Assembly: GCF_004348525.1 (NCBI RefSeq) | Contig: NZ_SMKG01000001.1 | Coordinates: 62,001 to 126,000 of the forward strand | DNA: 64,000 bases | Direction of reading: 5' to 3' | Origin: Micromonospora sp. 15K316 | GTDB lineage: Bacteria; Actinomycetota; Actinomycetes; Mycobacteriales; Micromonosporaceae | Shown here: in pieces, positions 1 through 64,000 of the stretch | Numbering within the stretch: the first letter of the stretch is position 1 | Layout of the letters: each line of letters starts with the position of its first letter | The notes under the pieces: generated by a model | Told to the model about the DNA's origin: nothing | The model's database searches: none | Seen by the model: the letters and a program-made list of their open reading frames with translations, nothing else | Program-made: the position numbers and the translations under genes

Positions 1-564
1 GCGGTCACCCTCGGCGTCGCCGTCGGGTTCGTCGTCGGCACGGTCCCCGTGCTCCGCGAGTTCACCGCCTCGACCATCGAGTTCCTCCGCCCCATCCCGT
101 CGGTCGCGCTCATCCCGCTGGCGGTCCTGGTATTCGGCACCGACCTGCGGTCCGTGCTGCTGCTGGTCGGGTACGCGGCGTTCTGGCAGGTCCTGGTCCA
201 GGTGCTCTACGGCGTGCAGGACGTCGACCCCGTCGCCGCCGAGACCGCACGCACCTTCGGGCTGGGCCGCTGGGCCCGAATCCGCTACGTCACCTGGCCC
301 ACCGCGCTCCCCTACGTCCTCACCGGGGTCCGCCTCGCCGCCGCCGTGGCCCTGATCCTCGCCATCACCGCCGAACTCGTCATCGGCGCGCCCGGCCTGG
401 GCAACGAGATCGGCGTGGCGCAGTCCGGCGGCGCCGTCGCCCGGATGTACGCGCTGGTCGTCGTGACCGGGCTGCTCGGCGTCGCGGTCAACGCGCTGGC
501 CCGGCGGCTGGAACGGTGGCTGCTCTCCTGGCACCCGTCGCTGCGACGCGAGGCGGCGGCATGA
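1..564 (+). CDS. ABC transporter permease, NitT/TauT type (5' truncated by window)
   Basis: This is an integral membrane subunit of a nitrate/sulfonate/taurine-type importer. The reading frame is open from base 1, so the start lies upstream of the window and only about 187 C-terminal residues are seen. It shows several hydrophobic helices and the cytoplasmic EAA loop that contacts the ATPase (VAAETARTFGLG, then a Gly and a run of hydrophobics). Its stop codon overlaps the start of the next permease by 4 bp, so translation is coupled. Two different permeases followed by one ATPase suggest a heterodimeric pore. The binding protein is not visible and probably lies upstream. The substrate cannot be read from the sequence; the enzymes downstream suggest an aromatic or 2-oxo acid (inference). 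Confidence 0.88.
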   Translation, partial: AVTLGVAVGFVVGTVPVLREFTASTIEFLRPIPSVALIPLAVLVFGTDLRSVLLLVGYAAFWQVLVQVLYGVQDVDPVAAETARTFGLGRWARIRYVTWPTALPYVLTGVRLAAAVALILAITAELVIGAPGLGNEIGVAQSGGAVARMYALVVVTGLLGVAVNALARRLERWLLSWHPSLRREAAA

Positions 565-1355
565 GGCTCGCCGGCCGGATCGTCCGCACCCTCGTGGCGG
601 CCCTCGCGCTGCCCACCGTTCTGCTCGCTCTCTGGTGGGTGCTCACCGCCGACAGCGAGAGCTACTACCTGCCACCACTGTCGGAGATCCTCGCCGACGT
701 CGACGACGTGTGGCTGCGCTCCGACCGGTTGAGCGTCGACGTCGCGCCGAGCCTGCTGCGCCTGACCGGCGGTTTCCTCCTGGCCGTGCTGCTGGGCGTC
801 GCACTCGGCGTCGCGATCGGATCGTCCCGCCGGCTGCGCGCGTTCTGCGAGCCGGTGCTGGAGTTCCTGCGGGCGATCCCGCCACCGGTGCTGGTGCCGG
901 TGCTGATGCTCTTCGCCGGTATCGGCGACGCCATGAAGGTGCTGGTGATCGTCTCCGGCTGCCTCTGGCCGATTCTGCTCAACACCGTCGAGGGGGTGCG
1001 TGCCGTGGACGAGGTACTGGTGGAGACGTCGCGCTGCTACGGCGTACGCGGCCCGGCCCGGCTCTGGCACCTGGTCGTCCGGTCGGCGAGCCCGCAGATC
1101 GTCACCGGCATGCGGCAGGGCCTGTCGATCGGGATCATCCTCATGGTCATCAGCGAGATGTTCGCCGCCAGCAACGGGCTCGGGTTCAGCATCATCCAGT
1201 TCCAGCGGACCTTCGCCGTCACCGAGATGTGGACCGGCATCCTGCTGCTCGGCCTGCTCGGGTTCCTGCTCGCCACCCTCATGCGGCTGTTCGAGCGACA
1301 CGTCCTCAACTGGTATTTCGGCCTGCGCCAGGCCCAGCGAGGTGGGAGTCGATGA
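561..1355 (+). CDS. ABC transporter permease, NitT/TauT type
   Basis: A second permease of 264 residues, the partner of the preceding one. The ATG at 561 overlaps the upstream stop (ATGA) and is preferred to a GTG/ATG further upstream, which would lie inside the neighbour. About six membrane helices are visible, with an EAA loop (VDEVLVETSRCYGV) in the second half, as in SsuC/TauC/ThiX-like subunits (COG0600). The stop again overlaps the next start by 4 bp, so the two permeases and the ATPase are one translationally coupled unit. The two permeases resemble each other only at family level, so this looks like a heterodimer and not a recent duplication. Confidence 0.88.
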   Translation: MRLAGRIVRTLVAALALPTVLLALWWVLTADSESYYLPPLSEILADVDDVWLRSDRLSVDVAPSLLRLTGGFLLAVLLGVALGVAIGSSRRLRAFCEPVLEFLRAIPPPVLVPVLMLFAGIGDAMKVLVIVSGCLWPILLNTVEGVRAVDEVLVETSRCYGVRGPARLWHLVVRSASPQIVTGMRQGLSIGIILMVISEMFAASNGLGFSIIQFQRTFAVTEMWTGILLLGLLGFLLATLMRLFERHVLNWYFGLRQAQRGGSR

Positions 1356-2191
1356 GTGCCATGAGCCAGACCCGGACCGAGGCCGGTACCCGGACCGAGG
1401 CGCTGCTCGACGTCCGTGCCGTGCGCAAGGTGTACGAGGGACAGGGCCGCTCGGTGGAGGCCGTACGCGACCTGACCTTCTCCGTCGCCAGGGGTGACCT
1501 CGTCTGCGTGGTCGGCCCCTCCGGCGCCGGCAAGACCACGCTGCTCAAGTGCATCGCCGGCCTGCTGGCGCCGACCGCCGGCGAGGTGGTCCTCGACGGC
1601 GAGCCGGTCGACGGTCCCCCGCCGGGCATGGCGGTGGTGTTCCAGGAGTACGGCCGCAGCCTCTTCCCCTGGATGACGGTGCGGAAGAACGTCGAGCTGC
1701 CGCTGAAGCAGAAGAAGCTGCCGAAGGCGCGGCGGGCGGAGCTGGTCCACCAGGCGCTGAGCGCCGTCGGCCTCGACGACGTGCACGGCGCGTACCCGTG
1801 GCAGCTCTCCGGCGGAATGCAGCAACGGGTCGCCATCGCCCGGGCCATCGCCTACGAGCCGCACATCCTGCTGATGGACGAGCCGTTCGCCGCCGTGGAC
1901 GCGCAGACCCGGGCGGACCTGGAGGACCTCGTGCGGTCGCTGTGGCAGCGGCTCGGCGTCACCACGCTCTTCGTCACCCACGACATCGACGAGGCGGTCT
2001 ACCTGGGCCAGCGCGTGCTGGTGCTCTCCTCGTCGCCGACAGTGGTGCTCGACGACGTGACCATCGACCTGCCGGCGCAGCGGGATCAGCTCACCACCCG
2101 CGCGTCGACCCGCTTCACCGAGCTGCGCGGGCACGTGTTCGCGCAGATCCAGCGGGCGAAGAGACACAGCGGGGCGTCGGTGGCCGGATGA
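1352..2191 (+). CDS. ABC transporter ATP-binding protein, NitT/TauT type
   Basis: A 279-residue ATPase that powers the importer formed with the two preceding permeases. Walker A is GPSGAGKT at residues 55-62, the ABC signature LSGGMQQRVAIARAI starts near residue 152, and Walker B is ILLMDEPFAAVD near 172-180. These, with the length, match SsuB/TauB (COG1116). It starts at the ATG overlapping the upstream stop and ends overlapping the decarboxylase start by 4 bp. Transport and the decarboxylase are therefore co-translated, which argues that the imported solute feeds that enzyme (inference). It is the only NitT/TauT-type ATPase in the window and may also serve the ATPase-less importer at 9446-11260. 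Confidence 0.92.
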   Translation: MSAMSQTRTEAGTRTEALLDVRAVRKVYEGQGRSVEAVRDLTFSVARGDLVCVVGPSGAGKTTLLKCIAGLLAPTAGEVVLDGEPVDGPPPGMAVVFQEYGRSLFPWMTVRKNVELPLKQKKLPKARRAELVHQALSAVGLDDVHGAYPWQLSGGMQQRVAIARAIAYEPHILLMDEPFAAVDAQTRADLEDLVRSLWQRLGVTTLFVTHDIDEAVYLGQRVLVLSSSPTVVLDDVTIDLPAQRDQLTTRASTRFTELRGHVFAQIQRAKRHSGASVAG

Positions 2192-3786
2192 CCAGCGTCC
2201 GCGAGGCCACCCTCGACGTCCTGCGACAGTGCGGGATGCACCGCGTCTTCGCCAACCCGGGCTCCACCGAGGTGGCCTTCCTCGCCGACCTGCCGGACGA
2301 CCTGGAGTTCGTCCTCGCCCTGCACGAGGGCTCGGTGGTCGGCATGGCCACCGGCCACGCGATCGCGACCGGCCGGCCGGCCTTCGTCAACCTGCACACC
2401 ACCGCCGGACTCGGCAACGCCGTCGGCGCCCTCGCCACCGCGCGGGTCAACCGGGCTCCCCTGGTCGTGGTGGTCGGTCAGCAGGACCGCCGTCACCTGG
2501 CGCTGGAGCCGTTCCTCGCCGGTCGCCTCGACGGGCTCGCCGGGCCGTACCCGGTCTGGGTGAACCAGCCGGTCCTGCCGCAGGACGTGCCCGCGGCGGT
2601 GCGGCGGGCGTGGCACGAGGCGAACCGGCATCGTGGCCCGGCGATCGTGGTGGTGCCGATGGACGACTGGTCGGCGCGGGTCGACCCGGCGCTGGGGCTC
2701 GCCGCACCGGCGACCGTCCGCAGCGCCGGGTCGGCTCCCGGTTCCGTCGCCGTCGAGCTGGCCGGCCTGCTCGACGGCGCCACGAACCCGGTCATCGTGG
2801 TCGGGTCGGGAGCCGACGACCGGCAGACGTGGGACGCGCTGGTCACCTTGGCGGAGCGGCTCGGCGCGCCGGTCTGGCAGGAGGCGTTCGGCGCCCGCGC
2901 CGGCTTCCCTCAGGACCACCCCCACTTCGTGGGACACCTGCCGGCCGGTCGTGCCCGGCTGCGGTCCGTGCTGGCCGGCCACGACGTCGCACTCGTGGTG
3001 GGCACCGGCGCGTTCCGGCAGTACCCGTACGAGCCCGGCCCGCTGGTGCCGGCCGGGCTCACCGTCGTGGTGGTCTCCGACGACCCGGACGAACTGCACC
3101 ACAGCAGCGCCGGCCTCGCCGTGCTCGCCGATCCGGCGACGCTCTGCGCCGCCGTGGCCGGTCAGGTGGCGCAGCGCCCGGTCACGCCGCCGGCGACGCG
3201 CGCCCCGGCGGTCGAACCACCGGCCGCCGGTGAGCCGATGCGGGCCGCACACGTCTTCGCCGCGCTCGCCGAACGGCTGCCCCGGGACGTCGTACTGGTC
3301 GAGGAGACCCCGTCGACCCGGCCGGACCTGCACCGGCTGCTGCCCGCCCGCGAACCCCGCGGGTTCGTCAGCGCGGCCATGGGCGGCCTCGGTTTCGGGC
3401 TGCCCGCCGCGGCCGGGCTGCGGATGGGCGACCCGACCCGGCCGGTCGTCGCCGTACTCGGCGACGGGTCGTCCCTCTACGGCATCCAGGGCCTGTGGAG
3501 CGCCGCGCGGTACGGCTGCGGAGTGCTCTTCGTCGTTCTCTCCAACGGCCGCTACGCCGTCATGGACCGGCTCGCCGACCGGGTCGGCGGCAAGGCACCC
3601 TGGCCCGCCTTCGAGGACGTGTCGGTCCACGGACTGGCCCGCGCCCTGGGCTGCCCCGCCCGCCGGGTGACCGATCTTCCGGAGCTCGTCGCGATCCTCG
3701 ACGAGGTCGTCCCCACCCTCGCCGGGCGGACCGAGCCGCTCCTGCTGGACGTGCCGGTCCGCGCCGAACCGCACTTCGAACCCTGA
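2188..3786 (+). CDS. mdlC: Benzoylformate decarboxylase-like ThDP enzyme
   Basis: Thiamine-diphosphate 2-oxo-acid decarboxylase of 532 residues, close to the 528 of the Pseudomonas enzyme. In that family it converts benzoylformate to benzaldehyde and CO2 in the mandelate pathway. The N-terminal PYR domain keeps S26 (NPGSTE), the ThDP-activating E47 (LHEGS) and H70 (NLHTTAG) at the same numbers as the Pseudomonas putida enzyme as I recall it. The C-terminal PP domain has GDGSSLYGIQ near 425-435 and a downstream SNGRYAV as metal/ThDP site. The second active-site His (H281 in P. putida) appears to be Tyr here (FRQYPYEPG, Y279), so the preferred substrate may differ. It overlaps the importer ATPase by 4 bp and lies 44 bp before an aldehyde dehydrogenase able to oxidise its product. 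Confidence 0.85.
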   Translation: MTSVREATLDVLRQCGMHRVFANPGSTEVAFLADLPDDLEFVLALHEGSVVGMATGHAIATGRPAFVNLHTTAGLGNAVGALATARVNRAPLVVVVGQQDRRHLALEPFLAGRLDGLAGPYPVWVNQPVLPQDVPAAVRRAWHEANRHRGPAIVVVPMDDWSARVDPALGLAAPATVRSAGSAPGSVAVELAGLLDGATNPVIVVGSGADDRQTWDALVTLAERLGAPVWQEAFGARAGFPQDHPHFVGHLPAGRARLRSVLAGHDVALVVGTGAFRQYPYEPGPLVPAGLTVVVVSDDPDELHHSSAGLAVLADPATLCAAVAGQVAQRPVTPPATRAPAVEPPAAGEPMRAAHVFAALAERLPRDVVLVEETPSTRPDLHRLLPAREPRGFVSAAMGGLGFGLPAAAGLRMGDPTRPVVAVLGDGSSLYGIQGLWSAARYGCGVLFVVLSNGRYAVMDRLADRVGGKAPWPAFEDVSVHGLARALGCPARRVTDLPELVAILDEVVPTLAGRTEPLLLDVPVRAEPHFEP

Positions 3787-3830
3787 CCCCTCCGGCGCCC
3801 CCGCGCCGCACGCCTCACGGGAGGACCACC

Positions 3831-5291
3831 ATGACACTGCTGCACGCGGCAACGTGGCAGGGCACGCTCTACAGCAGCGGTTGGACGGAGGCGACCGGCG
3901 GCACGGGGGCCGTGCGGTCGCCCGCGACCGGTGAGGAGATCGGGCGGGTCGGCGTGGCGAACGCCGACGACGTCGCGAGGGCGTGCGGGCGGGCCGCCGA
4001 GGCGCAACGCGCCTGGGCCGCCACCAGCTATCCGGAGCGCGCCGCAGTGCTGCGCCGGGCCGGGCAGCTCTTCGCGCAGCACGCGGCGGAGATCGGCGAC
4101 TGGCTCGTCCGGGAGGCGGGTTCCATCCCACCCAAGGCCGCCGTGGAGACCGACACCGCGGCGCAGGAGTGCTACGAGGCGGCGGCGCTCACCTCGCACC
4201 CGCTCGGCGAGATCGTCCCGAGCGCGCAGCCGCGGCTCAGCCTGGCCCGACGGCTGCCGGTCGGCGTCGTCGGCGTGATCGCGCCGTTCAACTTCCCGCT
4301 CGTCCTGGCGATCCGTTCGGTCGCGCCCGCGCTGGCCCTCGGTAACGCGGTGGTGCTCAAGCCGGACGCCCGCACCGCCGTCTCCGGCGGCGTCTCGATC
4401 GCCCGGGTCTTCGAGGAGGCGGGCCTGCCCGAGGGGCTGCTGCACGTCCTGCCCGGCGGCGTCGACGCCGGCGCGGCGCTGGTGGCGGACCCGCACGTAC
4501 GGGTGATCAGCTTCACCGGCTCCACCGCCGCCGGTCGCCGGGTCGGCGAGGCCGCCGCCCGGCACCTGAAGCGGGCGCACCTGGAGCTCGGCGGCAACTC
4601 GGCGCTGATCGTGCTCGACGACGCCGACCTGGAACTCGCCGCCTCCGCCGGGGCCTGGGGGTCCTTCCTGCACCAGGGGCAGATCTGCATGACCACCGGC
4701 CGACACCTGGTGCACGAGAGCCTGGCCGAGCGGTACGTGCAGCGGCTGGCCGAGAAGGCGGACCACCTGCCGGTCGGGGACCCGGCGAAGGAGCAGGTGG
4801 CGCTCGGACCGATCATCGACGAACACCAGCGCGACAAGATCCAGTCACTGGTCACGGCGAGCGTCGACGCGGGCGCGCGGCTCGCCGCCGGCGGCACCTA
4901 CGACGGGCTCTTCTACCGCCCGACCGTCCTCGCCGACGTCACCCCCACCACCCCGGCGTACGCCCAGGAGGTCTTCGGTCCGGTCGCTCCGGTGCTCGCC
5001 TTCTCCGACCTCGACGAGGCCGCCGCGCTGGCCGGGCGGACCGAGTACGGGCTGTCGCTCGGCATCCTCAGCCGCGACGTGATGAAGGCGATGGCGCTGG
5101 CCGAGCGGATCCCCAGCGGGATCGTGCACATCAACGACCAGACGGTGAGCGACGAGGCGGTGGCGCCGTTCGGCGGCGTCGGAGCCTCCGGCACCGGCTC
5201 CCGGTTCGGCGGGCCCGCCGCCAACGTCGAGGCGTTCACCGAGACACAGTGGCTCACGGTGCGGGGCGACATCAGCCGGTACCCGTTCTGA
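3831..5291 (+). CDS. Benzaldehyde/vanillin-type aldehyde dehydrogenase
   Basis: NAD(P)+-dependent aldehyde dehydrogenase of 486 residues that oxidises an aldehyde to the acid. The general base is E252 (LELGGN), the catalytic nucleophile is C286 (GQICMTTGR) and the C-terminal EVFGPVAPV motif is present. The stretch around HLELGGNSALIVLDDADL resembles benzaldehyde and vanillin dehydrogenases. The ATG at 3831 has a GGGAGGA ribosome binding site. Placed directly after the decarboxylase, it would take (hydroxy)benzaldehyde to (hydroxy)benzoate; with PobA at 6612 this gives a path to protocatechuate if the ring carries a para-hydroxyl (inference). A broader aldehyde substrate is possible. Confidence 0.88.
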   Translation: MTLLHAATWQGTLYSSGWTEATGGTGAVRSPATGEEIGRVGVANADDVARACGRAAEAQRAWAATSYPERAAVLRRAGQLFAQHAAEIGDWLVREAGSIPPKAAVETDTAAQECYEAAALTSHPLGEIVPSAQPRLSLARRLPVGVVGVIAPFNFPLVLAIRSVAPALALGNAVVLKPDARTAVSGGVSIARVFEEAGLPEGLLHVLPGGVDAGAALVADPHVRVISFTGSTAAGRRVGEAAARHLKRAHLELGGNSALIVLDDADLELAASAGAWGSFLHQGQICMTTGRHLVHESLAERYVQRLAEKADHLPVGDPAKEQVALGPIIDEHQRDKIQSLVTASVDAGARLAAGGTYDGLFYRPTVLADVTPTTPAYAQEVFGPVAPVLAFSDLDEAAALAGRTEYGLSLGILSRDVMKAMALAERIPSGIVHINDQTVSDEAVAPFGGVGASGTGSRFGGPAANVEAFTETQWLTVRGDISRYPF

Positions 5292-5338
5292 CGCCGGACG
5301 AAGAGGACGATCGCGGTGGGCGGGACGAGCACCGACCG

Positions 5339-6541
5339 ATGACACGCAGCCAGTCGAATGTGGGCGGACACCCGGCCGGGACCAGCGCACCGGGTCCGCC
5401 GGCCGGGTCGTTCACCCTGCTCGGCATCGTGCTGCTGGCGCTCAACCTCCGGGCGGCGATCGCCGGGCTCGCCCCGCTGCTGCCGGACGTACGGCTCGAG
5501 CTCGGGCTGGGCAGCGGCACGGCCGGGCTGCTCACCACGTTGCCGGTGCTCTGCTTCGGGTTGATCTCCCCGGTCGCGGCGCTGCTCGGACGCGGGATCG
5601 GCGTGCAGCGGTCACTCCTGGTGGCGATGCTCGGCATCGTCGCCGGGAGTCTGGTGCGGACGGCGCCCGGGATCTGGTGGCTGGTCGCCGGCACCGTGCT
5701 GATCGGGGCCGGCATCACGGTCGGGAACGTGCTGGTGCCCAGCGCCGTCAAGCAGCACTTCCCCCGGCGGCAGGGCGCGGTGACCGCCGCGACCACGGCC
5801 GCGCTGACCGGCGGCGCGGCCCTCGCGGCCGCCGTCACCGCCCCGCTGGCGCACACCGGGCTGGGCTGGCGAGGCGCCCTGCTCGTGGTCGGCGCGCCGG
5901 CGGCCGTCGCGGCGGCCGTCTGGTTGCCGCAGCTGCGCCGCCGGCACGTCGTGCCGGCCCTCCGGGTGGGCGGCACGGCGGTGCTGCGTTCTCCGGTCAC
6001 CTGGGCGCTCGCGGCGTTCATGGGGGCGCAGTCGCTGACCTACTACGCGGCGCTCGCCTGGTTGCCCACGATGCTGCGCGACGGCGGGGTCTCCGCGGCC
6101 GACGCCGGGTGGGCGCTGGCCCTGTTCAACCTGCTCGGCATCGCGACCGCGGTGCTCACGCCGGCGCTCGCGACCCGGCTGCGCGACCAGCGCGGGCTGG
6201 GCCTGCTGGTCTGCGTCACCTGGGCGGTCTGCCTGCTCGGGCTGCTCGCGGCGCCCGCGTGGTATCCGGTCTGGGCCACGGTCGGCGGGCTCGCCCAGGG
6301 GGCCGGGATCGGTCTGGCGCTGACGTTGCTCGTGCTGCGGGCCCGTACGCCGGAGTCGGCGCGTGACCTCTCCGGCACGGTGCAGTCCGTCGGCTACCTG
6401 CTGGGCGCGACCGGGCCGGTGCTCGTGGGGCTGCTGCGGGACGGCTCCGGCGGTTGGGTGCTCCCGCTCACCGCCCTGTGCGTCGCGGTGGCGGTGATGG
6501 CGGTGGCCGCGCTCGCCGCCGGACGCGACCGGCAGGTGTGA
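5339..6541 (+). CDS. MFS transporter, CynX/NimT family
   Basis: Major facilitator of 400 residues with about twelve membrane helices. The opening NLRAAIAGLAPLLPDVR and the motif LTTLPVLCFGLISPVAALLG match the CynX/NimT (cyanate / 2-nitroimidazole) branch. I place the start at ATG 5339, where the hydrophobic core soon follows; an upstream in-frame start would overlap the dehydrogenase. It lies between the aldehyde dehydrogenase and pobA on the same strand with short gaps, so it probably carries a pathway acid or exports an intermediate. Members of this branch are functionally diverse, so the cargo cannot be named. Confidence 0.83.
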   Translation: MTRSQSNVGGHPAGTSAPGPPAGSFTLLGIVLLALNLRAAIAGLAPLLPDVRLELGLGSGTAGLLTTLPVLCFGLISPVAALLGRGIGVQRSLLVAMLGIVAGSLVRTAPGIWWLVAGTVLIGAGITVGNVLVPSAVKQHFPRRQGAVTAATTAALTGGAALAAAVTAPLAHTGLGWRGALLVVGAPAAVAAAVWLPQLRRRHVVPALRVGGTAVLRSPVTWALAAFMGAQSLTYYAALAWLPTMLRDGGVSAADAGWALALFNLLGIATAVLTPALATRLRDQRGLGLLVCVTWAVCLLGLLAAPAWYPVWATVGGLAQGAGIGLALTLLVLRARTPESARDLSGTVQSVGYLLGATGPVLVGLLRDGSGGWVLPLTALCVAVAVMAVAALAAGRDRQV

Positions 6542-6611
6542 CCTGTCCAGGGCCGACGGCGGGGCGACCGGCGACGGCACCGGAACATCTCGGACGAGGA
6601 GGAGACGAAGG

Positions 6612-7784
6612 ATGCGTACCCAGGTCGGCATCGTGGGGGCAGGACCGGCGGGACTCATGTTGTCGCACCTGCTGCACCTGAACGGCATCGAGTCCGTGGT
6701 GCTGGAGTGCCGCAGCCGGGCGTACGTCGAGCACCGGGTCCGCGCGGGAGTTCTCGAACAGGGTTCGGTGGACCTGCTCCGCCGCACCGGGATCGGCGAG
6801 CGGCTCCAGCGGGAGGGCATGCGGCACGAGGGAATCGAGCTACGGTTCGACGGCGAGTCGCACCGGGTGCCGATGACGGAGCTGACAGGGCGGGCGATCA
6901 CCGTCTACGGGCAGCAGGAGGTGGTCAAGGACCTCATCGCCGCCCGGCTCGCGGCCGGCGGCTCGATCCTCTTCGAGGCCGAGGTCGCACGACTGGCGGG
7001 TCTCGACTCGGACTCGCCGGTGATCCACTTCCGCCGCGACGGACGGGACGAGGAGCTGCACTGCGACTTCGTGACCGGCTGCGACGGGTTCCACGGCGTC
7101 AGCCGGGCCGCGGTGCCGGACGGGGTGCTGCGGACCTACGAGCGGACGTACCCCTTCGCGTGGCTGGGCGTGCTCGCCGCCGCTGCCCCGGCGGTCGACG
7201 AACTCGTCTACGCCAACCACGAGCGGGGCTTCGCCCTCTACAGCCTCCGGTCGCCGGAGATCTCCCGGCTGTACCTCCAGGTCGCCCCGGACGAGGAGAT
7301 CGCCGCCTGGCCGGACGAGCGGATCTGGGCGGAGCTGCGGACGCGGCTGGAGACCGTGCCGGGCTGGTCGCTGAACGAGGGACCGATCCTGGAGAAGGGG
7401 ATCACTCCGATGCGCAGCTTCGTGGTCGAGCCGATGCAGTGGGAGCGGCTCTTCCTGGCCGGGGACGCCGTGCACATCGTCCCGCCGACCGGGGCGAAGG
7501 GCATGAACCTCGCGCTCGCCGACGTCGCGCTGCTCGGCGACGCCTTCGCCGCCTGGTACGGCCGGCAGCGGACCGATCTGCTGGAGGCCTACTCGGCCAC
7601 CGCGCTGCGCCGGGTGTGGCGGGCCCAGCACTTCTCCTGGTGGATGACCTCGATGCTGCATCGGCTGGAAAAGGACGACCCGTACGAGACGAAGCTGCAG
7701 GCGGCGACGTTGCGTTACGCCGTCTCCTCCCCCGCCTACGCCACCAGCCTCGCCGAGAACTACGTGGGGCTCCCCGAGATGTGA
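6612..7784 (+). CDS. pobA: 4-hydroxybenzoate 3-monooxygenase
   Basis: FAD monooxygenase of 390 residues that converts 4-hydroxybenzoate to protocatechuate using NAD(P)H and O2. The N-terminal GIVGAGPAGLMLSHLL is the FAD Rossmann motif, RAGVLEQGSVDLL follows, the second FAD motif GDAVHIVPPTGAKGMNLALADV is near 290-310, and the end (AENYVGLPEM) matches the conserved PobA C-terminus. Length is typical (about 394). The ATG has a GAGGAGACGAAGG leader. Upstream genes could supply 4-hydroxybenzoate from 4-hydroxybenzoylformate through the decarboxylase and dehydrogenase. No protocatechuate dioxygenase of either type is in the window. Confidence 0.94.
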   Translation: MRTQVGIVGAGPAGLMLSHLLHLNGIESVVLECRSRAYVEHRVRAGVLEQGSVDLLRRTGIGERLQREGMRHEGIELRFDGESHRVPMTELTGRAITVYGQQEVVKDLIAARLAAGGSILFEAEVARLAGLDSDSPVIHFRRDGRDEELHCDFVTGCDGFHGVSRAAVPDGVLRTYERTYPFAWLGVLAAAAPAVDELVYANHERGFALYSLRSPEISRLYLQVAPDEEIAAWPDERIWAELRTRLETVPGWSLNEGPILEKGITPMRSFVVEPMQWERLFLAGDAVHIVPPTGAKGMNLALADVALLGDAFAAWYGRQRTDLLEAYSATALRRVWRAQHFSWWMTSMLHRLEKDDPYETKLQAATLRYAVSSPAYATSLAENYVGLPEM

Positions 7785-7958
7785 ACGCCGCTGCACCGAC
7801 CCGTCGGCACGGACCCGGCATGAGCGACACTATGCGACGGGACAAATTCGGACGGTCACCTGACGCCTCGGCGCAAGGTATCGATAAACATAAGTTAATA
7901 GAGGGGGCGTTGGCTGGGCTGGACCGAGTCACCCGAGCTACCCGGCAAAGGAGAGGCA

Positions 7959-8339
7959 GTGGGCAGAACCCGTCGTCCCCTGACCGTCGCCGCGGCATCC
8001 ATCGCGCTCGTCGCCGCCGGCGCGATCGTCGCCCCCGCACCCGCCTCGGCCCACTGGAGCTGCGGCAGGGCGGCCCCGCCCGACATCGACACCAGCGGCG
8101 GTCACCACACCGTCGATGCCGCCAACATGCGGGTGGGATCCAGCACCCGCTGCGCGGAGAGTGGCGTCTCGTACCCCAGCCAGTCGCTCGACTACCACTG
8201 CTACGCGCTGGACATCAACGGTGTCGACACCTGGACCTACGTCGTCAACGTCCAGACGAAGGTCGGCGGCTGGATCCGTGACGACCTGCTGAACGACTAC
8301 GGATCGGGCAAGTGGTGCCCGAACCAGACCAACCTCTGA
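7959..8339 (+). CDS. Small secreted SH3-like protein
   Basis: A 126-residue exported protein of unknown function. The GTG at 7959 has an AAAGGAGAGG ribosome binding site. An N-terminal Sec signal is clear: basic MGRTRR, a hydrophobic stretch, then a likely cleavage after APASA-H. The mature part (about 95 residues) contains four Cys, suggesting disulfides, and a stretch (WTYVVNVQTKVGGWIRDDLL) reminiscent of bacterial SH3-like domains that bind cell wall. An AT-rich stretch at 7880-7903, unusual here, lies upstream and may hold its promoter. It sits alone between pobA and a convergent epimerase. The SH3-like assignment is tentative. Confidence 0.75.
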   Translation: MGRTRRPLTVAAASIALVAAGAIVAPAPASAHWSCGRAAPPDIDTSGGHHTVDAANMRVGSSTRCAESGVSYPSQSLDYHCYALDINGVDTWTYVVNVQTKVGGWIRDDLLNDYGSGKWCPNQTNL

Positions 8340-8372
8340 TCCACCCCGCGTCCCGGGTGTGACAGCTGGACG

Positions 8373-8407
8373 GAGGACGCCGGCACTCGTCCGAGGCCGG
8401 CGTCCTC
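8373..8407. terminator. Bidirectional hairpin terminator
   Basis: A perfect 12-bp inverted repeat (GAGGACGCCGGC at 8373-8384, complement at 8396-8407) with an 11-nt loop lies between the convergent genes ending at 8339 and 8436. There is no T-tract, as is usual in high-GC actinomycetes. Confidence 0.75.
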
Positions 8408-8435
8408 TCGCCGGACTCCCCCGCCCGGCCCGCCG

Positions 8436-9335
8436 TCAGCTCACGTGGTTGCGCCAGGTGTGCCGGGGCTCGTAACCGAGCAGCCGGCGGGCCTTGTCGA
8501 TGCTGAGCAGGGTCTCGTGCTCGCCGAGCTCCTTGCGGATCTCCACGCCCGGGTACACCTCCCGCATGAGGCCGGCGCTGGACCTGCTCATCACCGTGTC
8601 GGCGTTGGCGATGACGAACACCTCCGCGCCGGGCCGGTCGTACGCGAGCGCCCGCTCGACGGCCTGGGCGCCGTCCCGGGCGTCGATGTAGCCCCAGAGG
8701 TTCCATCGGCGTAGCCGAGGGTCCGCGTCGAAGGACGGGAACTGCGCGTAGTCCTCGACGTCCATGACGTTGGAGAAGCGCAGGCCCAGCATGGTCAGCT
8801 CGGGGTCCCAGCGGCAGAAGTGCCGGGCCATCTCCTCCTCGAGCGCCTTGTTCAGCGAGTACGTCGTCTCCGGGCGCGGCGCGTACTCCTCGTCGACCGG
8901 CGCGTACGGCGGCGGGGTGTCGAACGGCAGGCCGAGCACGGTCTCGCTCGACGCATACACCACTCGCTTGACGCCCGCCGCCCGCGCGGCGGCGAAGACG
9001 TTGTACGTCGCGGCCGAGTTGTTCGCGAAGGTCGTCGCGTTGGGCAGCAGCCCGGGGGCCGGGATCGCGGCCAGGTGCACGACCGCGTCGACCCGGCCGC
9101 CGTGCTCGTCGGTGCCGCCGAGCAGCGCCTCCAGCACCTGCCCGTAGTCGGTCAGGTCGGCGAGGAGGAATTCGCCGGCGACGTCGCGGGGGTCGCTCCC
9201 GGCGGTCCGGTCGACGGCGAGCACGTCGACGCCCACGTCGCGCAGGTGCGCCACCACGGCACGTCCGAGCTTGCCGGTGGCCCCGGTGACGACGACGCGC
9301 CGGGGAGGTACGGGTACGGGGGCGGAGTCGGTCAT
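8436..9335 (-). CDS. NAD-dependent epimerase/dehydratase (extended SDR)
   Basis: Extended short-chain dehydrogenase of 299 residues. The nucleotide motif TGATGKLGRAV is at about residues 18-28, the acidic D after the second strand (AVDRTAG) suggests NAD, and the catalytic pair appears as YSLNK with a preceding ASSETVLG serine region. Such proteins act on nucleotide sugars or hydroxy/oxo acids (uronate dehydrogenases have a similar layout); substrate not assignable. It is the last gene of a minus-strand run with the permease at 9446 and the binding protein at 10244, separated from the permease by 110 bp. Confidence 0.8.
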   Translation of the reverse strand: MTDSAPVPVPPRRVVVTGATGKLGRAVVAHLRDVGVDVLAVDRTAGSDPRDVAGEFLLADLTDYGQVLEALLGGTDEHGGRVDAVVHLAAIPAPGLLPNATTFANNSAATYNVFAAARAAGVKRVVYASSETVLGLPFDTPPPYAPVDEEYAPRPETTYSLNKALEEEMARHFCRWDPELTMLGLRFSNVMDVEDYAQFPSFDADPRLRRWNLWGYIDARDGAQAVERALAYDRPGAEVFVIANADTVMSRSSAGLMREVYPGVEIRKELGEHETLLSIDKARRLLGYEPRHTWRNHVS

Positions 9336-9445
9336 GCCGCCATCCTTCTCCTGCCGCCTGGCTCACCCGGCGCCGGGTCCGGCCCCGCCCGGTTCGTGGT
9401 CACCGCGGAACCGCCGCTGCCGGTTCGGGCGTCGTCGGTGGCGGA

Positions 9446-10225
9446 TCAGGACGAGATCGCCTTCGCCCACGGCGCGAGGAGTCGTTCGAGGCCGGCCATC
9501 AGGTAGAAGAGGACGGTGCCCATGACGGCGAGCAGGGTCAGCGCGGCGAAGGCGAGGGGGGTGTCGGCGGACTGGCCGGAGCTGGCGATCACCGAGCCGA
9601 GCCCGGCCTCCGGGTTGATCACCTCGCCGATGATCGCGCCGATGATCGCCAGTGAGCTGGCCACCTTCAGCCCGACGAAGAGTTGCGGCAGGGCCCACGG
9701 AAGGCGAACCTTCAGGAAGGTCTGCCACCAGCTGGCGGAGAGGGAGCGAGCGAGTTCGCCGAGGTCGCTGGGGGTCGAGGTCAGGCCGGCCATGGTCGAG
9801 ACCAGGATCGGGAAGAAGCAGAGCAGGACGACCATCACGATCTTGGTTTCGTACCCGAAGCCGATCCAGACCAGCAGCAGGGGCGCGAGCGCCACCTTCG
9901 GCACCGCGTTGATCCCGGCGATGAACGGGAGGGCCATCCGCTCGACCGTCCGCGAGGCGGCGAGCAGGACGGCGAGAAGCAGTCCACCGGCCGCGGCGAT
10001 CCCGAACCCGATGAGCGTTTCCAGGAGGGTCACCCAGGCCTGCTCGGCGAGGTAGCCGGGGAGCCGGACGAACGCGTCGACCACGTCCGGGGGCGCGGGC
10101 AGGAAGAAGGGGTCGATGTCGAAGACCCACGTCACCAGCCACCAGAGGGCTATCGCCAGGACGGCGCCCAGGGTGGGCAGCCCGGCACTTCGCCATCGCC
10201 GCGGGGGCGGGACGTTGTCGGTCAC
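9446..10225 (-). CDS. ABC transporter permease, NitT/TauT type
   Basis: Permease of 259 residues with about six helices and an EAA loop (LGELARSLSASWWQTFLKVRLP) followed by the usual GLKVASSLAIIGAIIGE region of the SsuC/ThiX family. It lies 18 bp after the lipoprotein gene at 10244-11260 on the same strand, so the two form an importer unit. No ATPase gene accompanies them; the nearest family member is at 1352-2191 on the other strand. It may borrow that ATPase, or one elsewhere in the genome. Confidence 0.88.
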   Translation of the reverse strand: MTDNVPPPRRWRSAGLPTLGAVLAIALWWLVTWVFDIDPFFLPAPPDVVDAFVRLPGYLAEQAWVTLLETLIGFGIAAAGGLLLAVLLAASRTVERMALPFIAGINAVPKVALAPLLLVWIGFGYETKIVMVVLLCFFPILVSTMAGLTSTPSDLGELARSLSASWWQTFLKVRLPWALPQLFVGLKVASSLAIIGAIIGEVINPEAGLGSVIASSGQSADTPLAFAALTLLAVMGTVLFYLMAGLERLLAPWAKAISS

Positions 10226-10243
10226 GTCGACTCCGCCGGGTCG

Positions 10244-11260
10244 TCAGGGCTTCGACACGAAGCTGGAGTCGACAACGTGCGACGGGGTGAGACCCGGCCG
10301 GATCAGACCGGAATCCTGGAGGACGCCGATGGTACGGCTCACCCGTGACTCGTCGAGGAATCCGATCGGGGCGCCGTCGGCGGGGCGGACGTGCGGAGTC
10401 ATCGCCTCGATCTCGCTCCTGCCCGCCGCCACGGTGTAGGTCGGCTTCACCTTGTTGAGGATCGTCGCGGCCTCCTCCGGGTGCTCGATGCTGTACGCGA
10501 GCCCCTTGAGCAGCGCGGTGGTGAACCGCCGCACCAGGTCGGGATCCTTCTCGATGAGCGACGGGGTGGTGATGACGGCGTTGCCGAAGAGGTCCTTCAG
10601 GTAGTCGCTGTAGGGCAGGACGACGACCTCCTTCCGGGAGGCCGTCTCGAGAGCGCCTCGACTGAGCAGGAAGGTGCCCAGCGCGTCGACCTTCCGGCTC
10701 GCCATGAGCCCGTTGAGCGCGGTGGCCTGCACGCCCTCGATCTTCACCGTCTTCGGGTCGAGGCCGGCCAGTTGGGCGTACGCCGGAAAGAGCAGCTCGG
10801 TCACGGAGCCGGCGCCGGTCGCCATCGTCTTGCCCTGCAGGTCCTTCGGGGTGCTGATGCCGGTGTCCTTGGTGGTCATCACCGAGATCAGCGTCTGCTG
10901 GTGCACGGCGGCGACCGCCCGCCAGTCGGTGAACTCACCCCTGCCGGCCTGGATGACGGCGCCGGTGAAGTCGAGCGCCGCGAACTGGACCTGACCGGCC
11001 TTGAGGGCGGTCAGGTTCTGCTGATTGCCGGCGCCCTCCTTGATGTCGACCTCGATGCCGGCCTCGGCGAAGTAGCCCTTCTCCTTCGCCACCCACGCGA
11101 AGGCGTCCCGGCCCACGGCGCCGAAGGCGGTGATGTAGGCGACCTGGTCGGCGTCCCTGCCGGTCGGGTCGCCGCTGCCGGCGTCGGAGTCGCCGCAGCC
11201 GGTCACGACCAGCACCGTGGCCAACAGGGCCGCCGCCAGCGCGCGGGTGCGCTTGGTCAT
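10244..11260 (-). CDS. ABC transporter substrate-binding lipoprotein (NMT1/SsuA-like)
   Basis: Extracytoplasmic binding protein of 338 residues that captures the solute for the permease at 9446. It starts at ATG 11260 behind a GGAGG site; a longer in-frame version lacks a sensible leader. The signal peptide MTKRTRALAAALLATVLVVTG-C ends in a lipobox (VTGC), so it is a lipid-anchored protein. The mature part (YITAFGAVGRDAFAWVAKEKGYFAEAGIEV...) has the NMT1/THI5/SsuA fold signature in which the partner is described as a 'source-like' acid or sulfonate binder. A promoter can be proposed on the minus strand at 11360-11389. It is divergent from the DUF6282-GalB-aldolase operon, which suggests a shared substrate (inference). 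Confidence 0.88.
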   Translation of the reverse strand: MTKRTRALAAALLATVLVVTGCGDSDAGSGDPTGRDADQVAYITAFGAVGRDAFAWVAKEKGYFAEAGIEVDIKEGAGNQQNLTALKAGQVQFAALDFTGAVIQAGRGEFTDWRAVAAVHQQTLISVMTTKDTGISTPKDLQGKTMATGAGSVTELLFPAYAQLAGLDPKTVKIEGVQATALNGLMASRKVDALGTFLLSRGALETASRKEVVVLPYSDYLKDLFGNAVITTPSLIEKDPDLVRRFTTALLKGLAYSIEHPEEAATILNKVKPTYTVAAGRSEIEAMTPHVRPADGAPIGFLDESRVSRTIGVLQDSGLIRPGLTPSHVVDSSFVSKP

Positions 11261-11594
11261 GTGAAGCCTCCAGCTTCGACGTGTCGATCCGTCGCCGGCA
11301 CCTCGGCGTCGGCGGAATCCGGTGGCAGCCTCTTCGTGGCCGGCTCGCGTTGATTGAGCATCGTAGATTATCCGGGCCTCGGGTGTCACCGCGAGAAGCA
11401 GCACGGGGGCATGAAATCCCTTACCGTGCAACGGATTCCGCCGACAGGTCATCGTTGACATCGGATATCCGGGCGACGACCCTGTCGTATGTGGCGCCAC
11501 CCGGGCCGAGCGGATCGGTTCCCGAGCGGCCGGCCGGACCGGCTCGGTCCGCCCTCCTGCGCCGGCGCCGGTGGCGAGCCCTCGAAGGAGCCGG
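11261..11594. promoter_or_regulatory. Divergent promoter region between importer and catabolic trio
   Basis: This 334-bp gap separates two divergent operons and contains no gene. On the minus strand GTGACA (11384-11389) and TACGAT (11360-11365) are 18 bp apart and could be the -35/-10 of the binding-protein gene. On the plus strand TTGACA occurs at 11455-11460 without a convincing -10. ATCCGGGC occurs twice, near 11370 and 11467, and the 10-bp palindrome CGGATATCCG is at 11462-11471; these may be regulator sites. All assignments are by eye. Confidence 0.45.
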
Positions 11595-12530
11595 ATGTCT
11601 GATCACCCCACCCCGTCCGCGCGCGCACGCGCCCTGGTCGCCGGGGCGTACGACACGCACGTGCACGTGGCCCCCGATGTGATGGCGCGCCGGATCGACG
11701 ATCTCGATCTGGCGTACCGCTGCGCCGACGTCGGGCTCGCCGGCTTCGTCCTCAAGTCCCACTACGTGGCGACGGCCGAGCGGGCGGCGGTGGTCCGCAA
11801 GGTGGTGCCCGAGGTCGACGTCCTCGGTGCGATCACGCTGAACGGGGCCATGGGCGGCATCAACCCGGTCGCCGTCGAGGTCGCCGGACGGCAGGGCGCC
11901 CGGATCGTCTGGCTGCCCACCGTCGACTCGGGGAACCAGCGGCGCAGCACCGCCGCCGATCTGCCGGGTGCGACACCCGCGATGTGGGGGGCCTTCCAGG
12001 CCGACCTGCACGCCGAGGGCATCGTCCCGGACGTGGTCGAGGTCGTCGACGACGACGGGGTGGTGCTCGACCGGGTCCGCCAGGTGCTGCGGGTGATCGC
12101 ACGGCACGACATGGCGCTCGCCACCGGCCACCTGAGCGGCGCCGAGATCCTCGCCGTGGTCCGCGCCGCCACCGAGGCCGGGGTACGCCGGATCGTGGTC
12201 ACCCATCCGGAGTTCACCTCGCAGCGACTGTCGCCTGCGCAGCAGCGGTCGCTGGCCGAGGCGGGGGCGCTGCTGGAACGCTGCTTCACCACGCCGCACA
12301 GCGGGAAGGTCGCCTGGGCGGACCTGTTCGCCAACATCCGGGCGGCCGGCGTGGAGCACTCGGTTCTCTCCAGCGACCTGGGCCAGCCCTTCAACCCACC
12401 GGTCGAGGACGGCCTCGCTCTGTTCGCCGATCGGCTGCTCGATGCCGGTTTCACCGAGGAGGAGATCCACACGATGGCCGTGGTCAACTCCCGCCGTCTG
12501 GCAATGCCGGGAACGGCGGTGCCGGCATGA
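11595..12530 (+). CDS. DUF6282-like metal-dependent hydrolase
   Basis: A 311-residue protein with the metal-ligand pattern of the amidohydrolase superfamily: HxH at H22/H24 (YDTHVHVAPD), further His at H179 (ATGHLSG) and H204 (VTHPEF), and an Asp at D261 (SSDLGQ). The start is ATG 11595 behind GAAGGAG. The overall sequence looks like the DUF6282 family, whose reaction I do not know. Its stop overlaps the start of the GalB-like gene, which in turn overlaps the aldolase gene. In 4,5-cleavage pathways the step before 4-oxalomesaconate hydratase is done by LigI, also an amidohydrolase; this protein could be the functional stand-in (inference). Confidence 0.72.
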   Translation: MSDHPTPSARARALVAGAYDTHVHVAPDVMARRIDDLDLAYRCADVGLAGFVLKSHYVATAERAAVVRKVVPEVDVLGAITLNGAMGGINPVAVEVAGRQGARIVWLPTVDSGNQRRSTAADLPGATPAMWGAFQADLHAEGIVPDVVEVVDDDGVVLDRVRQVLRVIARHDMALATGHLSGAEILAVVRAATEAGVRRIVVTHPEFTSQRLSPAQQRSLAEAGALLERCFTTPHSGKVAWADLFANIRAAGVEHSVLSSDLGQPFNPPVEDGLALFADRLLDAGFTEEEIHTMAVVNSRRLAMPGTAVPA

Positions 12531-13243
12531 GCGGACGACGGATGCTGGTGGTGGGCGCCCACTCGGCCGACTTCGTGTGGCGGGCCGCCGGAGCGGTCGC
12601 CAAACACACCGCGGCCGGGGGCGAGGCCGTCGTGCTGGCGCTCTCCTACGGGGAGCGGGGTGAATCGGGCGAGCTCTGGAAGGACCCGAACCAGACGGTC
12701 GAGAACGTCAAGCGACTCCGGCACGCCGAGGCGGCGCGTGCCGCGGCCGCGGTGGGCGCCACGTTCGAGGCCTTCGACCTGGGCGACTACCCGCTGCGGA
12801 TCGGCGACGAGGACGTCGACCGGCTGGCCGCGCTGATGCGGGAGTACGCCCCGCACGTGGTGCTCACCCATCCGGACCGCGATCCGTTCAACCCCGATCA
12901 CCCGGTGGCGCACGCCGCGGCGGCGACCGCGCGCCAGCTCACCGCCGGCGCCGGCGTGTCGAGCGGCTTCAAGACTGCGCCGCCCTCGGAGTTCCTGGTC
13001 TTCGAGCCGCACCAGCCCGAGCTCTGCGGGTTCGTTCCCACCGTCTTCGTCGACATCACCGACGTGATGGCCGCCAAACAGGAGGCGATGGCGGCGATGA
13101 GCGCCCAGCACTACCTCCGCGAGTACTACACGCAGCGGGCCGAGCAACGGGGGAACCACGCCCGCCGGGTCACCGGCGACGCCGCCATCCGGCAGGCCGA
13201 GGCGTTCCAGCGGCTGATCCCGAATGTGGTGGGTTCGCTGTGA
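12527..13243 (+). CDS. PIG-L family protein, GalB (4-oxalomesaconate hydratase)-like
   Basis: A 238-residue PIG-L/LmbE-fold protein. Instead of the usual AHPDD it has GAHSADFVW (H12, D15), which is how I recall the zinc site of the GalB branch, and the following SYGERGESGELWK also fits that branch. Further possible ligands are H115 (THPDRD) and H125/H129 (HPVAH). GalB hydrates 4-oxalomesaconate to 4-carboxy-4-hydroxy-2-oxoadipate in gallate/protocatechuate 4,5-cleavage. The next gene encodes an aldolase-family protein able to split that product, which strengthens the assignment. Its start and stop both overlap neighbours by 4 bp. Plain N-deacetylase activity is the main alternative. Confidence 0.78.
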   Translation: MSGRRMLVVGAHSADFVWRAAGAVAKHTAAGGEAVVLALSYGERGESGELWKDPNQTVENVKRLRHAEAARAAAAVGATFEAFDLGDYPLRIGDEDVDRLAALMREYAPHVVLTHPDRDPFNPDHPVAHAAAATARQLTAGAGVSSGFKTAPPSEFLVFEPHQPELCGFVPTVFVDITDVMAAKQEAMAAMSAQHYLREYYTQRAEQRGNHARRVTGDAAIRQAEAFQRLIPNVVGSL

Positions 13244-13899
13244 GCGGGGTCGACGACGCGACGGCTGCCGTCGACCCGGTGGTGGTCGAGACGCTGGCCG
13301 CCGGCGGGGTGGCCACCGTCTACGAGGCCTCCGGTCGGCGAGGTCTGATCGACGTCGACCTGGTGCAGATCGTGCCGGGCACCCGGGTCGCCGGGGCGGC
13401 CCGGACCGTCCTGTGCGGCCAGGACGACAACCGGGCCGTGCACGAGGCGATGACGGTGTTGCGCCCCGGCGAGGTGCTCGTCCTCACCATGCCGGAGCCG
13501 GCCCCGGTGGCCCTCATCGGCGAGCTGCTGGCCACCCAGGCCAGGGTGGCGGGCGCGGCCGGCGTACTTGTCGACGCCGCGGTGCGGGACGTGACCGAGC
13601 TACGGGAACTCGGACTGCCCGTCTGGGCCCGGTGGCGCCGGGTGCGCGGTGCCACCAAGCGCCACCGGGGCTCGCTCGACGTCCCGGTACGGGTCGGTGG
13701 CGTCACGGTCGGACCGGGGGACGTCGTGGTGCTCGACGCCGACGGTGGCGTGGTGGTGGCGCGGGAGCGGGCGGCCGAGGTGGCGGCCGCGGCGACCGCC
13801 CGGATCGGGCGGGAGTCCGGTTTGCGAGCTCGACTGGAGGCCGGTGCGCACAGCTACGACCTGCACGGCATGCGGGCCGAGGACGAGTCCGCCGGGTGA
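13240..13899 (+). CDS. RraA-fold protein, likely 4-carboxy-4-hydroxy-2-oxoadipate aldolase
   Basis: A 219-residue member of the RraA/class II HMG-CHA aldolase family. The region from G94-E95 (GELLATQARVAGAAGVLVD) to R116-D117 corresponds to the family's glycine...Arg-Asp signature, in which the Arg and Asp bind pyruvate and metal. Family aldolases cleave 4-carboxy-4-hydroxy-2-oxoadipate to pyruvate and oxaloacetate and also decarboxylate oxaloacetate. RraA proteins lack this activity, but the overlap with a GalB-like gene favours an aldolase. The GTG at 13240 overlaps the upstream stop by 4 bp. The C-terminal tail is acidic and extends a little beyond the core. Confidence 0.8.
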   Translation: MSGVDDATAAVDPVVVETLAAGGVATVYEASGRRGLIDVDLVQIVPGTRVAGAARTVLCGQDDNRAVHEAMTVLRPGEVLVLTMPEPAPVALIGELLATQARVAGAAGVLVDAAVRDVTELRELGLPVWARWRRVRGATKRHRGSLDVPVRVGGVTVGPGDVVVLDADGGVVVARERAAEVAAAATARIGRESGLRARLEAGAHSYDLHGMRAEDESAG

Positions 13900-13961
13900 C
13901 GCGGGGCACCCCGAGGTCGGTACATCAATGACTCAAGGAGTTCGGAAGGCCGGGTACGGGC

Positions 13962-14117
13962 TCAGCCGATCAGTGGGTGGCTGACGGCGCCGTCGGTGCT
14001 CAGTTCCCGCTCCAGGGTCTCCTGGGCGGCGCGTATCGCCCCGGCGTACGGCGGTTCGGCGGCGACGACTTGAGCAAGATCTGTTAGCCCGAGTGATGTA
14101 AGTGACAGGACGATCTC
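13962..14117 (-). pseudogene. C-terminal gene remnant (51 codons), unidentified
   Basis: An open stretch with actinomycete-like codon use ends at a TGA (plus-strand 13962-13964) and reads VVAAEPPYAGAIRAAQETLE near its middle. It is closed upstream by an in-frame stop at 14118-14120 and has no start. It looks like the last part of a protein (ROK-type sugar kinases have a somewhat similar end, but I would not insist) cut off by whatever placed the MmgE/PrpD gene here. Could be chance. Confidence 0.3.
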
Positions 14118-14128
14118 TCACTTGAGAG
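14115..14128. promoter_or_regulatory. Palindromic operator candidate before the MmgE/PrpD gene
   Basis: CTCTCA-CT-TGAGAG is a perfect 6-bp inverted repeat with a 2-bp spacer, located 3 bp before the first possible ATG (14132) in a locally AT-richer patch. The TetR gene two positions downstream is the natural candidate to bind it. Confidence 0.5.
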
Positions 14129-14143
14129 GGCATGCTGTCATTT

Positions 14144-15508
14144 ATGGCTGATGAAGACACTGTCGCGGGACGCCTGGCCGGTTGGGCGAGCCGCCTGCGT
14201 TTCGAGGATCTGCCCGCCGAGGTTGTCGAGCGCACCGAGCAGGTGATCCTCGACCAGCTCGGGGTGCAGGTGCTCGGCACGACCCTGCCCAACATCCAGC
14301 CGGTGCGCCGGCTGGCCGCAGCGGCATCGGGCGCACCCGAGAGCACGGTGACCGGCGGCGACCGGAAGACCACCGCAGCGCAGGCCGCGTACGTCAACGG
14401 CACCCTCGGCCACAGTTGCGAGTACGACGACGCGCACGGCGCCGCCTGGCACACCTCCTCGGCCGTGGTGCCGGCCGCGCTGGCGCTCGCCGAGCGTGAC
14501 GGCGCCGACGGCCGCGAACTGATCACCGCGGTGGCCGCCGGGATCCAGGTGATGGGACTGCTGGGCGCGGTGACCACCAGCGGCATGCTGGCCACCGGCT
14601 GGCACGGTTCCAAGGTTCTCGGGGTGTTCGGCGCGACCGCCGCAGCCGGCCGCATCCTGCGGCTCGGCCCGGCCGAGCTGACCCAGGCATTCGGGATCGT
14701 CGGCAGCGACGCCTCCGGCACGATGGAGTACGACCGCAGCGGCGGCGAGGTCAAGCGCCTGCACGCCGGCTCCGCGGCCCGTGCCGGCACGGAGGCGGCG
14801 CAACTCGCCCAGCTTGGTCTGACCGGCCCGCCGACGATCTTCGAGGGGCATCGTGGCGTTTTCGGGCTCTTCGGCGGCGCCGAGGGTGCGGACATCCCGG
14901 AGGCCGCGTGGCAGCACTGGCAGGTACTGGACACGATCTTCCGCTTCTACCCGGCCGTCGCCACCGTGCATGCCCCGCTCGACGCGATCCGTCACCTGCG
15001 CGAGAGCACTCCGATCGACCCACGGCAGATCGAGCGGATCCGGATCGGGCTCGTCGACTTCGCGGTCGGCCACGGCGCCGCCATCACCCGGCCGACCGAC
15101 GCGATCTCCGCCCAGTTCAGCCTGGCGTTCGGCGCCGGCCTGCAGTTCGTCACCGGTCGCAACGCGCCCGCCGACTACTTCGACCCGGACCGGTGGAACG
15201 ACCCCGCGATCCTGGCCGTCGGCGATCTGATCGAGCCGTACGCGATGCCCATCCCGGCAGGTGACCCGGTGTTCAGCGCCCGCGTCGAGATCGAGCTGCG
15301 TGACGGCGTCCACCTGGAGCATTACCAGGCCGGCTTCCGCGGCCACCCGACCCGCCCGGCCACCTCGGTCGACATCGAACGCAAGTTCACCGACAACGTC
15401 GCGGGTGTGCTCGGCGACGAGGCCGCCGCCGCAATCGTCAGGACCGTCGCGACGCTGCACGAGGGGGATTCCGTACCGTCGCTCACGGCGCTGCTCCGGC
15501 GACCGTAG
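14144..15508 (+). CDS. MmgE/PrpD family protein
   Basis: A 454-residue member of the MmgE/PrpD family (2-methylcitrate dehydratase fold), which also includes cis-aconitate decarboxylases. Typical family blocks are visible: LDQLGVQVLGTTLPN, AAYVNGTLGHSCEYDD, GWHGSKVLGVFGATAAAGR and EVKRLHAGSAARAG. The reaction is unknown; in pathway context it may dehydrate or decarboxylate a tricarboxylate-like intermediate. I favour ATG 14144; ATG 14132 is in frame but leaves its purine-rich leader only about 1 bp away. It is followed after 12 bp by a TetR gene. Unlike its neighbours it is flanked by gene-fragment-like sequence, which may mean it was inserted. Confidence 0.82.
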   Translation: MADEDTVAGRLAGWASRLRFEDLPAEVVERTEQVILDQLGVQVLGTTLPNIQPVRRLAAAASGAPESTVTGGDRKTTAAQAAYVNGTLGHSCEYDDAHGAAWHTSSAVVPAALALAERDGADGRELITAVAAGIQVMGLLGAVTTSGMLATGWHGSKVLGVFGATAAAGRILRLGPAELTQAFGIVGSDASGTMEYDRSGGEVKRLHAGSAARAGTEAAQLAQLGLTGPPTIFEGHRGVFGLFGGAEGADIPEAAWQHWQVLDTIFRFYPAVATVHAPLDAIRHLRESTPIDPRQIERIRIGLVDFAVGHGAAITRPTDAISAQFSLAFGAGLQFVTGRNAPADYFDPDRWNDPAILAVGDLIEPYAMPIPAGDPVFSARVEIELRDGVHLEHYQAGFRGHPTRPATSVDIERKFTDNVAGVLGDEAAAAIVRTVATLHEGDSVPSLTALLRRP

Positions 15509-15520
15509 AAAGGGTTGATC

Positions 15521-16165
15521 ATGCCGTCTCCACCCGCTCCCGGCGCACTGCGCCGGGACGCCGCCGCCAACCGGAGGCGCCTCCTCGACGCCGCCGAGCG
15601 CGTGTTCGCCGAACGTGGGCCCGAGGCGAGCATGGAGGAGATCGCCCGCGCGGCGGAGGTCAGCCCGGCCACCCTCTACCGGCGCTTCCCGACCAAGGAC
15701 GCACTGGTTCGGGAGGTCCTCGCCACGTTCTTCGGCCAACTGGTCGGGCTGGCCGGGCAGGCCCTGAGCGAGCCACCACAGCGCTGCCTCGACGTCTACT
15801 TCGAGACCGTCGGCTACCAGCTCGCCTGCAAGCGTGGCTTCATGCACGGCATGTGGGGCGAGCTCGCGCCGGCCCAGCTCGTCGCCGAACTGGAGGCCCG
15901 AACCGGCGAGTTGCTCGAACGCGCCCAGCGCGGCGGCGGGATCCAGCAATCCGTCACCCTCGCCGACATCGCGGCGACCATCTGGGCGTTGCGCGGCATC
16001 ATCCACACCGCCGGGGAGGCCGCGCCGGACGCCTGGCGGCGACACCTCGGCTACGTGCTCGCCGGGCTGCGCGGCCCCTCTCCCACCGCGCCGGCAGCAT
16101 CGGTCACCCTCTCACTGCCGAAGCAAGCCGTGGAGGAAAGGTCGACAGCGCCGCGACTTCACTGA
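15521..16165 (+). CDS. TetR family transcriptional regulator
   Basis: A 214-residue repressor-type protein. The N-terminal helix-turn-helix is clear (RLLDAAERVFAERGPEASMEEIARAAEVSPATLYRRFPTKDALVREV, residues about 16-65), followed by a helical ligand-binding domain. The ATG at 15521 has a GAAAGG site; a TTG two codons earlier is possible. It lies 12 bp after the MmgE/PrpD gene and probably controls that pair through the palindrome at 14115-14128. The ligand is unknown. The last 25 residues are low-complexity and may be disordered. Confidence 0.88.
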   Translation: MPSPPAPGALRRDAAANRRRLLDAAERVFAERGPEASMEEIARAAEVSPATLYRRFPTKDALVREVLATFFGQLVGLAGQALSEPPQRCLDVYFETVGYQLACKRGFMHGMWGELAPAQLVAELEARTGELLERAQRGGGIQQSVTLADIAATIWALRGIIHTAGEAAPDAWRRHLGYVLAGLRGPSPTAPAASVTLSLPKQAVEERSTAPRLH

Positions 16166-16532
16166 ACGTGACGGCCGACCGTACCCGCCGGCCCTCGAGC
16201 ACCTCGATCTCGAGGAGGCCTCGGTGCTCCTCACCATGCGCACGATGCCGGGCCTGTGGTGACGTCTCGCCGGCCCACCCGGCGCCCGGACCGTCCGGCG
16301 CGCTGATCCCGCCGTCCGGCGAGCCGTACCGGGTCACCGCGTTCGGTCGCCGGGTCGGGGCGTCGAGCCGCACACCCGCAGCCCACGCGGCGAGTGGACG
16401 CCGTGCCCGGCCTGGTCTACGAAAACCTTTTCGAGAAGAGGCCTGTCGGGTGACAACCAAGCCACCTGAAAGGCGTACTGTGGACCGTTAAGCTCTGCAT
16501 TGGTCCCGAAACAGCACGTCGAAAGGGTTTCG
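16166..16532. promoter_or_regulatory. Upstream region of LacI regulator with two CGAAA-TTTCG palindromes
   Basis: This 367-bp gap holds no complete gene. CGAAAACCTTTTCG at 16420-16433 is a perfect palindrome with a 2-bp centre, and TCGAAA-GGG-TTTCGA at 16519-16533 is a second one that covers the ribosome binding site and touches the ATG of the LacI gene. Both share CGAAA and TTTCG half-sites with slightly different spacing. This is what an autoregulating LacI-family protein would need. Bases 16166-16262 also carry a short open stretch ending in a stop that may be a gene remnant. Confidence 0.55.
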
Positions 16533-17603
16533 ATGGCAAGGCATCGCACGCAGGCGGTGACGTTGAGCGACGTCGCGCGTCGAGCCGGCGTCTCCGTCGC
16601 CACCGCCTCGAAGGCGCTCAACGACCGCGGTGAGGTGGCGCCGGCGACGCGGGAACGCGTGCTCAGGGCGGCGAGTGAGCTCTCCTTCCAACCGAACGCT
16701 CTCGCCCGGGGACTGATCTCCGGTCGCACCCGCACCATCGGCCTGCTCACCGACGAGCTCGGGGGCCGTTTCTCCATCCCGATCCTGCTCGGCGCGGAGA
16801 ACGCCCTCGGCAACGAGCAGATGTCGGTGCTGCTCTGCGACGCCCGGGGCGACGCCATCCGCCGGCAGCACTACATCCGTACGCTGCTCGCCCGCCGGGT
16901 GGACGGGTTCATCCTGGTGGGCGACAGCAACGACGTACGGCCGTCGCTGACCCGTGACATCCCCGTCCCGGTCGTCTACGTCTACGGCGAGTCCACCGAC
17001 CCGGACGACGTCTCCCTGCTGGCGGACGACGAGGGCGGCGCCCGCCTCGCCGCCGAGCACCTCGTCGCCCTGGGCCGCCGCCGGATCGCACACGTCACCG
17101 GGCCGCACAGCTACCGGGCGGCCCGCGACCGAGTCACCGGGCTGCGCGCCGTGCTGGCCGAGCACGGGCTGCCGCTCGCCGGCCGGGAGCCGTTGTACGG
17201 CGAGTGGTCGCAGCGGTGGGGCCGCCACGCGGCTCACCTGCTGCTGACCGCCGACCCCGACATCGACGCGGTCTTCTGCGGCAACGACCAGATCGCGACA
17301 GGTGTCGCGCAGACGCTGCTCGACCTCGGCCGGCGCATTCCCGAGGACGTCGCGATCGTCGGCTACGACAACTGGGAGGACTTCGCGACCGACTGCCGCC
17401 CGCCGCTGACCACCGTCGACGTCGACCTGGAGCAGCTCGGGGCGAGCGCGGTCGAGCACCTCTTCTCCGCGCTCGACGGGACGCCGTCGCGCGGCGTCCT
17501 CCGGCAACCCTGCCGCCTGGTCGTCCGCGAGTCCACCGGCCCCGCGACACCACCGGTGCAGCGACGCCCGCCGCAGCCGGACGCACACCGGGCTCAGCCA
17601 TGA
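16533..17603 (+). CDS. LacI family transcriptional regulator
   Basis: A 356-residue LacI-type regulator. The HTH is VTLSDVARRAGVSVATASKALNDRGEV (residues about 9-35), with ALARGLISGRTRTIGLLTDELGG linking to the periplasmic-binding-like sensor domain. The usual C-terminal GYDNWEDFATDCRPPLTTVD block is present. ATG 16533 has GAAAGG at 16521-16526. It differs from the two other LacI genes at 17788 and 33201, which resemble each other more. Palindromes upstream suggest autoregulation. Its target genes are not obvious, since the next plus-strand gene is another LacI regulator. Confidence 0.9.
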   Translation: MARHRTQAVTLSDVARRAGVSVATASKALNDRGEVAPATRERVLRAASELSFQPNALARGLISGRTRTIGLLTDELGGRFSIPILLGAENALGNEQMSVLLCDARGDAIRRQHYIRTLLARRVDGFILVGDSNDVRPSLTRDIPVPVVYVYGESTDPDDVSLLADDEGGARLAAEHLVALGRRRIAHVTGPHSYRAARDRVTGLRAVLAEHGLPLAGREPLYGEWSQRWGRHAAHLLLTADPDIDAVFCGNDQIATGVAQTLLDLGRRIPEDVAIVGYDNWEDFATDCRPPLTTVDVDLEQLGASAVEHLFSALDGTPSRGVLRQPCRLVVRESTGPATPPVQRRPPQPDAHRAQP

Positions 17604-17787
17604 CACCGCCGCCGCGACGACGCCCGCCACAGGCGGCTGCAGACCGGGCGCGGCCGTGAGAGGGTCGGCGGCGCCGAGGGGTCACCGGCCCGGCCCGACT
17701 CGCCGTGGCTCGTCGCAGGCACGCCGACGAAGGGTCGGCCACGCACCGTTAGAGTGATCGGTGTCATCGAGCAGAAGGTGGGACCAG

Positions 17788-18843
17788 GTGCCACGGGGAG
17801 GCTCACCGAGTCAGGCGGGGACCAGCAGCGTGGGTCGGCCCCGCGCCACTGTGATGCGGGACGTCGCGCGGCTCGCCGGGGTGTCGCACCAGACCGTCTC
17901 CCGGGTGCTGAACAACCATCCGAACGTCCGGCAGGAGACCCGCGATCGCGTCGTCCAGGCCATGGAGGCGCTCAACTACCGTCGCAACCTCGCCGCGCGC
18001 ACGCTGGTCACCCGACGCTCCGGGGCGCTCGGCATCGTCGGTTTCGAGAGCACCCTGTTCGGTCCGGCGTCGATGCTGTACGCGATCGAGGACGCCGCCC
18101 GCGCCGCCGGATACTTCGTCAGCGTGGCCACGGTGCGCAGCCTGGACCGGCAGTCGGTGCTCGACGCCGTCGACCGGCTCGCCCAGCAGTCGGTGGAGGG
18201 CATCATCGCGATCGCGCCGAAGCAGGCCGTCACCCACGCGCTCGTGCAGGTGTCGCCGGTGCTGGCGTGCGTCGGGGTGGGCGGTGGCGGCGACGACGAC
18301 GGCGTGCCCACGGTCCGGGTCGACAACCGGGTCGGCGCGGCGCTGGCCACCCGGCATCTGCTGGAGCTCGGCCATGCCACGGTGCATCACGTCGCCGGTC
18401 CGGCGGACTGGCCGGAGGCGGTGGAGCGGGTCGACGGTTGGCGCGACACCCTGTATGCGGCCGGCGCGGTCGTGCCACCGGTACGGCCACAGGAGTGGAG
18501 CGCCCGATCGGGGTACGAGCAGGGCCGGCAGCTCGCCGCCGATCCGGACGTGACAGCGATCTTCTGCGCCAACGACCAGATCGCGTTGGGGGTGCTGCGT
18601 GCGCTGCACGAGGCGGGGCGGCGGGTGCCCGAGGACGTGAGCGTCGTCGGCTTCGACGGCATGCCGGACTCGGAGTACTTCCTGCCGCCGCTGACCACCG
18701 TTCGTCAGGACTTCGCCGAGTTGGGCCGCCGGAGCATCGACATGCTGCTACGCAAGATCGGCTCGGCAGGTCAGCCGCGGGAGCACACGCTGCTGGCCCC
18801 CGAATTGGTCCGGCGGGAGAGCTCCGGCCCGCCCCGCGGCTGA
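17788..18843 (+). CDS. LacI family transcriptional regulator (arabinose-region paralogue 1)
   Basis: A 351-residue LacI-type regulator. The HTH reads MRDVARLAGVSHQTVSRVLN, with a hinge at LAARTLVTRRSGALGIVGFE and a sensor domain with CANDQIALGVLRALHEAGRRVPEDVSVVGFD. I choose GTG 17788 (AAGG nine bases ahead) over GTG 17761. It closely resembles the regulator at 33201 (SHQTVSRVLNNHP, PPLTTVRQDF), so the two paralogues bracket the arabinose genes. One or both probably bind the TGARCGYTMACA sites at 20175, 20254, 23892 and 24071 (inference). It is convergent with the P450 gene, 30 bp away. Confidence 0.88.
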   Translation: MPRGGSPSQAGTSSVGRPRATVMRDVARLAGVSHQTVSRVLNNHPNVRQETRDRVVQAMEALNYRRNLAARTLVTRRSGALGIVGFESTLFGPASMLYAIEDAARAAGYFVSVATVRSLDRQSVLDAVDRLAQQSVEGIIAIAPKQAVTHALVQVSPVLACVGVGGGGDDDGVPTVRVDNRVGAALATRHLLELGHATVHHVAGPADWPEAVERVDGWRDTLYAAGAVVPPVRPQEWSARSGYEQGRQLAADPDVTAIFCANDQIALGVLRALHEAGRRVPEDVSVVGFDGMPDSEYFLPPLTTVRQDFAELGRRSIDMLLRKIGSAGQPREHTLLAPELVRRESSGPPRG

Positions 18844-18873
18844 CCGGCGGCGCGGCGCGTCCCGCCCTGCGGC

Positions 18874-20064
18874 TCAGACGCGCAGCGGCAGTTCGTTGCG
18901 GTGCAGCCGGAACGCGTCGACGTCGCCCGGATCCACGGCGAGCCGCAGGTCGGGCAGCTGCTGGGCGATCCGTTCGAACATGATCCGGCTCTCCAGCCGG
19001 GCCAGGTGGGCGCCGAGGCAGAAGTGGATGCCGTGCCCGAACGCGATGTGCTTGCGGGCATCCGGGCGGTGGATGTCGAACTCGTGCGGTCGCTCGAAGA
19101 CCGCCGGATCGCGGTTGGCGCCCCAGAGCGAGAGCCCCACCCGGTCGAAGGCGGGCACCACTCCCCCGCCCAGCTCGACGTCGCGGAAGGCGAAGCGGGG
19201 CGGCACGATCTCGACTGGTCCCCGGAACCTGAGCGTCTCCTCGACCACCAGCTCCGCCAGCGTGGGGTTCTCGCGCAGGGACTGCCACTGTGACGGGTGG
19301 GTGAGCAGGAGCCGGATTCCGTTGACGATCAGGTCGACGGTGGTCTCCTGCCCGGCGATGAGCAGGAGTTGGACGAGGGCCACGAGCTCGTCGCGGTCGA
19401 GGCGGTCCTCCTGCTCCTCCAGCGCCACCAGCTCGGAGATCAGGTCGCCGGTCGGCTCGACGCGCCGCCGCGCCGCGAGTTCGTCGAGGTAGGCGCCGAA
19501 CTCGACGGTGGCTCTGGGACCGTCCGGGCTGGCCGAGACGATCGCGGCGGACCAGGCGCGGAACTGCCACCGGTCCGGCTCGGGCACACCCACGAGCTCC
19601 GCGATGACGTTCACCGGCACCGGGTCGGCGAGGTCCGCCACGCCGTCGATCCGGCCGCGCCGTCGCGCGTCGTCGACGAGCCGATCGGCCAGGGTGTGGA
19701 TCCAGGGCTCGAGCCGCGCCACCGCGCGTGCCGTGAAGCCGGCGCTGACCAGCCCTCGTAGCCGGGTGTGGTCCGGCGGATCCAGGCTGATCAGCTGTCG
19801 CGCCTCGATCCTGGCCACCTCGTCCGAGCGGTGCCGGTCGGGTTGGTGCGCGACGGGGCGGTGCCGGTGGATCTCGTGCCCGATCGCCGGGTGGCGCAGG
19901 CCCGCCAGCACGTCCGCGTGTCCGGCCACCACCCAGAGCCGGTTGCCCGCCGGGTCGATCTGGAGCACCGGGTGTCCGGCCTCGCGTACCCGGTCGTAGA
20001 AGCCGTGCGGGTCGTTGCGGACCGCCGGATCCCACAGCTCCGACAGGTCGAAACCGGCGGCCAC
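18874..20064 (-). CDS. Cytochrome P450
   Basis: Bacterial class I P450 of 396 residues that would need a separate ferredoxin and reductase. The heme motif FGHGIHFCLGAHLAR carries C349, the I-helix motif is LIAGQETT (Gln where His is more common) and the K-helix ExxR is ETLR. The GTG at 20064 has a GAGGAGG site and starts with the typical FDLSELWDPAVRNDPHGFYDRVR; a longer start adds only basic low-complexity sequence. No redox partner is adjacent. Its promoter (TTGACA/TATGTT, 17-bp spacing) is overlapped by an arabinose-type operator, so it may be sugar-regulated. Substrate unknown. Confidence 0.9.
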   Translation of the reverse strand: MAAGFDLSELWDPAVRNDPHGFYDRVREAGHPVLQIDPAGNRLWVVAGHADVLAGLRHPAIGHEIHRHRPVAHQPDRHRSDEVARIEARQLISLDPPDHTRLRGLVSAGFTARAVARLEPWIHTLADRLVDDARRRGRIDGVADLADPVPVNVIAELVGVPEPDRWQFRAWSAAIVSASPDGPRATVEFGAYLDELAARRRVEPTGDLISELVALEEQEDRLDRDELVALVQLLLIAGQETTVDLIVNGIRLLLTHPSQWQSLRENPTLAELVVEETLRFRGPVEIVPPRFAFRDVELGGGVVPAFDRVGLSLWGANRDPAVFERPHEFDIHRPDARKHIAFGHGIHFCLGAHLARLESRIMFERIAQQLPDLRLAVDPGDVDAFRLHRNELPLRV

Positions 20065-20174
20065 GCTGCCTCCTCGATCCGAGCGTCCACTCCGGCGACC
20101 GCAGCCGCGGCGGCGTCGCGTCGACTGTTCGCAGCAGTGTGGACATGCCGTCGGGCCCGCCGGAACCAGCTGGT

Positions 20175-20186
20175 TGAGCGTTAACA
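20175..20186. promoter_or_regulatory. LacI-type operator, ara site 1 (TGAGCGTTAACA)
   Basis: It differs by one base from the sites at 23892 and 24071. The CG centre and the imperfect dyad are typical of LacI-family operators. Its position over the P450 -10 box implies repression. Confidence 0.6.
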
Positions 20187-20211
20187 TAGATACGTTTCTG
20201 GAACGTGTCAA
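20183..20211 (-). promoter_or_regulatory. Consensus-like promoter of the P450 gene
   Basis: On the minus strand TTGACA (plus 20206-20211) and TATGTT (plus 20183-20188) are separated by exactly 17 bp, matching a housekeeping sigma promoter. The start codon lies about 120 bp downstream. The operator TGAGCGTTAACA (20175-20186) overlaps the -10 box. Confidence 0.65.
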
Positions 20212-20252
20212 ACATCGAACTTACTTGCGCGCAGGGATTGACGGTCGCGTAA

Positions 20253-20264
20253 GTGAACGTTCAC
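20253..20264. promoter_or_regulatory. LacI-type operator, ara site 2 (GTGAACGTTCAC)
   Basis: A perfect 12-bp palindrome with central CG. Bases 20254-20265 (TGAACGTTCACA) fit the same TGARCGYTMACA pattern as the other three sites. It lies 10 bp after a TTGACG element directed toward the GH127 gene. Confidence 0.6.
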
Positions 20265-20670
20265 ACTCCCTGGCAACGGTGGTCTCGTCTGCGGCAGCGC
20301 GCCGCCGCGGGCGAGACCATCTGCGACACCGGCTTCCACGGATCCCGCCAACGCCCCAGATGGAGGAGCCCCGATGGGCTGACGGTGCACCAGAGAGCCG
20401 ATACGACGGGCGGCCCCGGGTCGCCCGGACCAGGCGCGGCGCAGCGGGATGTCCGCTACCGGCCACGGACCTCGTGCCGATCCCGCCCCGCCCGCACAGG
20501 TGTCAGTGCGGGCGATCGCCGTGGAGCTGACCGAACCCCGACTTGCCCCGAGCCGGCGAACCGCCGGCGCCGACGCGAGCAGAGACCAACCGGTCCCGCG
20601 GATCCAGACACCGCGCAGACCCCTGCCCAGGTGGTCTGCCCAGCCACCCCACGCGGAAGGACGATCTTCA

Positions 20671-23600
20671 GTGGCCCAACCCGACAAGCTCTCCGTCAAT
20701 CGACGTCAGCTACTCCAGGCCTCGGCGGTCGGCGCGGCCGCGGTGGCCGGCGTCGCCGCGCTCCCGGAAGCGGCCGCCGCGGCGCCGGAGGCCGCACCGG
20801 CAGCCGGCCTGGCGCCCTCCGGCCCGGCCGCGCCCGATCCCGGCCCCGGCGGCACCGCTCCGGTCCGGCCCTTCCAGCTGCGCGACGTGAAGCTGGGCAA
20901 CGGCCTGCTCCAGGAGAAGCGCGACCGGATGAAGGACTACCTCCGGCAGTACGACGAGCGGCGCTTCCTGGTGCTCTTCAACAACCAGGCCGGCCGCCCG
21001 AATCCCGCGGGCGTCGCGGTTCCCGGCGGCTGGGAGGACGGCGGGCTGCTCAGCGGCCACTGGGCCGGCCACTTCATGACCGGCCTGGCGCAGGCGTACG
21101 CCGACCAGGGCGAGCCGATCTTCAAGACCAAGCTCGACTGGATGGTCGACGAGATCGCCGCCTGTCAGGAGGCGATCACGGCTCGGATGGGCAGCGGCGG
21201 CGGCCCGGGCGGTGGCGATCCGGAGGAGCCGGAGATCGGCCGCACGCCGGGCAGGTTCGGCAGCGGGCTCCGGCTGAACGGCCCCAGCGCGGCGCAGCAC
21301 GTGACCCTCCCGCAGGAGGCGATCAGCCAGCTCACCGACTTCACGATCGCCACCTGGGTGAACCTCGCCTCCACCCAGAACTGGAGCCGGGTGTTCGACT
21401 TCGGCCAGAACACCACAGTCAACATGTTCCTGACCGCGCGTGCGGGCGTCACCGGCAACGCCCCGCGGTTCGCCATCACGACCGGCGGCTCCGGTGGGGA
21501 GCAGCAGATCAACGGCGACGCGGCGTTGCCCACGAACGAGTGGGTGCACCTGGCCGTCACGCTCACGCAGAACACCGGAACGCTCTACGTGAACGGCCGG
21601 GCGGCCGGCACGAACTCGAACATGACCCTCAACCCGTCGCACCTCGGCAACCCCGGGAACCGGTGGATCGGGCGGTCCCAGTACGGCGACGCCTTCCTGG
21701 ACGCGACCCTCGACGAGTTCCACATCTTCGACCGGGCGCTGAGCCAGCAGGAGGTCCAGTCCCTGCTGGACTCGGCGGCGGGCACCACCGGCGGCGGGAC
21801 GATCGCCTGGTACCGGTTCGACGAGGAGGGCGGCTCCACCCTCAAGGACTCCTCGCCCAACGGCCGGGACGCGGGCGTCGTGGCGACCCGGAACGAGACC
21901 GAGCTGTGGATCCCGACCTACCCCGGCTACGTGGGCGCCATTCCGGAGGACGCCGTGCTCCGCCTCGGCCCGCCGAGGTGGGCGGTCTACGGCGGCAACA
22001 AGGACACCAACACCTGGGCCCCCTGGTACACCCAACACAAGATCATGCGCGGCCTGCTCGACGCCTACTACCACACGGACAACCAGAAGGCGCTCGACGT
22101 GGTGGTGAAGATGGCCAACTGGGCCCATCTCGCGCTGACCGTCGGGGACAAGAACCACCCCGACTACACGGGCCCGATCACCCGGGACAACCTGAACTAC
22201 ATGTGGGACCTCTACATCGCCGGCGAGTCCGGCGGCGCGAACGAGGTGTTCCCCGAGATCTACGCGCTCACCGGCGACGCGAAGCACCTGGAGACCGCCA
22301 AGTGCTTCGACAACCGTGAGTCGCTCTTCGACGCCTGCGTGCAGAACCGCGACATCCTCGTGGTGACCCCGGCGAACCGGCCCGGTCGTCGCCGGCCCGA
22401 CCGGCTGCACGCCAACACGCACGTGCCGCAGTTCATCGGGTACATGCGGGTCTACGAGCACACCGGCGACCGGGAGTACTTCCAGGCGGCGAAGAACTTC
22501 TTCGGGATGGTCGTGCCGCACCGCATGTTCGCCCACGGCGGCACGGGCGGGAACTACCCCGGTTCCAACAACAACATCGAGATGTTCCAGAACCGGGGCA
22601 ACATCGCGAACGCGATGGCGCAGGGCGGCGCGGAGACCTGCACCACGTACAACCTCATCAAGCTGGCCCGCAACCTTTTCCTGCACGAGCACGACGCCGC
22701 GTACATGGACTACTACGAGCGGGGCCTGATCAACATGATCACCGGCTCCCGCGCCGACAGCACGAGCGTCAGCAACCCGCAGGTCACCTACTTCCAGCCG
22801 CTGACCCCGGGCGCCAACCGCAGCTACGGCAACACCGGAACCTGCTGCGGCGGGACCGGCCTGGAGAACCACACCAAGTACCAGGAGACGATCTACTTCA
22901 AGTCCGCCGACGGCCGGACGCTCTGGGTCAACCTCTACGCGGCCTCGACGCTGACCTGGGCGGAGAAGGGCTTCACCGTCGTCCAGGAGACGAACTACCC
23001 GCGGGAGGACCACACCAGGCTGACCGTCAACGGCAGCGGCCGGCTCGACATCAAGCTGCGGGTGCCGGGCTGGGTGGAGAAGGGCTTCTTCGTCTCGATC
23101 AACGGCAAGGCGCAGAAGGTCGACGCCAAGCCGGGGCGCTACCTGACGTTGAGCCGTACCTGGCGACGCGGCGACACCATCGACATCCGGATGCCGTTCA
23201 GCATCCGGATCGAGCGGGCGATCGACCGTCCGGACACCCAGTCGATCTTCTGGGGACCGGTCCTGCTCCAGATCCTCGGCAACCCCGGGAACGGGACCTA
23301 CCGCGAGCTCTCCCTCTACGGCCAGCTGAAGCGGGACGGCGACTACGCCCGCTCGGCCATCACGCACGCGAGCACCACGGCGGCGGGAGACCCGCTCTTC
23401 ACCACGCACGACCTCACATTGCGTCCGTACTACATCAGCGACACCCAGCCGGTCTCGTCGTACTTCCGCCGGGTCGAGCCGACGATCGTGTTCGGGTCCG
23501 TCGACACCGGTGTGCCGAACCGCAAGCGCAACGAGGGGCTGCCCAACTACGACGTGCCCGTGGACGGGATCACCTCGCCCGGCACCGACGGCCCGACCTT

Positions 23601-23766
23601 CCTCGACCTGGTGTGGGACCGGGCGCCCTTCGCCAACCACGGTCAGTTCGTGTCGACGGTGACCCTCATCGCCGAGTCGTTCCGCCGGGCGGGGGTCTTC
23701 ACGGCGGTGGAGTTGGCGCGGGTGGTCTCGGGCGCGGCCCGGGCCAACCGGGAGCTCGAGCCGTAG
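20671..23766 (+). CDS. Secreted GH127 beta-L-arabinofuranosidase with inserted LamG domain
   Basis: Exported glycosidase of 1031 residues. The start is GTG 20671 behind GGAAGGA. The leader NRRQLLQASAVGAAAVAGVA is a twin-arginine signal, so the enzyme is probably exported folded, consistent with a metal site. The (alpha/alpha)6 GH127 core keeps the zinc/nucleophile set known for this family: E655 and C657 (AETCTTYNL) and C725-C726 (TCCGGTGLEN), corresponding to Glu, Cys, Cys and the nucleophilic Cys of HypBA1. A LamG/concanavalin-like domain (about residues 191-405) interrupts the core between CQEAITARM and WIPTYPGYVG, flanked by Gly/Pro-rich linkers. Family enzymes release L-arabinose from arabinan or hydroxyproline-linked arabinosides, feeding the importer and AraBDA downstream. 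Confidence 0.9.
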   Translation: MAQPDKLSVNRRQLLQASAVGAAAVAGVAALPEAAAAAPEAAPAAGLAPSGPAAPDPGPGGTAPVRPFQLRDVKLGNGLLQEKRDRMKDYLRQYDERRFLVLFNNQAGRPNPAGVAVPGGWEDGGLLSGHWAGHFMTGLAQAYADQGEPIFKTKLDWMVDEIAACQEAITARMGSGGGPGGGDPEEPEIGRTPGRFGSGLRLNGPSAAQHVTLPQEAISQLTDFTIATWVNLASTQNWSRVFDFGQNTTVNMFLTARAGVTGNAPRFAITTGGSGGEQQINGDAALPTNEWVHLAVTLTQNTGTLYVNGRAAGTNSNMTLNPSHLGNPGNRWIGRSQYGDAFLDATLDEFHIFDRALSQQEVQSLLDSAAGTTGGGTIAWYRFDEEGGSTLKDSSPNGRDAGVVATRNETELWIPTYPGYVGAIPEDAVLRLGPPRWAVYGGNKDTNTWAPWYTQHKIMRGLLDAYYHTDNQKALDVVVKMANWAHLALTVGDKNHPDYTGPITRDNLNYMWDLYIAGESGGANEVFPEIYALTGDAKHLETAKCFDNRESLFDACVQNRDILVVTPANRPGRRRPDRLHANTHVPQFIGYMRVYEHTGDREYFQAAKNFFGMVVPHRMFAHGGTGGNYPGSNNNIEMFQNRGNIANAMAQGGAETCTTYNLIKLARNLFLHEHDAAYMDYYERGLINMITGSRADSTSVSNPQVTYFQPLTPGANRSYGNTGTCCGGTGLENHTKYQETIYFKSADGRTLWVNLYAASTLTWAEKGFTVVQETNYPREDHTRLTVNGSGRLDIKLRVPGWVEKGFFVSINGKAQKVDAKPGRYLTLSRTWRRGDTIDIRMPFSIRIERAIDRPDTQSIFWGPVLLQILGNPGNGTYRELSLYGQLKRDGDYARSAITHASTTAAGDPLFTTHDLTLRPYYISDTQPVSSYFRRVEPTIVFGSVDTGVPNRKRNEGLPNYDVPVDGITSPGTDGPTFLDLVWDRAPFANHGQFVSTVTLIAESFRRAGVFTAVELARVVSGAARANRELEP

Positions 23767-23806
23767 GCCGGCGTACCGGCGACTGACGCACGAGAGTCTC
23801 ACCCGT

Positions 23807-23841
23807 GGGCGGCGGTCCGGTCGACGACCGGGCCGCCGCCC
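23807..23841 (+). terminator. Hairpin terminator after the GH127 gene
   Basis: A 16-bp stem (23807-23822 with 23826-23841, one G-U pair in RNA) and a 3-nt loop lie 40 bp after the stop. No T-tract follows. Confidence 0.75.
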
Positions 23842-23891
23842 CGCGACCGTGCCCGGCACCTCGCGCCGCCCGGGTCGGCGCGCTGCGGCTG

Positions 23892-23903
23892 TGAGCGCTA
23901 ACA
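23892..23903. promoter_or_regulatory. LacI-type operator, ara site 3 (TGAGCGCTAACA)
   Basis: Identical to the site at 24071, 179 bp downstream (also preceded by G). The spacing would permit DNA looping by a tetrameric LacI-type repressor. Confidence 0.65.
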
Positions 23904-24054
23904 GGTGGCACACCTCGGTACGGCCCGGCCGGGTTCGGAGCACGTCGCCCGCGACCACGGATACGTCCACACCTCGACCACGGCGGTGCGGCGGGCCATC
24001 ATGGCCGGTCAGCGGTGTGTGCCAGACCGTTACCCGCATGTTTCCACCCGGGCC

Positions 24055-24083
24055 TTGACGGATGTTTATGTGAGCGCTAACAC
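24055..24083 (+). promoter_or_regulatory. araB promoter with embedded operator (ara site 4)
   Basis: TTGACG (24055-24060) and TAACAC (24078-24083) are 17 bp apart. The operator TGAGCGCTAACA (24071-24082) fills the spacer end and the -10 box, so bound repressor would block polymerase. The rest of the 345-bp gap 23767-24111 holds the terminator and operator copy 3; I see no gene there. Confidence 0.6.
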
Positions 24084-24111
24084 TATGGCCAGGATGTGAG
24101 CGGAGGATGTC

Positions 24112-25809
24112 ATGAGCGTTTCGGCGGAGCCGGACGACCGGTTCGTCATCGGCGTCGACTTCGGAACGTTGTCCGGGCGGGCCCTGGTGGTACGCGTCCG
24201 CGACGGCGCCGAGCTGGGCACTGCGGTACACGCCTACCGCAGCGGCGTGATGGACTCGGCGCTGGCCGCCGACGGCCAACCGCTGCCGGCCGACTGGGCG
24301 TTGCAGGACCCCGACGACTACCGCGAGGTGCTGCGGAACGCGGTGCCCGCGGCCCTCGCGGCCAGCGGCGTCGACGCCGACCAGGTCGTCGGCATCGGGA
24401 TCGACTTCACCGCCTGCACCGTGCTGCCCACGCTGGCCGACGGCACGCCCCTGTGCGAACTGCCCGACCTGCGCACCCGCCCGCACGCCTACGTCAAGCT
24501 CTGGAAGCACCACGCCGCCCAGCAGCAGGCCGACCGGATCAACGCCCTCGCGCACGAACGGGGCGAGCCGTGGATCGGTCGCTACGGCGGCAAGATCTCC
24601 GCCGAGTGGCAGTACGCGAAGGGCTTGCAGCTGCTCGAGGAGGATCCCGAGATCTACGCCCGGGCGGAGCGGTGGATCGAGGCCGCCGACTGGATCGTCT
24701 GGCAGCTCTGCGGCGTCGAGACCCGGAACGTGTGCACGGCGGGATACAAGGGCCTCCGCCAGGACGGGCACTACCCGTCCGAGGACTACCTCGCCGCGCT
24801 CAACCCGGACTTCGCCGGCTTCGTGCAGAAGATCGACGGCCCGTTGGTCGCGCTCGGTGAGCGCGCCGGCGGGCTGACCGCGCAGGCCGCGGCGTGGACC
24901 GGGCTGCCCGAGGGGATCGCCGTGGCGGTCGGCAATGTGGACGCCCACGTCACCGCCGCGGCCGCGCAGGCGCTCGAGCCGGGCCGGCTGGTCGCCATCA
25001 TGGGCACCTCCACCTGCCACGTGGTCAACGGCACCGAGCTGGCCGAGGTGGCCGGCATGTGCGGCGTCGTCGACGGCGGCATCAGCGCGGGCCACTGGGG
25101 CTACGAGGCCGGCCAGAGCGGTGTGGGCGACATCTTCGGCTGGTACGTCGAGCACGCCGCGCCCGACGGTTACGCCTCCCACGAGTCGTTGACCGCGCAG
25201 GCCGCCGCGCAGCCGGTGGGCGCACACGGGCTGGTGGCGCTGGACTGGTGGAACGGCAACCGGTCGCTGCTGGTCAACCACGACCTGAGCGGGGTGATCG
25301 TGGGACTCACCCTGGCCACCCGTCCACCCGACATCTACCGGGCGCTGCTGGAATCCACCGCGTACGGCACCCGCATGATCATCGAGGCGTTCGCCGAGGC
25401 GGGCGTACCGGTGGACGAGCTGGTCGTCGCGGGCGGGCTGACCGGCAACCGGCTGCTGATGCAGATCTACGCGGACGTCACCAACCGGCCGCTGAGCATC
25501 ATCGGCTCGACGCAGGGGCCGGCGCTGGGCTCGGCGATCCACGCGGCGGTCGCCGCCGGGGTCCACGCCGACGTGCCGGCGGCCGCGGCGGCGATGGGCC
25601 GGGTCATCCGCGACGCGTACCTGCCGGACCCGGAGCGGGTCCGCGCCTACGACGCGCTGTACGCCGAGTACCGGCGGCTGCACGACCACTTCGGCAGGGG
25701 CGGCGACGACGTGCTGCTGCGCCTGCGCTCCATCCGTAACGCCGCCCGCTCGGCGGCCGTGCCCGCGCCGGCCGGCGAGGCGGCGCTTTCTCTGGAGGTG
25801 ATGGCGTGA
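24112..25809 (+). CDS. araB: Ribulokinase
   Basis: FGGY-family sugar kinase of 565 residues that phosphorylates L-ribulose to L-ribulose 5-phosphate. The N-terminal GVDFGTLSGRALVVR phosphate-binding motif is the AraB form of DFGT, followed by GIDFTACTVLP and WKHHAAQQQADRIN, which are characteristic of bacterial ribulokinases. The C-terminal FGGY block includes STAYGTRMIIEAF and VVAGGLTGNRLLMQIYADV. The ATG at 24112 has GGAGGATG just ahead. It is the first gene of the araB-araD unit and its stop overlaps araD by 4 bp. The promoter carries a LacI-type operator. Confidence 0.95.
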   Translation: MSVSAEPDDRFVIGVDFGTLSGRALVVRVRDGAELGTAVHAYRSGVMDSALAADGQPLPADWALQDPDDYREVLRNAVPAALAASGVDADQVVGIGIDFTACTVLPTLADGTPLCELPDLRTRPHAYVKLWKHHAAQQQADRINALAHERGEPWIGRYGGKISAEWQYAKGLQLLEEDPEIYARAERWIEAADWIVWQLCGVETRNVCTAGYKGLRQDGHYPSEDYLAALNPDFAGFVQKIDGPLVALGERAGGLTAQAAAWTGLPEGIAVAVGNVDAHVTAAAAQALEPGRLVAIMGTSTCHVVNGTELAEVAGMCGVVDGGISAGHWGYEAGQSGVGDIFGWYVEHAAPDGYASHESLTAQAAAQPVGAHGLVALDWWNGNRSLLVNHDLSGVIVGLTLATRPPDIYRALLESTAYGTRMIIEAFAEAGVPVDELVVAGGLTGNRLLMQIYADVTNRPLSIIGSTQGPALGSAIHAAVAAGVHADVPAAAAAMGRVIRDAYLPDPERVRAYDALYAEYRRLHDHFGRGGDDVLLRLRSIRNAARSAAVPAPAGEAALSLEVMA

Positions 25810-26504
25810 GCGGACAGCACAGCAGGGACGACGCGGTGGCGCGGCTGCGCGAAACGGTCGCCGCCCTGCACGCCGAACTGGTCCGGTACAACCTCGTCGC
25901 CTGGACCTCCGGCAACGTGTCGGCGCGGGTGCCGGGGCACGACCTGATGGTGATCAAACCGAGTGGGGTCTCCTACGACGACCTCCGGCCCGACAACATG
26001 GTGGTCTGCGACCTCGACGGGGTCGTGGTGGAGGGCGACCTGTCGCCGTCGAGCGACACCGACGCGCACGCCTACGTCTACCGGGCGATGCCCGACGTCG
26101 GTGGGGTCGTGCACACCCACAGCGGCTACGCGACGGCCTGGGCCGCGTGCGGCGAGTCGATCCCCTGCTACCTCACCGCGCAGGCCGACGAGTTCGGCGG
26201 TGAGATCCCGGTCGGGCCGTTCGCACTCATCGGCGGCGACGACATCGGCAAGGGCATCGTGGCCACCCTCTCCGGGCACCGCTCGCCGGCGGTGCTGATG
26301 CGCAACCACGGCGTCTTCACCATCGGCTCGAACGCGAAGGCGGCCGTCAAGGCGGCGGTGATGTGCGAGGACGTCGCCCGCACCGCCCACCTGGCGCGGG
26401 CGCTCGGCCAGCCGCTACCGATCGCCGCCGAGGACATCGACTCGCTCCACGCGCGCTACCAGAACGCCTACGGGCAGACCACCGTCCCGTCCCCGCGCCG
26501 GTAG
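25806..26504 (+). CDS. araD: L-ribulose-5-phosphate 4-epimerase
   Basis: Class II aldolase-fold epimerase of 232 residues, the usual length, converting L-ribulose 5-phosphate to D-xylulose 5-phosphate. The phosphate-binding SGNVSAR (near 38-44) and KPSG (near 56) motifs, the zinc ligands in VVHTHSGYATAWA and the later LMRNHGVF are all present. The GTG at 25806 overlaps the araB stop. The C-terminal HARYQNAYGQ is typical of AraD and contrasts with fuculose-phosphate aldolases of the same fold. Confidence 0.94.
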   Translation: MSGQHSRDDAVARLRETVAALHAELVRYNLVAWTSGNVSARVPGHDLMVIKPSGVSYDDLRPDNMVVCDLDGVVVEGDLSPSSDTDAHAYVYRAMPDVGGVVHTHSGYATAWAACGESIPCYLTAQADEFGGEIPVGPFALIGGDDIGKGIVATLSGHRSPAVLMRNHGVFTIGSNAKAAVKAAVMCEDVARTAHLARALGQPLPIAAEDIDSLHARYQNAYGQTTVPSPRR

Positions 26505-26654
26505 CGCCCCCGACACCCCGGCCGGCTCGCTCCCCCAGGCGCCGGCAGGTGGAACGCACCTCCGTGACGCACCACGATCGCCTGCCCCGGCGGCCCGCCG
26601 GCGGCGCAGGCACCGCAAGGAAGGCCCATCTCACCCCCGACAAGGAGTCCGCAC

Positions 26655-27662
26655 ATGCGAATCACGGGCAACACCCTCACCCGCCGCGGCTTCGGCGCCG
26701 TCCTGGCCGCCGGGCTGCTCGCGACCGGGCTGACCGCGTGCGCCAACAGCGACACCGGCGACGCCGGTGGCGCGGCCGGCGACGACAAGATCGTTCTCGG
26801 GTTCTCGCAGGTCGGCGCGGAGAGCGGCTGGCGTACCGCGAACACGACCTCGGTCAAGGAGGCCGCGGCCGAGGCCGGGATCGAGCTGAAGTTCGACGAC
26901 GCCCAGCAGAAGCAGGAGAACCAGATCCGGGCCATCCGCAACTTCATCCAGCAGAAGGTCGACGTGATCGCCTTCTCGCCGGTGGTGGAGTCGGGCTGGG
27001 ACACCGTGCTCAAGGAGGCCAAGGACGCGCAGATCCCGGTCATCCTGACCGACCGGGCCGTCGACTCGGCCGACAAGACGCTCTACAAGACCTTCCTCGG
27101 CTCGGACTTCGTGAAGGAGGGCCGGCTCTCCGCCGAGTGGCTGCTCGAGGAGACCAAGTCCGCGACCGGTCCGGTGAACATCGTGGAGCTGCAGGGCACC
27201 ACGGGCTCGGCGCCGGCCAACGACCGGAAGAAGGGCTTCGGGGAGGCGATCGCCGCCAACCCGAACCTGAAGATCATCGCTTCGCAGAGCGGCGATTTCA
27301 CCCGGGCCGGCGGCAAGGCCGTGATGGAGCAGTTCCTCAAGGCCAACCCGAAGATCGACGTGCTCTTCGCGCACAACGACGACATGGGCCTGGGCGCGCT
27401 CGAGGCGATCACGGCCGCCGGCAAGGTGCCCGGCAAGGACATCAAGATCATCACGATCGACGCGGTCAAGGACGGCATGCAGGCCCTGGCCGACGGCAAG
27501 TTCAACTTCATCGCGGAGTGCAGCCCGCTGCTCGGCCCCCAGCTGATGGACCTGGCCAAGAAGGTGCACGCCGGCGAGGAGGTCCCCGCGCGCATCGAGA
27601 CCGAGGAGACCACCTTCACCCAGCAGACGGCCAAGGAGGCCCTGCCCAACCGTAAGTACTGA
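26655..27662 (+). CDS. Sugar ABC transporter binding lipoprotein (YtfQ-like)
   Basis: Periplasmic-binding protein of 335 residues. The signal MRITGNTLTRRGFGAVLAAG leads to a lipobox (LTAC), so the mature protein is lipid-anchored; a twin-arginine pair is also present. The mature part (IVLGFSQVGAESGWRTANT, QNQIRAIRNFIQQKVDVIAF, FAHNDDMGLGALEAI) matches the galactofuranose/arabinose-type YtfQ group. Together with the ATPase and two permeases it forms a four-gene pentose/furanose importer. A hairpin at 27725-27755 separates it from the ATPase gene and may raise its relative expression. Confidence 0.9.
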   Translation: MRITGNTLTRRGFGAVLAAGLLATGLTACANSDTGDAGGAAGDDKIVLGFSQVGAESGWRTANTTSVKEAAAEAGIELKFDDAQQKQENQIRAIRNFIQQKVDVIAFSPVVESGWDTVLKEAKDAQIPVILTDRAVDSADKTLYKTFLGSDFVKEGRLSAEWLLEETKSATGPVNIVELQGTTGSAPANDRKKGFGEAIAANPNLKIIASQSGDFTRAGGKAVMEQFLKANPKIDVLFAHNDDMGLGALEAITAAGKVPGKDIKIITIDAVKDGMQALADGKFNFIAECSPLLGPQLMDLAKKVHAGEEVPARIETEETTFTQQTAKEALPNRKY

Positions 27663-27724
27663 CGGGCCGGAGCCCTCGGGCAGTGTCGTGCCTCGCGGCG
27701 AGCGGTCGCCCGGCGCGAGGGAGC

Positions 27725-27755
27725 GGGCCGGCGGTGTCCACAGCACCGCCGGCCC
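27725..27755 (+). terminator. Intra-operon hairpin (attenuator or mRNA stabiliser)
   Basis: A perfect 12-bp stem (GGGCCGGCGGTG at 27725-27736, complement at 27744-27755) with a 7-nt loop lies between the binding-protein and ATPase genes. Such hairpins commonly let the binding protein be made in excess. Confidence 0.6.
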
Positions 27756-27851
27756 GGCCACTCCGTCCTCTCCCCCGCACCCCCGCTGCGGGAGCGCCGC
27801 GCGGCCTCCGACGGCCGCGCGCCTGACGACAATCACGAAAGGTCTGGTGGG

Positions 27852-29396
27852 ATGTCGGATACGAATCCGGTCCTGACGATGACCGCGATCAGCAAGTTCT
27901 TCCCCGGGGTGCGGGCCCTCGACGGCGTCGACCTGCGCCTCTTCCCCGGCGAGGTGCACGCCCTGATGGGCGAGAACGGCGCCGGCAAGTCCACCCTGAT
28001 CAAGGTGCTGACCGGCGTGTACGGCCACGACAGCGGCAGCATCACCCTCGGCGGCGAGACGGTCTCCTTCTCCGGCCCGATGCAGGCCACCGAGGCCGGG
28101 GTGAGCACCGTCTACCAGGAGGTGAACCTCTGCCCGAACCTCTCGGTGGCGGAGAACATCTTCATCGGACGCCAGCCGCGGCGGCTCGGCGCGGTGCGCT
28201 GGCGCGACATGCGCCGCCGCGCGTCGGCGGTGCTCGCCCGCCTCAACCCGGACCTCGACGTCGGCGAGCTGCTCGGGAACCAGTCGCTCGCCGTGCAGCA
28301 GATGGTGGCGATCGCCCGGGCCGTCGACGTGCGGGCCCGCGTGCTGATCCTCGACGAGCCCACCTCCAGCCTGGACACCGACGAGGTGAAGCAGCTGATG
28401 CGCATCATGCGCCAGCTGCGGGACGAGGGCATCGCCATCGTCTTCGTCACGCACTTCCTCGACCAGGTGTACGAGATCGCCGACCGGATCACGGTGCTGC
28501 GCAACGGGCGGCTCGTCGGCGAGTACCCCACCGCGGAGCTGCCCCAGCTCGCGCTCGTGGAGAAGATGATCGGCAAGGATCTCGACGCGCTGGAGCGCCT
28601 CGACGAGCAGGCCGGGCGGGACCTGGCCGCCGTCGAGACGGGCACCCCCGTGGTCGAGGCGACCGGCCTCGGCAGGTCCGGGTCGGTCGAGCCGTTCAGC
28701 CTGACCATCCACCGCGGTGAGGTGGTCGGCATGGCCGGGCTGCTCGGCTCGGGACGTACCGAGGCCGCCCGCCTCTTCTTCGGCGCCGACCGGGCCGACC
28801 ACGGCCGGCTGGCGGTGGACGGCCGCCCCGTCACCATCCGCGGACCGGTCGCGGCCATCGAGCACGACATCGCGTTCTGCTCGGAGAACCGACGCACCGA
28901 GGGCCTGGTGGGCGAGCTGTCGGTGCGGGAGAACATCATCCTGGCGTTGCAGGCCGCCCGCGGCTGGCTGCGGCCGGTGCCGCGGCGGCGGCAGGACGAG
29001 CTGGTCCGGCGCTACATCGACGCGCTCAGCATCCGCCCGGCCGATCCGGAGATGCCGGTGCGCAACCTCTCCGGGGGCAACCAGCAGAAGGTCGTGCTCG
29101 CCCGGTGGCTGATCACGGAGCCGCGGCTGCTGATCCTCGACGAGCCGACGCGGGGCATCGACGTCGGCGCGAAGGCGGAGATCCAACGCCTGGTGGTGCA
29201 GCTCTCCGACGGCGGCATGGCGGTGCTGTTCATCTCCGCCGAGCTGGAGGAGGTGCTGCGGCTCAGCCACAAGGTCGCCGTGATGCGGGACCGGCAGCTG
29301 GTCACCGAGCTCGCCAACGACGACGACCTCGACGCCGACCGCGTCATGCGTGTCATCGCCGGCGGAGCGGAGCAGAAGGACGGGACGAGGCAATGA
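27852..29396 (+). CDS. Sugar ABC transporter ATP-binding protein (two ATPase domains, YtfR/AraG-like)
   Basis: Tandem-ATPase subunit of 514 residues. The first domain has Walker A GENGAGKST near residues 41-49 and LILDEPTSSLD; the second lacks a classical Walker A (GLLGSGRTE, as is normal for this family) and has NLSGGNQQKVVLARWL plus LILDEPTRGIDVGAK. It energises import with the two permeases that follow. The ATG at 27852 is preceded by GAAAGGTCTGGTGGG. It could equally serve arabinose, arabinofuranose or galactofuranose; the arabinose genes around it favour the first two. Confidence 0.93.
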   Translation: MSDTNPVLTMTAISKFFPGVRALDGVDLRLFPGEVHALMGENGAGKSTLIKVLTGVYGHDSGSITLGGETVSFSGPMQATEAGVSTVYQEVNLCPNLSVAENIFIGRQPRRLGAVRWRDMRRRASAVLARLNPDLDVGELLGNQSLAVQQMVAIARAVDVRARVLILDEPTSSLDTDEVKQLMRIMRQLRDEGIAIVFVTHFLDQVYEIADRITVLRNGRLVGEYPTAELPQLALVEKMIGKDLDALERLDEQAGRDLAAVETGTPVVEATGLGRSGSVEPFSLTIHRGEVVGMAGLLGSGRTEAARLFFGADRADHGRLAVDGRPVTIRGPVAAIEHDIAFCSENRRTEGLVGELSVRENIILALQAARGWLRPVPRRRQDELVRRYIDALSIRPADPEMPVRNLSGGNQQKVVLARWLITEPRLLILDEPTRGIDVGAKAEIQRLVVQLSDGGMAVLFISAELEEVLRLSHKVAVMRDRQLVTELANDDDLDADRVMRVIAGGAEQKDGTRQ

Positions 29397-29472
29397 GTGA
29401 ACGCAGCGCACGCGCCGTGGCACACGTCGCGTCGACACCACCCGACAGCGTCGCGGGGAAGGGGATACGCGC

Positions 29473-30546
29473 ATGAGCGGCTGGCGAACACGCCTCCCGG
29501 CCGTCACCGGTCACCGGCTCTTCTGGCCCGTGGTGGTTCTCGTGCTGCTGGTGGCGGCGAACGCGATCTACCGGCCCAGCTTCCTGACCGTCGAGATCAA
29601 GAACGGTCACCTCTACGGCAGCCTCGTCGACATCGTGCGGCTCAGCGCTCCGCTCATCCTGGTCGCCCTGGGCATGACGCTCGTGATCGCCACCGGCGGG
29701 ATCGACCTCTCCGTCGGCTCCGTCGTCGCGGTCAGCGGCGCGGTGGCCTGCCTGCACATCAGCCGGCAGCCGGACCAGAACAGCCTCGGCGGCGTGCTGG
29801 TCGCGCTGGCGATGGCGTTCGGGGTGTCGCTGCTGCTCGGCCTCTGGAACGGCACACTCGTCGCGGTGATCGGCATTCAACCGATCATCGCCACCCTGAT
29901 CCTGATGGTCGCGGGGCGGGGCCTGGCCCAGTTGATCACCTCGGGCCAGATCATCACCATCAACAGTGACCCCTACCGGATGATCGGGGTCGGGCACGTG
30001 CTGACCCTGCCGTTCGCGATCGTCCTCGCCCTGGCGGTGACCCTGCTCGTGGCCGTGCTCACCCGCCGCACCGCCCTCGGGATGATCGTCGAGGCGGTCG
30101 GTGGCAACGCGGAGGCCAGCCGGCTGGCGGGGATCCGGGCCCGGCGGATCACCCTCCTCGCCTATGTGGTGAGTGCCGCGTGCGCCGCCGTCGCGGGCTT
30201 CATGATGACCGCGAACGTCTCCAGCGCAGACGGCAACGCGGCCGGCCTCTGGGTCGAGCTCGACGCGATCCTCGCCGTGGTCATCGGCGGGACGTCACTG
30301 GCCGGCGGCCGGTTCTACCTCGGCGGCACGATCGTCGGCGCGCTGCTCATCCAGACCCTGACCACGTCCGTCTACGCCATGAACATCGACCCGCAGACCG
30401 CCCTGCTGTTCAAGGCGATGGTCGTGATCGCGGTGTGCCTCGTCCAGGCACCCGCCTTCCGCGCCAAGTTCCGGCGGCGGCGGGCCACCACAGGGGGGCC
30501 GACGGCCCCGACCGGCGAGCAGCGGAAGGAGCAGGTGGCGGCATGA
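29473..30546 (+). CDS. Sugar ABC transporter permease (YtfT-like)
   Basis: Membrane subunit of 357 residues with about ten helices. The family block [27 protein letters not shown] is near residues 64-90, and GGTSLAGGRFYLGGTIVGALLIQTL is near 280. It lies 76 bp after the ATPase gene; the gap contains no gene. The stop overlaps the next permease by 4 bp. A basic C-terminal tail (KFRRRRATTGG) is cytoplasmic. Confidence 0.92.
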   Translation: MSGWRTRLPAVTGHRLFWPVVVLVLLVAANAIYRPSFLTVEIKNGHLYGSLVDIVRLSAPLILVALGMTLVIATGGIDLSVGSVVAVSGAVACLHISRQPDQNSLGGVLVALAMAFGVSLLLGLWNGTLVAVIGIQPIIATLILMVAGRGLAQLITSGQIITINSDPYRMIGVGHVLTLPFAIVLALAVTLLVAVLTRRTALGMIVEAVGGNAEASRLAGIRARRITLLAYVVSAACAAVAGFMMTANVSSADGNAAGLWVELDAILAVVIGGTSLAGGRFYLGGTIVGALLIQTLTTSVYAMNIDPQTALLFKAMVVIAVCLVQAPAFRAKFRRRRATTGGPTAPTGEQRKEQVAA

Positions 30547-31553
30547 GCACCAGCCAACTGGTCGAGCGACCGGACCGGACGACACGGTGGCGGCTGCCAC
30601 GCCGGCAGCTACCGGTGCTGGTCAGCCTCGCCCTGCTCCTGGTCATGTACGGCATCGGCGTCTCGCAGTACCAGGCGTTCTCGAACATCCAGGTCGTCTT
30701 CAACGTCTTCATCGACAACGGGTTCCTGCTCGTCGTCGCGGTCGGCATGACCTTCGTGATCCTGACCGGCGGCATCGACCTGTCGGTCGGCTCGGTGGTG
30801 GCGATGACCGCGATGGTGTCGGCCGCGCTGCTGCGCGACGGACTTCCGCCCGCGCTCGTCCTGCTGATCGCGCTGCTTATCGGCCCGACGCTCGGGTTCG
30901 TGATGGGCTGCGTCATCCACTTCTTCGAGATCCAGCCCTTCATCGTCACCCTGGCCGGGATGTTCTTCGCCCGCGGCCTCTGCACCTGGATCAGCTCGTC
31001 GTCGATCCCCATCACCGACGGCTTCTGGACCAGCGCGGCCCAGGAACGGATCCGCATCGGCGAGAACTTCCTGACCGTCGGCGTTCTCATCACGGTCGCG
31101 GTGGTCGCGGTGGCCGCGTACACGCTGGCGTACACCCGGCTGGGGCGCAACGTGTACGCGATCGGCGGCAACCCGCAGTCCGCGCTGCTGATGGGCCTGC
31201 CGGTGGGCCGTACCCGGATCGCCGTCTACACCATCAGCGGGCTCTGCTCGGCCATCGGCGGCATCCTGCTGTCCTTCTACACCCTCTCCGGGGCCCCGCT
31301 GATCGCCGTCGGCATGGAGCTGGACGCGATCGCCGCCGTGGTCATCGGCGGCACCCTGCTCACCGGCGGCGCCGGCTACGTCCTGGGCACCGTGCTCGGT
31401 GTGCTGGTGCTCGGCGTGATCCAGACCCTGATCACCTTCGACGGCACCCTGAACTCCTGGTGGACCAAGATCGTGATCGGTGGGTTGCTGTTCGCGTTCA
31501 TCGTGCTCCAACGGCTCCTCGGCTTCCGCAAGAAGTCGCTCTCCACTCGCTGA
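30543..31553 (+). CDS. Sugar ABC transporter permease (YjfF-like)
   Basis: Second permease of 336 residues, related to the previous one ([55 protein letters not shown]), as in E. coli YtfT/YjfF pairs that form a heterodimeric pore. ATG 30543 overlaps the upstream stop. It is followed 16 bp later by araA, so uptake and isomerisation share one transcript. Confidence 0.92.
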
Positions 31554-31569
31554 TCGGAAGGCAAACCGC

Positions 31570-33075
31570 ATGACTCGCCCATCACCGGCCCCCGAGGTCT
31601 GGTTCCTCACCGGCAGCCAGGGGCTCTACGGCCCGGAGACGCTGCAGCAGGTGGCCGCCCAGTCGCAGCAGATCGCCGCGCAGCTCGACGCCGATCCGGC
31701 CATCCCGGCCCGGGTGGTCTGGAAGCCCGTGCTGACCTCCAGCGCGGAGATCCTGGCGGTCTGCCGCGACGCGGCCGTCCAGGGCGCCGTCGGGGTGATC
31801 GCCTGGATGCACACCTTCTCGCCGGCGAAGATGTGGATCTCCGGTCTGGACGCCCTGCGCACGCCCCTGCTGCACCTGCACACCCAGGCGAACGTCGCGC
31901 TGCCCTGGTCCGAGATCGACATGGACTTCATGAACCTGAACCAGGCCGCGCACGGCGACCGCGAGTTCGGGTTCGTGCAGACCCGGCTCGGGGTCGCCCG
32001 CAAGACGGTCGCCGGGCACGTCAGCAACCCGCAGGTCGTCTCGCGGATCGCGGCGTGGACCCGGGCCGCCGTCGGGTACACGGCGATGCGGTCGCTGCGG
32101 CTGGCCCGCTTCGGCGACAACATGCGCGACGTGGCGGTCACCGAGGGCGACAAGGTCGAGGCGGAGCTGCGCTTCGGTGTCTCGGTCAACACGTACGGGG
32201 TGAACGACCTGGTCGCCGCCGTCGACGCGGTCGCCGACGCCCGGATCGAGGAGCTGGTGAAGGAGTACGAGGACGGTTACCGTCTCGACGCCGTGCTGCG
32301 GCCTGGCGGCGACCGGCACGACTCGCTCCGCTACGCGGCCCGCATCGAGGCCGGGCTGCGGCAGTTCCTCACCGACGGCGGCTTCGGGGCCTTCACCACG
32401 AACTTCGAGGATCTCGGCGGGCTCCGGCAGCTGCCCGGCATCGCCGTGCAGCGGCTGATGGCCGACGGCTACGGGTTCGGCGGCGAGGGCGACTGGAAGA
32501 CCTCGGTGCTCGTGCACACGCTCAAGGCCATGTCGGTGGGCACCAGCGGCGGCACCTCCTTCATGGAGGACTACACCTACGACCTCACCCCCGGGCAGGA
32601 GGTCGTGCTCGGCGCCCACATGCTCGAGGTCTGCCCGAGCATCGCCGCCGGGACGCCGAACGTGGAGATCCACCCGCTGGGCATCGGCGGACGCGAGGAC
32701 CCGGTACGGCTGGTCTTCGACGCCCAGCCGGGTCCGGGTGTGGTGCTGGGGCTGGCCGACATGGGCGACCGGTTCCGCCTGGTGGCCAACGAGATCGACG
32801 TCGTGGCCCCGACGCAGCCGCTGCCGAAGCTGCCGGTCGCCCGTGCGGTGTGGCGGCCCCGCCCGGATCTCGCCACCTCCGCGGAGGCGTGGCTCACCGC
32901 CGGTGCGCCGCACCACACGGTCCTCTCGCAGGCCGTCGGCACCGAGGAGCTGCACGACCTCGCCGAGATGACCGGCACCGAGCTCCTCGTCATCGACGCG
33001 GGGACGACCCCTCGGCAGCTGGCGAACGAGATCCGCTGGAACCAGGCCTACTACCGGCTGGCGAAGGGTTTCTGA
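31570..33075 (+). CDS. araA: L-arabinose isomerase
   Basis: Isomerase of 501 residues (E. coli AraA is 500) converting L-arabinose to L-ribulose with Mn2+. Characteristic sequence is [20 protein letters not shown] at the N-terminus, [16 protein letters not shown], the metal-site region around [20 protein letters not shown], and [19 protein letters not shown]. The ATG at 31570 has GGAAGG eight bases ahead. It closes the importer operon and is followed by a strong terminator. With araB and araD it completes the bacterial arabinose route to xylulose 5-phosphate. Confidence 0.96.
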
Positions 33076-33098
33076 GCGGATCCGCTGCCGTCGATCGC

Positions 33099-33135
33099 CC
33101 GTCGGTGCGCCCCCGTGACGGGGGCGCACCGACGG
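33099..33135 (+). terminator. Strong hairpin terminator after araA
   Basis: A perfect 16-bp stem (33099-33114 with 33120-33135) and the loop GTGAC lie 24 bp after the araA stop. Only two T residues follow, so it is of the U-poor actinomycete type. Confidence 0.85.
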
Positions 33136-33200
33136 TTCCGCCCCTGGCAGGAGGCCGATTCCGTCGACGGTGGCGGGGCTACGATGACCATGAGGGGGAC

Positions 33201-34226
33201 ATGACGATGCAACACCAGCCGGCCGCTCGCGCCGCGGTCATGAGCGATGTCGCGCGGCTCGCCGGCGTCTCGCACCAGACCGTGTCCCGGGTCCTGAACA
33301 ACCATCCGAGCGTCCGCCAGGAGACCCGCGAGCGGGTCCTGCGCGCCGTGCACCAGCTCAACTACCGGCCAAACGCCCTCGCCCGGGGGCTGGCGGCCCG
33401 GCGGTCGAAGGTCATCGGCGTGATCAGCTTCGACACCATCCTCTACGGCCCGGCCGCCACCCTCCTCGGCATCGAGCGCGCCGCCCGCGCGGCCGGCTAC
33501 GGCATCAACATCGTCACCCTCGAACGGCTGGACCGCTCCGGGGTGGCCGCCGCGATCGACGCCCTCAGCGAGCAGTCGGTGGCCGGGGTCGTGCTCATCG
33601 CACCGATGGTCAGCGCCGCCGTGGCCGTGCACGGCCTGCCCACCGGCGTACCCGCCGTGCTGGTCGAGCCGGGCGTCGACGGCGAGCTTCCGAGCGTCTC
33701 GGTCGATCAGGTGGCCGGCGCCCGCCTGGCCGTCGAGCACCTCCTCTCCCTCGGGCACGAGACGGTCCTGCACATCGCCGGGCCGCGGGACTGGCTGGAG
33801 GCCCGCGACCGCCTCGAGGGGTGGCGGTTGGCCCTCGAGACCGCCGGGCGGCGGGTGCCACCGGTCATCACCGGCGACTGGAGCCCGCGGGCGGGCTACG
33901 AGATCGGCCAGTCACTCGCCGAGCGACGGGACGTCAGCGCGGTCTTCTGCGCCAACGACCACCAGGCGCTCGGCCTGCTCCGCGCCCTGCACCAGCGCAG
34001 GGTACGGGTGCCGGAGGAGGTCAGCGTGGTCGGCTTCGACGACATTCCCGAGGCCGAGTACTTCACCCCACCCCTGACCACCGTGCGTCAGGACTTCGAC
34101 GAGGTCGGCCACCGGTGCGTGGCGGCGCTGCTGGATCTGCTGAATGGCTCGGCGGAGGCCTCGCGCCCGTCGCCCGTGGAGCCGATCCTCGTCGTGCGGG
34201 CCAGCAGCGGCGCCCGGCCCTCCTGA
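33201..34226 (+). CDS. LacI family transcriptional regulator (arabinose-region paralogue 2)
   Basis: A 341-residue LacI-type regulator. The HTH reads MSDVARLAGVSHQTVSRVLN, the hinge is ALARGLAARRSKVIGVISFD and the sensor block is FCANDHQALGLLRALHQRRVRVPEEVSVVGFD. ATG 33201 has GAGGGGG at 33192-33197. It follows the arabinose operon after its terminator, so it has its own promoter and is the best positional candidate for the arabinose repressor; its close relative at 17788 is the alternative. I do not see the TGARCGYTMACA site in its own upstream region. Confidence 0.9.
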   Translation: MTMQHQPAARAAVMSDVARLAGVSHQTVSRVLNNHPSVRQETRERVLRAVHQLNYRPNALARGLAARRSKVIGVISFDTILYGPAATLLGIERAARAAGYGINIVTLERLDRSGVAAAIDALSEQSVAGVVLIAPMVSAAVAVHGLPTGVPAVLVEPGVDGELPSVSVDQVAGARLAVEHLLSLGHETVLHIAGPRDWLEARDRLEGWRLALETAGRRVPPVITGDWSPRAGYEIGQSLAERRDVSAVFCANDHQALGLLRALHQRRVRVPEEVSVVGFDDIPEAEYFTPPLTTVRQDFDEVGHRCVAALLDLLNGSAEASRPSPVEPILVVRASSGARPS

Positions 34227-34247
34227 GCGAGGAGTTCGCCTCGCCGA

Positions 34248-34274
34248 GCCGGGGGGGGGGGGGGATTCCCCGGC
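34248..34274 (+). repeat. 14-G homopolymer within a GC hairpin
   Basis: Fourteen consecutive G residues occupy 34251-34264, 25 bp after the LacI stop. Flanking GCC and CCCCGGC (34268-34274) allow a hairpin that could act as a terminator. Such a tract is prone to slippage and to sequencing error. Confidence 0.7.
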
Positions 34275-34400
34275 CTGGAAGGCACGCCGCACTTCCCAGC
34301 CCCCATGCCAGGGCATCCCGCGGCCGGTCCGGTCCTCCGGGCGCTGCCGCACGGCAGTGCGCGGATCTGGCCGAGATGACGGAGGCGTTCGTATGGGAAC

Positions 34401-35120
34401 TCACCTCAGTGCCGCAGCGAGTTCGGCGGCGTTGTCGAACGCGGATGCCGCCCTTTCGGATTCGTCTTCGGTGAGCGTGACGGACTGAGCGCGGGCCAGC
34501 ATCTCGGCTGCGGTCTTTGGATCGTGCAGCACCATCGCTAGTTCGGCGCGATAGACCAGGACCTCTACCTGCTCGACCGGGTCGTCGTCGGCTTGCGGGC
34601 GGGCCAACGCGCTGTCGAGGATCCGGACGGCCTGTCCGACGCTTCCCCTGGAATCGGCCTGCACGACGGCATTCGCCAGGGCCTTGGCCAGCCGCCCGGC
34701 AGGCGTGGCGGCCGGCATGGGCGCGGCGGCGGCGTCCCGAAAGACGCGGATCCAGTTGCCGCCCGGGTCGATGACGCTGAATCCGCCCAACCCGTCGGCG
34801 TTCTTCCGTACCCTGGGCCGGGTCATCCGCGGCGTTCCGGACACCAGCACCTTGCCGTACGCGGCGCGCATACCGGCTGCGAATGCCCGATGTAGTCCCT
34901 CGATGTCCGCGGTGATTACGAGACAGGAGCCATAGGACTGCTCCGGGTCGAATCCGGCGATCTCGAAGAATTGCAGATGCAGGTCTTCCCGCTGCACCGC
35001 CACACACGCGTTGGGCTTGCGTTGCTTGTACGTGGTGCGGAAACCGAGAACTCCGTAGAAGGTTTCGATGTCGTCGATGGATGCGCACGGCAGCAGGGGA
35101 ACTGTCACCTCGTTGGTCAT
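34401..35120 (-). CDS. VOC-domain protein with helical C-terminal extension
   Basis: A 239-residue protein. Residues about 5-130 form a glyoxalase/bleomycin-resistance (VOC) domain (VPLLPCASIDDIETFYGVLGF, then DGLGGFSVIDPGGNWIRVFR), usually metal-binding or an antibiotic-binding scaffold. Residues about 140-239 are helical and Ala-rich with TPR-like spacing (AVRILDSALARPQADDDPVEQVEVLVYRAELAMVL is the core region), an uncommon addition. Transcribed alone on the minus strand. Function unknown; bleomycin-type resistance or a small-molecule enzyme are both possible. Confidence 0.8.
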   Translation of the reverse strand: MTNEVTVPLLPCASIDDIETFYGVLGFRTTYKQRKPNACVAVQREDLHLQFFEIAGFDPEQSYGSCLVITADIEGLHRAFAAGMRAAYGKVLVSGTPRMTRPRVRKNADGLGGFSVIDPGGNWIRVFRDAAAAPMPAATPAGRLAKALANAVVQADSRGSVGQAVRILDSALARPQADDDPVEQVEVLVYRAELAMVLHDPKTAAEMLARAQSVTLTEDESERAASAFDNAAELAAALR

Positions 35121-35377
35121 GCCCCCTTTCTAGGCATCGCGGGGGTCCGTCGCACATGGAAATAGCCGATCATCACCTTCGGCCATCCGATCGGCTGATG
35201 TCCCAGAACGCCCCGCTGCCCGCCCGAGCCATCGGCGGTGCATTCCTGCCTGCCATACGGCTCGTCAGGATCAGGTGCCCGGATCTGCCGCAGACAACAC
35301 TGCGCGGACGGCGGTGCGGCGGTGACCACGCGGACGTGGTGCACGACCGGCTAGGGTGCGCACCACGCCCCCGTGCG

Positions 35378-35941
35378 TCACCCGGCTTGCGGGCGTTGCG
35401 TCGCCTCGAAGCGGGCGCGGTCGAGGAAGGCGAGCTGGGCGCGCTTCTCCGGCAGGTCGATCTCGGGGCCGAGGACGAACCCTTCCATCTCCAGCCGGTG
35501 CAGGGCCCGATGGTTGCGTACGTCGGGTTCGACGACGATCCGCCGGGCGGTCGGATCCGCGAACAGGAACCGGGCGAGGGCGGGCCCGATCGCGGTGGTG
35601 AGGCCTCGCAGGTAGCGGCGGGTGGGACTGAGCAGCAGGTGCATGCCGATGTCACCGGGCTGGACGTCGTACCGCTCGCCGACCGGGTCCGCGTCGGGCT
35701 GGTAGGTCTGGAACAGCCCGACCGGCTCGTCGTCGATCGTGATCAGGTACGCGTGATGGGTCGGCAGGCCGTCGATGAACTCGTAGATCTCGCGTACCTG
35801 GTCGACGCTGTGCGTGCCCATCCCCCAGAACGAGTTACGGGGCTGGCTGACCCAGGCGTGCAGCAGGTCCGCGTGCGCGTCCGGGTTCACGGTCACGAGC
35901 GACAGCTCGCCGAGGTCGGGGATCTTCTCCTGGTAGGTCAT
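35378..35941 (-). CDS. Siderophore-type GNAT acyltransferase (MbtK/IucB-like)
   Basis: A 187-residue GNAT protein of the acyltransferase MbtK/IucB type, which acylates a lysine- or amine-derived hydroxamate precursor in siderophore pathways. The characteristic block is NSFWGMGTHSVDQVREIYEFID, with GDIGMHLLLSPTRRYLRGLTTAI as the acyl-CoA region and RIVVEPDVRNHRALHRLEMEGFV as the fold end. It is divergent from the siderophore-interacting protein gene, and both share the iron box at 36069-36091. No lysine/ornithine N-hydroxylase is near, so its amine substrate is open. Confidence 0.83.
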   Translation of the reverse strand: MTYQEKIPDLGELSLVTVNPDAHADLLHAWVSQPRNSFWGMGTHSVDQVREIYEFIDGLPTHHAYLITIDDEPVGLFQTYQPDADPVGERYDVQPGDIGMHLLLSPTRRYLRGLTTAIGPALARFLFADPTARRIVVEPDVRNHRALHRLEMEGFVLGPEIDLPEKRAQLAFLDRARFEATQRPQAG

Positions 35942-36068
35942 GGTGCCCTGTCCTTGGGTGAGGTGAGGTGGATCGGCTGGCGGTCGACGCCGGCTCGGGT
36001 GGTCCGCGAGGCCGGGTCGTCGTCGCGCGGGTGCCGAGGTGTGGGCCGACGTTCCGTCCGGCGCGGTA

Positions 36069-36091
36069 TTAGGTTAGCCTGGCCTAACTAA
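36069..36091. promoter_or_regulatory. IdeR/DmdR-type iron box
   Basis: TTAGGTTAGCCTGGCCTAA (36069-36087) matches the 19-bp IdeR/DmdR consensus at 16 positions, with further TTAGG-like half-sites continuing to the right (CTAACTAAGG). It lies 24 bp before the GTG of the siderophore-interacting protein gene and upstream of the divergent acyltransferase gene, so both should be repressed by Fe2+. Confidence 0.82.
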
Positions 36092-36114
36092 GGCTGACCT
36101 TAACTGGAGGGCGC

Positions 36115-36825
36115 GTGAAACGTAACTGGGAAGCTGTGGTGCTCCGGGCCATGGGCGGCCGGGACTTTCGGCTGACCGTGCGCGCCACCGAGTCCGTCCA
36201 CGGGCACTACCAGCGACTGATCGTGGACGACGGTGGGCTGCTGCAGGCCTGCGGTGTGCACCCCACCATGTGGATCCGCCTCTGGTTCGACGACGGCGGC
36301 CGGGCGCATCAGCGTGCGTACACATTGGTCGACCCGGACCCCACGACCGGCCGGTTCGGTCTCGAGTTCGCGCTGCACGACGGCTGCGCCGCCCGGTGGG
36401 CGACCACCGCGAAGATCGGCGACACCATCGACGCGACCGTGCAGGGCAGCGCCTTCCAACTCCCGGACCCCGCGCCCGAACATCTCTACCTGGTCGGGGA
36501 CGCCGCCTCCCTGCCGGCGGTGAACAGCCTGCTCGACACGGCCGCCGACATCCCGGCGACGATCTGGCTGGAGTACGCCCACGAGGGCGAGCAGACGCTC
36601 ACGCCCCGGGCGCGCGCGCACCACGACGTCACCTGGGTGCCGCGCCGCGACGGTGGTCAGCACCTGGTGGACACCGTCTGCGCCGCCCTGCCCAAAAGCG
36701 ACACCGCCCACTACTGGGTGGCGTGCGAGGCGGCCAGCACCCGCGGCATCACCCGGCACATCCGGCGCACCCTCGGCGTCGACAAGCGGCAACTGACCTC
36801 GCTCGGCTACTGGAGAGCCGCGTGA
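36115..36825 (+). CDS. Siderophore-interacting protein (FAD-dependent ferric reductase family)
   Basis: A 236-residue SIP/ViuB-family protein, thought to reduce ferric siderophores in the cytoplasm with NAD(P)H. The FAD-binding site is QRAYTLVDPDP (R-x-Y-T type, near 65-75) and the nicotinamide domain has LVGDAASLPAVNSLLD near 127-142 (a variant of GDETALPA) and a C-terminal helix with GVDKRQLTSLGYWR. The GTG at 36115 has GGAGGG. Directly controlled by the iron box. A hairpin (36859-36897) separates it from the biosynthetic genes. Confidence 0.9.
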   Translation: MKRNWEAVVLRAMGGRDFRLTVRATESVHGHYQRLIVDDGGLLQACGVHPTMWIRLWFDDGGRAHQRAYTLVDPDPTTGRFGLEFALHDGCAARWATTAKIGDTIDATVQGSAFQLPDPAPEHLYLVGDAASLPAVNSLLDTAADIPATIWLEYAHEGEQTLTPRARAHHDVTWVPRRDGGQHLVDTVCAALPKSDTAHYWVACEAASTRGITRHIRRTLGVDKRQLTSLGYWRAA

Positions 36826-36858
36826 CGCACGGCTGCGACGCTCGCCGCACCCGTTGCG

Positions 36859-36897
36859 CCACCCGCCCTCACGATCCGTCCGGCCGCGGGCGGGTGG
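36859..36897 (+). terminator. Hairpin between SIP gene and siderophore synthesis genes
   Basis: CCACCCGCCC (36859-36868) and its complement (36888-36897) form a 10-bp stem with a 19-nt loop. It may terminate or attenuate readthrough into the synthesis operon. Confidence 0.5.
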
Positions 36898-36997
36898 TAG
36901 CCGCCCCGGCCGGTGACCCGGCGGTCGCCGCGTGAGCTGGTCCGGACGGGCACGCTAGGTGAACCCATCAGCGACTCGTTGCATCGACGGAGGCGGG

Positions 36998-38167
36998 ATG
37001 CCGCTGTACCTCACCGCGTTGAACCCCACCGACGCGGTCCTGGACGGATTCCTGCCCGCCGCGGCCCGGCTCGGGCTGCCGGTCACCGTGCTGACCGACC
37101 GCCCCGAGCAGTGGCCGGCCGGGGTGCCGGTGGCGCGTTGCGCGGTCCGCGACCCGGCGGCCGTGGTCGCCGCAGCCACCGGACCGCTCGCCCTGCTCTC
37201 CAACAGCGACCATCTCCAGGAGGCCACCGCGGCGGCCGCGCGCACACTCGGGCTGCCCGGCAAGGACCTACGGGCCGCCCGGATCTGCAAGGACAAGGTC
37301 GCCGCCCGCCAGGTGATCGCCGCACGGGGACTCGACGTGGTACGCGCCGTCGCCGTCGGGCCGGGCACCCTGCCCTCGACGCCGGAGGCGATGTTCCCCG
37401 CGGTGGTGAAGCCTCGCGACGGCGTGGCCAGCGAGGATGTGTACCTGGTGGCGGGACGCGACGAGCTGACCGCCCGGATCGCACAGATCCGCGGACGTCG
37501 GCCGGACGTCGCGCTGGTCGTCGAGGAGTACCTCGACGGCGAGCTGCGCACCTACGACACCCTCGGCGACGCGACCGGACGGACGATCCTCGGCGGGTGG
37601 CGTACCGGCCTCGGCCCGCCGCCGACCTTCACCGAGCTGAGCCTCGACTGGTCGCCGCCGCCGGCTCGGCACGACCGGCAGCTCCGGGCCCGGCTCGACG
37701 CGCTCGGTGTCGGCTTCGGCGCCTGCCACACCGAGTACGTCGTGCAGGACGGCCGGGTACGGCTGATCGAGGTGAACTACCGTCTGATCGGCGACCGGAT
37801 GGACCTGATCCTCGCCGAACTGCTCGGCGTGCCGCTGTTCGAACACGTCATCCGGCTGCACCTCGGTGAGCCCCTGAACGCCCTCGCCCTGCCCGACCCG
37901 GCCGGCGTCGGCAGGTACGCCCGCGTCGAGTACGTCTGCGCCGACCGGTCGGGACGGCTCGCCGCCGCCCCCGGGCGCTTCGACGCCGTCCACGACGGTG
38001 TCCGACTCGGCTGCCGGCCGCTGCGCGAGGTCGGCAGCATCGCCGAACGCACCGGCACCAACCGCGACTACCTCGCGGTGCTGCACGGCATCGGCCCCGA
38101 CCGGGACACCGTCCGGGCCGCGCTCATGGCCTTCCGAGACGACCTCCGGTGGACGATCGACGGATGA
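36998..38167 (+). CDS. ATP-grasp ligase of NIS siderophore locus (PvsA-like)
   Basis: ATP-grasp carboxylate-amine ligase of 389 residues. Visible elements are the nucleotide-binding Lys in PAVVKPRDGVASEDVYLV, the adenine-site VVEEYLDGELRTYDTLGD, and the metal site RLIEVNYRLIGDRMDLI. I start at ATG 36998 with ACGGAGG at 36987-36993; a GTG 13 codons upstream is weaker. In vibrioferrin loci an ATP-grasp enzyme (PvsA) accompanies two IucA/IucC synthetases and a decarboxylase, which is the arrangement here. It would add an amino acid to a carboxyl group. Its stop overlaps the next gene by 4 bp. Confidence 0.8.
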   Translation: MPLYLTALNPTDAVLDGFLPAAARLGLPVTVLTDRPEQWPAGVPVARCAVRDPAAVVAAATGPLALLSNSDHLQEATAAAARTLGLPGKDLRAARICKDKVAARQVIAARGLDVVRAVAVGPGTLPSTPEAMFPAVVKPRDGVASEDVYLVAGRDELTARIAQIRGRRPDVALVVEEYLDGELRTYDTLGDATGRTILGGWRTGLGPPPTFTELSLDWSPPPARHDRQLRARLDALGVGFGACHTEYVVQDGRVRLIEVNYRLIGDRMDLILAELLGVPLFEHVIRLHLGEPLNALALPDPAGVGRYARVEYVCADRSGRLAAAPGRFDAVHDGVRLGCRPLREVGSIAERTGTNRDYLAVLHGIGPDRDTVRAALMAFRDDLRWTIDG

Positions 38168-39792
38168 CCGACGACAGCGAGCGGGAGGTCTTCTCCCGGG
38201 TGCTCGACGCGCTGCTGCGCGAAGACCATCTCGGCCTGACCAGCAACGGCAGGCCGCGGGGCGCGCGGTGGTGGGAGGCTCCGCACCGCGACGGGCTGCT
38301 CCGGATCCCGGTCCGCGCGGACGGCTTCCAGCAGGTTCTCCGCAGCGCCGCCGCCGTGCTGCACGTCGAGCCCGCCATCGGTGACGGCTACCGCGTGGAC
38401 ACCGTGGACGGGCTGCTCACGTTGTTGGCGCCGCAGGACGACGCGGAGGCCGAGGCGGGCTGGGCGGTCTTCACCGGCGAGTGCCGGGCGGACCTGCGGG
38501 CACGCCGGCTCGCCGCCCGGGCCCGGCCCCGGGTGTTCGCCTCGGTCGCCGCCGAGCTGGCCGCCGCGCCCACGGGGATGCCGGCCGCGCTGCTCGACGA
38601 CGTGCTCGCCGCGTACGCGGGGCATCCGGTCTACCCCACCGACCGCTGCCGGCACGGGCTCAGCGACGACGAGCTGCGCCGCTACGCCCCCGAACACGCG
38701 CCCCGCTTCGCGCTGTGCTGGAGCCTTACCCCGGCGGCGGCGCTGCGGCTCACCGGTGAGCTTCCCGCCTGGTGGCCGCGATCCCCGCACCCGGACACGA
38801 TCCTGGTGCCGGTGCATCCGCTCACCGCCGCCCGCGGTGACCTGCCGCTGGTCGACCCGCCGCCCGTGCACGTACGGCCCACCCTCTCCATGCGGACGGT
38901 GGCGCTCGCGGACGACCCGTACACGCACCTGAAGCTGCCGCTGCCGACGGCGACCCTCGGCGCGCGCAACCGCCGGACGCTGCACCCGGACACCCTCGCC
39001 GACGGCGCCGCGGTCGCTGGTCTGCTCGACCGGACCGCCGCCGCCGAACCGGCCTTCGCCGGCCGGATCCGGCACGCCGACGAGGGGACCTACGGGCAGG
39101 TCGGCGACGACGACCGGCGCAGCTTCCTGCTGCGCCGCTTTCCCCGCGACCTGGCCGACGTGCAGGTGGTCCCGGTCGCGGCGCTCGCCGCCCCGGACCC
39201 CGTCGCGGGCACCGTGCTCGAACGGGTCAGCCCGGGTGACCCCGCGGCGCTGCTCGCGTCCTATCTGGAGCTGCTGCTCGACTGGCACGTCTGCCTGTGG
39301 CTACGGTACGGGGTGGCCCTCGAGGCCCACCCGCAGAACATCCACCTGCTGCTCCACGGCGACGGGACGGTCGGTCTGCTCTACAAGGATAACGACGGAG
39401 CGCGGCTGGACCCGCGCCACCGGGGTCCCGGCCGGCTGTCGCTGCGCGACGAACGGATGTGGGCAGGTGACCCACAGGAACTGGCCGACGTGTTCATCAC
39501 CATCACGCTCCACCTGGCGGCGGCCGCTCCCCTGCTCGCGCTCGCCGCCCGAGGGGTACGGGTACCGACACCGGCGCAGGCGTTGACGTCCCGCCTGGCC
39601 GCGGCCCGGGACCGGTGGGGCGACGGGTCCACGGCTCGGATGTTCACCGAGCGGGTGTTGCGGGCCGCCCGGCTCCCGGTCAAGGCGATGGTCACCGCCG
39701 GCACCCTCCTGCCCAAGCAGCGCCTCGGCTGCACCGACGTCAACAAGTACTACCGGCGGACCGGCCCGAACTACCTGCGGGAGACGCGATGA
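38164..39792 (+). CDS. IucA/IucC family NIS synthetase 1
   Basis: NRPS-independent siderophore synthetase of 542 residues that adenylates a carboxylate (usually citrate) and couples it to an amine or alcohol. Recognisable blocks are GHPVYPTDRCRHGLS (form of the GHPxHP motif), VPVHPL, RPTLSMRTVAL with HLKLPL, EAHPQNIHLLL and YKDNDGARL, and the FhuF-like C-terminal LPKQRLGCTDVNKYYRR. ATG 38164 overlaps the upstream stop. It differs enough from the second synthetase that the two probably act at distinct steps. Confidence 0.92.
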   Translation: MTDDSEREVFSRVLDALLREDHLGLTSNGRPRGARWWEAPHRDGLLRIPVRADGFQQVLRSAAAVLHVEPAIGDGYRVDTVDGLLTLLAPQDDAEAEAGWAVFTGECRADLRARRLAARARPRVFASVAAELAAAPTGMPAALLDDVLAAYAGHPVYPTDRCRHGLSDDELRRYAPEHAPRFALCWSLTPAAALRLTGELPAWWPRSPHPDTILVPVHPLTAARGDLPLVDPPPVHVRPTLSMRTVALADDPYTHLKLPLPTATLGARNRRTLHPDTLADGAAVAGLLDRTAAAEPAFAGRIRHADEGTYGQVGDDDRRSFLLRRFPRDLADVQVVPVAALAAPDPVAGTVLERVSPGDPAALLASYLELLLDWHVCLWLRYGVALEAHPQNIHLLLHGDGTVGLLYKDNDGARLDPRHRGPGRLSLRDERMWAGDPQELADVFITITLHLAAAAPLLALAARGVRVPTPAQALTSRLAAARDRWGDGSTARMFTERVLRAARLPVKAMVTAGTLLPKQRLGCTDVNKYYRRTGPNYLRETR

Positions 39793-41387
39793 CCGGCACG
39801 GGGCTGCGCTCCCGGCGGCACCGGGACACCGACCGTCGGGCGGACCTCTCCGCCGCCCACGCCGTCTTCGGCTGCCTCCTGCGCGAGATCGCGCTGCCCG
39901 ACGGCGACGCGACCGCGACCGACGGCGAGGCACGTCTGCGGCTGCGCCACCTCGACGTGACGCTGCGCTGCGCCGTCACGCGCCGTTCGCCGCTCGGCGC
40001 CCACCGGTACGCGGGTCCGGTGCAGCGGCAGGTCGGTGACGAGCAGTGGGAGGACCTGGACACAGCGCGGTTGGCCGATCTCGTCGCGGCGGAACTCGCC
40101 GCGCGCACCGGCCAGGCCAACGAGGAGTTCCTCGATCAGGTACGGGCCAGTCGCGACGCGGTGGCACACCTGCTGGCCGAACGGCCGGTGCGGGACCCGG
40201 CCCCCACCGGTGACCCCGCCGTCGACAGCTATGTCGAGTCCGAACAGTCGCTGGTCTTCGGCCACCCGCACCATCCCGCCCCGAAGTGGCGCAGCGGTGA
40301 TCCGGACACCTGGCGCTGCTACGCACCGGAGCTGCGCACCGCCTTCCGGCTGCACTGGCTCGCGGTCCCGGACGAGCTGGTCGCCGACGCCGGGCCCTTC
40401 GACCCGCTCGTGGCGGCCCTCGACCCGCCCCGACCGCCGGCCGGGCACCGGGTCCTGCCCGTACACCCGTGGCAGCTGACGCTCGTGCCCCCGGCGCCCT
40501 ACCCGGTCCGCCGGCTCGGCGCGGCCGGCGTCCCGGTACGACCCACGGCGAGCGTGCGCACCCTCTACTCCCCCGCCGCCGACCTCTTCGTCAAGACCAG
40601 CCTGCACGTACGCATCACCAACTGCCTCCGCAAGAACGCGCGGTACGAACTCGGCGGCGCGGTCGCCCTGACCGCCCTGCTGTCGCGGATACCGCTGCCG
40701 GCCGGCGTCGCCCTGCTCACCGAACCCGCCTACCGCACTGTCGACACCCCGGGCGCGGACGAGGCATACGGGACGATCCTGCGCACCGGGCTGCGCCCGC
40801 ACCTGCGGCCCGGGGAGACCCCCGTGCTGGCGGCCGCGCTCGCCGCCGCGCCGCTCACCCCGCCCGACCCGGTGACCTGGTGGCGGGCGTACGTCGGGCT
40901 GCTCGTCCCGGCGGTGCTGCGCTGCTGGCTCGCGCACGGGGTGGTGCACGAGGCGCACCTGCAGAACGTGGTCGTGGTGCTCGACCGGGACCACCGCCCG
41001 GTGCGGATGCTGCTGCGGGACCTGGAGGGCGTGAAGCTGGACACCGACCGGTGGACGGTCTGGCCGGACGGGGTTCCGTCGCAGGCCGGCTACCGTCCGC
41101 AGGCCGCCCGCCGGCGCGTCGTCTACTGCCTCTTCGTCAACCATCTGGCGGGGATCTGCGGCGCGCTCGCCGACGGGTCGACGGGAATCGAGCCGCAGCT
41201 CTGGCGGGAGGTGCGGGCGGTCGTCGCGGCGGTCGCCGCCGACCTCGGCGATCCACCGGAGCTGGGCCGGTTGCTGAGCGGGGAGCCGTTGACCGCCAAG
41301 GCGAACCTGCTCGTCCGGTGGCGGCGCGAGGCCGATCGGGGCGCCCCGTTCGTGCCGGTGCCGAACCCGTTCGGCGGGCCACGATGA
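39789..41387 (+). CDS. IucA/IucC family NIS synthetase 2
   Basis: Second NIS synthetase, 532 residues, with the full motif set: GHPHHPAPKWRSG near 158-170, VHPWQ, the ATP-site LFVKTSLHVRITNCLRKN, EAHLQNVVVVL, RDLEGVKL and KANLLVRW. Two synthetases in one locus imply two carboxylate activations on one scaffold or two building blocks. Start ATG 39789 and its stop both overlap neighbours by 4 bp, so the four biosynthetic genes are one translationally coupled unit. Confidence 0.94.
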   Translation: MTGTGLRSRRHRDTDRRADLSAAHAVFGCLLREIALPDGDATATDGEARLRLRHLDVTLRCAVTRRSPLGAHRYAGPVQRQVGDEQWEDLDTARLADLVAAELAARTGQANEEFLDQVRASRDAVAHLLAERPVRDPAPTGDPAVDSYVESEQSLVFGHPHHPAPKWRSGDPDTWRCYAPELRTAFRLHWLAVPDELVADAGPFDPLVAALDPPRPPAGHRVLPVHPWQLTLVPPAPYPVRRLGAAGVPVRPTASVRTLYSPAADLFVKTSLHVRITNCLRKNARYELGGAVALTALLSRIPLPAGVALLTEPAYRTVDTPGADEAYGTILRTGLRPHLRPGETPVLAAALAAAPLTPPDPVTWWRAYVGLLVPAVLRCWLAHGVVHEAHLQNVVVVLDRDHRPVRMLLRDLEGVKLDTDRWTVWPDGVPSQAGYRPQAARRRVVYCLFVNHLAGICGALADGSTGIEPQLWREVRAVVAAVAADLGDPPELGRLLSGEPLTAKANLLVRWRREADRGAPFVPVPNPFGGPR

Positions 41388-42556
41388 CCCGGCCGGTCTA
41401 CGTCCACGACCTCGACGCGCTGGCGGCCCACCTCCGGTCGATCCGGGCGGCGTTGCCGCGCGAGGTCGAGCTGCTCTACGCGGTCAAGGCGAACCCGGAC
41501 CCGGGTGTGCTGCGCACCCTGGCCCCGCTCGTCGACGGATTCGAGACCGCCAGCCGCGGTGAGCTGCGGCGACTGGCCGAGGTGCTGCCCGACCGGAGGG
41601 CGGCCGCGTACGCCGGGCCCGGCAAGACCGACGACGACCTCGCCGCCGCCCTGGCGGCCGGGGTGCACCGGATCCACGTCGAGTCGCCGGCCGAGCTGCG
41701 ACGCCTCGCCGCGCTGGCCGTGGCCGCGCGGCGACCGGCACGGGTACTGCTCCGGGTCAACCTGCCCGTCACGGCGCCCGGCGCGAGCCTGGTGATGGGC
41801 GGCCGACCGAGCCCGTTCGGCATGGACCCGGACGACGCGATCGAGTGTGCCCGCCGGCCGCCCGCCGGCGTCGAGGTGCTGGGGGCGCACGCCCACCTCG
41901 CCAGTGGACTCGACGCGGAACTCGCCGGGGCGGTCGCCGCCGACGTGGTCCGCTGGTCGGTCACCGAGCTGGGCGCGACGGAGGTCGACGTCGGCGGGGG
42001 CATGGCGGTGGACTACCTCCGCCCGAGCGCGCGGTTCGACTGGGCCGGGTACGGGCGGACGCTTGCCGGTCTGCTCGACGCCCACCCGCACGTGCGGCTG
42101 CGTATCGAGCCGGGCCGGTCGCTGACCGCCTACTGCGGGGCGTACCTGACCGAGGTGATCGAGGTGAAACGGTCCCGGGGCGAATGGTTCGTGATCGTGG
42201 CGGGCGGGACGCACCACCTGCGTACCCCCGCGGCGAAGGGGCACCCGCAACCCTTCACCGTGCACCGGCGACGCGGTGCGGACGGCCCCCGCACCGACGG
42301 CGGGGCGGTCACCGTCGTCGGACAACTCTGCACCCCGAAGGACGTGCTCTCCCGGTCCAGCTCGGCGGGTGTGATCGGCGTCGGCGACGTGCTGGTCTTC
42401 GCCATGGCCGGCGCGTACGCCTGGAACATCAGCCACCGCGACTTCCTGCTCCACGACCCACCCGAGTTCCGCAGCGGCGATCCCCGGGAACTCGCCACGC
42501 GGTGGTCCGCCCGGCCGCTTCACCCGTACTCCCGGCGCCCGGGCCGCAGCCCCTGA
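41384..42556 (+). CDS. Type III PLP-dependent decarboxylase (PvsE/SbnH-like)
   Basis: Alanine-racemase-fold decarboxylase of 390 residues. The Schiff-base Lys is in YAVKANPDP near residue 35, EPGRSLTAYCG holds the phosphate/pyridine site, VVGQLCTPKDVL carries the catalytic Cys from the partner subunit, and GAYAWNISHRDFLLH is the form seen in siderophore decarboxylases. Vibrioferrin PvsE decarboxylates a seryl citrate ester and SbnH a diaminopropionyl conjugate; general diaminopimelate decarboxylation is less likely in this locus. Ends 2 bp before a convergent gene. Confidence 0.87.
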   Translation: MTRPVYVHDLDALAAHLRSIRAALPREVELLYAVKANPDPGVLRTLAPLVDGFETASRGELRRLAEVLPDRRAAAYAGPGKTDDDLAAALAAGVHRIHVESPAELRRLAALAVAARRPARVLLRVNLPVTAPGASLVMGGRPSPFGMDPDDAIECARRPPAGVEVLGAHAHLASGLDAELAGAVAADVVRWSVTELGATEVDVGGGMAVDYLRPSARFDWAGYGRTLAGLLDAHPHVRLRIEPGRSLTAYCGAYLTEVIEVKRSRGEWFVIVAGGTHHLRTPAAKGHPQPFTVHRRRGADGPRTDGGAVTVVGQLCTPKDVLSRSSSAGVIGVGDVLVFAMAGAYAWNISHRDFLLHDPPEFRSGDPRELATRWSARPLHPYSRRPGRSP

Positions 42557-42558
42557 GC

Positions 42559-43644
42559 TCAGCTCGGCACCACCGCCCGAGAGCGCGGGTAGTCGAGGTA
42601 GCCGTTGGCGCCTCCGGTGTAGAACGTCGCCGGGTCCGGATCGGTCTCGGGCAGTTCGTCGCGCCAGCGTTCGACGAGATCGGGGTTCGCGATCGCCGGC
42701 CGCCCGACGGCCACCGCGTCGGCGTCGCCCTGTGCGATCACGGCCGCCGCCCGGTCCCGGGTGCTCGTCGTGGAGAAGCCGGTGTTCACGACGAGTGGCG
42801 CGCCGACGCGGGTACGCAGCCGCTGCACGAGCGCCGACGCCGGCTCGGGGTGCACGACGCTGAGGTAGGCGAGGCCCAGCGGCGCGAGCCCGTCGGCGAG
42901 CGCGTCGTAGGTGGCGCGTACGTCGGCGGGGTCGGTCTCCAGGGCTCCCTGGATGTTCACCGCGGGCGAGAGCCGGATGCCGACCCGGGATCCGCCTATC
43001 TGCTCGGCCACGGCCGAGGCGACCTCGACGACGAAGCGTGCCCGCGCGTGCGGGCTGCCGCCGTACTCGTCGGTGCGGCGGTTCGCGCTGGGCGCGAGGA
43101 ACTGGTGCAGCAGGTACCCGTTCCCGGCGTGCAGCTCGACGCCGTCGAGTCCGGCGTCGATCGCCCGCTGGGCCGCGGCCACGAACTCGTCGCGTACGGC
43201 GGTCAGCTCGGACGGCGTGAGCGCGTGCGGTGTCGGGTAGGGCCGCTTGCGGTGGGCGGTGTGCACCTCACCGGTGACCGCGACGGCGCTGGGCGCGACG
43301 ATGCGGTCGGTTCCGGTGATGCTGGGGTGGGAGACGCGCCCGGCGTGCATGAGTTGCAGGACGATCCTGCCGCCGGCGGCGTGGACGGAGTCGGCGACGC
43401 GCCTCCAGCCGTCGCGCTGCCGTGGGGTGACGATGCCGGGCTGGTGGGGATAGGCGCGTGATTCGGGGCTGGGATAGGTGCCTTCGGTGATCACCAGTCC
43501 GAAGCCGGCCCGCTGGGCGTAGTACGTGGACTGGAGGTCGGTCGGCACTCCCGCCGCGTCGGCGCGGAGCCGGGTCATGGGTGCCATGACCAGGCGGTTC
43601 CGCAGTTTCAGGGCCCCCAGGTCGGTGGGTGTGAACAGGTTCAT
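42559..43644 (-). CDS. Old yellow enzyme-type flavin oxidoreductase
   Basis: FMN-dependent ene-reductase of 361 residues. The start MNLFTPTDLGALKLRNRLVMAPMTR is typical, HAGRVSH near 106 and GVELHAGNGYLLHQFLAPSANRRTDEYGG carry the substrate-binding His/Asn region and flavin contacts, and DAVAVGRPAIANPDLV binds the FMN phosphate. It reduces alpha,beta-unsaturated carbonyls or nitro-compounds with NAD(P)H. It is the last of four minus-strand redox genes divergent from a LysR gene. Confidence 0.92.
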   Translation of the reverse strand: MNLFTPTDLGALKLRNRLVMAPMTRLRADAAGVPTDLQSTYYAQRAGFGLVITEGTYPSPESRAYPHQPGIVTPRQRDGWRRVADSVHAAGGRIVLQLMHAGRVSHPSITGTDRIVAPSAVAVTGEVHTAHRKRPYPTPHALTPSELTAVRDEFVAAAQRAIDAGLDGVELHAGNGYLLHQFLAPSANRRTDEYGGSPHARARFVVEVASAVAEQIGGSRVGIRLSPAVNIQGALETDPADVRATYDALADGLAPLGLAYLSVVHPEPASALVQRLRTRVGAPLVVNTGFSTTSTRDRAAAVIAQGDADAVAVGRPAIANPDLVERWRDELPETDPDPATFYTGGANGYLDYPRSRAVVPS

Positions 43645-43765
43645 GGTCCGTTGTCTCTCGGTGAGGGTGCCCCCGCGGCGGATCGGCCGACCGGTCACCG
43701 GCCGGACACGGCCTCGTCCGGGCGGGGGCAGCGGGTTCTCGGCGTTCGCGCGGCAGCGCGCGGTG

Positions 43766-44722
43766 CTACTCGTGTCGGGCGGGGGCGGGAGTGGCGGCGG
43801 ACACGGCGAGGCGGACGTCGTCGAGGATCAGCGCGTGGTTGATCGCTCCGGCGACGAGCGCGCCGGCGCCGATCGAGATGGAGACGTTGGCCATGGCGTT
43901 GACCACGTTCCCGGCCGCCCAGACCCCGTCGATGCTGGTCCGTCCGTTCTCGTCGACGGTCACGAACGACCCCCACGGGTGCTCCGTCCGCTCCGCCCCG
44001 AGCTGCCGCAGCGGTTCGTCCCGGGGCACCAGACGCGGAATGGTGAAGATCGCGTCCAGCTCGATGAGCCGGCCGTCGGCCATCTCCACCCCGGCGACCC
44101 GGTCGTCACGGGAGACGACCCGCCGTACCGGGCCCTCCTCGACGCGGATGCCCCGGGCGTCGAACGCGGACCGGGTCTCGCCGCCGGGGGCGCCGACGGC
44201 GTCCGCGAGGTAGGTGATCGACGGCGACCACTGTCGCAGCAGCTGCGCCTGGAATTCGCTGGCCGGGCCGGTGGCGAGGATGCCGATCCGCCGGTCACGG
44301 ACCTCGTACCCGTCGCAGTAGGGGCAGACGGCGACGCCTCGGCCCCAGCGTTCGGCGAGGCCGTCGAGTTCGGGGAGCTCGTCGCGAGCGCCGGTCGTCA
44401 CCAGGAGTGTGCGGGCTCGGACGATCGCACCGTCGGCGGTCTCGACGGCGAATCCGTCGCCGTCCCGGCGGGTGAGCGTCGCCGTCGTGGTGAGGATCGT
44501 GCCGCCGTAGGACTCGACTTCGCGCCGCCCGATGGACAGCAGGTCGGCGGGCGGTCGGCCGTCGTGGCCGAGGACGCCGTGCATGTGTGCGGCGAATCTG
44601 TTGCGAGGCGTGCCTGCGTCGAGGACGACCACCCGCCGGCGGGCTCGGCCGAGCATCAGGGCGGCGCTCAGCCCCGCGCTCCCGCCGCCGATCACGGCCA
44701 CGTCCCAAGAAATCTCGTTCAT
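43766..44722 (-). CDS. Thioredoxin-reductase-like flavoprotein with CPYC site
   Basis: FAD/NAD(P)H oxidoreductase of 318 residues. The N-terminal DVAVIGGGSAGLSAALMLGRAR binds FAD, GVAVCPYCDGYEV is a CPYC redox centre near residue 136, and DGVWAAGNVVNAMANVSISIGAG is the second FAD motif. This is the two-domain TrxB/bacillithiol-disulfide-reductase type seen in actinomycetes. I start at ATG 44722; the longer frame runs into the hairpin region. Likely role: thiol or quinone reduction alongside the old yellow enzyme. Confidence 0.88.
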   Translation of the reverse strand: MNEISWDVAVIGGGSAGLSAALMLGRARRRVVVLDAGTPRNRFAAHMHGVLGHDGRPPADLLSIGRREVESYGGTILTTTATLTRRDGDGFAVETADGAIVRARTLLVTTGARDELPELDGLAERWGRGVAVCPYCDGYEVRDRRIGILATGPASEFQAQLLRQWSPSITYLADAVGAPGGETRSAFDARGIRVEEGPVRRVVSRDDRVAGVEMADGRLIELDAIFTIPRLVPRDEPLRQLGAERTEHPWGSFVTVDENGRTSIDGVWAAGNVVNAMANVSISIGAGALVAGAINHALILDDVRLAVSAATPAPARHE

Positions 44723-44787
44723 GCGCCCACGGTGCGTCAGCGTGGGCCCCAGCTGCAAACCGAGTTGCGAGATCAGCAAATCGCCCA

Positions 44788-44840
44788 GGGGATCTTGGAC
44801 GTGCCGGGTCCCAGACGGGCACGAACCGTCCAAGATCCCC
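44788..44840 (-). terminator. Large hairpin between SDR and flavoprotein genes
   Basis: A perfect 14-bp inverted repeat (44788-44801 with 44827-44840) encloses a 25-nt loop in which TGCC/GGCA can pair further. It lies after the stop of the minus-strand SDR gene and before the flavoprotein gene, so it probably terminates or attenuates the upstream pair. Confidence 0.72.
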
Positions 44841-44866
44841 CTTATCCCGACGCGACCGGGGCAGGG

Positions 44867-45661
44867 TCAGCGGCCGGCCAGCAGGTCGCCGGTCAGTGTC
44901 CGGAGCCGCCGCCGGTACTCGGGGTCGTAGGCCGCCGCCGCGGCGCGCGCCTCCTGCCCGCTGTCGAAGTAGCGGCCGGTGACGCCGGCCAGCTCGACTC
45001 CGTCGACCAGCCGCCGCACGGCCGACACCCCCTTCTCCAGGGTGTCGACGAACTCCATCCCCGAACGGGTCGACATGCTCGTCGGCATGTACGACGCCGG
45101 GTGGACGCTGTTCGCGGTGACGGCGGTGCCGGCGAGCTCGTCGGCCAGATCCAGGGTGTGGCAGATCAACGCGAGCTTGGCGCGGCTGTAGGCGGCCGGC
45201 TCGTGGAAGTCGCGTACGAACTGCGGGTCGTCGAAGTCGATAGGCTGCTGGCCGATCGAGGCCACGTTCACCACCCGGCCCGCCGGGCTGCGGCGCAGCA
45301 GTGGGAGCAGTTCCCGGGTCAGCAGCACCGGTGCGAGGTAGTTGACGGCGAGGCGCAGTTCGTACCCGTCCCGGGAGAGCTGACGGGTCCTGCCGTCCAC
45401 GTGGAAGCCGACACCGGCGTTGTTGACCAGCACGTCCAGCCGGTCGTGCTCCCGCGTGACCTCCGCGGCGAGGCGCTTCACCTCGTCCAGGGAGGAGAAG
45501 TCGGCCCGCAGCGGAATCCCGCCGGTGGCCCGCGCGACCTCCGCGAGCCGGTCGGCGTCGCGGCCGTGCAGCAGGAGCCGGTGCCAGCCGCCGGCCGCGA
45601 GCTCCTCGGCCAGGGCACGGCCCAGGCCGTCGGACGCTCCGGTGATCAAGATCAGTGACAT
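44867..45661 (-). CDS. Short-chain dehydrogenase/reductase
   Basis: Classical SDR of 264 residues. The cofactor motif is TGASDGLGRAL, an Arg after strand 2 (LHGRDADRL) suggests NADPH, NNAG is at about 80-83, and the catalytic residues are S (VASIGQQ) and YSRAK. It closely resembles the group annotated as protochlorophyllide-reductase-like or retinol-dehydrogenase-like SDRs. It starts 25 bp after the PfpI gene and is likely co-transcribed. Substrate unknown. Confidence 0.88.
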   Translation of the reverse strand: MSLILITGASDGLGRALAEELAAGGWHRLLLHGRDADRLAEVARATGGIPLRADFSSLDEVKRLAAEVTREHDRLDVLVNNAGVGFHVDGRTRQLSRDGYELRLAVNYLAPVLLTRELLPLLRRSPAGRVVNVASIGQQPIDFDDPQFVRDFHEPAAYSRAKLALICHTLDLADELAGTAVTANSVHPASYMPTSMSTRSGMEFVDTLEKGVSAVRRLVDGVELAGVTGRYFDSGQEARAAAAAYDPEYRRRLRTLTGDLLAGR

Positions 45662-45686
45662 GTTCCGAGTCCTTCGGGTGCGACGG

Positions 45687-46388
45687 TCAGGCCGGGCCGA
45701 GCCGTCCGAGCAGGGCGGCGGCCAGCTCGGCCGATGAGCCGGGGTTCTGGCCGGTCAGGAGATTGCGGTCGGTCACCACGTGCGACGACCACGCCGGGGC
45801 CTCGATGAAGTGCGCACCGAGCGCGACCAGCCGGTCCTGGAGCAGCCACTCGGCGCGGTCGGCGAACCCGGTCAGGGTCTCCTCGGCCCGGGTGAAGCCG
45901 GTCAGCCGGTAGCCGCGCAGCGGCGAGACGGCGTCCGGGCCCTCGGTCGCCAGCAGGGCCGCCACGCCGTGGCACACCAGGGCCAGGGGCCGGCCGGAGT
46001 CCAGGGTCTCGATGATCACCCGGGCGGACCGGGGATCGCCGGAGAGGTCCTCCATCGGGCCGTGACCCCCCGGGTAGAAGACCGCCGAGTAGTCGGCCGG
46101 GTGGACGTCGGCCAGCGCCAGCGGCCGGCGCAGCGCCGCAGCGCCGTCGAGGACCGCGGCGACCGCCTCGGCGCCCTGTGGGCCGCCGTTGAACTCGGGG
46201 GCCAGGCTGACCCGGTCCACGGTCGGCACCACTCCGCCCGGCGTGGCGACGGTCACCTCGTGCCCGGCCTCGGTGAGCGCGCGGTACGGGGCGGCGAACT
46301 CCTCGGCCCAGAAGCCGGTGGGGTGCTGTTCACCGTCGGCCAGGGTCCAGTGGTCGGCGCCCGTCATGACGAACAAGATCTTTGCCAC
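45687..46388 (-). CDS. DJ-1/PfpI family protein
   Basis: A 233-residue DJ-1/PfpI-fold protein of the Hsp31-like subgroup. The nucleophile elbow is ALVCHGVAALL with the reactive Cys, an upstream Glu (AEEFAAPY) and YPGGHGPMEDL complete the usual site. Members act as glyoxalase III, deglycase or stress chaperones; the redox genes beside it support a carbonyl-stress role. It is divergent from the LysR gene across 124 bp, which probably carries the shared control region. Confidence 0.87.
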   Translation of the reverse strand: MAKILFVMTGADHWTLADGEQHPTGFWAEEFAAPYRALTEAGHEVTVATPGGVVPTVDRVSLAPEFNGGPQGAEAVAAVLDGAAALRRPLALADVHPADYSAVFYPGGHGPMEDLSGDPRSARVIIETLDSGRPLALVCHGVAALLATEGPDAVSPLRGYRLTGFTRAEETLTGFADRAEWLLQDRLVALGAHFIEAPAWSSHVVTDRNLLTGQNPGSSAELAAALLGRLGPA

Positions 46389-46512
46389 TCAACTCACTCC
46401 GTTGCTCGTTCCGGACCGAGGGCCCGGAGTCCTGTCCTCGGCGCTGATCGCGCCTGTTCACGGGCTCGACGCTAGGCCGACGTGCGCTCAGTCAGCCAAT
46501 AGGATTACCGGC

Positions 46513-47427
46513 ATGGCCCCAAAGAATTCCGATGGCTCGCACCAGCTGGACCTCACCCAGCTGCGCACCTTCCTGGCCGTCTACCGGGCTGGTTCCCTCA
46601 CCGAGGCCGCCCGCCGTCTCGGCCTCGCGCAGCCGACCGTGACGGGTCAGATCCGCGCGCTCGAACAGCAACTGGATCGCCAGCTCTTCGAGCGGCTGCC
46701 GCGTGGGGTCGTACCGACCGCCGTCGCCACCGACCTCGCCGCCCGGATCTCGGCTCCGCTGGACGAACTCGCAGTGGTGGCCGACCGGAACGCCTCGGCG
46801 CCCACCGAGCCGGTGCACCTGGGCGGCCCCGCCGAGCTGCTGGCCGTCCGGATCCTGCCCGTGCTCGCGCCGCTCGTCGCCGAGGGCGTACGGCTACGTG
46901 TCACGCCGGGACTCGCCGACGACCTGCTCGACGGCCTGCGCGCGGGGCGCCTGGACCTCGTCCTGTCCGCTCTCCGGCCGCGCGGGCGCTCCGTGCTGGC
47001 AGCGCCGCTCATGGACGAGGAGTTCGTTCTCGTCGGCGCGCCGGCGTGGCACGCACGGATCGGCCCGCTCGGCCCGGACGACGCCACCGCCCTCGACGGC
47101 GTACCACTGATCAGCTACGCGGAGGACGTGCCGATCCTGCGCCGCTACTGGCGCCACGTCTTCCGCCAGCGGCTGAGCGCGCGGCCCGCTCTCGTGGTGC
47201 CCGACCTGCGGGGCGTGCTGGCCGCGGCCGTGGCGGGCGCGGGCGTCACGGTGCTGCCGCGCTACCTCTGCACGGAGGAGCTGCGCACGGGGGCGCTTGT
47301 CGCGCTGCTCGAACCGGAGGATCCGCCGATCAACACCGGATTCATCGCCCAACGCGCGACCACCACACTGCGCCCCGAGGTGCTCCGGGTGCGCGACGCG
47401 ATCCGGCAGGCCGCCCGCGAGTGGTGA
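46513..47427 (+). CDS. LysR family transcriptional regulator
   Basis: A 304-residue LysR-type regulator. The winged HTH (LDLTQLRTFLAVYRAGSLTEAARRLGLAQPTVTGQIRALEQQL) is at about residues 11-55, followed by a coinducer domain. ATG 46513 lies close after ATTACC without a good ribosome site. Its divergent position next to the PfpI-SDR-flavoprotein-OYE genes is the classical LysR arrangement, so it probably activates them in response to an electrophile or oxidant (inference). Confidence 0.9.
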   Translation: MAPKNSDGSHQLDLTQLRTFLAVYRAGSLTEAARRLGLAQPTVTGQIRALEQQLDRQLFERLPRGVVPTAVATDLAARISAPLDELAVVADRNASAPTEPVHLGGPAELLAVRILPVLAPLVAEGVRLRVTPGLADDLLDGLRAGRLDLVLSALRPRGRSVLAAPLMDEEFVLVGAPAWHARIGPLGPDDATALDGVPLISYAEDVPILRRYWRHVFRQRLSARPALVVPDLRGVLAAAVAGAGVTVLPRYLCTEELRTGALVALLEPEDPPINTGFIAQRATTTLRPEVLRVRDAIRQAAREW

Positions 47428-47490
47428 CTCCCGGGCACACCCTGCCTCGCGGTGCACCCGCCTCGCGCGGCCGTCCCTATGATCCGGCAC

Positions 47491-48123
47491 ATGGCATTGC
47501 TGCACCGGGCGGACGTACGCCCCACGAAGCTCGAACTCCTCGCCGCCTGGCTGCCCGACCGCCCCTGGTTCCAGGGGGAGGCGGGCGCCGAGCTGGAGCG
47601 GGTTGCCGCGTACCGCTTCGACGACCCGGCGGGCGAGGTCGGGATCGAGACCCTGCTGGTACGCGCCGGCGCCGGGCCGGTCCACCAGGTGCCGCTGACC
47701 TACCGCGGCGCGCCGCTGGACGCTGCGCGGCGGTGGCTCGTCGGCACGTGTGAGCACTCGGTCCTCGGACGCCGGTGGGTCTACGACGCCTGCGGCGACC
47801 CGGTCTACGCCGCGGCCCTCGCGAGGGCCGTCCTCACCGGAGCGGGACAGGTCGAGGAGTACTTCGAGGTGGACGGGGTGCGCGAGGTACGGCCGCAGAG
47901 CATGACAATCGTCGCGGACGGCCCGCGACCGGTCGCCGTACCCGAGTTCGGCCCGATCGAGCAGGCGCAGGAGGGCGACCCGACCCGGATCGTCGGCGAG
48001 GCGGTCGAGTTGGCCGTGGTCCGGCGCCTCGGCGAGCACACCGAGCTGCCCGGAAGCCGGCTGACCGGGTCCTGGGAGGGACAGCCCGCCGCGCTGCCGT
48101 TGGCGTACGTCTCGCCGCGCTGA
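47491..48123 (+). CDS. Maltokinase N-terminal cap-like protein
   Basis: A 210-residue cytoplasmic protein resembling the N-terminal cap domain of actinobacterial maltokinase, without the kinase domain. Typical text is TKLELLAAWLPDRPWF, YRFDDPAGEVGIETLLVRAG, HQVPLTYRGAPL and VLGRRWVYDACGDPVYAAALA. Stand-alone versions are common in actinomycetes and have no assigned function. I place the start at ATG 47491, as TATGAT at 47477-47482 looks like a -10 box and would give a leaderless transcript; ATG 47479 is the alternative. It ends 4 bp before the convergent monooxygenase gene. Confidence 0.8.
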   Translation: MALLHRADVRPTKLELLAAWLPDRPWFQGEAGAELERVAAYRFDDPAGEVGIETLLVRAGAGPVHQVPLTYRGAPLDAARRWLVGTCEHSVLGRRWVYDACGDPVYAAALARAVLTGAGQVEEYFEVDGVREVRPQSMTIVADGPRPVAVPEFGPIEQAQEGDPTRIVGEAVELAVVRRLGEHTELPGSRLTGSWEGQPAALPLAYVSPR

Positions 48124-48127
48124 CCGG

Positions 48128-49504
48128 TCAGCGAGCCCGCCGGTTCGCCCGGAGGGCACCCAGGATCACGCCCGGAGTGATCAGCGAGTTCGGGTGTTCC
48201 CGCATGGAGACGACCTGGTTGAACCGCCGGGCGACGGCCACGTCCGTCACGGTCGCCGCGACGATCTGCCCGCTGAGCCAGCTACGGAGCCGGTAGGCGC
48301 GCGGATAGGGGCCGTCGACGTGCGGCAGCGCGAGGTCGGCGGAGGTCGACGTCGACCAGGCGGCGTCGACCACCACCTCCTGCAGGGCGAGGAACGCCCG
48401 CGCGGGCTCGCTGAGGTCGGGCGCCGACCGCAGGTACGTCGAGAGGCAGGCGGCGTGCAGGGTGGCGGCGGTGATGCCTTGCCCGTACACCGGGTTGAAC
48501 GACGCCACCGCGTCGCCGACGGCGACGAGCCGGGCGGGGAAGCGCGCCAGCGCGTGGAAGTCACGCCGCCGGCTGTCGGCGTGGCGGTACGTCTGGACGT
48601 CACCGAGCAGTTCGTTCTCGACGACCGCGCCGAACTCCGGCGGGAACTGCTCGCGCATCCGGCGGACGAAGTCCGCCGCGGTGCGTCCCGGGCGGTTCTC
48701 CCCGTAACCGGCCATCATGGCCATCCACCGGTCGCCCTCCACGGCGAAGTACGCGGCCCCGGCCACGTCCGACGAGACGCGGGGACTGTGCAGCGCCAGG
48801 GCGAGGGCGGGCCGCGGGTTGGGCTCGCGTCGCCGGAACATCGCCGTCGCGTAGTTCAGGTTGACGGTCATCCGTCGCAGGACAGGCCGCTCCCAGCCGG
48901 CCTGGGCGAGCCAGTCGGAGAGCCGGCTCGACCGTCCCATGGCGTCCACCACGAGGTCGGCGCTCTCGACGCCGGGCGCGCCGCCGTCGTCGATCCGGAC
49001 TCCGGTGACCGCGGCGCCGTCGAAGACGAGGCCCGTGGCCCGGGCGGTCGCGGTCTTCACGTTGGGCAGCCGGAGCACCCGACGGCGGATCAGCCCCTCC
49101 AGGAAGGGCCGGGTGCCGGCCAGGCTGTCCGCGTCGTCGGGGACGACGACCTTTCTCCGGCCGTCGAGGTAGTTCCGCCTGCTCGCCGGTGGCGCCTCGA
49201 TCGCCCCCTGGTCGAGGGCCTCGTCGCGGAAGCCCGGGAACAGGTGCTCGAGCTGGAGGAATCCGCCGGGCAGCAGGGCGTGCAGCTGGGTCCCCTGTGG
49301 CACGCCGGGCCGGGCGCCGGTCGTGTGCAGGTCGTCGCGGTCGATGATGACGACGCTCTCCGCGTGCTCGGACAGCACCCGGGCGGCCAGCAACCCGGCG
49401 ACGCTGCCGCCGACCACGGCGGCCGTACCCATGATCGGACGTGCCTGTTCCGGTGGCCGTACCGCGTTCAGTTCCGCGAAGATCCGGGCCGGGGAGGGTG
49501 CCAT
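48128..49504 (-). CDS. FAD-dependent monooxygenase/oxidoreductase
   Basis: Flavoprotein of 458 residues. The Rossmann motif is AAVVGGSVAGLLAARVLSEHAESVVIIDRD, VVDAMGRSSRLSDWL is the middle DG-like motif, and LVAVGDAVASFNPVYGQGITAATLHA is the second FAD motif, as in squalene-epoxidase-like and tetracycline-type hydroxylases of actinomycetes. ATG 49504 has a GGAGGAG site. It is divergent from an aldo/keto reductase, and the 27-bp palindrome at 49686-49712 lies between them, so both may be under one repressor. Substrate unknown. Confidence 0.87.
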   Translation of the reverse strand: MAPSPARIFAELNAVRPPEQARPIMGTAAVVGGSVAGLLAARVLSEHAESVVIIDRDDLHTTGARPGVPQGTQLHALLPGGFLQLEHLFPGFRDEALDQGAIEAPPASRRNYLDGRRKVVVPDDADSLAGTRPFLEGLIRRRVLRLPNVKTATARATGLVFDGAAVTGVRIDDGGAPGVESADLVVDAMGRSSRLSDWLAQAGWERPVLRRMTVNLNYATAMFRRREPNPRPALALALHSPRVSSDVAGAAYFAVEGDRWMAMMAGYGENRPGRTAADFVRRMREQFPPEFGAVVENELLGDVQTYRHADSRRRDFHALARFPARLVAVGDAVASFNPVYGQGITAATLHAACLSTYLRSAPDLSEPARAFLALQEVVVDAAWSTSTSADLALPHVDGPYPRAYRLRSWLSGQIVAATVTDVAVARRFNQVVSMREHPNSLITPGVILGALRANRRAR

Positions 49505-49685
49505 CCTTCTCCTCCAGGGTGGGGGTGCTGCGCTCCCGCATCCTCTCAGGGCCGATGGCAGACCAGGTCGCCGGGCAGCGCGGCTGATTCCATCGACCTC
49601 GATCCGGCGACCTTTGGACAGCTTCCAGAGCATTGGTCGTTTTGTCGGCTTCGGCAGCCACCGTCAGCCGCGTGTAGCATTCGGC

Positions 49686-49712
49686 CGGACACCATGTCCG
49701 ACATTGTGTCCG
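49686..49712. promoter_or_regulatory. 27-bp near-perfect palindrome (repressor operator)
   Basis: Arms CGGACACCATGTC (49686-49698) and GACATTGTGTCCG (49700-49712) flank a single central C and mismatch at only one pair. Size and symmetry suit a TetR-type repressor binding as two dimers. It lies 56 bp before the aldo/keto reductase start. No adjacent regulator gene is present. Confidence 0.75.
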
Positions 49713-49767
49713 CGTGCTCGGCGCACGGCACATGCGCGCGGCGGAAGACGACCAATTGGAGCGTTAG

Positions 49768-50808
49768 GTGAAGTATCGGCTTTTGGGGCGTACGGGCGTG
49801 TGGGTCTCCGAGATCTCGCTCGGGACGATGACGTTCGGCGGCGAGGGACACCCGGTCTTCGGCAAGCTCGGCGCGCTCGGGCAGGAAGAGCTCGACAGGA
49901 TGCTCGGCGTGGCCCTCGACGCCGGCGTGAACTTCATCGACACGGCCGACGTCTACGCCGACGGCGAGAGCGAGGAGATGGTGGGCCGGGCGATCAAGCA
50001 GCGCCGGCGCGACATCGTCCTCGCCACCAAGCTCCTCGCCCCCGTCGGGCCCGGCCCCAACGATCAGGGCCTCACCCGCCTGCACGTGATGCGCGCGCTG
50101 GAGGACAGCCTGCGCCGGCTGCAGACCGACTACATCGACGTGTACCACATCCACAACTACGACCACCTGACGCCGATGGAGGAGACGCTGGCCGCCCTCG
50201 ACGACGCGGTACGTCAGGGCAAGGTCCGCTACATCGCAAGCTCCAACCTCGCGGCCTGGCAGGTCAGCAAGGCCCTGGGCATCTCCGCACGACAGGACCG
50301 GGCCCGGTTCGTCGCCAACCAGATCCACTACTCGCTGGTGTCCCGCGACGCCGAGCGCGACCTCGTGCCGATGGCCGAGGACGAGGGAGTGAGCCTCACG
50401 GTGTGGAGCCCGCTCGCCGGCGGCTTCCTCTCCGGCAAGTTCAAGCCGGGCAGCACCGACAGCGCGGAGGTCTCCCGGCGCAGCCAGGTCGGTGGCGACT
50501 TCGTCCAGTTCGACGAGGAGAAGGGCCACCAGATCGTCGACGTGCTGCGCGCCGTCGCGGCCCGGCACGAGGTGAGCCCGGCCCGGGTCGCGATCGCGTG
50601 GGTGCTCGCCCAGCGGGCGATCACCAGTGTCATCGTCGGCGCCCGCCGGATGGACCAGCTCACCGACAACCTCGCCGCCGCCGACCTGACGCTGACCGAG
50701 CAGGACCTCGCCGAACTCGACGCGGTGAGCCGTCCGCCGGTGGCCTACCCGAACTGGATCCAGGAGAGCTTCGGGCCGGTCCGGATCCCGGCCGCCAACC
50801 AGGGGTAG
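49768..50808 (+). CDS. Aldo/keto reductase
   Basis: NADPH-dependent aldo/keto reductase of 346 residues. The catalytic tetrad is visible: D (FIDTADVYADG) with the adjacent Y, K (LATKLLAP) and H (YHIHNYDHL, His where usual). C-terminal VIVGARRMDQLTDNLAA binds the cofactor phosphate. It belongs to the YajO/Gpr-like group that reduces aldehydes and ketones. GTG 49768 has GGAG six bases ahead. A hairpin at 50859-50892 follows. Confidence 0.92.
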   Translation: MKYRLLGRTGVWVSEISLGTMTFGGEGHPVFGKLGALGQEELDRMLGVALDAGVNFIDTADVYADGESEEMVGRAIKQRRRDIVLATKLLAPVGPGPNDQGLTRLHVMRALEDSLRRLQTDYIDVYHIHNYDHLTPMEETLAALDDAVRQGKVRYIASSNLAAWQVSKALGISARQDRARFVANQIHYSLVSRDAERDLVPMAEDEGVSLTVWSPLAGGFLSGKFKPGSTDSAEVSRRSQVGGDFVQFDEEKGHQIVDVLRAVAARHEVSPARVAIAWVLAQRAITSVIVGARRMDQLTDNLAAADLTLTEQDLAELDAVSRPPVAYPNWIQESFGPVRIPAANQG

Positions 50809-50858
50809 CCTCCACCGTCGCGGCGGGACCACCACCCGCCCGAGGGCGAACCTCCACT

Positions 50859-50892
50859 CGGCCGGGGTCGATCCGACGATCGACCCCGGCCG
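50859..50892 (+). terminator. Hairpin terminator after aldo/keto reductase gene
   Basis: A perfect 15-bp stem (50859-50873 with 50878-50892) and the loop CGAC lie 50 bp after the stop. Confidence 0.82.
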
Positions 50893-51030
50893 GTCTCTTC
50901 GTCGCGGATCCGGCACCGGAGATCTGTACAGCCGGCGACCGCTCCCTTCCGCTCGGTTGCCGAGGGCACTACGGTCGCTTCCACGTGCACCAGCTCCCGG
51001 CGTAGCGCCGCAGCAGCGGAAGGGGTCGTC

Positions 51031-51786
51031 ATGACGATCAACCACATCAGCGTCGGTCGCGGGCCGCAGCGGGTGCTCGCGCTGCACGGTTGGTTCGGCT
51101 CCGCCCGTGGCTGGGGCTGGCTGCCGGAGCTGATCGACGGCGACCGCTTCACCTGGGTCTTCCTGGACTACCGCGGGTACGGCGAGCGCGCCGACGTCCC
51201 CGGCGAGCACAGCATCGCGGAGATCTCCCGCGACGCCCTCGACCTGGCCGACTCGCTCGGCTGGAGCACCTTCTCCGTGGTCGGGCACTCCATGGGCGGC
51301 AGCGCTGCTCAACGGGTGCTCGCCGACGCGCCGGAGCGGGTGGAGCGCCTCGTCGGCATCAGCCCGGTCCCCGCCGGCGGGGTCCCCTTCGACCTGCAGA
51401 GCTGGACGCTCTTCGACGGCGCGGCGGCCGACCCGGGAAACCGGCGCGCCATCATTGACCTCACCACCGGCAACCGACTCTCCGGCCGCTGGCTCGACGA
51501 GATGGTCCGCTTCTCCGTCGAGAACTCCGCCCGCGAGGCGTTCGGCGCCTACCTCACCGCCTGGGCGCGTACCGACTTCACCGACGAGGTTAAGGGCAAT
51601 CCGGTACCGGCGCTCGCGGTCGTCGGCGCGCAGGATCCGGCGCTCGGCGCCGACACCATGCGCGAGACCTGGATGCGGCACTACCCCAACGCCCGCCTCG
51701 AGGTGCTCCCCGACGCCGGGCACTACGCGATGTACGAGGCGCCGGTGCGGTTGGCCACCGTGGTCGAGGAGTTCCTCGGGCGGTGA
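51031..51786 (+). CDS. Alpha/beta hydrolase
   Basis: A 251-residue alpha/beta-hydrolase. The oxyanion stretch is LALHGWFGSARGW, the nucleophile elbow VVGHSMGGSAAQ (Ser near 90), acid region VVGAQDPAL and catalytic His in PDAGHYAMYEAP. It may be an esterase, lactonase or C-C hydrolase. The stop overlaps the following P450 start by 4 bp, so the two act in one pathway, for example hydrolysis of an ester or lactone before or after hydroxylation (inference). Confidence 0.88.
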   Translation: MTINHISVGRGPQRVLALHGWFGSARGWGWLPELIDGDRFTWVFLDYRGYGERADVPGEHSIAEISRDALDLADSLGWSTFSVVGHSMGGSAAQRVLADAPERVERLVGISPVPAGGVPFDLQSWTLFDGAAADPGNRRAIIDLTTGNRLSGRWLDEMVRFSVENSAREAFGAYLTAWARTDFTDEVKGNPVPALAVVGAQDPALGADTMRETWMRHYPNARLEVLPDAGHYAMYEAPVRLATVVEEFLGR

Positions 51787-53135
51787 CGCTCGACCCGACG
51801 CCGCTGGTCGATCCCCGCACCTACGTCGACGGCGTGCCGTACGACCTGCTCGCCGCGCTGCGCGCGGCCGGCCCGGTGGTGTGGGTCGAGGAGCCGCCGC
51901 TGCTCGGGCTGCCCGGTGGCCCGGGCTTCTGGCTGGTGCTCCGGCACGCCGACGTGACCGACGTGCTCCGGCAGCCGGGGCTCTTCTCGTCCTGGCTCGG
52001 CGCCACCCAGGTCCGCGACCCCGCCACCGGCGAGGACCTGGGCTACGTCCGGCGGATGATGCTCAACATGGACCCGCCGGAGCACGGGCGCCTGCGCCGT
52101 CCGGTCGCGCGTTCGTTCACGCCGCGGGCGGTCGCCGCGCTGGAGGCGTCGATCCGCGCGAACGCGGCGATGCTCGTCGCGCGCGTGCTCGGCGACGCGG
52201 ACGAGGGGGTCTTCGACTTCGCCCGTGATCTCGCCGCCGACCTGCCCCTGCTCACGCTCGCGGACGTGCTCGGGGTGCCGGAGACCGACCGCTGGCTGCT
52301 CTACGACTGGTCCAACCGGGTGATCGGGTTCCAGGACCCGGACTACGCGGTGTCGGCCGCGTTCGACGCGCGGGCCGGCACCGACGCGGCCCGGGAGGCG
52401 CTGCGGCACCGTCCCGCGCCGGGTCCCGACGGCCGGCTGCCCGATCCCCGCAGCCGCGCCGGCATGGCCGACCTCTATGCGTACGCGCACCTGCTGGCCG
52501 AGTCGAAGCGCCGCCGTCCGGGGCGGGACGTGATGTCCGTTCTGCTGGCGCAGCGGGGCGACGAGCGGCTGTCGACGGAGGAGTTCGAGAACATGTTCTG
52601 GCTCTTCGCCGTGGCCGGGAACGAGACGGTCCGCAACGGCCTGCCGGGGGCGATGATCGCCCTGCTGGAGCATCCGGCGCAGCTGGAGCGGTTGCGTCAG
52701 GAGCCGGCGCTCTTCGACACCGCCCCCGACGAGCTGCTGCGCTGGTGGACGCCGGTGATGGTGTTCCGGCGTACCGCCACCGTGGACACCACGGTCGCCG
52801 GCACACGGGTGCGGGCCGGCGACAAGGTGGTCGTCTCGTTCACCTCGGCCAACCGGGACGAGCGGGTGTTCACCGAGCCGGACCGGCTCGACCTCGCGCG
52901 CCACCCGAATCCGCAGCTCGCCTTCGGCCACGGGCCGCACTTCTGTCTCGGCGCGCAGCTGGCCCGCCGCCAGCTGCGCGCCCTCCTGGAGGAGCTGCTG
53001 GCCCGGACGACGAGCGTCTCGTACGCGGGCGCCCCGGCCTTCCTATGCTCGAACTTCCAGCGCGGTGTGAAGCGGTTGCCGATCCACTGGCGACGGCGCC
53101 GACCTCCGACGCGGGCGAACGGTGTCAAGGCTTGA
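51783..53135 (+). CDS. Cytochrome P450 (CYP125-like)
   Basis: P450 of 450 residues. The heme motif FGHGPHFCLGAQLARRQLRALLEELL has C388, the I-helix is FAVAGNETVRNGLPGAM (Asn before Glu, as in CYP125/CYP142-type sterol side-chain oxidases) and the K-helix motif is ELLRWWTP. The initial GTG overlaps the hydrolase stop. No ferredoxin gene is adjacent. CYP125 relatives oxidise sterol or fatty side chains, but no other sterol genes are here, so the substrate remains open. The C-terminal tail is unusually basic. Confidence 0.88.
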   Translation: MTLDPTPLVDPRTYVDGVPYDLLAALRAAGPVVWVEEPPLLGLPGGPGFWLVLRHADVTDVLRQPGLFSSWLGATQVRDPATGEDLGYVRRMMLNMDPPEHGRLRRPVARSFTPRAVAALEASIRANAAMLVARVLGDADEGVFDFARDLAADLPLLTLADVLGVPETDRWLLYDWSNRVIGFQDPDYAVSAAFDARAGTDAAREALRHRPAPGPDGRLPDPRSRAGMADLYAYAHLLAESKRRRPGRDVMSVLLAQRGDERLSTEEFENMFWLFAVAGNETVRNGLPGAMIALLEHPAQLERLRQEPALFDTAPDELLRWWTPVMVFRRTATVDTTVAGTRVRAGDKVVVSFTSANRDERVFTEPDRLDLARHPNPQLAFGHGPHFCLGAQLARRQLRALLEELLARTTSVSYAGAPAFLCSNFQRGVKRLPIHWRRRRPPTRANGVKA

Positions 53136-53211
53136 CCACAGAGTGTGACACGCTTAACTTCATCGATCAGAAAGGTCTCCTTACTATTTTCATCCGAGCG
53201 TGGGGAGTGCC

Positions 53212-54552
53212 ATGCGACCATTCCGTCACCGTCTCACCGCCGTCGCCGCCCTGGCGACGCTGCTGGTCACCGCCGCCCCGCCGACCAGCGCGAGCGCGGG
53301 CGTGAGCCCGAACGGTCGGGACGGCTACCTCCGGGTGGGTTACTTCACCCAGTGGGGGATCTACGACCGGGCCTACACGATCGGCAAGCTCGACACCTCC
53401 GGCGCGGCGAGCCGCCTCACCCACATCAACTACGCCTTCGGGAACGTCAGCGAGGACGGCCGCTGCTACGTCGACGGCGGGCCGGGCGAGGGTGACGCCT
53501 GGGCCGACTACCAGCGCCCCGTCCCGGCCGAGGAGAGCGTCGACGGTGTGGCGGACGCCTGGGGCGAGCCGCTCAACGGCAACTTCGGCCAGCTAGCCAA
53601 GTTGAAGGCGCGGCACCCCGGCCTGAAGGTGCTGATCTCGCTCGGTGGCTGGAGCTGGTCGACGTACTTCTCGAACGCCGCCCGCACCGACGCCTCCCGC
53701 AAGGCGTTCGTGGCCTCCTGCATCGACCTCTACCTCAAGGGCAACCTCCCGGTCCTCGACGGCGGCAGCGGCGGACCGGGCGCGGCCGCCGGTGTCTTCG
53801 ACGGGATCGACCTGGACTGGGAGTGGCCGAACTGGCCGGGTGAGCCGGGCAACGTCATCCGTCCCGAGGACCGGGAGAACTTCACCAAGCTGCTCGCCGA
53901 GTTCCGCCGGCAACTGGACGGCTACGGCCGGACGACCCGCAAGCATTACGAGCTGACGGCCTTCCTGCCGGCCAACCCGGCGACCATGGACGCCGGATAC
54001 GAGGGGCGCAAGATCTTCCGCTACCTCGACTTCGCCACCGTGCAGGGGTACGACTTCCACGGCTCCTGGGAGGCTGTCACCAACCAGCACTCGGCGCTGC
54101 GAGTGCCGGCGGGCGCGCCGGACGACCCGGACTTCTCCGCGGAGGTCGCCATCGACGGCTGGATCGCCCGCGGCGCGCCGCGCGGGAAGCTGGTCCTGGG
54201 TGTGCCGTACTTCGGCCGGGGCTGGACCGGCGTCACCGGCGGCGGGGACGGCCTGTTCCAGCCCGCGGCGGGGCCCGCGCCGGCGACCTTCGAGCCCGGC
54301 TTCGAGGACTACCGGCGACTCAAGACCCTGCCGGACAACGGCTTCACCCTGCGCCGCGACCTGCGTGGCGGGCATGCCTGGCTCTTCGACGGCACGACGT
54401 TCTGGACGTACGACGACCCGGTGGTCGTCCTGCAGAAGATGCTCTACATCCGCCGCTCCGGTCTCGCCGGGGCGATGATCTGGTCGCTCGACGGCGACGA
54501 CGACACGGCCACGTTGACCAAGACGATCGGTCTCGGGCTGGCGACACCGTAG
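53212..54552 (+). CDS. Secreted GH18 chitinase
   Basis: Exported family 18 glycosidase of 446 residues that hydrolyses chitin. The Sec signal (MRPFRHRLTAVAALATLLVTAAPPTSASA) precedes a TIM barrel with YLRVGYFTQWGIYDR, SLGGWSWS and the DxxDxDxE signature FDGIDLDWEW (D197, D200, D202, catalytic E204). An inserted alpha+beta segment (PYFGRGWTGV) is present as in ChiA-type subfamily A, and no binding domain is attached. ATG 53212 has GGGGAG; GTG 53200 would cost the ribosome site. Upstream TTGACC at 53132-53137 may be a -35 box. Confidence 0.93.
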   Translation: MRPFRHRLTAVAALATLLVTAAPPTSASAGVSPNGRDGYLRVGYFTQWGIYDRAYTIGKLDTSGAASRLTHINYAFGNVSEDGRCYVDGGPGEGDAWADYQRPVPAEESVDGVADAWGEPLNGNFGQLAKLKARHPGLKVLISLGGWSWSTYFSNAARTDASRKAFVASCIDLYLKGNLPVLDGGSGGPGAAAGVFDGIDLDWEWPNWPGEPGNVIRPEDRENFTKLLAEFRRQLDGYGRTTRKHYELTAFLPANPATMDAGYEGRKIFRYLDFATVQGYDFHGSWEAVTNQHSALRVPAGAPDDPDFSAEVAIDGWIARGAPRGKLVLGVPYFGRGWTGVTGGGDGLFQPAAGPAPATFEPGFEDYRRLKTLPDNGFTLRRDLRGGHAWLFDGTTFWTYDDPVVVLQKMLYIRRSGLAGAMIWSLDGDDDTATLTKTIGLGLATP

Positions 54553-54895
54553 CCCTACCGGCCGCCCGGCACTGCCCCGCCGGCCCGTCGTCGACCGCTC
54601 GGGCGGCGGCAGGCCGGCGGAACATCGGCGGTGCCGCGGCGACCATCTGATTTCCAACTGTTTTCCGTGGCCCGGAGCAACCCCGTCCCGGCAGACTCGG
54701 TGCATCGCCCCGGTGGTGAACCGAGCGGGGCGACGACGGAGCACGACACCCGGACGGACTCCAGAAGTCGTCCACTATGGCTAATGTTCATGGCGCCGTC
54801 GGCGTGCCGGGCACCGTCGAGGTTCATCGAGAGGGCTACGTTCGGATCGGGCATGCCGATCTATGGCGTGGGTGATGTCGTCCTGGGGAGCCGGC
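54553..54895. other. 343-bp gap between chitinase and chaperone-kinase operon
   Basis: No gene is supported. A 9-bp GC stem (54577-54585 with 54612-54620) with a long loop could be the chitinase terminator. AT-richer sequence around 54765-54790 (ACTATGGCTAATG) is the likeliest promoter position for the operon, but I cannot define -35/-10 boxes with confidence. Confidence 0.4.
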
Positions 54896-56971
54896 GTGGA
54901 TGAGGCGGTGCTGACGGGTCTGCGTGAAGTGGCCGGGCCGGAGCTCTACCGGCGCAACGCCTTCCGGGTGACCGGCCTGCCGGTCGACGTGGACCGGCCC
55001 ACGGCCCGCCGCCGCCAGCAGCGGTTGGCGGCGGCGTTCAAGGTCGGCGCGGACGTCGACGGGTTGGGCCCGGCGGTCGGCCCGGAGGAACTGCGCGCCG
55101 CGTTCGACGTCCTCCTGGGTGACCCGCGACGCCGCCTCGTGCACGAGATCTTCGGCGCCTGGGGTGCGCCGGACGACTGCGGGTGCCCGACCACGACCCA
55201 CACCGAACACGATCGCGCGGTGCGGGCCCACGCCGAGGTGCTCGACATGGATCCGGCGGACGTCCTGGCGCTGGCCATGGACGGTCGGGTGGACGACAGG
55301 TGGGCGACGGCGGCATCGGCCTGGACGAAGACCCTGCGGTCGGCCGCGTTCTGGCGCCACCTGCACCACCGCGTCGAACAGCTCGACGACCGCCAACTCG
55401 ACGCCGCGGTGGTGGAGGCGCTGCGCGCCGAACTGCCGGGCGTGCTGGTCCAGCCGGTGCTGCAACTGGCCGCGACCGCCGAATATCCTGCCCCGCTGCG
55501 AAAGAGCCTCGCGGACTGGCCCGTTCCGGAGCGTGACCGGGACCGGCTCGTCGAAGAGGCGGCCGGCCCGCAGTACGAGAAGCTCGAAGCGATCACGGGT
55601 GAACTGCACCGGCTCCTCGAGTCCGGTGACATCGAGGGCACGGTGGCGAGGGTGCACGCCGAGGCGCTTCCTGCCCTCGCGCGGCTCGAAGGGCTCGCCC
55701 CGATCGACAGGCACCGGCGTACGGCCACCGCGCGCAACCGGATCGCGGTGGCCCTGAACAACTGCGCGGTCGCCAAGCAAGGCAAGACCGGGCGGTACGA
55801 GGGCGACGTCAAGACGTGGCTGGCCGAGGCGGAGAAGCTCGCGACCGACCCGGAGACGATCCGCAGGATCCACGAGAACCGCGACGGTTTCGTCGGCGAG
55901 GAGCGGGCGATCCAGGAGTTCCGGGCCCGGGTCCGCCTGCTGGAGCGGACGCACGGGCGGTACGCGGCCGTGCAGTTCCTGCGCAACCTCCTCAGCCAGT
56001 CCGACGACGAGGCCCTCACCACGGTGGTGCGGCAGATGCTGGCGGAGCTGAACGCCGGCGGGCTCGGCTACCGGCCCGCACCGCGGCCGGCGTACGAGCG
56101 GCAGGGCCGCCGCCGGCGGGTCCTCGGCGTGGTCGCCGTCTGCGCGGTGCTGCTCGTGATCTACGTGCTGTACCAGGCGTTCAGCGGTCCCGACGCGCAG
56201 CGGGTGGACGTCCACAGCCGGACCTTGACCGACAATCCACCGGCGGGCGCGTGCGTCGCCGAGGCCGCCGACTGGCGCGACGGCAACTCGGCGGTGAGCG
56301 TCGTGGACTGCGCGGAGGAGCACTGGGCCGAGGTGGTGGCCTATCTGCCTCTGGCGACAGGCCCTGCGGAGTACCCCGGTGTCGAGGAGGTGTCCCGGCT
56401 GGCCACGTTCCTCTGCGCGGAGAAGCTGGCCCAGTTCAGCCTCTCTCCGCAGACCTACGACGTCGAGGTGATCTACACCGGACAGATCGACTGGGACGCG
56501 CAGGATCCGGACCCGAACTACGCGACCTGCGCGGCGCGTCGGGTCGACGACAAGCGGTGGAAGGGCCAGGCCATGGGGGCGGGCTCCGGGAACGCGCAAC
56601 TGGCCGCGTCGATGCCGTTGACCTCACGTGAGGGCATCCTCGAGAACCCCCCGATCGGATCCTGCGTGGAGGTCGTACAGCCGGAAGCGAAGTGGGACGA
56701 GAAGCTGCCGATCGTCCGCTGCGACCAGCCCCACTGGGCGCAGATCCTCGGCTATCGGCAGGTGACCGGGCCGTGGTCCGACGAGGCCGCGGTGGCGCAG
56801 GCCGCGAACCTCGTGTGCCTCGGTCTGGCGAATTCGCAGCAGGTGCCCGACGGATACACGGTGACGGCCGCCTGGCCGCCCTGGTGGAACGAGCCGGCCA
56901 GTCCGGTCCACGTGGCCTGCCTGGCTCATCGGGACGACGACCAGCCCTTCAGCGGGGGGATCCGGCAGTGA
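54896..56971 (+). CDS. Membrane protein: DnaJ-like N-terminus and duplicated septum-formation-like ectodomain
   Basis: A 691-residue single-pass protein. The cytoplasmic part begins with a J-related segment (RRNAFRVTGLPVDVDRPTARRRQQRL, then DVLLGDPRRRLVHEIFGAW, residues about 18-85), followed by helical repeats to about 400. One membrane helix (VLGVVAVCAVLLVIYVLYQAF, 409-429) leads to an outside region with two copies of a Cys-containing unit (ACVAEAADW...VDCAEEHW and SCVEVVQPE...VRCDQPHW) like the septum-formation family. The classical HPD tripeptide is not visible. The start is GTG 54896 with GGGGAG; it is first in an operon with GrpE-like and Hsp70 proteins, which supports a J-protein role at the membrane (inference). 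Confidence 0.78.
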   Translation: MDEAVLTGLREVAGPELYRRNAFRVTGLPVDVDRPTARRRQQRLAAAFKVGADVDGLGPAVGPEELRAAFDVLLGDPRRRLVHEIFGAWGAPDDCGCPTTTHTEHDRAVRAHAEVLDMDPADVLALAMDGRVDDRWATAASAWTKTLRSAAFWRHLHHRVEQLDDRQLDAAVVEALRAELPGVLVQPVLQLAATAEYPAPLRKSLADWPVPERDRDRLVEEAAGPQYEKLEAITGELHRLLESGDIEGTVARVHAEALPALARLEGLAPIDRHRRTATARNRIAVALNNCAVAKQGKTGRYEGDVKTWLAEAEKLATDPETIRRIHENRDGFVGEERAIQEFRARVRLLERTHGRYAAVQFLRNLLSQSDDEALTTVVRQMLAELNAGGLGYRPAPRPAYERQGRRRRVLGVVAVCAVLLVIYVLYQAFSGPDAQRVDVHSRTLTDNPPAGACVAEAADWRDGNSAVSVVDCAEEHWAEVVAYLPLATGPAEYPGVEEVSRLATFLCAEKLAQFSLSPQTYDVEVIYTGQIDWDAQDPDPNYATCAARRVDDKRWKGQAMGAGSGNAQLAASMPLTSREGILENPPIGSCVEVVQPEAKWDEKLPIVRCDQPHWAQILGYRQVTGPWSDEAAVAQAANLVCLGLANSQQVPDGYTVTAAWPPWWNEPASPVHVACLAHRDDDQPFSGGIRQ

Positions 56972-57756
56972 ACACCGCACCGAAGACCCGTGGGGTGACG
57001 CTACGGGTGCGCTCCCCGGAGGGAGCCGCCACCGGGATGGAGCTGGCGGACGGCCCGATCACGGTCGGCCGTACCGCGCCGGACCACACCCCCGACGTGA
57101 GTCTCGAACCGGATCCGCAGCGCTGGGTTGGGCGCCTGCACTGCACGTTGGACGTGGTCGACGGCGGCTGGTCGGTGACCGACAACGCGAGCGTCAACGG
57201 CACCCTGTTGCGGACCCTCGGCGGGCGCACCGAACGCCTGGTCGGGCGCCGCCGCCTGCGGCACGGCGACACGCTGCTGATCCTCGGCGACATGTCGTCC
57301 GAGGGTGAGCCGCTCTACTGGGAGCTGACGCTGCTCGACCCGCACACCACCCAGCCCGCGCCGTTCGAGCCGCCGCCGACGGTGCCCGCGCGCGGTCCCA
57401 GCCTGCGCTACGACTGGGTGGAGGCACGGGCGTACCGCTGCGACGCGGAGGGCGAAACCGCGGTGAGTGGGCTGCGTCCGCAGGGCCACCAGTTGCTGCG
57501 GTACATGGTCGGGCGCAGCAGCAACGGCGCCGCGGTGGCCTGCGGGCACGAGGAACTGATCACCGCGCTCTGGGGTTCGCCCGAGGAGTGGCCGCCGAGC
57601 CGCTCCTACACCCGCGCCGACCTGGCCGGCGTGGTGCGCGCGGTACGCCGGAGCATCGAGGCGGACCCGTCCGCGCCACGGCTCCTGGAGACCGTCACCG
57701 GCATCGGGTACCGACTCAACGTCCACCCGGCCGACGAGGCGGGAGGCGGCCGATGA
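56968..57756 (+). CDS. FHA domain protein with C-terminal winged helix
   Basis: A 262-residue protein. Residues about 8-115 form an FHA-type phosphothreonine-binding domain (GPITVGRTAPDHTPDVSLEPDPQRWVGRLHCTL; ASVNGTLL, where R, S/H and NG positions fit). Residues about 150-255 form a winged-helix of the OmpR/SARP type (GLRPQGHQLLRYMVGR, VRAVRRSIEADPSAPRLLETVTGIGYRL). So it may sense phosphorylation by the kinase encoded next and bind DNA. Start GTG 56968 and stop both overlap neighbours by 4 bp. Confidence 0.83.
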   Translation: MNTAPKTRGVTLRVRSPEGAATGMELADGPITVGRTAPDHTPDVSLEPDPQRWVGRLHCTLDVVDGGWSVTDNASVNGTLLRTLGGRTERLVGRRRLRHGDTLLILGDMSSEGEPLYWELTLLDPHTTQPAPFEPPPTVPARGPSLRYDWVEARAYRCDAEGETAVSGLRPQGHQLLRYMVGRSSNGAAVACGHEELITALWGSPEEWPPSRSYTRADLAGVVRAVRRSIEADPSAPRLLETVTGIGYRLNVHPADEAGGGR

Positions 57757-58817
57757 CGCTGCTCGACAACGGTGACCGGGTGACCGAGACGCTGGTCGTG
57801 GACCGGATGCTCGGCGAGGGCGCGTTCGCCGAGGTGCACCGGGTACGGCACGAGTACCTCGGCTGGCAGGCGATGAAGGTCTTCAAGCGGGTCGCGTCGC
57901 TGGAGGAGACCCGCACGCTGCTGGAGGAGGCCCGCCTGCTCTCCACGCTGGGCCACCCGAACATCGTCCGCGTCTTCGACGCCGGCACGGTGCGTACGGC
58001 GCGGGGCGTACGCGGCTTCTTCACGATGGAGTACGTCGCCGGGGGCAGCCTGGAGCGGCTGGCCCGCGCGCACTCCCCCACCGCTCCCGTCGATCTCGTC
58101 ATCGAGGTGGTCGAGCAGATCGCCGCGGGCCTCACTGCCGCGCACGAGCAGGACCCGCCGATCCTGCACCGGGATCTCACCCCGGCGAACATCCTGGTGG
58201 GATACGACGGTAGTGGCATGCGGCTGCGCATCAGCGACTTCGGGCTCGCCAAGCGGGCCGACCCGTTCACCATGCTCGCCAGCGCCCAGGGGACGTTCGC
58301 CTTCATGGCGCCGGAGGTGCTGCGACGGGAGGGCTACTCGCGGGCCAGCGACGTGTGGTCCGTCGGCACAATCGCCTACCTGCTGCTCACCAACCGCCTC
58401 CCGTACGACGACGGCGGCCCGCTCTCCTCGTACTCGCCGAGCCGGTTCGCGCGTGGGCCGCTGCCGCCCAGCCGCTACAACCCGGCGGTGGACGCCGAGC
58501 TCGACCGGATCGTGCTGGCCACGCTTGAGGTGGCGGCGGGGAACCGGCTCGCCTCGGCCGGCGTTCTCGCCGGTGAGCTGCGCAAGCGGCGGCAACACGT
58601 CGACGGCGCAGGGAAGCCGGACGGCGGGGTCGTGGAGCCGCCCCCGCCGAGCGCGCGGGCCCTGCGACTGGCCGAGGAGGCCCTGGATCTGTCCCGGCGC
58701 GCGGGGCAACTCGATCGCGCCGCCGACCTGATGGAGGAGGCGGTGAACCTGTCACCGGATCTCCGGGCGCGTTACCTGCCCAAGCTGACCCTGTGGCGCC
58801 GGGGGGTGACGTTGTGA
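57753..58817 (+). CDS. Serine/threonine protein kinase, soluble
   Basis: A 354-residue kinase of the PknB type. The glycine loop is LGEGAFAEVHRV, the catalytic Lys is in AMKVFKR, the loop HRDLTPANIL has the catalytic Asp, SDFGLAKR the metal-binding Asp and FMAPEVLRREGYSRASDVWSVG the activation segment end. Kinase residues run to about 275; the C-terminal 60 residues form a TPR-like helical pair (ALRLAEEALDLSRRAGQLDRAADLMEEAVNLSP). No membrane helix, unlike most PknB proteins. Overlaps the FHA and GrpE-like genes by 4 bp, so the FHA protein and Hsp70 are its likely substrates (inference). Confidence 0.92.
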   Translation: MTLLDNGDRVTETLVVDRMLGEGAFAEVHRVRHEYLGWQAMKVFKRVASLEETRTLLEEARLLSTLGHPNIVRVFDAGTVRTARGVRGFFTMEYVAGGSLERLARAHSPTAPVDLVIEVVEQIAAGLTAAHEQDPPILHRDLTPANILVGYDGSGMRLRISDFGLAKRADPFTMLASAQGTFAFMAPEVLRREGYSRASDVWSVGTIAYLLLTNRLPYDDGGPLSSYSPSRFARGPLPPSRYNPAVDAELDRIVLATLEVAAGNRLASAGVLAGELRKRRQHVDGAGKPDGGVVEPPPPSARALRLAEEALDLSRRAGQLDRAADLMEEAVNLSPDLRARYLPKLTLWRRGVTL

Positions 58818-59374
58818 CCCGGCTGGTCCGGCTGCGCGAGGAGCTGCGCCAGCGTCGGCACCACCCGGCGTTCCGGATCTCCGCGCCCGTCTGGACGGAG
58901 CAGCAGTGCCGTCAGATCGAGGAGCTGTTGGCCCAGGCCCAGGCGGCCACACCGGCGCCGACGGATCCGATGGTGGAACCGGCGCCCACCGAGACCGTGG
59001 CCGCCACGGCCGCGGAGCCCGACGAGGCGGCGCTCGCGGCGGCCGCGACGAACCTGTGGCGCGCGGAGCGCAAGTTGACCCCGCCGGGCGAACGCCCCAG
59101 CCCCCGCGACCGTCAGGCCGCGCGATACCTGCGCACCTGCGCGGAGGCGCTGGCCGACGCCGGACTGGTCCTCCAGGACCACGACGGCGACGCCTTCAAC
59201 CCCGGCCGGGCGCTCGAGGTGCTCGTCTACCAGGAGAACCCCGCCCTCACCGCCGAGACCGTCCTCGAGACGGTGCGGCCCTCGGTCTACCTGCACGGCC
59301 GCCTGGTCCAGATGGGGCAGGTGATCGTCGGTACCCCCAGCCAATCCCCCGACGGAGGGAACGACAATGCGTGA
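58814..59374 (+). CDS. GrpE-like nucleotide exchange factor
   Basis: A 186-residue protein. The first 85 residues are charged and helical, with an Ala/Pro/Thr-rich linker (ATPAPTDPMVEPAPTET). The C-terminal region (NPGRALEVLVYQENPALTAET, then a GRLVQMGQVIVGTP end) resembles the beta-domain of GrpE that inserts into Hsp70. It lacks the long canonical GrpE coiled coil. The next gene encodes an Hsp70, overlapping by 8 bp, which supports an exchange role. GTG 58814 overlaps the kinase stop. Confidence 0.68.
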   Translation: MTRLVRLREELRQRRHHPAFRISAPVWTEQQCRQIEELLAQAQAATPAPTDPMVEPAPTETVAATAAEPDEAALAAAATNLWRAERKLTPPGERPSPRDRQAARYLRTCAEALADAGLVLQDHDGDAFNPGRALEVLVYQENPALTAETVLETVRPSVYLHGRLVQMGQVIVGTPSQSPDGGNDNA

Positions 59375-61853
59375 CACCATCGACTTCGGCATCGACCTCG
59401 GCACCACCAACAGCGCTATAGCGATGGTCGAAGAGGACGGTGCCGTGGCGGTCATCAAGAACAACGACGGCTGGGACATCACGCCGTCGGCGGTGTGGAT
59501 CCCGAAGCCGGGCACGGTGCATGTCGGCCGGAAGGCGCGCGAGCGCGTGGAGAGCGATCCCGACAACGCGACCTCCGAGTTCAAGCTCGAGATGGGGCTA
59601 GCCGACGCCGGCAAGGACTTCGTCCGGGGCGGCGTGCGCCTCACCCCGCCGCAGCTCTCCGCCGAGGTGCTGAAGTCGCTGCGGGCCGACGCGGCACACC
59701 ACGCCGGCAGTCCGGCGGACGCCGCGGTGATCACCGTGCCGGCGGCCTTCTCGCTGAACCAGAACAAGGCGACGCTGGAGGCGGCCACCCTGGCCGGCTT
59801 CAGCGCCGCGTGCCCACTGGTCCAGGAGCCCACCGCGGCCGCGTTCGCGTACGGCTTCCACGACGCCGACGATCGGGCCTACTGGATGGTCTTCGACTTC
59901 GGTGGCGGGACCTTCGACGCGGCGGTGGTGAGCAAGCGCGACGGCGACCTGCGGGTGCTCAACCACGCCGGCGACCCGTACCTGGGCGGCAAGCTGATCG
60001 ACTGGGCGGTCGTCGAGCGGGTCCTCGCTCCGGCGGCAGCGGGTGCCCTCGGGTTGACCGACTTCCGTCGGGACAACCCGGCGTGGCGGGGCAACTTCGC
60101 CAAGCTGAAGGGCGCCGCCGAGGATGGCAAGATCCAGCTCTCCCGCCGGGACGCGGTCGACCTGATGGTCGAGCTGACGGTGGGCGACGGCGACACCGAG
60201 ACGTTCGAGTACACGCTGCGGCGCGACGATCTCGACCGGATCGCCGAGCCGTTCTACGCCCGGGCCGTCAACCTCTGCCGGCAGGCGCTGGCGGACGGCG
60301 GGCTGCGACCGGACGACATCGACAAGCTGCTGCTCGTGGGGGGCGTGACCCTCTCCCCCGGCCTTCGGGAGCGTCTGGCCGACCCGCAGGACGGCCTCGG
60401 CATCACGCTGGACACCAGCCTCGACCCGACCACGGTGGTCGCCCGCGGCGCCGCGATCTTCGCCAGCACGGTCCGGCACCCCGACCCGCCGTCGTTCCAG
60501 CCCGCGGCGGACGAGTTCGGCCTCGAACTGGCCTACGAGCCGAGCGTCACCACGACGACGCCGACGGTCGCCGGGCGGTTGCACGCGTCCTCGGAGGCGG
60601 ACTTCACCGGCTTCGGGGTCGTCCTCAGCAATCCGGGCGGCCAGCCGCCGTTCCGCAGCGGCCGGATCGCGGTGAACGCCGCGGGCGCCTTCATGACCGA
60701 GGTCGACATCGACGCGCACAAGGTGTCGCACTTCCGCATCGAGCTCACCGACCGGGCGGGTGTGCCGCGGAAGGTGGTCCCCGACTCGCTGTCGATCACG
60801 CACCGGGAGGTGGAGTTCGGCGGCGCCCGCCTCACCCACTCACTCGGCATCCAGCTGGCCGACCGGGCCTTCGCGCCGCTGCTGCGCAAGGGCGCGACGC
60901 TGCCGGCGCGGGCCCGGGAGGTGTTCCGCACCGCGGGCGCCCTGCGCCGCTCGGACGACGAGGCCCTGGTCCGCATCCCCGTGGTGCAGGGCGAGCGCAA
61001 CCGCGCCGACCGCAACCGGCAGGTCGGCATGCTGGAGATCCGCCCGGTGGACCTGCGGATCGACCTGCCGGCCGGCACCGAGGTCGAGGTCACGTTCGAG
61101 GTGGACGCCTCCAATCTCGTCACCGTGGTCGCGGACGTCCCGCTCATCCAGACCCAGTTCGACGCGGAGATCAACCTCGACGACGTACGCGCGCCGAAGC
61201 CGGACGACCTCGTGAAGACCCTCAGCGAGGTCGAGGGACGGGTGGACACGCTGCGCCAGTCGCACGCCGCGCAGACGCCGGAGGTGCGCGACCGGCTGGA
61301 CCAGCTCTCCGAGGAGGGCACCCTGACCACCGCCCGGGAGCAGGTGCGCGCCGCCGCCGTCGACACCGGCGCCGCGGCGAGCGCCGAGGACCGGTTGCGC
61401 GAGGTGCAGGCGCAGCTCGACGACATCGAGGAGGCCGCCGACCGGCCCGCGATGATCCAGGAACTGCGCCAACTGCTCGCCGAGGCCGCCGACCTGGCCG
61501 CCCGCGCGGGGCAGCAGGCCGACCGTCAGGAGCACGCCGAACTGGAGCGGCGCGCGGAGGACGCCATCGCCAGCGGCAACGCGGCACGGATCCGTGCGGA
61601 GATCGACCGCGTCACCGGGTACCTCATCGACCTGCAACGGCGCCAGCCCGGCTGGTCGGTGCAGGTCTTCTACTGGCTCGGCGAGCAGCAGAGCCGGATG
61701 CGGCCCGCCGGTGAGGCGACGCGGCTGATCCGGGAGGGCCGCGAAGCGCTGGCCGCCAACGACGAGCGGGCCCTCGACTCGGTCAACAGCCGGTTGGTCC
61801 GGCTGCTCCCCGACGAGGAGCAGAACAAGATCATCGGATTGACTCTCCGATGA
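59367..61853 (+). CDS. Divergent Hsp70 (DnaK-like) chaperone with coiled-coil C-terminus
   Basis: An 828-residue Hsp70, longer than DnaK (about 620-640). The ATPase domain is well conserved: FGIDLGTTNSAIA, PAAFSLNQNKATLEAA, VQEPTAAAFAYGF, VFDFGGGTFDAAVVS and LLVGGVTLSPGLRERL. The substrate-binding half (about 380-610) is recognisable but diverged, and residues about 615-828 are helical and charged with heptad-like runs, lacking the DnaK EEVD-type end. It overlaps the GrpE-like gene by 8 bp and the OmpA-like gene by 4 bp. Given the operon it is a dedicated chaperone and not the housekeeping DnaK. Confidence 0.93.
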   Translation: MRDTIDFGIDLGTTNSAIAMVEEDGAVAVIKNNDGWDITPSAVWIPKPGTVHVGRKARERVESDPDNATSEFKLEMGLADAGKDFVRGGVRLTPPQLSAEVLKSLRADAAHHAGSPADAAVITVPAAFSLNQNKATLEAATLAGFSAACPLVQEPTAAAFAYGFHDADDRAYWMVFDFGGGTFDAAVVSKRDGDLRVLNHAGDPYLGGKLIDWAVVERVLAPAAAGALGLTDFRRDNPAWRGNFAKLKGAAEDGKIQLSRRDAVDLMVELTVGDGDTETFEYTLRRDDLDRIAEPFYARAVNLCRQALADGGLRPDDIDKLLLVGGVTLSPGLRERLADPQDGLGITLDTSLDPTTVVARGAAIFASTVRHPDPPSFQPAADEFGLELAYEPSVTTTTPTVAGRLHASSEADFTGFGVVLSNPGGQPPFRSGRIAVNAAGAFMTEVDIDAHKVSHFRIELTDRAGVPRKVVPDSLSITHREVEFGGARLTHSLGIQLADRAFAPLLRKGATLPARAREVFRTAGALRRSDDEALVRIPVVQGERNRADRNRQVGMLEIRPVDLRIDLPAGTEVEVTFEVDASNLVTVVADVPLIQTQFDAEINLDDVRAPKPDDLVKTLSEVEGRVDTLRQSHAAQTPEVRDRLDQLSEEGTLTTAREQVRAAAVDTGAAASAEDRLREVQAQLDDIEEAADRPAMIQELRQLLAEAADLAARAGQQADRQEHAELERRAEDAIASGNAARIRAEIDRVTGYLIDLQRRQPGWSVQVFYWLGEQQSRMRPAGEATRLIREGREALAANDERALDSVNSRLVRLLPDEEQNKIIGLTLR

Positions 61854-62767
61854 GCGCACCGGCCATCGAGACCGATCTGGCGGTGAGCCGGGCCGCCGCG
61901 GCGGCCCGGCGCGGCGAGCTGGAGGCCGCCGCCGAGCTGCTCACCGGGTTGGAGACCGAGGATCTGTCGGTCTTCGACCTGCTCGCCCGCATCCGCGCCC
62001 AACAGGGCCGCTGGCGGGACGCGGACGAGTGCTGGGCGCGCGTGCAGGCCGGCGACCCGGAGCATGCCGGCGCCGCCGAGGGGCGGCGGATCCTCGCCGG
62101 GATCGTGGCCGGGAAGCGTCCGTCCCGGCCGGTCGCCCAGCCGGGGCGGGTCGCGGTGGCCGGCGGGGTGCTGGTCGTGGCCGCCGTAGCCGGTGGCGCC
62201 GTCGCCGTGGCCGGTGACGATCCACGCCGGCCGGTGGCGACCGCCCCGGCTGCCGCCACCTCGTCGCCGACGGAGGCCGGTGAGGAGCAGCGACGGCGCG
62301 CCGAGGAGCTGGCCCACCGGCTGGCACAGGTGGAGGCCGAGCGCTCCGCCGCGGCCGAGCGGCTGACCACCCGGCTCGACGTGATCAGCCGGCGGCTCAC
62401 GATGCCCGGAGTCATCGTGAAACGCGGGTCGGGCACCGTCGAGGTCTACTTCCGGGAGGGTCTGTTCATCGAGGACACCCGCCTGACCGCCGACGGGGCC
62501 GCGCTCCTCGACAGGGTCGGCCGCCGACTGGACGGGCTCGACGCGTCGATCACCGTCGTCGGGCACAGCGTGCCGGTTCCGGGCGGGCGGACGAGCGGCG
62601 GCTCCGGAACGGCGCTGAGCCGGGCCGAGGACGCCGCCCGGCAACTCGCCGAGGCGAGCGGCCTGCCGCTGACGGCGTTCGCGATGAGGTCCGCGGAGCA
62701 GTCGGAGCGGCCCTTCGAACGGGAGGCCCGCAACCGGACGGTCAGCCTCGTCCTGACCCCGCGCTGA
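61850..62767 (+). CDS. TPR / membrane / OmpA-like protein
   Basis: A 305-residue protein. Residues about 8-85 are TPR-like (AAAARRGELEAAAELLTGLE, ARIRAQQGRWRDADECWARVQ), a membrane helix lies at 101-122, then an Ala/Ser/Thr linker and a coiled coil (RRRAEELAHRLAQVEAERSAA). Residues about 185-305 look like an OmpA/MotB peptidoglycan-binding fold (LTADGAALLDRVGRRLDGLDASITVVGHS, LSRAEDAARQLAEASGLP, REARNRTVSLVL). It could anchor the chaperone system to the wall. Last gene of the operon. Confidence 0.77.
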   Translation: MSAPAIETDLAVSRAAAAARRGELEAAAELLTGLETEDLSVFDLLARIRAQQGRWRDADECWARVQAGDPEHAGAAEGRRILAGIVAGKRPSRPVAQPGRVAVAGGVLVVAAVAGGAVAVAGDDPRRPVATAPAAATSSPTEAGEEQRRRAEELAHRLAQVEAERSAAAERLTTRLDVISRRLTMPGVIVKRGSGTVEVYFREGLFIEDTRLTADGAALLDRVGRRLDGLDASITVVGHSVPVPGGRTSGGSGTALSRAEDAARQLAEASGLPLTAFAMRSAEQSERPFEREARNRTVSLVLTPR

Positions 62768-62832
62768 GACCAACCGCGACGCCGGCCGGCCCGGCGGCCC
62801 GTGCACGCGGCGCCCGGGTGGGCCGTGCAGGC

Positions 62833-62852
62833 GGACCCGTGCGGGCGGGTCC
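62833..62852. terminator. Short hairpin between convergent genes
   Basis: GGACCCG (62833-62839) and CGGGTCC (62846-62852) form a 7-bp stem with a 6-nt loop, in a GC-rich patch containing several imperfect copies of CCGTGCRSGCGG. A terminator for the chaperone operon is the likely role. Confidence 0.4.
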
Positions 62853-62876
62853 CGGTGAGCCGTGCGGGCTGCCGGT

Positions 62877-63308
62877 TCAGGCGGCGAAGACCTGGGAGTC
62901 GTCGGCGAACGCCTTGAACTCCAGGGCGTTCCCGGCCGGGTCGTAGAGGAACATCGTCCACTGCTCGCCGGGTTTGCCCGCGAAACGCAGGTAGGGCTCG
63001 ATGACGAAGGTCGTACCGGCGGCGCGGAGCCGCTCGGCGAGGTCGTGGAACTCGGGGATGGTCAACAGCAGGCCGAAGTGCGGGACGGGTACGTCGTGGC
63101 CGTCGACCTGGTTGTGAGCCGCCGGCCCGCGCGCCGGGGCGAGGTGGGTGACGAACTGGTGACCGCGCAGATTCCAGTCGATCCAGGTCTCGGAGCTGCG
63201 CCCCTGCTCACAGCCGATGATCTTCCCGTAGAAGTGCCGGGCGGCGTCGAGGTCGTCGACGGGCATCGCCAGGTGGAACCGCGGGACGGGCGAGTTGAGG
63301 GTGGTCAC
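62877..63308 (-). CDS. VOC family protein
   Basis: A 143-residue single-domain glyoxalase-fold protein. The core [42 protein letters not shown] and [20 protein letters not shown] shows likely metal ligands H (FHLAM), H (VPHFG) and E (LEFKAF). I use GTG 63308 with an AGAGGAG site. Such proteins include dioxygenases, glyoxalases and resistance proteins; no substrate can be assigned. It is convergent with the chaperone operon and divergent from the lipase-like gene. Confidence 0.85.
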
Positions 63309-63495
63309 GTGGGCTGGCTCCTCTCTCGGAAGGTCGCGGCCGCTCCCGTCGCGCGTCGGGACGGAGTCGGCGGCCGCGCCTGTTCCGCCATCCTCCGCCA
63401 TCCTCCGGTACGGCGGAAGGGTTGGCCTGCCCGCCGCCTTCTGGCACGATACTTGCGCTCGTAGTGCAAGAACTTCGTCGATCGATGGAGGACCG

Positions 63496-64000
63496 ATGCA
63501 CACTCTTCGCCGGCGGACGCTCGCAATGCTGACCGCGGTCACGGTCGCGGCCGGGCTCGCCGTCACCACCAGCCCACCCGTCGCCGCCGAGGCCGCCGCC
63601 CGGGCGGCGTACCGTCCCGTGGTCTTCGTACACGGCAGCGCCGGATCGGCGTCGCAGTTCCAGACGCAGGCCAAGCGCCTGGCCAGCAACGGTTACCCGA
63701 TCGACATCATCGAGGCGCAGGAGTACGACTCACCCAACGTCGCCACCATCCTGCCCCAGATCTACGCGGAGTTGGACGCCCGGATCAGCCGGCTGCTGGC
63801 GGCCAGCGGCGCGGACAAGGTGGATCTGCTGGCACACTCCCTCGGCACCTTCGTCATGCAGAGCTACCTCACCAGCTCCCCGGCGCGCGCCGGCCGGGTC
63901 GCGCACTACGTCAACCTGGACGGGCGCACCGCGGCGTCTCCGCCGGGCGGGGTGCCCACGCTCGCGATCTGGGGCGAGGGCGACCCGGCCCGGGCCATCA
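63496..64000 (+). CDS. Secreted lipase-like alpha/beta hydrolase (3' truncated by window)
   Basis: The first 168 codons of an exported hydrolase, open to the end of the window. A Sec signal ([20 protein letters not shown], ending near PPVAAEA) precedes [20 protein letters not shown] (oxyanion region) and the nucleophile elbow LLAHSLGTF. The ATG at 63496 has GGAGGA at 63487-63492. The imperfect dyad CTTGC-N9-GCAAG near 63452-63470 lies in the divergent promoter region and might be an operator. Lipase/esterase class; substrate unknown. Confidence 0.85.

Follow-up and report, generated by a model that had tools for sequence, protein, structure and literature searches.

A probable vibrioferrin-type NIS siderophore core following the presumed remnant of a desferrioxamine locus in Micromonospora

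Results

The locus lies in a stretch of 64,000 nucleotides (the window) from a draft genome of the genus Micromonospora, with M. musae as the sister, and its features are listed in Table 1. The last four genes are joined by three ATGA overlaps that can be read from the sequence (38164-38167, 39789-39792 and 41384-41387), and the profile scores and these overlaps bear out the initial annotation, which had described genes for an ATP-grasp ligase, for two synthetases of the IucA/IucC family and for a PLP decarboxylase, connected in this way. For the ATP-grasp gene, the ATG at 36998 with GGAGG just upstream is a better start than the mechanically called GTG at 36959, giving a distance of 172 nt from the SIP end.

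Table 1. Genes and features of the locus, in positions of the window
Feature	Position	Strand	Remarks
GNAT acyltransferase, DesH-type	35378..35941	-	PF13523, 174 bits; read as former desferrioxamine locus part
Iron box, DmdR/IdeR-type	36069..36087	+	between GNAT and SIP, 46 nt before SIP
Siderophore-interacting FAD protein (SIP), DesF/DesJ-type ferrisiderophore reductase	36115..36825	+	PF04954, 89.8 bits
Apparent in-frame scar of deleted DHA2 MFS gene	36932..36958	+	eight codons and stop; M. musae alignment
PvsA-type ATP-grasp ligase, 389 aa	36998..38167	+	PF13535, 27.9 bits, just above cut-off
PvsB-type NIS synthetase (IucA/IucC), 542 aa	38164..39792	+	PF04183, 78.8 bits
PvsD/AcsD-type NIS synthetase (IucA/IucC), 532 aa	39789..41387	+	141.7 bits
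PvsE-type PLP decarboxylase, 390 aa	41384..42556	+	PF02784, 102.6 bits

In a positional comparison with five pvs operons, the four products are colinear orthologues of PvsA, PvsB, PvsD and PvsE, with the PvsA-type ATP-grasp ligase first, the PvsB-type synthetase second, the AcsD-like PvsD-type synthetase following and the PvsE-type decarboxylase last. They are, respectively, 54, 45, 48 and 51% identical to the Rhodococcus proteins (pRB29) and 34, 31, 27 and 44% identical to the Vibrio ones, the first of these referring to the Vibrio fortis protein whose gene occupies the place of pvsA. Among solved structures, the profile of the D proteins is nearest to AcsD (448 bits versus 80-86 for DesD) and that of the B proteins to 7cbb, which we take to be SbnC (138 bits versus 30-43 for DesD). 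The synthetase comparison proposed at the outset was carried out in part, for AcsD, DesD and 7cbb. Moreover, the AcsD residues S279, R281, K293, T301, R305, E442, H444, Q446 and N447 (alignment-counted numbers) have identical letters in the D protein. The earlier view that the biosynthetic content is that of pvsABDE and not of a desferrioxamine locus holds, and a vibrioferrin-type core is supported by these sequence comparisons.

The genes at the head of the locus can be compared with 13 pvs-free Micromonospora loci, which were picked from genomes with a match to an RhtX-like MFS gene (c8) and not at random. The same GNAT is present in all 13 and SIP in 12; ten have c8 and desABCD in a desferrioxamine-type arrangement, which a DHA2 MFS gene (c9) completes in nine of them, and eight have DesG (PF01804 for one of these), for which the window gives no match. 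In relatives SIP precedes c8 and desABCD. The GNAT is not DesC itself, being only 42% identical to the DesC of locus L144, where the latter is a separate gene. It is noted that the names DesH-type and DesF/DesJ-type, given to the GNAT and the SIP at the iron box, are drawn from the locus context and PMC12161575 and not from a direct comparison with the S. coelicolor proteins. The initial annotation, stating that any uptake genes are missing, was incomplete in that SIP had been overlooked.

None of desA, desB, desC and desD is present in the window locus, and the only desABCD found in the strain is on another contig (C409). By contrast, in the loci of six relatives pvsABDE is immediately preceded by desABCD, and these six are spread over three distinct regions of the pvs tree; genes in relatives were called with a simple GC3 script, so that their starts could be in error. 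Since three of the 13 sampled pvs-free loci also have no desABCD, pvs is not required for the loss of des. The DesD of the strain clusters with those of two further stand-alone rows (support 100/99), to which a locus-type row, L183, is sister, and therefore the operon on C409 could be a relocated locus-type operon.

No PvsC homologue was found in the window or, at E 1e-25, in the source genome. With most genomes having 29 candidates scored, PvsC was found at this threshold in one of 65 genomes, the one from which the query protein came, so that the missing PvsC, as noted initially, is real but is the usual state, with 64 of the 65 having none. In M. musae a gene for a 525-aa DHA2 MFS is kept between SIP and pvsA (L035:7218-8795), and, judging from the alignment, this gene is deleted in the window with the in-frame scar remaining. 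We do not adopt c9 as a replacement of PvsC, because it ends the desferrioxamine locus in nine of the ten sampled pvs-free desABCD loci and its presence is variable (27 of 52 rows, with at least 12 changes in which gain and loss are indistinguishable). The RhtX-like c8 was also rejected as the exporter: its nearest NCBIfam model is the RhtX/FptX siderophore transporter, at 150 bits, below the cut-off of 356. The search for another exporter in the source genome gave only c9 paralogues that are at most 43% identical, and we therefore name none.

The iron box, TTAGGTTAGCCTGGCCTAA, has two mismatches to a consensus of the DmdR/IdeR type; with three mismatches allowed, the window holds no other match, and 100 shuffles gave none. 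This sole remaining box is upstream of SIP-pvsABDE. A box before pvsA is present in 37 of 65 assessable loci, with none in the window or in M. musae. A second clade comprises ten SIP-only loci, in which neither SIP nor pvsA is preceded by a box matching this consensus. The box before pvsA is missing in 10 of 13 rows with no intact MFS versus 4 of 26 with the MFS, and by simple counting the two losses are associated (22/4 versus 3/10, Fisher p 0.0003 with kinship ignored), but the median p is 0.06 when nine independent pairs from the tree are compared. In this comparison the pvsA starts were estimated from homology; they read GCT in L120 and TTG in L060, L150 and L152, for which the gaps are approximate. 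In seven relatives pvsABDE is located 2-55 nt behind the RhtX-like gene.

Of 160 Micromonospora genomes, 64 have a pvsA-type gene, and in nearly all of these the other pvsABDE genes accompany it. In a phylum scan it was found in 2 of 395 other genomes, which is a rough lower bound with three candidates scored per genome.

Discussion

Based on these data, we consider it probable that the locus is a pvsABDE-type (vibrioferrin-type) NIS siderophore core that follows the remaining front part of an eroded desferrioxamine locus. The window would descend from a joined des-pvs locus from which c8 and desABCD were lost, and the relatives show what look like intermediate steps of the replacement of des by pvs. 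More tentatively, and with somewhat less than an even chance of being right, we propose that a vibrioferrin-type block landed behind a Micromonospora des locus and that, on repeated occasions, this block took over the iron-regulated promoter of the des locus together with its reductase and importer genes, with desferrioxamine coming from a stand-alone des operon elsewhere. The loss of the MFS gene, mostly with that of the box before pvsA, would bring pvsABDE close behind the RhtX-like gene or SIP.

Under iron starvation the box would be relieved and SIP-pvsABDE would be co-transcribed. The AcsD-like enzyme may then join citrate and L-serine, the PLP decarboxylase may convert the product to the ethanolamine ester, and an amino acid and 2-ketoglutarate may be added by the ATP-grasp ligase and the PvsB-type synthetase, the expected product being vibrioferrin or a near analogue. 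Its ferric complex would enter the cell through an ABC importer whose genes lie elsewhere and would be reduced by SIP. In a review (PMC6836290), PvsA is assigned to the ester and PvsB and PvsD to the amides, which differs from the assignment proposed here and counts against it.

It is also conceivable, but unlikely, that the locus is decaying and that pvsABDE yields little or nothing once its neighbours have been lost. This would be in line with the loss of both the DHA2 MFS gene and the box before pvsA, with the lack of any c8 match in the source genome, and with the relatives that have the exporter in pieces (L058, L129, L133) or broken pvsD/pvsE matches (L134, L158). However, the four pvs frames in the window are open and all the residues that are invariant from Vibrio to Micromonospora are kept; the dN/dS values relative to M. 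musae, which are crude and pairwise so that a relaxation confined to the window branch would escape them, are 0.34, 0.27, 0.28 and 0.21 for A, B, D and E, versus 0.25 for SIP and 0.07, 0.23 and 0.43 for flanking genes; and the desferrioxamine locus of S. coelicolor likewise has no exporter (PMC12161575).

Still less probable is that the locus is a cluster complete in itself whose product is a new acylated siderophore, with the GNAT acylating a citrate-based, decarboxylated product, although the GNAT has an iron box region in common with SIP beside pvsABDE, is 96% identical to its M. musae counterpart with a dN/dS of 0.19, and occurs in 33 of 66 pvs rows (with a fragment in L121), nearly all of which have no adjacent desABCD. 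In S. coelicolor, DesG and DesH act on desferrioxamine B (PMC12161575). In the stretch seen, 10 SIP-only pvs rows and 12 having none of these parts (L159 among these is not assessable) have no such GNAT. Because the GNAT sits in pvs-free desferrioxamine-type loci, with DesG in eight, we reject it as a pvs enzyme; an acyltransferase added to the pvs set, as had been suggested, is left unsupported, and so is the acylated product. The most likely role of the GNAT is the capping of desferrioxamine, and, as read from its genomic contexts, it would have no part in the pvs product.

That the pathway is of the staphyloferrin B or achromobactin type, which have three NIS synthetases and are not known to include an ATP-grasp ligase, is very improbable: the nearest solved structures (7cbb for B and AcsD for D) would fit it, but the window has two synthetases plus a PvsA-type ligase, with gene-by-gene orthology and order fitting the pvs operons.

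Vibrioferrin has been described from Vibrio and Marinobacter and is a weak, photolabile iron chelator (PMC6836290). Among titles and abstract starts in the open PMC literature, no vibrioferrin-type cluster in Micromonospora was found. The presence of pvs in such a fraction of the genomes predicts a citrate-based siderophore beside the desferrioxamines in a drug-producing genus. Moreover, with des-pvs loci that grade from joined through partly eroded to gutted, the take-over of the promoter and reductase of another pathway becomes testable, and the series corrects gene-to-pathway assignment in cluster mining.

Comparison with known systems

The pvsABCDE operons of Vibrio fortis, Cupriavidus pHG1, Pantoea soli and Piscirickettsia plasmids have the A, B, D and E orthologues in the same order, with PvsC between B and D, which the window does not have; the window genes, by contrast, are set behind the SIP of a des-type locus. 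The closest named complete operons are the pvs-type ones of Rhodococcus pRWAY01 and pRB29, which differ in keeping PvsC together with genes for an HpcH/HpaI aldolase, a binding protein and an ABC importer; the aldolase, the Rhodococcus importer permeases and the binding protein have no match in the window. With desABCD and desJGH of S. coelicolor (PMC12161575), the window shares SIP and a PF13523 GNAT at the iron box, while desABCD and DesG are absent from it. The orthologous locus of M. musae keeps the DHA2 MFS gene that the window has lost, and is otherwise alike in the GNAT, iron box, SIP and pvsABDE, which are 89-96% identical.

Results

Features of the siderophore locus, in window positions
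Feature	Position	Strand
GNAT (PF13523 acyltransferase, DesH-type)	35378-35941	-
Iron box, before SIP	36069-36087	
SIP (siderophore-interacting protein)	36115-36825	+
c9 remnant, in frame, eight codons and stop	36932-36958	
A (PvsA-type ATP-grasp ligase)	36998-38167	+
B (PvsB-type IucA/IucC synthetase)	38164-39792	+
D (PvsD-type IucA/IucC synthetase)	39789-41387	+
E (PvsE-type PLP decarboxylase)	41384-42556	+

In the source genome, a 6.96-Mb draft in 455 contigs, the gene set described in the initial annotation (GNAT, iron box, ATP-grasp, two IucA/IucC and PLP decarboxylase genes, with overlaps) is confirmed. ATGA overlaps link A, B, D and E, pvsA starts 172 nt downstream of SIP, and an OYE-family gene follows E on the opposite strand. 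At 26655-33075, inspection by eye suggests sugar ABC transporter genes and then an arabinose-isomerase-like gene; the last part of this region is also conserved next to the locus in M. musae (L035). The stretch upstream of the window (L166, 50001-62000 of the contig) holds an NRPS-like frame that extends past its edge, followed by genes that, also by eye, resemble those of protocatechuate/beta-ketoadipate catabolism.

Annotated pvs-type operons from named plasmids (Vibrio fortis, Cupriavidus necator pHG1, Pantoea soli, two Rhodococcus and one Piscirickettsia) served as references, and A, B, D and E match five of them position by position, with identities to Rhodococcus oxybenzonivorans/Vibrio fortis of 54/34% (A), 45/31% (B), 48/27% (D) and 51/44% (E). 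Matches across the B and D classes are much poorer (E 2e-5 to 7e-15) than those within a class, the weakest of which has E 7e-53. A nine-protein D profile gives 448 bits for AcsD, 237 for IucA, 127 for IucC and 80-86 for DesD, while a nine-protein B profile gives 138 for 7cbb, 83 for AsbB, 80 for IucC, 39 for AcsD and 30-43 for DesD. Based on the positional orthology and these scores, the window genes are, as judged from sequence, pvsABDE and not des enzymes, so that the vibrioferrin-type core proposed initially is supported. Because the MFS exporter PvsC was searched for and not found, we class the locus as a pvsABDE-type core that would act in the manner of vibrioferrin synthesis and do not count it as a full vibrioferrin operon.

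In the working model, the D enzyme would use citrate and L-serine, as assigned from its likeness to AcsD, whose reaction we take to be this one; the E enzyme would then decarboxylate, and A and B would carry out further condensations to vibrioferrin or a near analogue. Unlike this model, a review (PMC6836290), in its account of the pathway, attributes the ester bond to PvsA and the amide bonds to PvsB and PvsD. It is likely that the window pvsABDE is functional: the four frames are all open, they keep the residues that do not vary in the alignments from Vibrio to Micromonospora, and pairwise dN/dS is 0.21-0.34 for A, B, D and E (flanking genes 0.07, 0.23 and 0.43). A very recent decay, though less likely, is conceivable.

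The ATP-grasp gene occurs in 64 of 160 Micromonospora genomes, and in a sample of the family 28 of 200 genomes carry the B gene, own genome counted in both. Among 395 other genomes sampled across the phylum, the B profile matched at least 2, and the four genes are also present in Arthrobacter, Sinomonas, Streptomyces, Embleya and Nonomuraea. The named relatives of the window locus are Micromonospora, with M. musae nearest (B protein 94%).

Several other arrangements are seen in the genus. One genome (G251, locus L132) has a Rhodococcus-like order of ABC importer genes, binding protein and pvsA, B, C, D, E. In a second clade (L067, L068, L128, L138, L148, L153), pvsABDE stands mostly behind SIP and is followed by an ABC importer, with des parts absent nearby and no iron box of the used consensus before SIP. 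In L134 and L158 pvsD and/or pvsE match in pieces, which may reflect broken frames or draft errors. Near pvsABDE of L125 (G231) lie a lysine/ornithine monooxygenase-like gene (9901-11262, by eye) and an NRPS-like gene from 12536, perhaps a separate adjoining siderophore cluster. G299 has two pvs loci (L151, L157), one joined to desABCD and the other alone without a pvsE match.

Discussion

Gene layout was compared in 66 loci: the window, 64 from 63 other Micromonospora genomes and one from another genus of the family. In many of them c8 (RhtX/FptX-like MFS) and/or c9 (DHA2 MFS) sit between SIP and pvsA. GNAT, SIP, c8 and intact c9 occur together in 18 rows; c9 is absent in 8 and in pieces in 2, c8 is absent in 3, 10 have SIP only and 12 have none of the four (one, L159, cut by its contig). 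Six loci are joined, with desABCD directly upstream of pvsABDE (L123, L144, L149 without c9, L155 with desD split, L157, and L160 without a c8 match); their sequence stretches end short of the GNAT position.

Neither c8 nor desABCD is found in this locus in M. musae or the window. M. musae retains c9 (525 aa), and its alignment with the window runs up to the first two c9 codons and resumes at the last ones. The own genome gives no match to a c8 query that matches 70 of 160 genus genomes, its c9 paralogues are at most 43% identical, and no PvsC homologue was found in it; among 65 genomes the one PvsC match is the genome that the query came from. The exporter noted as missing is thus indeed missing, and its absence is explained as far as anatomy allows. 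An exporter-less locus is not unusual, since the S. coelicolor desferrioxamine locus, as described in PMC12161575, is also without an exporter gene. The own genome encodes seven PF01497 binding proteins, so uptake need not be local.

DesD matches occur in 58 of 65 genomes at E 1e-60, one per genome except split pieces in G303, that of G231 being partial. The only desABCD found in the own genome lies on contig C409, with desA at the contig end; in a 20-row tree its DesD falls into one group with two further stand-alone DesD rows (100/99), to which the locus-type row L183 is sister. A rapid phylogeny from concatenated A, B, D and E (72 rows, with SH-aLRT as its only support measure) groups the window with M. 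musae as a pair (support 100) and scatters the six joined loci over three separate positions within one 50-row clade. These placements favour a joined des-pvs ancestor of the clade with repeated loss over several desABCD insertions. At minimum, des adjacency changes 5 times (63 rows), c8 7 times and c9 12 times (52 rows each); these counts alone do not tell gain from loss.

Of the 65 loci whose upstream sequence is long enough, 37 have an iron box (at most 4 mismatches) in the 250 nt before pvsA, mostly about 50 nt from the gene; none of 1300 base shuffles gave one. The window and M. musae have none before pvsA, just that before SIP remaining, and in seven c9-less relatives c8 is followed by pvsA after about 2-55 nt. 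By simple count, loss of the MFS is associated with loss of the box (22/4 vs 3/10); with kinship respected the association is only suggestive (median p 0.06). From this anatomy we infer that deletions fused pvsABDE to an iron-controlled des head, by which it would have captured the promoter and reductase of that head.

We also took 16 loci, of which 13 came from genomes that carry c8 but gave no pvs match. Of these 13, all have GNAT, 12 have SIP, 10 have c8-desABCD (c9 after desD in 9 of the 10) and 8 have a penicillin-amidase (DesG-like) gene (L183 by Pfam). In S. coelicolor, as PMC12161575 describes, desJ, whose paralogue desF is the ferrioxamine reductase gene, forms an iron-controlled locus with desG and desH; desH encodes a DesC-like acyltransferase, and desferrioxamine B drops strongly when desG or desH is lost. 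The window GNAT and SIP are therefore read, by analogy, as the head of a desferrioxamine locus, and the acylated product initially suggested is not supported. DesG-like gene, GNAT, SIP, RhtX-like MFS, desABCD and DHA2 MFS form one locus in L168, L170, L171, L173, L177, L182 and L183, as also in L176 (cut before GNAT) and L169 (without desABCD). By contrast with S. coelicolor, where desABCD and desJGH are two loci, they are combined into one in these Micromonospora loci.
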